IMG/VR virus record: IMGVR_UViG_3300009488_001095 | Span: 1-22,882 of that record | Length of the DNA stretch: 22,882 nucleotides | From: a virus | Strand: one strand, 5' to 3' | Shown: positions 1 to 22,882 of the stretch, one piece after another | Layout: every line of letters begins with the position of its first letter | Position numbering within the stretch: position 1 is the stretch's first letter | Position numbers and translations under genes: made by a program | The notes under the pieces: model-generated | Seen by the model: the letters and a program-made list of their open reading frames with translations, nothing else | Databases searched by the model: none | Told to the model about the DNA's origin: nothing

Positions 1-804
1 AGACATGCGCTTGGGTTTCATCCATACCATTATAATTGTTTTCGGTTATTGTATTCGGGGCGAACCGTTGAGTTCTTAATGGATGATATTAAATCGTTTG
101 ATGTAAAACCTGATAATGGAGATTGTGAAGAGTTATGTGAATGGTCTCTGTATCGTGAGTCGCTAAAGTTGAAACAGAGTGTAGTACCGAAAGGGGAAAA
201 GAAATTTCCTTTCATTCCTTCCTTGTATATCTCACCAAGTAATTTCTTCAAGCGTGGACCTGAGTCTTTAGTTTCTATGAGACGTGTTGCCATAGAGAAT
301 CTGCCATTTACTTTCTTTAGTCGTTTAATGTGCATGCAATGTTCTTCTATCAATAAGAAAAGATACTGCCCACCCTTTCTCTCAGATATTAGTTCTTCTA
401 TTAAGGATATTACATATCGGTTTGATAGTGCATATATTATGGTGTGGCAGAGTGACGGAAGGGCTGAATGGAAAGGTACACCAGTGGCACGAAAGATGGG
501 TCGGGGCTTGCGTGTTATTGATACTGGACTTAGTAAAGTATCGAATAAGTACATTTTACAATTAGCGGAGTTATTGCGCACCCGTGGATACTATTCAGTA
601 GGTGTGGGTGTGGAACCCTGTAAATTATGTAAGGTGTGTTCATTACCCCCAGCTAAATGCGTGAATCCTTCTCTTATCAGTTTTTCCTTTGAATGTATAG
701 GTGTAGACGTTACTTCTTTGCTATGGGGCATGGGGATACCCATAGCACAACCCCCGTTTACGTTTGTGACTAAAGTTGGGGGTGCTCTATACAGGAGTAA
801 GTAA
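1..804 (+). CDS. DUF2284-like predicted metal-binding protein (5' partial)
   Basis: The frame is open to the left edge. The first start-like codons inside (TTG at 49, ATG at 79) have no Shine-Dalgarno sequence, so the gene probably begins upstream. Two cysteine motifs identify the family: MCMQCSSINKKRYCPPF around residues 97-113 (counting from codon 49), and a C-terminal CKLCKVC...C...P followed by SFECIGVDV. These match the layout of DUF2284 predicted metal-binding proteins (CxxC...CPPF, then CxxCxxC...C and an E-x-x-GiDV motif), which probably bind a metal or Fe-S cluster. The biochemical role of the family is not known to me. The next gene starts 2 nt after this stop, so the two are probably co-transcribed. 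DUF2284 proteins are usually chromosomal in anaerobes and archaea, so one beside phage replication genes is unusual. The assignment rests on motif recognition only. Confidence 0.7.
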   Translation, partial: RHALGFHPYHYNCFRLLYSGRTVEFLMDDIKSFDVKPDNGDCEELCEWSLYRESLKLKQSVVPKGEKKFPFIPSLYISPSNFFKRGPESLVSMRRVAIENLPFTFFSRLMCMQCSSINKKRYCPPFLSDISSSIKDITYRFDSAYIMVWQSDGRAEWKGTPVARKMGRGLRVIDTGLSKVSNKYILQLAELLRTRGYYSVGVGVEPCKLCKVCSLPPAKCVNPSLISFSFECIGVDVTSLLWGMGIPIAQPPFTFVTKVGGALYRSK

Positions 805-806
805 TT

Positions 807-1310
807 ATGAGAATGGAATTGACATGCAGTGTAAATGTTAAAAACATCCCAAAAAGAAAACGATTGATATTATGTAGGGATTGCATTATTGCAGAAGAAG
901 ATAGATACTATGTGCATAAGGGGATGTCTGAGAAAGAATTGGTGTGGGGTCTGGGTAAGGAAAAGAATACTAAGATAGATATTTGGAGGTATAATGGTAG
1001 GGTTCCTTGCCTGAAGGTGTGTCCTTATTGTAAGGGTTCGTTCAGTAAGACTCATATTGAAGAAGTGCATGGAGAGGATGTTCTACAGGTTTATGCGTTG
1101 AAGGTGCGGAAAGAAATGAATAATTTATTAAAACAGTATAGGCTTGTCGGCAACTGGCGGGCGGTTTACTGTTCTTTATTAAGTTATGCAGGATGTAAGG
1201 ATGCAATGTATAATCATCCCATTTGTATATTCAGTATATGCTTAGATATAAAGGGTCTAATTCCTGATTGGAAGGAGGGGTTCTGGCGTTACGGTTTTAT
1301 ATTGGTGTAG
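807..1310 (+). CDS. small Cys-rich putative zinc-binding protein, unknown function
   Basis: The ATG at 807 follows AGGAG at 793-797 and lies 2 nt after the previous stop, so the two genes look like an operon. The 167-residue product is basic. It has a CxxC near residue 23 (LCRDC) and a C2H2-like knuckle at about residues 72-88 (CPYC, seven residues, H, four residues, H). The C-terminal third has more Cys and Trp residues but no motif I recognise. A nucleic-acid-binding role is possible from the zinc-finger-like spacing, but this is inference. There is no signal peptide or clear membrane segment. The gene ends 15 nt before the iteron/dyad element that precedes dnaE, which marks a transcription-unit boundary. 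Confidence 0.6.
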   Translation: MRMELTCSVNVKNIPKRKRLILCRDCIIAEEDRYYVHKGMSEKELVWGLGKEKNTKIDIWRYNGRVPCLKVCPYCKGSFSKTHIEEVHGEDVLQVYALKVRKEMNNLLKQYRLVGNWRAVYCSLLSYAGCKDAMYNHPICIFSICLDIKGLIPDWKEGFWRYGFILV

Positions 1311-1325
1311 TAACCTGAAATTGCC

Positions 1326-1441
1326 ACCCAGAGGCGTCCAGATGTGTCAGGATACATCAGAATAGGGTATTGAGTGTAATCATACACGAAGTTACCTAAA
1401 ACGCATCCTGACGCCTCTGGGTGCGTCTGATGGTATATTGC
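1326..1441 (+). promoter_or_regulatory. iteron/dyad element, copy 1 (upstream of dnaE)
   Basis: This noncoding 116-bp block aligns without gaps to 13026-13141. Positions 1366-1390 are identical in both copies (25 of 25) and contain the dyad GTGTA-ATCA-TACAC. The left arm 1326-1350 matches at 24 of 25 positions. The arms carry repeats of GCGTC spaced about 10 bp apart, i.e. one face of the helix. In this copy a perfect 12-bp inverted repeat (ACCCAGAGGCGT at 1326-1337, complement at 1411-1422) encloses the core. A weak promoter reading exists (TTGAGT at 1370-1375, 17 nt, TACCTA). The element could be an operator/promoter, a replication-initiator site or a recombination site; the sequence does not decide. 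It sits 30 nt before the dnaE start. Confidence 0.65.
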
Positions 1442-1470
1442 TGGGATTAGGTGTAAATTAGGAGGTACTA

Positions 1471-2331
1471 ATGGGTTTTTGTCATTTGCATGTACATTCT
1501 GAATTTAGTTTGCGTGATAGTTTAATTAAGATAGATAATTTAATTGAAATTATTAAGGGGCATGGTATGGATACAGTTGCTATAACTGACCATGGTGCGG
1601 TATCGGGTATATTAGAGTTTTATCTCAAGTGTTTAGAAAATGGTGTGAGACCTATCATCGGTATAGAAGCGTATGCTGTTAAAAATATTACTATCCAAGA
1701 TAGAGAGGAAAAGCGTAGACATATAGTTCTTCTTGCTAAGAATGAAAAGGGATATAGAAACTTGGTAAGACTGGCTTCTGTCGCTGGGGAAAGGGGTTTT
1801 TATTACGTTCCCCGAATAGACTTAAGGATATTGGAGAAGTACCGTGAAGGATTAATATGTTTAACAGCTTGCTGTTTTAGTTCAATTGTATATCTTATGG
1901 GAGAAGGGGGGGGAGATGTTTTGAGGATAGTACGTCTTCTCCGTAATTTATTTGGTAGAAATTTATACTTGGAGATACAACCCCATGAGATGAAGGAGCA
2001 AAAGAAGCATAATATATTAATGGACTCAATAGGACGGCGGCTTGATTTACCCTTAGTCGCGACCCAAGATGTTCATTTTTATAAGAAGGAAGATAAAGAA
2101 GTTCATGATGTTCTTATGCGTATTCAGGGGAGAGAACCTTATACTACGGATACTATATACCTTTCTACTAAGGATGAGATGTATGCGGAGTTCAAGAGTC
2201 ATGATTATTTATCACGTGACACAATTCGAGAAGCAATTAGTAATACTGGAGTTATTGCAGATGAAATAGAGAATTATAATATCCCGATAGAGCAGTTTTT
2301 TTTCCCTTCATTTGAATTGAGAGGTGTATGA
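1471..2331 (+). CDS. dnaE: DNA polymerase III alpha subunit (DnaE), N-terminal PHP-domain fragment
   Basis: The ATG follows AGGAGG at 1461-1466. The product is a PHP domain typical of the DnaE N-terminus. HLHVHSEFSLRDS at residues 5-17 keeps the H-x-H metal ligands, AITDHG comes at about 37-42, GIEAYA at 64-69, and VATQDVHFY followed by EVHDVLMRIQ at about 196-217. Because the ligands are retained, this may be a working PHP (3'-5' exonuclease or phosphoesterase), unlike the degenerate domain of E. coli DnaE. The frame stops at TGA 2329-2331, just after FPSFELRGV, where intact DnaE proteins continue into a G..YL..L...G segment. That continuation lies at 2603, beyond a 274-bp insertion. The fragment could act with the downstream polymerase fragment as a two-subunit enzyme. 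Confidence 0.88.
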   Translation: MGFCHLHVHSEFSLRDSLIKIDNLIEIIKGHGMDTVAITDHGAVSGILEFYLKCLENGVRPIIGIEAYAVKNITIQDREEKRRHIVLLAKNEKGYRNLVRLASVAGERGFYYVPRIDLRILEKYREGLICLTACCFSSIVYLMGEGGGDVLRIVRLLRNLFGRNLYLEIQPHEMKEQKKHNILMDSIGRRLDLPLVATQDVHFYKKEDKEVHDVLMRIQGREPYTTDTIYLSTKDEMYAEFKSHDYLSRDTIREAISNTGVIADEIENYNIPIEQFFFPSFELRGV

Positions 2332-2332
2332 T

Positions 2333-2575
2333 ATGAAGAAGTTCCCATTTTGTGAATGTGGATGCGGTGAGACAGTATCTAAATATGAGAATAGTTTTGT
2401 CAAGGGACATCATAGAGTAGGAACGAAGCATTCTGAAGAAGTGAAACAGAAAGTAAGGATAGCACATTGTGGGAAGGAGATGTCGGAAGAAACGAGAGAA
2501 AAGATGAGGGTCGCTAATCTTGGGAAAAAGCATTCTGAAGAGACAAAAAGGAAGATGAGTTTGGATTACATTTAG
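2333..2575 (+). CDS. NUMOD3-type DNA-binding ORF inserted in dnaE (homing-element remnant)
   Basis: The 80-residue product starts with a Cys knuckle, FCECGCG. Three copies of a short basic motif follow, of type G-K-x-H-S-E-E-T-x-x-K (TKHSEEVKQK, EMSEETREK, KKHSEETKRK). These are NUMOD3 modules, the DNA-contacting parts of GIY-YIG, HNH and related homing endonucleases. No nuclease domain is present, so this is either a minimal DNA-binding protein or, more likely, a decayed homing endonuclease. The larger ORF at 19460 has the same CxCGCG-plus-NUMOD layout. The ATG at 2333 has GAGAGG at 2319-2324 and begins one base after the upstream dnaE stop. An in-frame GTG at 2324 is also possible. The ORF fills nearly all of the insertion that splits dnaE. 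Confidence 0.75.
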   Translation: MKKFPFCECGCGETVSKYENSFVKGHHRVGTKHSEEVKQKVRIAHCGKEMSEETREKMRVANLGKKHSEETKRKMSLDYI

Positions 2576-2602
2576 GTGAGATTATTTTTGGGGAAAATTA
2601 TA

Positions 2603-2701
2603 ATGGATAATAAAAGATATTTGTGGAAGTTATGTAGTGAGGGTTTTGAGAATAGAAAGAAATATTTTGTGACGGAGGAGAGAACATATCAAGTAGATTG
2701 A
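2603..2701 (+). CDS. dnaE: dnaE internal fragment (32 codons) stranded between insertion and frameshift
   Basis: This frame encodes MDNKRYLWKLCSEGF and continues to ...TYQVD before TGA 2699-2701. It matches the DnaE region YL..L..EGL..R that links the PHP domain to the polymerase palm. Joined to the upstream fragment it gives FELRGV-MDNKRYLW, the expected continuation. It overlaps the next fragment by a few bases in the -1 frame. One extra T at 2698-2699 would turn GAT TGA AG into GAT TTG AAG and join it to the polymerase core as YQVD-L-KMEYN. No slippery heptamer is visible. So this is a natural lesion, an assembly indel in a T run, or a translational-coupling junction. Confidence 0.7.
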   Translation: MDNKRYLWKLCSEGFENRKKYFVTEERTYQVD

Positions 2702-2703
2702 AG

Positions 2704-5700
2704 ATGGAATATAATCTAATTATCCGATTGGGGTATGAGAATTATTTTTTGATTGTTTGGGATATATCACGTTATGCAAGAGAACATGGAATTTTGGGGA
2801 CAGCGCGAGGTTCAGTAGCAGGCTCACTGCTGGCTTTTTTGATTGGGATAACTGATGTAGACCCGATAAGATTTGACTTGATGTTTGAAAGGTTTCTGAA
2901 TGAGACGAGAGCGGTGACGGACCCCCCGGATGTTGATTTGGATTTCCAGTCTTCAAAGCGCAATCAGATAAAACAGTATATTATTGATAAGTATGGGAGT
3001 GATAGGGTGAGTTCAATAGGGTCTTATTCCAGAATGTATTCAAGTGGTGCGATAAAAGATGTTGCAAAAGCTTTGGGATTAGACTATCATTCTTTAAATA
3101 AGGCGATAGCACGTAGACTTTATGATATGACTTTAGAGGAAGCGTATGAGTCGGTTGATACATTCAAACAGTGGGTTGATAGAGATGAGGGACATAAAAG
3201 ATGCTTTGATATTGCTTTGCAACTGGAAGGTTTAGTACGCCATAGAACTGTTCACCCAGCGGGGATGGTAATTACTCCTGGAAGTTTAGAAGAATATCTA
3301 CCAGTTTATAAAGTAGGTAATACGATATGTACTCAGTGGAAAGATATATTCGTAGCGAAAAGAGGTATTTTGAAAGTGGATATTCTGGGGGTCAGTACGT
3401 GGGATGTAATTAGTTCTGCATTAGATTTTATTGAAGAGCAGATTAATTTATTGGATATACCGTTAGATGATAGTGGTGTGCTGGATACGTTTACAAGGGG
3501 TGAAACTTTAGCAGTCTTTCAGTTTGAAGCTCACCATCTTCAAAAGATAATTAAAATGTTAAGAGCGGATAGGTTTGAGGACTTAGTGGTTGCTACTACG
3601 ATTGCACGTCCTGGAGCGCATACAACAGGTATAATGGACTCAGTTATCAGAAGAAAACATGGTGAGGAAAAAGTAGAGTATCCACATGAATCAGTGAAGC
3701 AATTGTTAGCTGATACTTACGGGCATCCGATTTATCAGGAGTTAATTATGAAGATGGCGAATATCGCGGGAAACATTCCTTTAGTAGATACGGAAATTAT
3801 GCGTGCTGCTATGAAGAAAGAAAGTCATGAAGTGATGGGTGGGTATCAGGAACAGTTTATGGCGGGTTCTAAAAGTAATGGTATTCCTATGAGTAGTGCG
3901 GCGCGCATGTGGGAGATGATACAGGCGTCTTCAAAGTACGGTTTCAATAAATCTCATTCTGTATCATATTCTCTATTAAGTTACTTTTGTGCTTATTTGA
4001 AGTACCATTATCCTCTGGAGTATATGACAGCTTGCCTTAAACATGAAGGTAGTTCGGATAAGATACCATTACTTATGAATGAATGTAAAAGATTGGGTCT
4101 GAGCGTTAGACCAGTAGATATAAATAAGAGTGAAGTTCAATTTACTACGGACGGTGAGTCAATATACTGTGGATTTACTGTCATAAAGCATATAGGTGAA
4201 AAAGCAGCACAAGAGATTGTCACACATCAACCCTTTAAATCAAAGCGTGATTTATTGGATAGAGTAAATAAGCGTAGTTGCAATAAAAAAATAATTAATA
4301 GTTTAGAGGAAGCGGGTGTGTTCTCACATGGTGAGGTTAGCCCAATTAAAATACTTAATGCTTATGGGTGTTTGGTGGGAGAATTACCAGATTTAGATTT
4401 GGATGATTTAGATAACTGTTCAATGTGTGATTTATGTGACGTTAGATATAAGGTAGTTGAAGGCTGTGGAAGTCAGTTAGCAGATATTATGTTTGTAGGA
4501 GAGGCGCCTGGTTGCGTTTCCGGAAATTCTCTTATAGATGTTGCGTTTAGAAATAAAAGCGTGTATCCAAAAGGAATTCCAATTAAAGATTTGGTCGGTA
4601 AAAAGGATTTCTATGTATATTCTTATGATGTATCTGATGACAGTATGGTTCTTGGAAAGGTTAATAGGGTATGGAAGACAGGTAGAAAAAAGGTTTATAA
4701 GGTGACTTATGAATGGAGATATGCAAAGGGGCACAATACTGTTTATCTTGAGGATTCAATGAATGTAACATCGAATCATAGATTCTTGTTGAAGAAGTGC
4801 GGATGGAGAGACCCATTTAAGGGTATAGACTACGGCGAGGAGAGATACATTTCTATTGATGAGGGTTTGCAAGTTGGTGCAAGTTTACAACCATTTTATC
4901 GAAGTCAACCTGCAAGGGGGAACGCTCGCATAGGGGTTTCAAGTAATGATAGGAAGTCAGAGTCCAGGTTTCTTCTGAGCTATAAAATAGGGGAGGAGTC
5001 GGTGTCAGGTGAACAGTGTCATCATATAGATAGAGATACGCGTAATGATTCGTACGAAAATATAGAGCTTCATACTGTGAAGAGTCATTCCCGATTACAT
5101 ATAGAAGAAGACGGAAATCCTATGAGTAATCCGAATGTAAGACAGAAACATTTAGTAATAGTACAGTCTGAACATTACAGGAAGAAACATAGTATAATAA
5201 TGAAGGAAATTTTGAAAGACCCAGTTCGGTATTCTTTGAGATTGAAGCAAATACAGGATACAAATGAAGCAAGAAGTAATACTGTGAAAAAATTATTCCA
5301 AAACCCTCAATATTATTGGAAGTATTTGCTTGGTAGACAAAAGCAATATAACTCTTTATCTAATGATTGGGTGGTAAAGAAATTCCAAGAGAGGTTTCCT
5401 GATGTAGAACAGCCGATAGATAATCACAAGGTTATTTCCATAGAATATATTGGCAAAGAAGACGTTTATGATATGGAAGTGGAAAAGTATCATAATTTCG
5501 CAGTTAATGGTATATTTGTTCACAATAGCACAGAAGATAGAACAGGGACTCCTTTTATCGGCAGAGCGGGGCGGTTACTTAGGGGGAAATGGATAATTGC
5601 TTTGGGCTTACGCCCATCAGAAGTTTGGATTACTAATATTGTTAAGTGTGCGCCGAAGAGTGAGTCTGGTGGTAAAATAGGAAAGCCCTCAGACAACCAC

Positions 5701-5973
5701 ATAGCAATATGTACCCTATGGTTGGAAAAGGAGATAGATATTATAAAGCCACGTGTTATAGTAGCACTCGGTTCGTTTTCTTTGCAGCAGTTATCTATGG
5801 AAAAGTATATTACGAGAATGCACGGAGAGACTTTTGATATTGTGACAAAATATGCAGGTAAACGGGAGGGTATTACAGGGTACGGGCTTTTCCATCCTGC
5901 TTATATACTACGAAATAAAGAAGATGTTTCTAAAGAGTTGAAGGGTTTAAAGCAGATATTAGAGGAATTATAG
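2704..5973 (+). CDS. dnaE: DnaE polymerase core fused to family-4 uracil-DNA glycosylase, with an HNH intein
   Basis: Residues are counted from the TTG at 2698, two codons before the ATG used here. The C-family polymerase core shows ARGSVAGS (36-43), PDVDLDF (77-83, catalytic D80 and D82) and KVDILG with the third acidic residue, D228. A helix-hairpin-helix-like segment follows around 525-550. From residue 574 the protein becomes a family-4 UDG: Cys 574/577/580, GEAPG (601-605), then after the intein STEDRTGTPFIGRAG, WITNIVKC (uracil-reading Asn980, Cys984), Cys1005 and HPAYILR (1066-1072). The Fe-S cysteines and catalytic motifs are all present. The 338-residue intein lies at 606-943; without it this part is about 753 residues. 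The start is uncertain: GGAGG at 2674 is too far away, so translation may be coupled to the overlapping fragment. The DnaE C-terminal OB/tau-binding region is absent. Confidence 0.9.
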   Translation: MEYNLIIRLGYENYFLIVWDISRYAREHGILGTARGSVAGSLLAFLIGITDVDPIRFDLMFERFLNETRAVTDPPDVDLDFQSSKRNQIKQYIIDKYGSDRVSSIGSYSRMYSSGAIKDVAKALGLDYHSLNKAIARRLYDMTLEEAYESVDTFKQWVDRDEGHKRCFDIALQLEGLVRHRTVHPAGMVITPGSLEEYLPVYKVGNTICTQWKDIFVAKRGILKVDILGVSTWDVISSALDFIEEQINLLDIPLDDSGVLDTFTRGETLAVFQFEAHHLQKIIKMLRADRFEDLVVATTIARPGAHTTGIMDSVIRRKHGEEKVEYPHESVKQLLADTYGHPIYQELIMKMANIAGNIPLVDTEIMRAAMKKESHEVMGGYQEQFMAGSKSNGIPMSSAARMWEMIQASSKYGFNKSHSVSYSLLSYFCAYLKYHYPLEYMTACLKHEGSSDKIPLLMNECKRLGLSVRPVDINKSEVQFTTDGESIYCGFTVIKHIGEKAAQEIVTHQPFKSKRDLLDRVNKRSCNKKIINSLEEAGVFSHGEVSPIKILNAYGCLVGELPDLDLDDLDNCSMCDLCDVRYKVVEGCGSQLADIMFVGEAPGCVSGNSLIDVAFRNKSVYPKGIPIKDLVGKKDFYVYSYDVSDDSMVLGKVNRVWKTGRKKVYKVTYEWRYAKGHNTVYLEDSMNVTSNHRFLLKKCGWRDPFKGIDYGEERYISIDEGLQVGASLQPFYRSQPARGNARIGVSSNDRKSESRFLLSYKIGEESVSGEQCHHIDRDTRNDSYENIELHTVKSHSRLHIEEDGNPMSNPNVRQKHLVIVQSEHYRKKHSIIMKEILKDPVRYSLRLKQIQDTNEARSNTVKKLFQNPQYYWKYLLGRQKQYNSLSNDWVVKKFQERFPDVEQPIDNHKVISIEYIGKEDVYDMEVEKYHNFAVNGIFVHNSTEDRTGTPFIGRAGRLLRGKWIIALGLRPSEVWITNIVKCAPKSESGGKIGKPSDNHIAICTLWLEKEIDIIKPRVIVALGSFSLQQLSMEKYITRMHGETFDIVTKYAGKREGITGYGLFHPAYILRNKEDVSKELKGLKQILEEL
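4513..5526 (+). mobile_element. intein with HNH homing endonuclease, in the UDG motif of DnaE
   Basis: The intein is in frame and spans 338 residues. The N-terminal splice block starts with Cys (CVSGNSLID). Block B has the T-x-x-H motif (TSNHRFLL), and block F is DVYDMEVEKYHNFAVNGIF. The C-terminal end is VHN followed by +1 Ser. All residues for canonical protein splicing are present: Cys1, the block B His, the penultimate His, the terminal Asn and the Ser nucleophile. Between the splicing halves is an HNH nuclease signature (CHHIDRDTRNDSYENIELH, then H-x-x-x-H) near 5015-5100, so the element may still home. It interrupts GEAPG / STEDRTGTPF exactly, the most conserved motif of family-4 UDGs. 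Conserved active-site positions are the usual homing targets of inteins. Confidence 0.92.
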
Positions 5974-5990
5974 TGTTAGGAGGAAATATA

Positions 5991-6518
5991 ATGACTTTTA
6001 CGAAGCAGTATATAGAGAAGTGTTCAAAAGCGCAGGAGATACAAGATTATTATTTTGATGTAGATGACATGCGACCGAACCTACCATCTTTTGTCTATTC
6101 AAGAGAAATGGGTAAGGTATGTATTCAATTGTGGACACCTGAAGCACTACGGCAAGATTTAGAACTTATTGGTGGGTGTACTCTGGCGGTTTCTATAGAA
6201 TGGCAACGGGATGATGATATTAGGCTTGAGGAGAGTGACAAACCTTTCAAGCCTGACGCTATCTGGCTCCCCCGACAAGACCAGCTACAGAAAATGATTG
6301 GAGATTACAGCGAAGTGATGAGTGATATGGTAGGTTACGGTTATATCATGGTGACAGAACAGAAGAATCATAATGCGTGGAAATATTGCCATTGGTCTGA
6401 ATACGAATCTATGGAAGAGTTTTGGTTGCATGCTGGGATGCGTGGAATGTATGATAAGGTTTGGGATGATGATTCGTGGATAGATGAAGAGCAGATGGTA
6501 AGAAAGGATGAATCATGA
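5991..6518 (+). CDS. conserved phage-type protein with WLPRQDQLQ motif, unknown function
   Basis: The ATG at 5991 has AGGAGG at 5978-5983, a better start than the TTG at 5973 that overlaps the dnaE end. The product has 175 residues and is acidic. A central segment AIWLPRQDQLQKMIGDY (about residues 91-107) is followed by a Trp-rich C-terminal half with SMEEFWLHAGMRGMYDKVW. I recall this combination (WLPRQDQLQ, then a SMEQ-WLaf-M-K-KVW segment) from uncharacterised phage and prophage proteins of Gram-positive bacteria, but I know no function. There is no metal-binding motif, signal peptide or membrane segment. It sits between the polymerase and a methyltransferase and is probably co-transcribed with both. 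Confidence 0.6.
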   Translation: MTFTKQYIEKCSKAQEIQDYYFDVDDMRPNLPSFVYSREMGKVCIQLWTPEALRQDLELIGGCTLAVSIEWQRDDDIRLEESDKPFKPDAIWLPRQDQLQKMIGDYSEVMSDMVGYGYIMVTEQKNHNAWKYCHWSEYESMEEFWLHAGMRGMYDKVWDDDSWIDEEQMVRKDES

Positions 6519-6545
6519 ACCTGAAAGGTGTATTGGGGGATAGTG

Positions 6546-7262
6546 ATGCTTAAGTTATTTCGTGGTGATTGTTTGAAGGTAATGAAGAAAATACCTAATA
6601 AGTTTGTAAGTTTAGTATTAGCTGACCCTCCCTATGGGATTATACGGTGTAATTGGGATATGGTGATTCCGTTAGAACCGATGTGGAAACAACTAAACCG
6701 TATTGTTAAAGATGATGGTGCTATTGTTATGACTTCAGCGCAACCATTCTCAAGTATGCTTGTCAGTAGTAATCCTGAAATGTTTTGTTATGAATGGGTT
6801 TGGGTGAAGAATAGAGTAACAAGTGCATTGAATATGAAGAGAATGCCAGGTCGGAACCATGAACAAATAGTTGTTTTCTCACCAACGGATAAGAAGGGAA
6901 CAGGTATATATAATCCACAGGGATTGAAACCTTATAATAAGGTGGTAAAGATACGTGCTCAGGCACAGCGGCATTACGGTGAATTGAAAGAGAAAACTCA
7001 CTTTCAAAAGTGGACTAACTATCCGAGAGATGTTTTATATGTATCGTGTGAAAATAAACCTAAGCATCCAAGTCAAAAACCTGTTGCTTTAATGGAATAT
7101 TTAATTAAAACCTATACGGGTAAGGATGGTGTAGTGTTAGATTTCTGTATGGGTTCAGGTACAACAGGTGTTGCTTGTAAAAGGCTTGGTAGGAGTTTTA
7201 TTGGAATAGAGTTAGATAGGAAGTTTTTTCTAATGGCTAAGAAAAGGATTAATGAAGCTTGA
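6546..7262 (+). CDS. beta-class DNA (N6-adenine/N4-cytosine) methyltransferase
   Basis: The ATG at 6546 has GGGGGA six bases upstream and is preferred over the GTG at 6528, which lacks a binding site. The product has 238 residues. Catalytic motif IV, ADPPYG, is near residues 27-32. A target-recognition-like middle includes KRMPGRNHEQIVVF. SAM-binding motif I, FCMGSGTTG, and the acidic IGIELD strand are near the C-terminus, preceded by HPSQKPVALME (motif X region). The order IV then X/I is that of beta-class amino-methyltransferases. There is no partner restriction gene, so it is probably an orphan phage methylase that protects or marks phage DNA. Its first 11 codons recur almost unchanged at 12947 as a truncated relic. 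Confidence 0.9.
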   Translation: MLKLFRGDCLKVMKKIPNKFVSLVLADPPYGIIRCNWDMVIPLEPMWKQLNRIVKDDGAIVMTSAQPFSSMLVSSNPEMFCYEWVWVKNRVTSALNMKRMPGRNHEQIVVFSPTDKKGTGIYNPQGLKPYNKVVKIRAQAQRHYGELKEKTHFQKWTNYPRDVLYVSCENKPKHPSQKPVALMEYLIKTYTGKDGVVLDFCMGSGTTGVACKRLGRSFIGIELDRKFFLMAKKRINEA

Positions 7263-7293
7263 ACAGTTAAAATCTTATTATTAGAGGTGTATA

Positions 7294-7866
7294 ATGAATC
7301 TGAGGGTATTGCTGGCACAGAGAAAAGACCTTCTTCGGATTAAATTCAGTTCGGATAAGTTAGGTGATATAGATGTGGATTTATTTGAAGAATTAAATTT
7401 TTCTATTGAGAAAGGTTTAGGAGAGCATATTGAAGTGCAGGCGGGTATGTGTGCTTGGTGGGGTATAATGGCGCAAGTTGCTGATAGTGAACTAAAAGAA
7501 TTTGAACAGGATTATGATGCTTGGCACACACCAAGATATGAGAAGGAGTATGATAGACTTTGGAGAGAAATGGATTATAAGACATCGCAGAAACCGAATA
7601 TTAATTCTGTGGATAATGCAGTGAAAATTCGTCATAGGAATGCGTATAATTTATGGCAAGGGAAGTTGAGAGATGCACGACTAAGGGCATCAATATTAAA
7701 GGATGCGGTTAAGTGGTGGTCGGAGAAGGGTCAGATGCTGGTTCAAGCGGCAAAGATAAAAGTTACTGAGATGGGAACTACGGACTTTATTCAACGTATA
7801 TCGGAAGATAAAGATAAAGAGAGAGTTGAAACACTCAAGAGTAGAATGAAGAAGACGAAACGGTAG
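7294..7866 (+). CDS. putative UvsY-like recombination mediator (helical phage protein)
   Basis: The ATG at 7294 follows a modest AGAGGTG. The product has 190 residues and is charged and mainly helical, with a basic tail. Two motifs resemble UvsY-like phage proteins. The first is near residues 45-70 (HIEVQAGMCAWWGIMAQVAD). The second, near 117-150, contains NLWQGKLRDARLRASILKDAV followed by KWWSEKGQMLVQAAK. UvsY in T4 loads the RecA homologue UvsX onto SSB-coated DNA. The position directly before a gp32-like SSB and RecA fits that role. The assignment rests on context and faint pattern resemblance, so a generic coiled-coil recombination protein is equally possible. The SSB gene follows after 29 nt. 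Confidence 0.45.
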   Translation: MNLRVLLAQRKDLLRIKFSSDKLGDIDVDLFEELNFSIEKGLGEHIEVQAGMCAWWGIMAQVADSELKEFEQDYDAWHTPRYEKEYDRLWREMDYKTSQKPNINSVDNAVKIRHRNAYNLWQGKLRDARLRASILKDAVKWWSEKGQMLVQAAKIKVTEMGTTDFIQRISEDKDKERVETLKSRMKKTKR

Positions 7867-7895
7867 TTTGTATATATAGGTAGGAGGTAATTAAA

Positions 7896-8882
7896 ATGAA
7901 GGCACGTGGTGTAAAGGTAGAGGCTGCACGTCTACTTGATGGATTATCAAAGATGAAGAGGAAAGGGTGGCAGGACGGGAATATGTTAGAGTATGATACA
8001 GGGACAGAGGCGAAGCCTGCTAAGAACATTATTAGACCTGTCTGGGAAATACAGAGTTGTTTTGTTCATTATGTGCAGGATTATATTGAGGAGACGGATA
8101 ACGTTTCAAAAGTTCCTGTCTGTGTAGGAAGACCTCGATGTCCGATATGTAAAGCAAGAGAGGAGTTGTATTCTATTGGAACCAAAGAGGCAAAAGACCA
8201 GGCAAGTAAGTTTAGACCGTCAGAACGTCACTATTGGAATGTGATACCAAGATGGGAATATGACTGGGGTGGTACTGATGCAGTACGGTTTCTTATCTTG
8301 TCTTTTGGTAAGATGGCAAGGGAGTCCCTGGAAGAAATGGTGAGTGATTATGGACATCCTGGGGATGTAGAGGTTGGTTACGACATAGTGTTTGAAGTGT
8401 TTGACCAAGAGACGGGATGGGGTAATCACTACGCATTGTATCCAGTTAAGGAGCGCAGTCGTAGTGGAAGTAGGATTACTGAGGAGCTTCAAGTGACACC
8501 TTTGACAAAGGATGAATTGGATATGGAATTAGTTTCTTGTGATAAGTATGTTACACCGCCGTCTGAAGAGGAACTTGAGACGTTTGATGAAATCTTCCTT
8601 ATCAAAGGTACTAAAACAAGAACCAGTAAGAAGCGACGTGATGCTGAGGAAATTAGTAGTAGGAAGAGACCAAGTCTTCCACCACCTGAAGATGAAGAAG
8701 AAAGTTACTTTTGTTTTGGTGATGCAAGTATTTATGATAAGAAGTCATCAGCATGTGGTGAGTGCGCTGAGAGTGATAGTTGCTCACGTGACATTAAGAA
8801 GAATAGAATACAAAAATTGAGGGCTAAGAAGTCAGTGGGTAAAGTTGCAGCTAAGAAGAACACGGATAGTTTACCATTCTGA
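7896..8882 (+). CDS. gp32-like single-stranded DNA-binding protein
   Basis: The ATG at 7896 follows a strong TAGGAGGTAATTAAA. The product has 328 residues. The core has candidate zinc ligands H58, C76, C82 and C85 (CVGRPRCPIC), spaced much like H64/C77/C87/C90 of T4 gp32. RHYWNVIPRWEY and a ...YGHPGDVEVGYDIVFEVF segment follow, both typical of phage SSBs of this group. After residue 220 the protein becomes acidic and Lys-rich (EEELETFDE, PPPEDEEES). A second Cys cluster comes at C273, C287, C290 and C296, and the protein ends in TDSLPF. This protein would coat ssDNA during replication and recombination beside RecA and the UvsY-like protein. The tail is discussed as a finding. An overlapping ORF at 8539-8820 is a shadow. 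Confidence 0.8.
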   Translation: MKARGVKVEAARLLDGLSKMKRKGWQDGNMLEYDTGTEAKPAKNIIRPVWEIQSCFVHYVQDYIEETDNVSKVPVCVGRPRCPICKAREELYSIGTKEAKDQASKFRPSERHYWNVIPRWEYDWGGTDAVRFLILSFGKMARESLEEMVSDYGHPGDVEVGYDIVFEVFDQETGWGNHYALYPVKERSRSGSRITEELQVTPLTKDELDMELVSCDKYVTPPSEEELETFDEIFLIKGTKTRTSKKRRDAEEISSRKRPSLPPPEDEEESYFCFGDASIYDKKSSACGECAESDSCSRDIKKNRIQKLRAKKSVGKVAAKKNTDSLPF

Positions 8883-8895
8883 AGGAGTGATTAAT

Positions 8896-9483
8896 ATGCG
8901 TTGTATAGTATGTTACAAGTCTTTCACATACTATAAGGAATTTTATGAGAGGCGGGGTTTTTCATCCCAGCAAAGGTGTCCTTCATGTGCGGCTTTAAGA
9001 AAGGGTCGAGACCGTCGTAAGATACATACACATATCATAAGGGCGGGGTGTGTCCTTGTGGACATCCCCGCTTCCTTAGTGCAGGCACCTACACTCATTA
9101 AAAAGGGAGAGGATAACCCGCCGTGCTTTCGATTTGTTATTAGGTCAAGGATTCATCCGAGAGAAAGTGTGGGTTATCTAACAGTTTACGACCATCGTAG
9201 AAGTGCTGATAAGTCTTCTTCTCTTAAAGCATCTATTAGAATTATGAAAGCGACGGAGGTAAATATGGGTGGGTCGTACGAATATATGGTGCTTGATGAG
9301 CCTGAGACAGATGAAGTTGAAGGACGTGTGATAGTCCTTGAGAAATCAGGTGTGGGCTTTTCGCGTAAACATAAGGGTACAATATGTGTCCCTGAAGGTT
9401 CAGTATGGAATAAGTGTGGTTATTCCTGGAGTGATAACAAATATCATGAATGGATGTTAGTGGTGTACGCAGGAGGTAGATAA
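8896..9483 (+). CDS. zinc-ribbon protein of unknown function
   Basis: The ATG at 8896 with AAGGAG at 8882-8887 is chosen over a TTG at 8845 that lies inside the SSB gene. The product has 195 residues. The N-terminus is a zinc ribbon, MRCIVC...CPSC (Cys 3, 6, 28 and 31), followed by a very basic stretch ALRKGRDRRK. The rest looks beta-rich with no motif I recognise. Zinc ribbons of this kind often bind nucleic acids or mediate protein contacts in replication complexes. It lies between SSB and RecA, and its stop is only 2 nt before the recA start, so a role in recombination or repair is plausible but unproven. Confidence 0.6.
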   Translation: MRCIVCYKSFTYYKEFYERRGFSSQQRCPSCAALRKGRDRRKIHTHIIRAGCVLVDIPASLVQAPTLIKKGEDNPPCFRFVIRSRIHPRESVGYLTVYDHRRSADKSSSLKASIRIMKATEVNMGGSYEYMVLDEPETDEVEGRVIVLEKSGVGFSRKHKGTICVPEGSVWNKCGYSWSDNKYHEWMLVVYAGGR

Positions 9484-9485
9484 AC

Positions 9486-10469
9486 GTGAAGTCTATCACA
9501 AGTAAGATTGTAAAAAGTATACAGGGTCACAGGAGTAAAGAGAGCATAGGTTTCTTAGGCGGTGGACAGTTAGAGTGTGAGCGTATTAGTTCACAGAGTG
9601 TATTATTGGATGAAATTCTTGGAGGTGGTTTTCCTTTGGGGAGAGTAGTTGAGATATATGGGTCTGAGGGGAGTGGAAAGACAACGGTAGCTTTACATTT
9701 ACTGGCGGAAAATCAAAGTCAAGGTGGTATTTCAGCGTTTATAGATGTAGAACACGCTTTAGACCCACAGTATGCAGAGGTGATAGGTATAGATAAAGAG
9801 GATTTAATATTTTCACAGCCAGGAAGTGGTGAGGAGGCTTTCGAGTTAGTAATGGATATTATGGAGGGGAAAAGAAAGTTGTCTGAGTCTGCTCATTTGG
9901 TAATAGTGATAGACTCAGTTGCCGCCCTTGCAAGTAGAGATGAATTAAGTGGAGAAATAACTGATTTGAAGATAGCACCTGTTGCCAGGCTTTTAAGTCA
10001 GTCCCTAAGACGAATAGTGAGCACAATTAGAGAAACGAATACTGTTCTGGTATTTATAAACCAGTTACGGGAGCGGATTGGTAGGTGGGGGTTATCAAGT
10101 TATTCAACAGGTGGAAAGGCGTTGAAGTATTATTCAAGTGTCAGATTGGAGTTGATGTCAACTAAAAAGGTAAAGGACAGAGAAAAGATGATTGGTCAGA
10201 TAGTACGTGCTACTGTGGTGAAGAATAAAACGGCTCCCCCTTTCCAGACAGCGGAGTTTCAAATTATATGGGGTCAAGGAATAGATATACTTCACTCGGT
10301 TGTTATATTTGCGGAAAAGTATGATGTTATTAAGAAAGTAGGGGGGTGGTATGTTTTCGGGGATTTCAAGGTGCAGGGTATTAAGAGATTGATAGATAAG
10401 ATTTCTACGGATGAAGGTTTATATGACTCACTGTGGGAAGCTATTATGAAAGTGAAGGAAGATTCTTAA
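9486..10469 (+). CDS. recA: RecA/UvsX-type recombinase
   Basis: The GTG start at 9486 is supported by AGGAGG at 9471-9476, with 9 nt between them. The 327-residue product is close to bacterial RecA (about 350). Walker A is GSEGSGKT (59-66), the catalytic Glu sits in DVEHALDP (E89), and Walker B is VIVIDS (ending near 144). INQLRERIG and a Gly-rich TGGKALKYYSSVRLEL segment correspond to the L2 DNA-binding region. It should form ATP-dependent filaments on ssDNA for strand exchange and recombination-dependent replication. The C-terminal domain is short and lacks the usual long acidic tail. It follows SSB and a UvsY-like gene, which makes a recombination cassette. A leader with a sigma-28-like motif follows, so recA probably ends its transcription unit. 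Confidence 0.92.
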   Translation: MKSITSKIVKSIQGHRSKESIGFLGGGQLECERISSQSVLLDEILGGGFPLGRVVEIYGSEGSGKTTVALHLLAENQSQGGISAFIDVEHALDPQYAEVIGIDKEDLIFSQPGSGEEAFELVMDIMEGKRKLSESAHLVIVIDSVAALASRDELSGEITDLKIAPVARLLSQSLRRIVSTIRETNTVLVFINQLRERIGRWGLSSYSTGGKALKYYSSVRLELMSTKKVKDREKMIGQIVRATVVKNKTAPPFQTAEFQIIWGQGIDILHSVVIFAEKYDVIKKVGGWYVFGDFKVQGIKRLIDKISTDEGLYDSLWEAIMKVKEDS

Positions 10470-10532
10470 ATCAAAGTAAACGTTTTTTGAAGGTAGGCGT
10501 CTTATTCGTTTGGGAAAATGTTAAAAAAGTTC

Positions 10533-10560
10533 TAAGGTTCATTCAGGTTTCTGCCGATAA
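10533..10560 (+). promoter_or_regulatory. sigma-28-like promoter motif, copy 1 (upstream of GHKL-HExxH gene)
   Basis: TAAG at 10533, 16 nt, then GCCGATAA at 10553-10560. This matches the FliA/SigD consensus TAAA-N15-GCCGATAA except for one A-to-G change and one extra spacer base. The noncoding leader 10476-10567 also resembles 14403-14492 over about 90 bp, including a shared TTTTGAAGGTARGCGT block upstream of the motif. The start codon of the next gene is 45 nt downstream, after AGGAGG. Confidence 0.6.
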
Positions 10561-10604
10561 TATTGGATGAAGTAATTAACACAAGATTTTAGGAGGTCGT
10601 TAAT

Positions 10605-12326
10605 ATGAAAGTCGGTTTCCCAGACAATATTTTTGAGAAAAGTCTTTTGGATTACCATGACTGGAAAACGGCGTGGTTTCGGGAAGCGTTGCAAAACGCT
10701 GTTGACGCGGGAGCGACAGAGGTACACTTCCATGTTGATGAAGTTAAGAAACGCCTTGCCTGTAGCGATAATGGTTGTGGAATGAATAAGGACGTTCTGA
10801 TTAATAAACTTCTTCATCTTGGTGAGTCTTATAAGGAAGAAGGTTCTATCGGTGGTTTCGGTCGTGCGAAGGAGATATTATTCTTTGCTCACTCATCTTG
10901 GAATGTTAAAACTACTTGGAAAGGTGTGACAATTAATGCAGGTGGTAGCTACCTTGACTATACGATAACTCTGCAGGAGGAATGTGATGGTACTGTGGGA
11001 ACAGCTGTTTATGTGGTAGCTAAAGAAGTGGGTGGCACAATGCGACGGGCAGTGGAATATCTCAGTTCTTGTCAGCCTAAAGGATGTAAGATATTCTTGA
11101 ATGGAGAATTATTGAAATGTACCGTGAGACGGGGTAAATTAAGGAGTATGCTTCCTTGGTCAAATGTCTACTTAAATAGTTCGCTGGAAGGTGAAAGGCT
11201 CTATGTTAGAGTAAAGGGTGTAACGATGTTTAACCGTTGGCTTTTTACTGCTAAATCAAGTGTTATTCTTGAACTAACTGAAAGTACGGTTAATTGTCTT
11301 ACAACTAATAGAGATGGGTTGAGTATTAACTACTCAGATGAGTTAGACGCTGTAATCGCTAAGGAATTTAAGAGGGAGACAAGTGCATGTGGCAAGGTTA
11401 TACCTGGGATGGTAGTTCATTTTAAAGGTTTCGGACAGATACAACATACGGAAGATAGCGGAGTTCAGGCGGGGGAAAGTAATGATAGTGATGGTACACA
11501 ACCTACAGGGTTTGGTAAGGAGATTACGACAGATGGTATAAGAATGTGTTTTGTTTCGGATGAGGATAATTTCCCTTCTTACGGTGTCCCTTTTGTATTT
11601 AATTGCAGAGACGACACGTCTTTTGATTGGAATGATAAAAAGGTTAGAAAAATTGGTCGAGTGTGGTATACTTTAGGTTCTATGGCAGAGAAGGACTTGA
11701 GAAAAAGTGGTTTAATTCGTGAGGATATGAAAGTTGCTTTGGGTTTTACTCTTCAGGATGATGCTATGGCTCAGTTAATAAGGCATGGTAATTATATTGT
11801 ATTGTTGGTAAATCCTAAGTTCTATAAGAGAAGACCTTTCACATCTTTTGTGGTGCGCGCTGTCAATAGCTTATTTCACGAGCTAACTCATCTTTGGGTA
11901 AAAGACCATAATACGAAGTTTATTTCAATGATGGGTAGTTTCCCCGATAAGTTTGGCGCAGGGTATGCAGGGTATTATGAAGTAGCATTGGCAATGAGTA
12001 AGAGTTGTATTCCTTTGGGTGAGCAAGAGATAGAAGAGACTGTTGATATTGTTTCAGAAGTGGATGCTTTAATGCAGGATAAAGGTTTTAAAAAAGTGCA
12101 GACTTCTCAATTAGTTGTATGGAAAGCTGGTAATGGTAGGAATGTACTTGCTTTCCTTGAAGGAAGTAAACAGTTCGTGTTTAATCAGGCGGTATATGAG
12201 AAGCTAAGTCAGATGACGGATATGAAAGTTTCTTCTCGTAAGAGGGGTGCCTCTATTAAGGTAGATGACGTGGACACGACGGCAGAATTGAAGTCAGTAG
12301 TAAAGCAGTATGTAGAAGGGTTATAA
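10605..12326 (+). CDS. GHKL-type ATPase fused to a HExxH metallopeptidase-like domain
   Basis: The ATG follows AGGAGG. The product has 573 residues. The N-terminal region is a GHKL (Hsp90/MutL/histidine-kinase) ATPase: N-box REALQNAVDAGA (E27, N31, D34), G1 box SDNGCGM (54-60) and G2-type GGFGRA (83-88). A conserved LTTNRDGLS segment lies at about 232-240. After a linker rich in Gly, Asp and Ser (around 280-305), the C-terminal half carries HELTH (425-429) followed by DHNTKF (434-439), a zinc-protease signature as in SprT/WLM-like domains. The ATPase half resembles uncharacterised phage ATPases. The biological role is unknown; ATP-dependent remodelling plus proteolysis is conceivable. It is the first gene after a sigma-28-like promoter motif, and the sigma-factor gene follows 30 nt later, so the two are probably co-transcribed. 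Confidence 0.75.
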   Translation: MKVGFPDNIFEKSLLDYHDWKTAWFREALQNAVDAGATEVHFHVDEVKKRLACSDNGCGMNKDVLINKLLHLGESYKEEGSIGGFGRAKEILFFAHSSWNVKTTWKGVTINAGGSYLDYTITLQEECDGTVGTAVYVVAKEVGGTMRRAVEYLSSCQPKGCKIFLNGELLKCTVRRGKLRSMLPWSNVYLNSSLEGERLYVRVKGVTMFNRWLFTAKSSVILELTESTVNCLTTNRDGLSINYSDELDAVIAKEFKRETSACGKVIPGMVVHFKGFGQIQHTEDSGVQAGESNDSDGTQPTGFGKEITTDGIRMCFVSDEDNFPSYGVPFVFNCRDDTSFDWNDKKVRKIGRVWYTLGSMAEKDLRKSGLIREDMKVALGFTLQDDAMAQLIRHGNYIVLLVNPKFYKRRPFTSFVVRAVNSLFHELTHLWVKDHNTKFISMMGSFPDKFGAGYAGYYEVALAMSKSCIPLGEQEIEETVDIVSEVDALMQDKGFKKVQTSQLVVWKAGNGRNVLAFLEGSKQFVFNQAVYEKLSQMTDMKVSSRKRGASIKVDDVDTTAELKSVVKQYVEGL

Positions 12327-12356
12327 GATGCCTTTCTATGTTATTAGGAGGTTGTT

Positions 12357-12947
12357 ATGCAAGGAATGACAGTGAAGGAGAGGAAAACTGTTATTTACTG
12401 GGTGAAGGAGTTTACTTCATCTCTTCTTGATAGTGATGATTTGATGCAGGAGGCTTTTTTAGTATATTTGAATTCACGTGAGAACTATCAAGAGGGGAGG
12501 TCTTCATTCTATACGTTCTTTTCCAATTGTCTCCATAATCATTTTACTAATTTATATAATAGACGGAAGCAGGGGATAGAACTTGTTGCTATCACTTTAG
12601 ACGACCCAGTAGATAGTAATAGAGAAGACGGTGAGACAGTTGGGAAGAGTATAGCTTCATGTAAGTGGACGCCATTAGAACAATTGGAATGGGAAGAGTT
12701 ACTCCAAAAGGTGGAAGAAAGGTTGGATACTATTGCTCTACAGATTTTTGTCATTCGTACAAGAGAGTGTCCTCTTGAATTATCTGAACAGGTGAAGGGG
12801 AAACATATATCAGACACACGGTTAGCTTCTTATTTAGGTGTTAAGCGTAAGGTCGTTACTGCGGCGAATAAGAGAATTAAGCGGGCTGTTCTCCTGGCTT
12901 GTAGTCGAAAGCCTATAGAGGTTCATAGAATATTAAGGAGCTTATGA
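12357..12947 (+). CDS. phage-encoded sigma-70-family RNA polymerase sigma factor
   Basis: The ATG follows TTAGGAGG. The 196-residue product has a sigma region 2 core, DSDDLMQEAFLVYLNSRENY (25-44), then GRSSFYTFFSNCLHNHFTNL and a basic YNRRK (68-72). A variable linker follows, then a region-4-like helix-turn-helix at about 152-182 (DTRLASYLGVKRKVVTAANK). The two-domain layout and length resemble ECF or group 3/4 sigma factors and the middle/late sigma factors of Gram-positive phages. It would redirect host RNA polymerase to phage promoters. The recurrent TAAR-N16-GCYGAYAA motif, including one copy ahead of this operon, is the natural candidate target and would make the gene autoregulated. That link is inferred. 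Its stop overlaps the start of the methyltransferase relic. Confidence 0.78.
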   Translation: MQGMTVKERKTVIYWVKEFTSSLLDSDDLMQEAFLVYLNSRENYQEGRSSFYTFFSNCLHNHFTNLYNRRKQGIELVAITLDDPVDSNREDGETVGKSIASCKWTPLEQLEWEELLQKVEERLDTIALQIFVIRTRECPLELSEQVKGKHISDTRLASYLGVKRKVVTAANKRIKRAVLLACSRKPIEVHRILRSL

Positions 12948-13006
12948 TGTTTAAGTTGTTTCGTGGTGATTGTTTGGAGATAAAAAGTGAAGGTAATGCG
13001 GCTTAG
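12947..13006 (+). pseudogene. truncated relic of a DNA methyltransferase gene (19 codons)
   Basis: The frame MFKLFRGDCLEIKSEG is almost the same as the start of the methyltransferase at 6546 (MLKLFRGDCLKV). The DNA is also nearly identical over TTTCGTGGTGATTGTTTG. After about 11 codons the similarity ends and TAG follows at 13004. AAGGAG at 12934-12939 and an ATGA overlap with the sigma-factor stop show that its translation signals are intact. Iteron/dyad copy 2 begins 20 nt later. It is most simply the stub of a second methyltransferase copy removed by deletion or recombination. A tiny expressed peptide cannot be excluded. Confidence 0.7.
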
Positions 13007-13025
13007 TATAATGCGTTATACTTGT

Positions 13026-13141
13026 ACCCAGAGGCGTCCAGATGCGTCAGATTGCCCTATAATGTGGTATTGAGTGTAATCATACACGAATTTAACAAAA
13101 ACTCAACCACGGGCGTCTGGATGCGTCTGGTGATAGGTTGC
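13026..13141 (+). promoter_or_regulatory. iteron/dyad element, copy 2 (upstream of resolvase-like gene)
   Basis: This is the second copy of the 1326-1441 element, offset by exactly 11,700 bp with no gaps. The core 13066-13090 is identical to 1366-1390 and contains GTGTA-ATCA-TACAC. The left arm differs at one base. The right arm carries GGCGTCTGGATGCGTCTG, which matches the left-arm iteron GGCGTCCAGATGCGTCAG in direct orientation. Here the arms are direct repeats, whereas copy 1 also shows a perfect inverted repeat. A TATAAT lies at about 13059-13064, and TTGAGT at 13070 has TAACAA 17 nt on. It precedes the resolvase/exonuclease pair. Confidence 0.62.
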
Positions 13142-13178
13142 CGTGATAGAGTAGAGAATATAAGGGAGGTTGGAGATA

Positions 13179-13511
13179 ATGCCAACGAGTGCTACGGCAT
13201 GGAAAGGTTTGGAAAGAAGGATAGCACGGCGTTTTGGTGTAGAACGACATGCTAAAACAGGTTTAGGGGATGCAACTCCTGATGTTATTGCTCCAGTTAG
13301 GTTTAGGAAGTGTGCTATCATATCAGTTGAAGTTAAGTTGAGGGGTTCTGTACCTAAAGGGATTACGAAAGGATTAGAGCAATCAATAAAGAATACTAAA
13401 AAACGACATCTACCAGTTCTTATAATGAAAGAGAAGAATAAGAAAGATGATGATGCTGTAGTTGTAATGAAATTGAAAGACTTTTGTAAATATATTGTGA
13501 AGGTGGAGTAG
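13179..13511 (+). CDS. PD-(D/E)XK nuclease, Holliday-junction-resolvase-like
   Basis: The ATG at 13179 follows AGGGAGG at 13163-13169 and is preferred to the TTG at 13170. The product has 110 residues and is small and basic. It has WKGLERRIARRFGVER (residues 8-23, with a helix-1 Glu), GLGDATPDVIAP (PD motif, about 28-39), ISVEVKLRG (E-x-K, about 46-54) and a basic C-terminus. This spacing and size are typical of Hjc-type Holliday-junction resolvases and similar small phage nucleases. It would resolve branched recombination or replication intermediates made by RecA, SSB and the UvsY-like protein. Other small PD-(D/E)XK nucleases are possible. It is the first gene after iteron/dyad copy 2, followed after 49 nt by the 5' exonuclease. 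Confidence 0.68.
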   Translation: MPTSATAWKGLERRIARRFGVERHAKTGLGDATPDVIAPVRFRKCAIISVEVKLRGSVPKGITKGLEQSIKNTKKRHLPVLIMKEKNKKDDDAVVVMKLKDFCKYIVKVE

Positions 13512-13560
13512 ATGAGAGGAAAGCCTTGTACTCTTGAAACACGGATGGGAGGTGCCAAGT

Positions 13561-14406
13561 ATGAGGGTAGTTATCGACGGTTCATTTTTGGGTTTTAGGA
13601 GTATGAATAAATATTGTAATAAACTTGGTTATACCACATCAAAGGGTAAGCATATTCCTACAGGGACTGTGTATTCATTCTTGAAAGATATAGTACATTT
13701 GCTGGAGATGTATGGAGAGGCGGAAGAGTGGTATGTAGCTTGGGATACAAAGCCGACAGTCCGTAAGAAGATAGATGCGTCTTATAAAGCGAATAGGAAG
13801 AAAAATAAAGATGAAAGTTTTTATCATAATTATATCCGGATGCAAATTCAATTGAATGAATTAAGGCGTTTTTTACCTTGTGTAGGTATAATACAGTGTA
13901 AGGCGGTGGGGCATGAAGCGGATGATGTATTAGCAACGCTTGCTTATGGGGGTGAAGCAGTACTTATTACAAATGATAAAGATTTATTCCAGTCAATAAC
14001 ACGGGAAGTTACAATGTATAATTTTCAAGAGGAAAAGAGTTATGACTGGTTTAAGAAGGAGTATGGGATAGAACCCCAACAGTGGATTGACGTTCAGTCT
14101 TTGGTTGGTGATGCAACTGATAATATTCCAGGGATGAAAGGCGTGGGTGTTAAGACTGCGATTAAGATGTTGAATCGTTATGGTAGTTTAGGGGGGATAT
14201 TGAAGTCTGAGGATAAGTGGATAGTTGATAGTAGGTCAATTATTCAGAATGCGCAGGCGTTGGTAACATTAAAAAATGACTTGGATATTGAGATAGTAAA
14301 ACCCCAGATTAATGTATTAGCATTCAGGAGATTTTTGATAATGAAACGTTTGAAGACAATTTTAAAGAAAGAGTCAGTTTTTCGAAGTATTCTAATGGAA
14401 AAGTAA
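13561..14406 (+). CDS. 5'-3' exonuclease (FEN / Pol I N-domain type)
   Basis: The ATG at 13561 has GGGAGGTG at 13546-13553 and starts right at the first conserved strand (MRVVIDGS), so it is preferred over the ATG at 13534. The product has 281 residues. Metal-ligand motifs appear in order: VIDGS (D6), VAWDTKPTVRKKIDASYKAN, GHEADDVLATLA, ITNDKDLFQ and LVGDATDNIPGMKGVGVKTA with its helix-3-turn-helix. All the acidic ligands of the FEN family look present. The enzyme should remove RNA primers and 5' flaps, the role served by T4 RNase H or the N-domain of Pol I. There is no attached family A polymerase, consistent with a DnaE-type replicase here. A leader with the second sigma-28-like motif follows. 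Confidence 0.9.
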   Translation: MRVVIDGSFLGFRSMNKYCNKLGYTTSKGKHIPTGTVYSFLKDIVHLLEMYGEAEEWYVAWDTKPTVRKKIDASYKANRKKNKDESFYHNYIRMQIQLNELRRFLPCVGIIQCKAVGHEADDVLATLAYGGEAVLITNDKDLFQSITREVTMYNFQEEKSYDWFKKEYGIEPQQWIDVQSLVGDATDNIPGMKGVGVKTAIKMLNRYGSLGGILKSEDKWIVDSRSIIQNAQALVTLKNDLDIEIVKPQINVLAFRRFLIMKRLKTILKKESVFRSILMEK

Positions 14407-14458
14407 ACCTCTTTTGAAGGTAAGCGTTCTCTTTCCAAAGAAAGTTTTAAGAAAGTTC

Positions 14459-14486
14459 TAAAGTTATTTGAAGGTTCAGCCGATAA
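14459..14486 (+). promoter_or_regulatory. sigma-28-like promoter motif, copy 2
   Basis: TAAA at 14459-14462, 16 nt, GCCGATAA at 14479-14486. Both boxes match the FliA/SigD consensus exactly, with a spacer one base longer than the classical 15. The motif lies between the exonuclease stop and the 70-residue gene at 14533, inside the ~90-bp leader block shared with 10476-10567. A short hairpin CTTTC-CAAA-GAAAG followed by TTTT (14431-14448) lies just upstream and might be a weak terminator for the exonuclease unit. Confidence 0.65.
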
Positions 14487-14532
14487 TACTGATAAAGAAG
14501 TTAAGACTTAGGTTTATTGGAGAGATGCAATA

Positions 14533-14745
14533 ATGGATAAAGAAAGACGTTCAGTTATACGGCTTGCAGAGCGAGTAGCTCGAAAATGGGGCTACACGTT
14601 GAAAATTGATGAGTTCACTTGGCGTAACCCTAAAGGGCTTACAGTGAAGTTCGAGCCTTTTGAGGAGTCCGAGTATTTACGTGTTTGGTTTAATTATGAT
14701 GCTTCTGAAGAGAAGCAGTATGATTTCGTCATAAGGGAAAAGTAG
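14533..14745 (+). CDS. small basic protein, paralogue of the 17290 product
   Basis: The ATG follows GGAGAG. The product has 70 residues. Residues 15-36 (VARKWGYTLKID.FTWRNPKG) are nearly identical to the protein encoded at 17290-17493, and the C-terminal NYD.S......DF also matches. The two are clear paralogues, each placed just after a sigma-28-like motif. The short beta-rich pattern has no domain I recognise. Duplicated small genes with strong private promoters in phages often encode host-takeover proteins; that is only an analogy. Confidence 0.65.
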   Translation: MDKERRSVIRLAERVARKWGYTLKIDEFTWRNPKGLTVKFEPFEESEYLRVWFNYDASEEKQYDFVIREK

Positions 14746-14779
14746 ATGGCTTACTTAGGAGTTTTTAGGAGGTAGTAAA

Positions 14780-16168
14780 ATGGGTAGGCAGATAGGACTT
14801 ACAGTAATTAAGAACGCTGAAGTTAAGATACAAGACTTAAGAACCCACAGGGAAGTTTTTACTGAGTACTTGAGACAGAAGAATAAGTCTTACGGGTTTG
14901 AAAACTGGCAGGATTGGTTGCATGAGGAAAATATTGTGCAATGTGAAGAATGTAGAAGGTATGGTCAGTATGGGACAGATATTTATTTTGTTGATGAAGT
15001 TAGTAGTAGTCTCTGTGAAAAGTGTGAGAGAGAATACTGTCCTGAAAAGTTTGATGATACAGATGAGGAGGTAAGTCAGATGAATATGTTGCAAGGAACC
15101 GAAAAAGATATAACGATGAATGGTAAAGAGGAGACAGGTGTTACTGAAACCGTCGCCCAAACACCTGAAGTAGTTGAAGAGAGTATTCAGGTAGTGGAAG
15201 AAGAGACTCCGATAGTTGAAGAGGATACTAAGGAAGAAGTTCAAACTCCAGAAATAGTTGGAGAGAGCGTTGAAGAAGAAACTCTGATAGTTGAAGAGGA
15301 TGCTAAGGAAGAAGTTCAGATAGCAGATATTGAACCTATAAACGAGGTTGACGCTGTTCAGGACGCAGAGGATACTCAAGATACAAGTGAAGAGGATGTG
15401 CAAGTGGTAGAAAGTGAGGAAAAAGGTAATGAAGAGAAGAGTCTTAGTGGCGCGGCGGCTAAGTTTTTGAATGTAGTTACAATAACACTTAAAAGAGTGG
15501 AAGAGGATTATGAGGAAGGGAAAAAGATTTTTGATAAAAGGATGCTTGATGGTTCTATTGGTCATGCCGTAAGTTGGGGTTATGATACAGTGGTAGTAGA
15601 AAAGAAGTGGAATACGCTTCGTGTTTTGGATTGCACGCTTAGTACAGGGGATATTCCTAATCTGTGTCAGGCGGTACGGAAGTTGCGTAGTAGGTTGGAG
15701 GAAAAGCTGACTTCAAACTCTTTCCGTTCTTTCTCTTCAACCTTTGCGCATGCTGTGTCAGAAGCGGAAAGAGAGGCTTTTGCTCGTCTGTACACAAATG
15801 AGATTCGTTGTATTAAAAGTGCTATGGATAAATATGAGGGTGCGGAGACAGTAGTATCTGAAGTTGTTAAGGATGCAGAGACCCCTGTTGACGCTGTTCT
15901 TCTGTGTAATGAGAACTTATGTTCATATAAAATGGTGGAGTCAAAGTCACGTATTTCTTATAAGGATGGTAGCGGACGTAATGTCCTTTCAATACTGAAG
16001 AAGTGGGTTATATTTAATGCACCGAGAGAAGCATTTGCAAACCTTATCGTAGGGCGGGATTTAATTGTTGAGACAGGTGGCGTGTTAAGGGTTCAACGGG
16101 ATAATCTGACAGTTGAAATGATTCGAGTTTATGCGATATGGCTTAGTTTGAAGAATAAGGAAGGGTGA
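14780..16168 (+). CDS. modular protein: zinc ribbon, acidic repeats, unknown C-terminal domain
   Basis: The ATG follows AGGAGG at 14767-14772. The product has 462 residues. Residues 1-95 include a zinc-ribbon-like CEEC...CEKC (about 55-58 and 79-82). Residues 95-220 are a highly acidic Glu/Val/Thr-rich linker with a 25-residue repeat (EEETPIVEEDTKEEVQ and EEETLIVEEDAKEEVQ). From about 225 onward is a folded-looking domain with SGAAAKFLNVVTITLKRVEED and a C-terminal DGSGRNVLSILKKWVIFNAP. DGSGRNVLSIL resembles AGNGRNVLAFL near the C-terminus of the GHKL-HExxH protein, which may reflect a shared small module. The function is unknown. A hairpin terminator follows. The long minus-strand ORF opposite it is an artefact of this low-complexity region. 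Confidence 0.62.
   Translation: MGRQIGLTVIKNAEVKIQDLRTHREVFTEYLRQKNKSYGFENWQDWLHEENIVQCEECRRYGQYGTDIYFVDEVSSSLCEKCEREYCPEKFDDTDEEVSQMNMLQGTEKDITMNGKEETGVTETVAQTPEVVEESIQVVEEETPIVEEDTKEEVQTPEIVGESVEEETLIVEEDAKEEVQIADIEPINEVDAVQDAEDTQDTSEEDVQVVESEEKGNEEKSLSGAAAKFLNVVTITLKRVEEDYEEGKKIFDKRMLDGSIGHAVSWGYDTVVVEKKWNTLRVLDCTLSTGDIPNLCQAVRKLRSRLEEKLTSNSFRSFSSTFAHAVSEAEREAFARLYTNEIRCIKSAMDKYEGAETVVSEVVKDAETPVDAVLLCNENLCSYKMVESKSRISYKDGSGRNVLSILKKWVIFNAPREAFANLIVGRDLIVETGGVLRVQRDNLTVEMIRVYAIWLSLKNKEG
15197..15346 (+). repeat. 75-bp in-frame tandem repeat encoding an acidic 25-residue unit
   Basis: Two units (15197-15271 and 15272-15346) share most of their first 50 bases (GAAGAAGARACTC, then GATAGTTGAAGAGGAT and AAGGAAGAAGTTCA) and diverge at the end. 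Period 75 bp keeps the frame. It lengthens the acidic linker of the host gene and is a likely length-polymorphic site. Confidence 0.7.
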
Positions 16169-16186
16169 GTTTTACAGCTTACTGGT

Positions 16187-16217
16187 TTGGACTGGGGGTA
16201 TCCAGTCCAGTCCTTTT
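16187..16217 (+). terminator. intrinsic terminator after the zinc-ribbon/acidic-repeat gene
   Basis: A perfect 7-bp stem GGACTGG (16189-16195) / CCAGTCC (16202-16208), extendable by one A-T and one G-U pair, has a 6-nt loop. CCTTTTATTT follows. It begins about 20 nt after the stop at 16168 and before the leader of the next gene. Confidence 0.6.
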
Positions 16218-16247
16218 ATTTGTATATTAGTATTGGAGGTAGTTAAG

Positions 16248-16493
16248 ATGAGATTTGAAAAGGTTAATATGCCTAAAGGTTCTTCAGGTAAAGACGGGAT
16301 GTATTTTGTATCGTTAGATGGTGGTGACTATCAAGGTGTTGCTACTGTTAAGGATACCATTGTTACTGATTTCCGACCAATGGCAGAGAATTTCACATTG
16401 GTTACTCTTGAACCCAGTGAAACCAAAGATTTTCTGTTGAAGATTATCAATGATGAATATGCAGTGCAAGAAGAAAGTTCTAAAGTTGTTTGA
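16248..16493 (+). CDS. small protein of unknown function (81 aa)
   Basis: The ATG at 16248 has GGAGG upstream, the last G of TTGGAGGT being part of an ignored in-frame TTG at 16233. The product looks beta-rich (FVSLDGGDYQGVATVKDTIV) and ends in ESSKVV. Its last codons and stop (16491-16493) lie inside the next sigma-28-like promoter copy, so the C-terminus is dictated by the promoter repeat; the gene at 17011 ends in the same way (ESSKVI). No domain recognised. Confidence 0.55.
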   Translation: MRFEKVNMPKGSSGKDGMYFVSLDGGDYQGVATVKDTIVTDFRPMAENFTLVTLEPSETKDFLLKIINDEYAVQEESSKVV

Positions 16494-16530
16494 AGGTTCA
16501 GCCGACAATAGAACTAAAGATTTAGGAGGT
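16473..16530 (+). repeat. duplicated 58-bp leader, copy A
   Basis: This block includes the promoter motif, the conserved spacer and TTTAGGAGGT. It matches 17224-17281 at 57 of 58 positions; the single difference is G versus A in TAAAGTTR. Such near-identity implies recent duplication or strong selection. Confidence 0.8.
16481..16508 (+). promoter_or_regulatory. sigma-28-like promoter motif, copy 3
   Basis: TAAA at 16481-16484, 16 nt, GCCGACAA at 16501-16508 (one T-to-C change from GCCGATAA). It overlaps the 3' end of the 81-aa gene and precedes the gene at 16537. It lies in a 58-bp block (16473-16530) repeated at 17224-17281 with one mismatch. Confidence 0.6.
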
Positions 16531-16536
16531 AGTAAG

Positions 16537-16971
16537 ATGTCTAAGAAAACCACAGGTAAGAAAGACCAGAAGGAAATGTTGAAGGCGGGATTGTTAAAAG
16601 AAATAGTAGGTTCTCTTTCTATTCGCCAAAAAGAGTATAAGAGAGCGCATTGTAACTGGCTGAGGGAAGCGGAAGAGAACGTTGCTTATGCAGTGGAATA
16701 TTCTGATAAGCTGATAAAAGCTGAGATAACATGGAAATTACTGGAACCGATACAGGATGCAATAGGTGATGAGAAAGTGATGGTTGAAGAGATAAGTGAG
16801 ATGTTTGAGACTGTAGAAACGGCGCTTCTTCGGAATGAAATCAATGCGAATTCTACCTGTCCTCTCCACAATGCGATACAGGATATTAAGAGGAGTGCGT
16901 ACTCACGGTTACTATACACAGTTAGTAGTTTACGACACTTCGTCGATAAGTATGGTTCTGATACGGCTTAG
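16537..16971 (+). CDS. helical protein of unknown function (144 aa)
   Basis: The ATG at 16537 has TTTAGGAGGTAGTAAG directly upstream. The earlier in-frame ATG at 16450 lies inside the previous gene and is rejected. The product has 144 residues, is mostly charged alpha-helix, and starts with a basic MSKKTTGKKDQK. There is a single CPLHNAIQDIK motif around residue 109, with no paired metal ligands. I do not recognise a family. Its stop codon TAG (16969-16971) sits inside the stem of a strong terminator. Confidence 0.6.
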   Translation: MSKKTTGKKDQKEMLKAGLLKEIVGSLSIRQKEYKRAHCNWLREAEENVAYAVEYSDKLIKAEITWKLLEPIQDAIGDEKVMVEEISEMFETVETALLRNEINANSTCPLHNAIQDIKRSAYSRLLYTVSSLRHFVDKYGSDTA

Positions 16972-16996
16972 GGGTGCCCAATCCCCCTAAGTTTTT
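16967..16996 (+). terminator. intrinsic terminator overlapping the stop of the 144-aa gene
   Basis: Stem CTTAGGGG (16967-16974) / CCCCTAAG (16984-16991), 8 bp perfect with a 9-nt loop, followed by TTTTT (16992-16996). The next gene's AGGAGG starts only 2 nt later. No sigma-28-like motif lies between this terminator and the gene at 17011, so that gene may depend on read-through. Confidence 0.75.
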
Positions 16997-17010
16997 AGGA
17001 GGTAGTTGAA

Positions 17011-17244
17011 ATGTTAGATAAAGTTACAAGTGAGATTTTAGATTTATGTCTGGTTTCAGACGACTTAGACGACAATGATAGCACGGAGTTTTTGTTGTTG
17101 GAGATTATAGCAACTGCCAGAGCTGCACTTAAAAGCCAATCAGATAAAAAGGTTTTAGAGGAAAGGATTTTAGACTTGAAAGAATTGTTTTTATCACTTG
17201 AAGATATTAATATTAAAAAGAATGAAAGTTCTAAAGTTATTTGA
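17011..17244 (+). CDS. small acidic helical protein of unknown function (77 aa)
   Basis: The ATG follows AGGAGG. The product has 77 residues, is rich in Asp, Glu and Leu, and looks like two helices joined by a DDLDDND stretch. It ends in NESSKVI, encoded by the start of the next promoter repeat; the upstream 81-aa protein ends in ESSKVV for the same reason. No known domain. Confidence 0.58.
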   Translation: MLDKVTSEILDLCLVSDDLDDNDSTEFLLLEIIATARAALKSQSDKKVLEERILDLKELFLSLEDINIKKNESSKVI

Positions 17245-17281
17245 AGGTTCAGCCGACAATAGAACTAAAGATTTAGGAGGT
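17224..17281 (+). repeat. duplicated 58-bp leader, copy B
   Basis: Second copy of the 16473-16530 block (57 of 58 identical), again starting within the 3' end of the upstream gene and running to the ribosome binding site of the next one. A diverged third relative lies at about 17697-17755. Confidence 0.8.
17232..17259 (+). promoter_or_regulatory. sigma-28-like promoter motif, copy 4
   Basis: TAAA at 17232-17235, 16 nt, GCCGACAA at 17252-17259. It overlaps the end of the 77-aa gene and precedes the small paralogue gene at 17290. Confidence 0.6.
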
Positions 17282-17289
17282 TGTTAGTA

Positions 17290-17493
17290 ATGGATAGGGT
17301 AAATAGAAGGATTGCTAAGACAGTCGCCAGAAAATGGGGTTACACTTTGAAGATTGATGATTTTACTTGGCGGAATCCGAAAGGACTTACTCTAAAGTTG
17401 AAACCCTTTGGAGATTTATCATGTTTGCATGTTTGGCTTAATTATGATGTTTCTAAATGCAAGAGACAGAGACATGACTTCATTGTAAGATAG
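17290..17493 (+). CDS. small basic protein, paralogue of the 14533 product
   Basis: The ATG at 17290 lies 8 nt after AGGAGG (17276-17281); the TTG at 17281 overlaps that site and is rejected. The product has 67 residues. VARKWGYTLKIDDFTWRNPK is shared with the 14533 protein apart from one Asp/Glu change. The C-terminus diverges and gains Cys and Arg residues. Both paralogues follow a sigma-28-like motif, so gene and promoter seem to have been duplicated together. Function unknown. Confidence 0.63.
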   Translation: MDRVNRRIAKTVARKWGYTLKIDDFTWRNPKGLTLKLKPFGDLSCLHVWLNYDVSKCKRQRHDFIVR

Positions 17494-17528
17494 AAGTTGG
17501 GATGTGTAACTTTTGGGAGGTGACTGGG

Positions 17529-17708
17529 ATGTTTAATCTAACAATACAAGATATGCTACGTATGGAAGAACAGGTGAACAAAACGATTAGAAGGATGTTG
17601 GAGTTCGAGGTTCTTACAGACAATCATGATAAAAAGTATGTTGCAATTCGGGAAGTTAGCGATGAAGGTAAGTGTTCTATTTCTAAGAAAACTTCAAGAA
17701 AGTTCTAA
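17529..17708 (+). CDS. small protein of unknown function (59 aa)
   Basis: The ATG at 17529 has GGGAGG at 17515-17520; the ATG at 17502 has no binding site. The product has 59 residues and is helical at the N-terminus (MLRMEEQVNKTIRRML). It ends in SKKTSRKF. Its stop TAA (17706-17708) is also the -35-like TAAA of the next promoter motif, the third small gene here whose end is merged with that motif. Confidence 0.5.
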   Translation: MFNLTIQDMLRMEEQVNKTIRRMLEFEVLTDNHDKKYVAIREVSDEGKCSISKKTSRKF

Positions 17709-17733
17709 AGTGATTTGAAGGTCAAGCTGATAA
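17706..17733 (+). promoter_or_regulatory. sigma-28-like promoter motif, copy 5 (diverged)
   Basis: TAAA at 17706-17709, 16 nt, GCTGATAA at 17726-17733 (one C-to-T change). The surrounding leader (AAGAAAGTTCTAAAG, TTTGAAGGT, then TTTAGGAGGTAGTAAGATG) follows the same plan as copies 3 and 4. It precedes the gene at 17763. Confidence 0.55.
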
Positions 17734-17762
17734 CAGAGCTAAAGAGTTTAGGAGGTAGTAAG

Positions 17763-19475
17763 ATGGGTAGTTATGTCATAATAACAAAACAGGAAATGGA
17801 TGGTTGTTTGAATCCTTTCGGTGGGGATTATGAGGTAGAGGGTAAGGAATATGTTTGGGTAATCAAACAACCATCAGCGTATATTGTTATTAAGATTTAT
17901 ACATCAATAGATGTACGGGATGATGTGTCAAGGGATGTTGGCAATGATGCTATTAGAGCGGTGTTGTTAGATAGTGTTAGTGGAAAGCCGTTTTCTAAGG
18001 AGTCAAAGATATATCGTGTCGAGAATTGGCAGGGACGTTTGACCTCCCGTATTCAGGCTTTATTAAAGTATGTCCTTAGTGTCCGACGGTGTCCAAAGTG
18101 TAATTCAGGACTTGTTGAGAGAGAAGGAAAGTACGGAAAGTTCTTGGGATGTCTTAACTATCGTGAGTGTGGTAAACAGGGTAAAAGTGATAAACCAAAG
18201 GAAAAACATATTCAACGAGATAATAGCTTGGGTAACATAGATGTGAAGAGGAAAGAGCCTGTTAAAGTATCCAGTGAGGAACGTGGATTAGAGCCGATAA
18301 CCCCTGCACCTGCAAGGATGAAGTATTCGAATTATGCGGGGGAGTATTATGTGAGTGAAGAATACTGGGTGCCTGCGCATAAGCATGGTATATATGTAGG
18401 TGTTATGCCTGATAGGTTACGAAGGCTAAAGGGTGTTACAGTGAGTGATTTTTCTCATGATAATCTGTTAGCACAAGTTCCGACTCTTCTTGATAGAGAA
18501 GCATATCCTGAAGAAGTGGATTGGATTGGTGAGTGCAATAGCTATAATAAACGTGTTGTAATTGCTATACAGAAGGATGGTACCCCTATTGCTATACAGG
18601 TTAAGTATAAGCATTTGTTGGAAAGTATGGGAGCAGTAAATTGGCGTTGTGGGGATAGAAGGGTGTTAGCACTTGGGGATAATGGAAACATGGTTGGGGC
18701 GGTAGCGGGAGTAATAATAACTCATGATGCGCCTTTAATGGAACTCTTGATGAATGGTTGTTATAAGACTACTATTGCAAAAGATAATAAGTGGCATGTT
18801 TTTTATGCTTCTATGTTTCCTCTTGTTAATAGGTTCGCTACAAGTTCCTATAACGAATTAGAATTGCTGTCTGATGAGTTCAGCTTAGAACGCTTGGTAA
18901 GTTATCATGTTAATGAGATGGAAAAGGCACGATTAAATATGCGGATAGCACGGAAAGAGGAAAGACAGGCTGATGTGGATGTGGCGAGGGATACGATAGC
19001 GTTTCATTGGGATAAGCTGAAAGAACTCTCTTCTTTTTCTCCGACACAGTTTAGATTGTTTAAAGAGGAGTTAAGGGCATTGGTAGGTACACCTAAACCT
19101 GACCATAGTGATACTTGTTATGAGTTCGATGAAGAGACAGAAACCCTTATTATTAGCTTCGCTCTAATAGTTAAGGATATTGAAGTAGTTGAGCCAGTCC
19201 CAAGGAAGGTTGTAACCGAGTTGTCTGTTCCTCTTGGTAGGACTGAACCAGAAGAATTAGTTCCAGTGAAGAGTTTGGATACTTTCGTGAGTCTGGGTAG
19301 TACGAAGGGGTTTCTTGAAAAAGTAGAATCAGTAATGAAACAGAACGAATCAATCTTAGAAATAGAATATCTGTATGATAGTTCTTTAGAAGAATTGGAA
19401 CGGTTAGCAAAAAGGTGTAAATATTCTTTTGAACTTGATGAACAAAGGAAGTTGATGATATGCCAGAAAAATTAG
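17763..19475 (+). CDS. phage protein with topoisomerase-type C4 zinc finger, otherwise unknown
   Basis: The ATG at 17763 has TTTAGGAGGTAGTAAG upstream; the earlier start at 17715 lies in the promoter repeat. The product has 570 residues. An N-terminal beta-rich region has IKIYTSIDVRDDVSRDVGND and YRVENWQGRLTSRI, a pattern I associate with uncharacterised phage and plasmid proteins. The C4 finger CPKC..GLV.REGKYGKFLGC....EC (about residues 109-137) is the kind found at topoisomerase IA C-termini. The rest (WVPAHKHGIYVGVMPDRLRR, VNWRCGDRRVLALGDNGNMVG, a helical segment near 390-430 and an acidic C-terminus) has no family I recognise, and no topoisomerase catalytic domain is present. DNA binding is likely. 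The last 16 bases overlap the start of a homing endonuclease, so the C-terminus may have been altered by its insertion. Confidence 0.62.
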   Translation: MGSYVIITKQEMDGCLNPFGGDYEVEGKEYVWVIKQPSAYIVIKIYTSIDVRDDVSRDVGNDAIRAVLLDSVSGKPFSKESKIYRVENWQGRLTSRIQALLKYVLSVRRCPKCNSGLVEREGKYGKFLGCLNYRECGKQGKSDKPKEKHIQRDNSLGNIDVKRKEPVKVSSEERGLEPITPAPARMKYSNYAGEYYVSEEYWVPAHKHGIYVGVMPDRLRRLKGVTVSDFSHDNLLAQVPTLLDREAYPEEVDWIGECNSYNKRVVIAIQKDGTPIAIQVKYKHLLESMGAVNWRCGDRRVLALGDNGNMVGAVAGVIITHDAPLMELLMNGCYKTTIAKDNKWHVFYASMFPLVNRFATSSYNELELLSDEFSLERLVSYHVNEMEKARLNMRIARKEERQADVDVARDTIAFHWDKLKELSSFSPTQFRLFKEELRALVGTPKPDHSDTCYEFDEETETLIISFALIVKDIEVVEPVPRKVVTELSVPLGRTEPEELVPVKSLDTFVSLGSTKGFLEKVESVMKQNESILEIEYLYDSSLEELERLAKRCKYSFELDEQRKLMICQKN

Positions 19476-20275
19476 GATTGTGTAAGTGTGGCTGTGGGAT
19501 GAGGGTTAGGAGAGGTAATAAGTTAGCGGGGAAGGGTTGCGGTTTTAGACTTTATAATAAGTCTCGTAATTATTTTGGTGAAAGCAATCCTTTCTATAAA
19601 AGGAAACATACGGAAGAAACTAAAGAGAAGATAAGACAAAAATTGAAGAAAGTGGTAGTGCCGAGGGTGCTATGTAGTTGTGGGTGTGGTGTTCATGCTA
19701 AACAAGGTAAGAAGTTTCTTCAAGGGCATAATCTCCGTGTTAATAATCCTATGAAACATCCAGAAAATGTAGCTAAGTGGAAACAATCTTGTCCCAGTAG
19801 GGAGGGAAGGAACAATTCGTTTTATGGTAGAAAACATTCTGAGATAACGAGGAAGAAGATGAGTGATGCGCGAAAGAGGAAGTATTGTGGCAAGAATCAT
19901 CCGATGTATGGTAGGACTCCATCAGTAAGAGCTGGTTATGGTATACGGTCTTTTTGTAAGAACTGTCACTGGGTTCGCTCAACGTGGGAGAGGAAAGTAG
20001 CAGACTGGTTATTTGATAATGGAATAGAGTATGAATATGAACTAATAAGATTTGAGTTTAATGAATATTGTTCTTATTGTCCTGATTTCTACTTACCTGT
20101 ATATGATTTGTATATTGAAGTTAAGGGATATATGACAGATAAAAATGTTCTTCAACATTTTATGTTTCGGAAAATGGAGCATAAGTTGGTTGTCATAGGA
20201 AATAAGAATAAAGATAGAAGGGTAGATGTAGACTATAAAGATTTTGAGGTGGGCTTGGACTGTTTGTTATTGTAG
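19460..20275 (+). CDS. homing endonuclease: NUMOD3 modules plus PD-(D/E)XK-type nuclease domain
   Basis: The ATG overlaps the end of the upstream gene by 16 nt. The product has 271 residues and is very basic. It has two Cys knuckles, LCKCGCG (about 7-13) and LCSCGCG (about 72-78), and NUMOD3-like motifs: KRKHTEETKEKI, GRKHSEITRKKM, GKNHPMYGR. The C-terminal nuclease has RSTWERKVADWLFDNGIEYEYE, then CPDFYLP and YIEVKGY. The E, PD and E-x-K layout resembles the Vsr/T7-endonuclease-I-like branch of PD-(D/E)XK homing enzymes. It is a free-standing mobile endonuclease. Its N-terminal layout is that of the nuclease-less ORF at 2333, which suggests related elements in active and decayed states. The helicase gene starts 24 nt downstream. 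Confidence 0.82.
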   Translation: MPEKLGLCKCGCGMRVRRGNKLAGKGCGFRLYNKSRNYFGESNPFYKRKHTEETKEKIRQKLKKVVVPRVLCSCGCGVHAKQGKKFLQGHNLRVNNPMKHPENVAKWKQSCPSREGRNNSFYGRKHSEITRKKMSDARKRKYCGKNHPMYGRTPSVRAGYGIRSFCKNCHWVRSTWERKVADWLFDNGIEYEYELIRFEFNEYCSYCPDFYLPVYDLYIEVKGYMTDKNVLQHFMFRKMEHKLVVIGNKNKDRRVDVDYKDFEVGLDCLLL

Positions 20276-20299
20276 TTAGTTGTATAGGAGGTAGTTAGT

Positions 20300-22318
20300 A
20301 TGTCAGCTATTAGAATTAGGGAAGAGGACTTCTTAGTAGCAAAACATTTAAACCCCATGCAATCGCAAGTGGCACCGTATATTAAAGTTGATTGCAATCT
20401 GGTAGTTAGTGCTCCAACTGCCAGCGGTAAAACTCAGGTTGCTGAAATGATTATGTCTAAAGCTCTTCTTGAAGAGAAAAAGTGTGTATATCTTGCTCCA
20501 ATGAAGGCACTAAGTGAAGAGAGATATAATGATTTTACTGAGAAGGGGCATCCTTTTAGCGAATTATCTATTACAGTTATGACAGGGGATTATGAAATGA
20601 CAGCGGCTAAAAAGAAAGAGGTTAGGAAGGCAGACTTGATAATTATGACTACGGAAATGCTAAACACCCGTTGCAGGATGGTTAAGAGTGAACAGAATAA
20701 TTGGTTGGGGAATGTTGGTGTGTTAGTAGTGGATGAATCTCATTTGTTGTCTGTGTCTGGGCGAGGTGATGCAGTGGAGGCGGGTTTGATGTTATTTACT
20801 AAAATCAATCCTGCTTCAAGGGTAATCCTTTTGTCTGCTACAATGCCTAATGCAGAGGATATGGGAAAGTGGCTTTATGTGCTGAATGGAAAACCAACAA
20901 AGGTTATCAAGTCTGATTACAGACCTTGCAAGTTGGAGAGTCATTATATGAAAGTTCTACATAAACAGCAATATTCTGAGCAGCAACATGAGAGGATGGT
21001 CTCTGCACTTAGTATAATTGAAGAACATCCAAAGGATAAATTCCTTGTTTTCTCAGGGACTAAGAACTGGGGTCGGCAATTTGAACATTTTCTTCTGGAG
21101 AAAGGTTATGATTGTGCTTTCCATAATGCTGACTTGGATAGGAGTGAACGGAAGGGTTTAGAGAAAGCGTTTAAGAAGGATGATGGATTGAAGATACTTA
21201 TTTCGACGACGACAACATCTTGGGGTGTGAATCTTCCTGCCAGGCGGGTTATCGTAGCGCATCAATCATTCGGTATTGAACCAATGCCTGTTTGTGATAT
21301 TATTCAAATGATGGGTCGCTCTGGGAGACCAAAGTATGATACACAGGGTGATGCGTATGTATTGATTGATGAGAAGGAATTTGATTCATGGGTACAGCGT
21401 ATTGAGGATGGTGAAGATGTTAGGAGTTTGCTTGGTCAAAGGGATGTACTGGAGTTTCACAGTTTGGCGGAGATAACTAATGGTAGTATTGATAGTGAGG
21501 CAAGTTTCCTGACCTGGTATTCACGGTCTTTGGCGGCGGTTCAATGTATAATGCCAGCCAGTCCTAAGGAAGTATTGGATAGCTTGAGACGTTATAGGTG
21601 CATCCTTCCAGATGTTGCGACTGTGAAAGTTACTGCTTTGGGGAAGATTAGTGCATGGCTATACTATCCTCCAAGAGTTGTAGCACGTTGGAAAGATAAT
21701 ATGAAGTTATTCAGTAGGTTCGTGAAGGGGAAGGGTGAGGAGTGTACACTGAGATATTATGGTGTTAATAAGGTAGTCCGTTTGATGGATGTAGCGTTAG
21801 CGTTGATATGTACACAGGGTATTAATCTTGACTCTTATATTCCGAAAAATGAGCGGACGGAAGTTGATGCTTTTTGGAAGCTCGCTGATAGTGCTATTAT
21901 GACAAAGTTGCAGGGTGTAAAACGGTTATCTTGTGATGGTACTATGAGAGACGGTTTGGCTTTCTTGCTACATATTAATGGTACGGAAGCGAAGGGTGGC
22001 TTGAAGATGGTACAGAGGTATATTGCTTCAGATGCAGGGCGGGTAATAACGGTATTGAAGTTGATTGATAAGATGGTGCTTTATGGGAATATGGATAGTG
22101 AATTGGCGGCGCTGGAATTAAGGATAAAGTATGGGGTGCGGGAAGAGCTTCTTGAATTGGTTTCTATTAAGGGAGTAGGGAAAGTAAGAGCCAGTCGGCT
22201 GTTTAAGGAAAGTATTACGACGCGTGTGGATATTATTGAGAACGAGGATATATCCAGGGATATTTTGGGGAAGAGTTTGTTTGAACGAATAAAAGAAATT
22301 ATGGGAGGTGTTTATTGA
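20300..22318 (+). CDS. Ski2/Hel308-like superfamily 2 DNA/RNA helicase
   Basis: The ATG follows TAGGAGG. The product has 672 residues. Motifs: LNPMQSQ (Q-like, 17-23), APTASGKT (Walker A, 38-45), APMKALSEE (Ia), DESH (145-148), SATMPN (179-184), VFSGTK (IV region), STTTTSWGVNLPA (V) and QMMGRSGRP (336-344). A winged-helix and ratchet-like C-terminal half follows. The end carries a helix-hairpin-helix, LVSIKGVGKVRASRLF (about 618-633). This is the Ski2-like layout of Hel308 and Brr2-type helicases, which unwind forks or branched DNA. Near RecA, a resolvase and a FEN nuclease it probably serves replication restart or recombination. The next gene's ATG overlaps its TGA by one base, so the two are translationally coupled. 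Confidence 0.88.
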   Translation: MSAIRIREEDFLVAKHLNPMQSQVAPYIKVDCNLVVSAPTASGKTQVAEMIMSKALLEEKKCVYLAPMKALSEERYNDFTEKGHPFSELSITVMTGDYEMTAAKKKEVRKADLIIMTTEMLNTRCRMVKSEQNNWLGNVGVLVVDESHLLSVSGRGDAVEAGLMLFTKINPASRVILLSATMPNAEDMGKWLYVLNGKPTKVIKSDYRPCKLESHYMKVLHKQQYSEQQHERMVSALSIIEEHPKDKFLVFSGTKNWGRQFEHFLLEKGYDCAFHNADLDRSERKGLEKAFKKDDGLKILISTTTTSWGVNLPARRVIVAHQSFGIEPMPVCDIIQMMGRSGRPKYDTQGDAYVLIDEKEFDSWVQRIEDGEDVRSLLGQRDVLEFHSLAEITNGSIDSEASFLTWYSRSLAAVQCIMPASPKEVLDSLRRYRCILPDVATVKVTALGKISAWLYYPPRVVARWKDNMKLFSRFVKGKGEECTLRYYGVNKVVRLMDVALALICTQGINLDSYIPKNERTEVDAFWKLADSAIMTKLQGVKRLSCDGTMRDGLAFLLHINGTEAKGGLKMVQRYIASDAGRVITVLKLIDKMVLYGNMDSELAALELRIKYGVREELLELVSIKGVGKVRASRLFKESITTRVDIIENEDISRDILGKSLFERIKEIMGGVY

Positions 22319-22539
22319 TGCCAGATAAGGAATATGTATTGGAGCATGCAATAGGTACATATTATGTGGAAAGGGCTGATGGGATAGGTGGATGGTCAAT
22401 ATGGTTGAGTGATGCGAAGTGTTTCAATAGTATTGAGGAAGCAGGAGATAGGCGTCTTTCATTCTCTGCTAAGAGTTCTATTTACATAGTGGAAGCGGAG
22501 TTAGCGAAGTTTATTGATGATAAGTTAGCGGAGTTTTAA
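22318..22539 (+). CDS. small protein of unknown function (73 aa), coupled to the helicase
   Basis: The ATG at 22318 shares its A with the helicase stop (TGATG) and has GGGAGG about 8 nt upstream. The TTG at 22315 is rejected. The 73-residue product is acidic (YYVERADGIGGWSIWLSD, ending in FIDDKLAEF) and resembles small single-domain phage proteins, but I recognise no family. A terminator follows. Confidence 0.6.
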   Translation: MPDKEYVLEHAIGTYYVERADGIGGWSIWLSDAKCFNSIEEAGDRRLSFSAKSSIYIVEAELAKFIDDKLAEF

Positions 22540-22569
22540 CTGAGGAGTGTCGTGTTTAGGTGATTTTAT

Positions 22570-22603
22570 TCACCCTGGATTAAATATTATCTGGGGTGAT
22601 TTT
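22570..22603 (+). terminator. intrinsic terminator after the helicase operon
   Basis: An 11-bp stem TCACCCTGGAT (22570-22580) / ATCTGGGGTGA (22589-22599), with two G-U pairs and an 8-nt loop, is followed by TTTT. A competing small hairpin, GGTGA-TTTTAT-TCACC (22559-22574), overlaps its left arm and could act as an anti-terminator form. Confidence 0.7.
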
Positions 22604-22629
22604 GCATGCAAGTGATAGGAGGATATTAA

Positions 22630-22882
22630 ATGAAAGCAGAAATTTATGTGGACTATGGGGATGGTCGTGTAGTGAAAGAAGAGGTTGTTACACACTGTTA
22701 TACTTTACGTGGTGCAGAGAGGGAAATAAGGAAGCTAATAGACAAATTCAATAGAGTAGAAGTTGAACGGTATAATCATTATACTGATAGAAAGTTTGTG
22801 AAGATGGGTGAGATTTTAAATAAAAATGAGACCCATCATGTATGGAAGAAGATGAATCTCGTTGTTGATGATAAGTTGAGGG
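22630..22882 (+). CDS. unknown protein, 3' partial (84 codons visible)
   Basis: The ATG at 22630 has AGGAGG at 22617-22622, and the frame stays open to the right edge. The visible N-terminus begins MKAEIYVDYGDGRVVKEEV, continues with LRGAEREIRKLIDKFN and reaches ETHHVWKKMNLVV. It looks like a small alpha/beta protein, with no family I recognise. It starts after the helicase-operon terminator, so it may belong to a new unit, but no clear promoter is visible. Confidence 0.6.
   Translation, partial: MKAEIYVDYGDGRVVKEEVVTHCYTLRGAEREIRKLIDKFNRVEVERYNHYTDRKFVKMGEILNKNETHHVWKKMNLVVDDKLR

Follow-up and report, generated by a model that had tools for sequence, protein, structure and literature searches.

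Why would a phage replicase end in a uracil-DNA glycosylase (UDG), and could such a domain still remove uracil? The question is raised by a 22,882-nucleotide stretch of viral DNA (here called the window), in which one reading frame passes from a C-family polymerase core into what an earlier note had described, from the letters alone, as a complete family-4 UDG.

Domain order of the polymerase frame

The plus-strand ORF at 2698-5973 encodes 1091 aa and is uninterrupted by stop codons. Pfam searches of this ORF showed DNA_pol3_alpha (PF07733, 2.2e-68), DNA_pol3_finger (PF17657, 3.4e-41), HHH_6 (PF14579, 8.8e-19), an intein splicing domain (1.4e-15) and UDG (PF03167, 6.5e-22). All of these matches exceed their cut-offs except a weak HNH match within the intein, and NCBIfam was concordant. 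The domain matches across the ORF bear out the proposal that a DnaE polymerase and a family-4 UDG share one frame. The features of the locus, in window positions, are listed below.

1471-2331, plus strand: 5' part of dnaE with the PHP domain, 286 aa, in its own ORF (PF02811, 3.3e-43; TIGR00594 positions 1-283)
2324-2575, plus strand: ORF of 83 aa with a NUMOD3 motif, inserted inside dnaE (PF07460, 2.3e-9)
2603-2700, plus strand: stretch resembling the missing dnaE segment (YLWKLCSEGFENRKKYF...), ending at a stop (three-frame translation)
2698-4329, plus strand: C-family polymerase core with NTPase/palm, fingers and HhH2 (PF07733, PF17657, PF14579)
4330-4416, plus strand: short linker from HhH to UDG (by position in the ORF)
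4417-4512, plus strand: N-terminal part of the UDG with C574, C577 and motif A GEAPG
4513-5526, plus strand: intein of 338 aa, residues 606-943 (PF14890, 1.4e-15; TIGR01443, 2.4e-7)
5527-5970, plus strand: C-terminal part of the UDG with STEDRTGTPFIG, TNIVKC (C984), C1005 and HPAYILR (PF03167, 6.5e-22)

The domains of a C-family (DnaE) polymerase, PHP, Pol3, fingers and HhH2, are all present, with PHP as a separate ORF; the 1091-aa frame itself has no PHP domain and an incomplete palm, the first part of which is missing. Both catalytic Asp motifs of the core, PDVDLDF and KVDILG, were found in the invariant Asp columns of the alignment, and the nearest DnaE cores of annotated phages are about 36% identical to it. 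Between HhH and UDG, Pfam and NCBIfam gave no match to an OB domain or a tau-binding C-terminal domain (CTD), both of which diverge fast.

With dnaE disrupted upstream of its polymerase core, production of the full-length protein is uncertain, and the core may be translated as a separate polypeptide. The NUMOD3 ORF looks like what is left of a homing element or an intron. The stretch at 2603-2700, whose likeness to dnaE was judged by eye and was not significant in tblastn, lies in a third frame, and the shift to the frame of the core falls near 2690-2700. An intron as the cause of the interruption was rejected, since Rfam contained no group I or II intron match at gathering score, and relaxed thresholds gave chance-level matches only. 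The break may reflect insertion of a homing element followed by decay, or a sequencing error. Were the whole locus a defunct piece of dnaE or a misassembly, the PHP domain in its own ORF, the inserted NUMOD3 ORF and the frame change would be explained, but we consider this very improbable: the 1091-aa frame stays open across polymerase, intein and UDG with their motifs conserved, and an identical domain order is seen in the DnaE of locus L091 and in some 60 other DnaEs. Just upstream of dnaE, at 1325-1429, lies an imperfect inverted repeat with 23-nt arms, 87% complementary and 53 nt apart, and a second NUMOD3 endonuclease-like gene is present on the same contig (19460-20275). An Acinetobacter plasmid dnaE (L182:1604-4546) is likewise split, its two ORFs flanking a NUMOD4 gene.

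The UDG domain and its intein

With the intein left out, the UDG extein (186 aa) scored 144.6 bits against TIGR00758 (UDG family 4, cut-off 125.3) and 100.4 bits against PF03167 (cut-off 24.3), which excludes a chance match, and the description of the domain as a complete family-4 UDG thus passes an intein-free profile check. The closest solved structures were Thermus UDG-A (1UI0, 2e-29) and Sulfolobus UDG (4ZBX, 6e-29). In the structure predicted with the intein included, the two halves join as one family-4 fold, which aligned to 1UI0 with a Z of 24.8 over 175 residues; the intein region of this model is of low confidence (pLDDT mostly 30-80). Stand-alone family-4 UDGs (T. thermophilus UDG-A, 1UI0; Sulfolobus tokodaii, 4ZBX; Thermotoga TM0511, 1VK2) have the same fold and share with the window the Fe-S cysteines, motifs A and B and TNxVKC; they differ in being unfused, and TthUDG has a loop Asn that the window lacks. 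UdgX has the fold and the Fe-S cysteines in common with the window UDG, but this identity was rejected: the TIGR03914 score of 115.3 bits is under the cut-off of 189.95, motif A reads GEAPG and not the GEQPG of UdgX, and the KRRIH loop of UdgX is absent in the alignment.

All three family-4 signatures are present in the window: motif A GE(A/G)PG, the Asn of TNxVKC and motif B HP(S/A)xxLR, found in ORF numbering as GEAPG at 601-605, TNIVKC at 979-984 and HPAYILR at 1066-1072. The four Fe-S cysteines C574, C577, C984 and C1005 align with C13, C16, C84 and C100 of TthUDG. The first pair had been left open between 574/577 and 577/580, and only the former stands together with 984 and 1005, as C577/C580 fails to align with C13/C16. 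Compared with 1UI0, the window retains E41, E47, F54, N80 and H155 (Tth numbering). In the alignment E41, N80 and H155 occur in all 48 of the stand-alone viral UDGs, and also in the window and L091.

One further residue, the loop Asn (Tth N89), is typical of family 4 and is part of neither the fold nor motifs A and B. It is absent in the window (TNIVKC-APKSESGGKIGKP) and in L091. By approximate counts, the loop having been located by pattern, 39 of the 42 unfused UDGs whose motif could be read have a loop Asn, as do 25 of 30 fused to PolA and the UDG of a further DnaE, L105. Some family-4 members therefore lack it too. Tth N89 has been termed catalytic and is the counterpart of UdgX H109, and replacing this His by Ala, Gly, Ser, Cys or Gln leaves UdgX working as an ordinary UDG (PMC10359453). 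Since in these mutants the motif A Glu activates water, loss of the loop Asn is compatible with activity. The earlier statement that all catalytic residues are kept is accurate for the Glu of motif A, the Asn that reads uracil and the His of motif B, and slightly too strong because of the missing loop Asn.

The intein edges read GEAPG|C...FVHN|S and the rejoined UDG reads GEAPG|STEDRTG, so the insertion lies inside motif A. Its HNH endonuclease signal is weak (HNH_3, 4.6e-4, below the cut-off). At this motif A site a PolA-UDG fusion (L003:5989-9702) also has an intein, which is 48.7% identical to that of the window over 347 columns. The UDG exteins of the two are only 32% identical, less alike than their inteins, which suggests that the intein may have been transferred between UDG genes.

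DnaE relatives and their remodelled tails

The earlier note was aware of no UDG on a DnaE; this is superseded by the DnaEs of SSU5 and Nickievirus, which carry one, and by a published survey. Timinskas 2013 (PMC3919608) described a DnaE variant, an additional polymerase of Yersinia pestis and Salmonella enterica, in which OB and CTD are replaced by a UDG of archaeal type (PF03167), and the DnaE-UDG architecture was thus already known. The window, with a PF03167 UDG in place of OB and CTD, belongs to this type of fusion. Like the window, the published variant, SSU5 and phage-plasmids have PHP-Pol3-HhH2 followed by a UDG fold, and they have no OB or CTD. They differ in that the SSU5 tail falls below the Pfam cut-off (14.9 bits) and has a remodelled pocket, its group being without the Glu, Asn and His that the window retains, and in that the intein in the UDG is a feature of the window.

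The search for further fusions was productive. A set of 232 DnaE ORFs was drawn from viral, phage, plasmid and bacterial loci, and 65 of them have a UDG-like domain. The phage DnaEs with such a domain include SSU5, nickie (Nickievirus) and RHEph10, and the alignment showed a UDG-like C-terminal end on the DnaEs of phages nickie, RHph_N1_10 and BUCTxx99. No DnaE-UDG fusion was seen in sampled bacterial chromosomes among the 80 loci listed. Only three of the 65 have intact motifs: the window, L091, whose UDG is C-terminal with about 150 unassigned residues between HhH and UDG, and L105 (L105:5971-9990, plus strand, 1340 aa), in which a UDG with intact family-4 motifs lies at residues 11-172, ahead of PHP. 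Two other contigs, L103 and L104, have UDG starts near-identical to that of L105 and end early.

Among the other DnaE tails, a group of 60 in the alignment, E41 is replaced by Asp in 58, N80 is lost in 59 and H155 is replaced by Asn in 49, while T74 is retained in 58 and K78 in 56. Judged from this alignment, the pocket is remodelled and conserved, not randomly decayed. The model of one such tail (L079) has a pLDDT of 92 and a TM of 0.84 to family-4 UDGs. In tblastn this tail matched 934 plasmid records, not all of them necessarily fusions; match counts were led by Klebsiella, Acinetobacter and E. coli, and the best plasmid matches listed were Acinetobacter, mostly annotated dnaE. It also matched 52 phage records including SSU5, some of them PolA fusions or stand-alone UDGs.

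These tails bear on two other explanations of the fused domain. The main one is that the domain reads uracil and does not erase it, binding uracil in template or product and pausing the polymerase or recruiting repair, with little or no excision; its aim could be likened to that of the pocket with which archaeal family-B polymerases read ahead for uracil. Such a role is consistent with the 60 related tails that keep the UDG fold around a remodelled yet conserved pocket, and with the loop Asn already gone in the window and L091. We nevertheless regard it as doubtful for the window, where Glu, Asn, His, Phe and four Cys, dispensable for a pure reader, are all retained. The uracil-reading Asn is moreover gone from the remodelled tails, which therefore may not read uracil at all. 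Alternatively, the UDG fold may have taken over from the OB domain, serving processivity or DNA binding without specificity, as the D4 UDG of vaccinia does in its replisome. The UDG sits exactly at the site where OB and CTD would be expected and were not detected, the remodelled tails keep the fold without the uracil-specific residues, and there is a precedent in vaccinia UDG, a processivity factor (PMC10253040). This explanation we consider unlikely, as catalytic motifs needless for a structural role are retained in the window, L091 and L105.

In a tree of the DnaE cores, the remodelled tails form one clade (support 100) with the window outside, nearest bacterial DnaEs at no more than 40% identity and on a long branch. 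AU tests did not reject the window and the remodelled tails as one clade (DnaE p 0.51; UDG p 0.95). On these results and with the long branch, the C-terminal fusions may have one origin or independent ones, and the window may show either the active state of an ancestor or a fusion of its own. In the open-access literature searched, which is weak evidence, neither the loss of catalytic residues in the PMC3919608-type group nor a DnaE with an intact UDG set or an N-terminal UDG-DnaE was reported. What looks new in the window is a near-complete UDG domain, where almost all other copies found here have lost key residues.

Recurrent UDG-replicase joins and proposed function

Fusion to DnaE is one of several ways in which UDGs meet replicases. 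The 80 viral loci nearest the window UDG hold 82 UDG ORFs, of which at least 33 are joined to PolA and 46 stand unfused as read. A family-4 UDG ORF lies between the two halves of a split dnaE in L164:4076-9140, L168:2-4319 and L122:3082-8423, with the break in each near the site that corresponds to about residue 245-251 of the core in the window; in L164 an ORF assigned by eye as DnaQ-like also lies between the halves. The likeness to phage family-A polymerases with a UDG domain, suggested earlier, was supported by L003, by other PolA-UDG fusions and by phiLo, whose family-A polymerase 'with modified template' (PDB 9QHS) holds a UDG-like domain as the PolA fusions do. Phage PolAs with an N-terminal UDG (phiLo, 9QHS; PaBG, PMC7412058; Serbin; PMBT14; L003) resemble the window in carrying a family-4-like UDG on a replicase, and in L003 also in a homologous intein that interrupts motif A at the identical site, but their polymerase is of an unrelated family and the UDG is at the opposite end. 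A dUTPase was found near fused UDGs in 6 loci only, without clear link.

We favour, by a modest measure of confidence, a uracil-recognising domain on a phage replicase that in the window probably still excises uracil. The protein would be a phage C-family replicase, by homology, with a family-4 UDG replacing the OB domain and the tau-binding CTD, so that, going by the known DnaE layout, uracil recognition is presumably placed where DnaEs normally carry domains that bind ssDNA and the replisome; this placement in the replisome is likewise inferred. The intein is expected to splice itself out (C1, block-B TSNH and HN|S), after which the UDG domain would bind a [4Fe-4S] cluster through its four conserved Cys. 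Uracil would then be flipped out and, as Glu, Asn and His are all present, most likely excised, perhaps slowly given the lost loop Asn. The domain's task would be to detect uracil, whether from deaminated cytosine or from dUTP use, during copying of the phage genome.

Handling of uracil is favoured because the association recurs in different forms (C-terminal on DnaE, N-terminal on DnaE, N-terminal on PolA, and within split dnaE) and because the residues invariant in the stand-alone viral UDGs, E41, N80 and H155, are held in the window and L091. Family 4 UDGs are active on ss and ds DNA (PMC5295032). Against excision, removal of template uracil ahead of the polymerase would leave an abasic block, and the window and L091 lack a loop Asn that is typical of unfused UDGs. 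Nor can excision be the general reason for the fusion, since the largest DnaE-UDG group gave up the catalytic residues; the remodelled phage-plasmid tails are probably DNA-binding or base-reading modules without uracil excision. Read-ahead or excision of uracil by the replicase is plausible. Modified-base phage DNA had been offered as another explanation, and no feature here points specifically to modified bases.

A broader and tentative proposal is that phage replicases were repeatedly joined to a UDG fold as a built-in uracil checkpoint with two states, one eraser-like (the window, L091, L105 and many PolA fusions) and one reader-like with a conserved new pocket (phage-plasmid DnaEs), the window being an intermediate with chemistry kept and loop Asn lost. 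If so, the window would give the first demonstrated case of a C-family replicase that deals with uracil in its template. By carrying a uracil-handling domain itself, a replicase would link the recognition of damage to the synthesis of DNA, and catalytic and remodelled tails on one polymerase type would allow excision, sensing and plain DNA binding to be distinguished directly. The function of the remodelled tail matters for many common elements, as it is spread across phage-plasmids of Klebsiella, Acinetobacter, E. coli and Salmonella, where the usual annotation is only DNA polymerase III alpha. Near several DnaE-UDG genes, upstream of dnaE in L010, L011 and L183, lie genes whose annotation is cobaltochelatase CobS/CobT or porphyrin biosynthesis.
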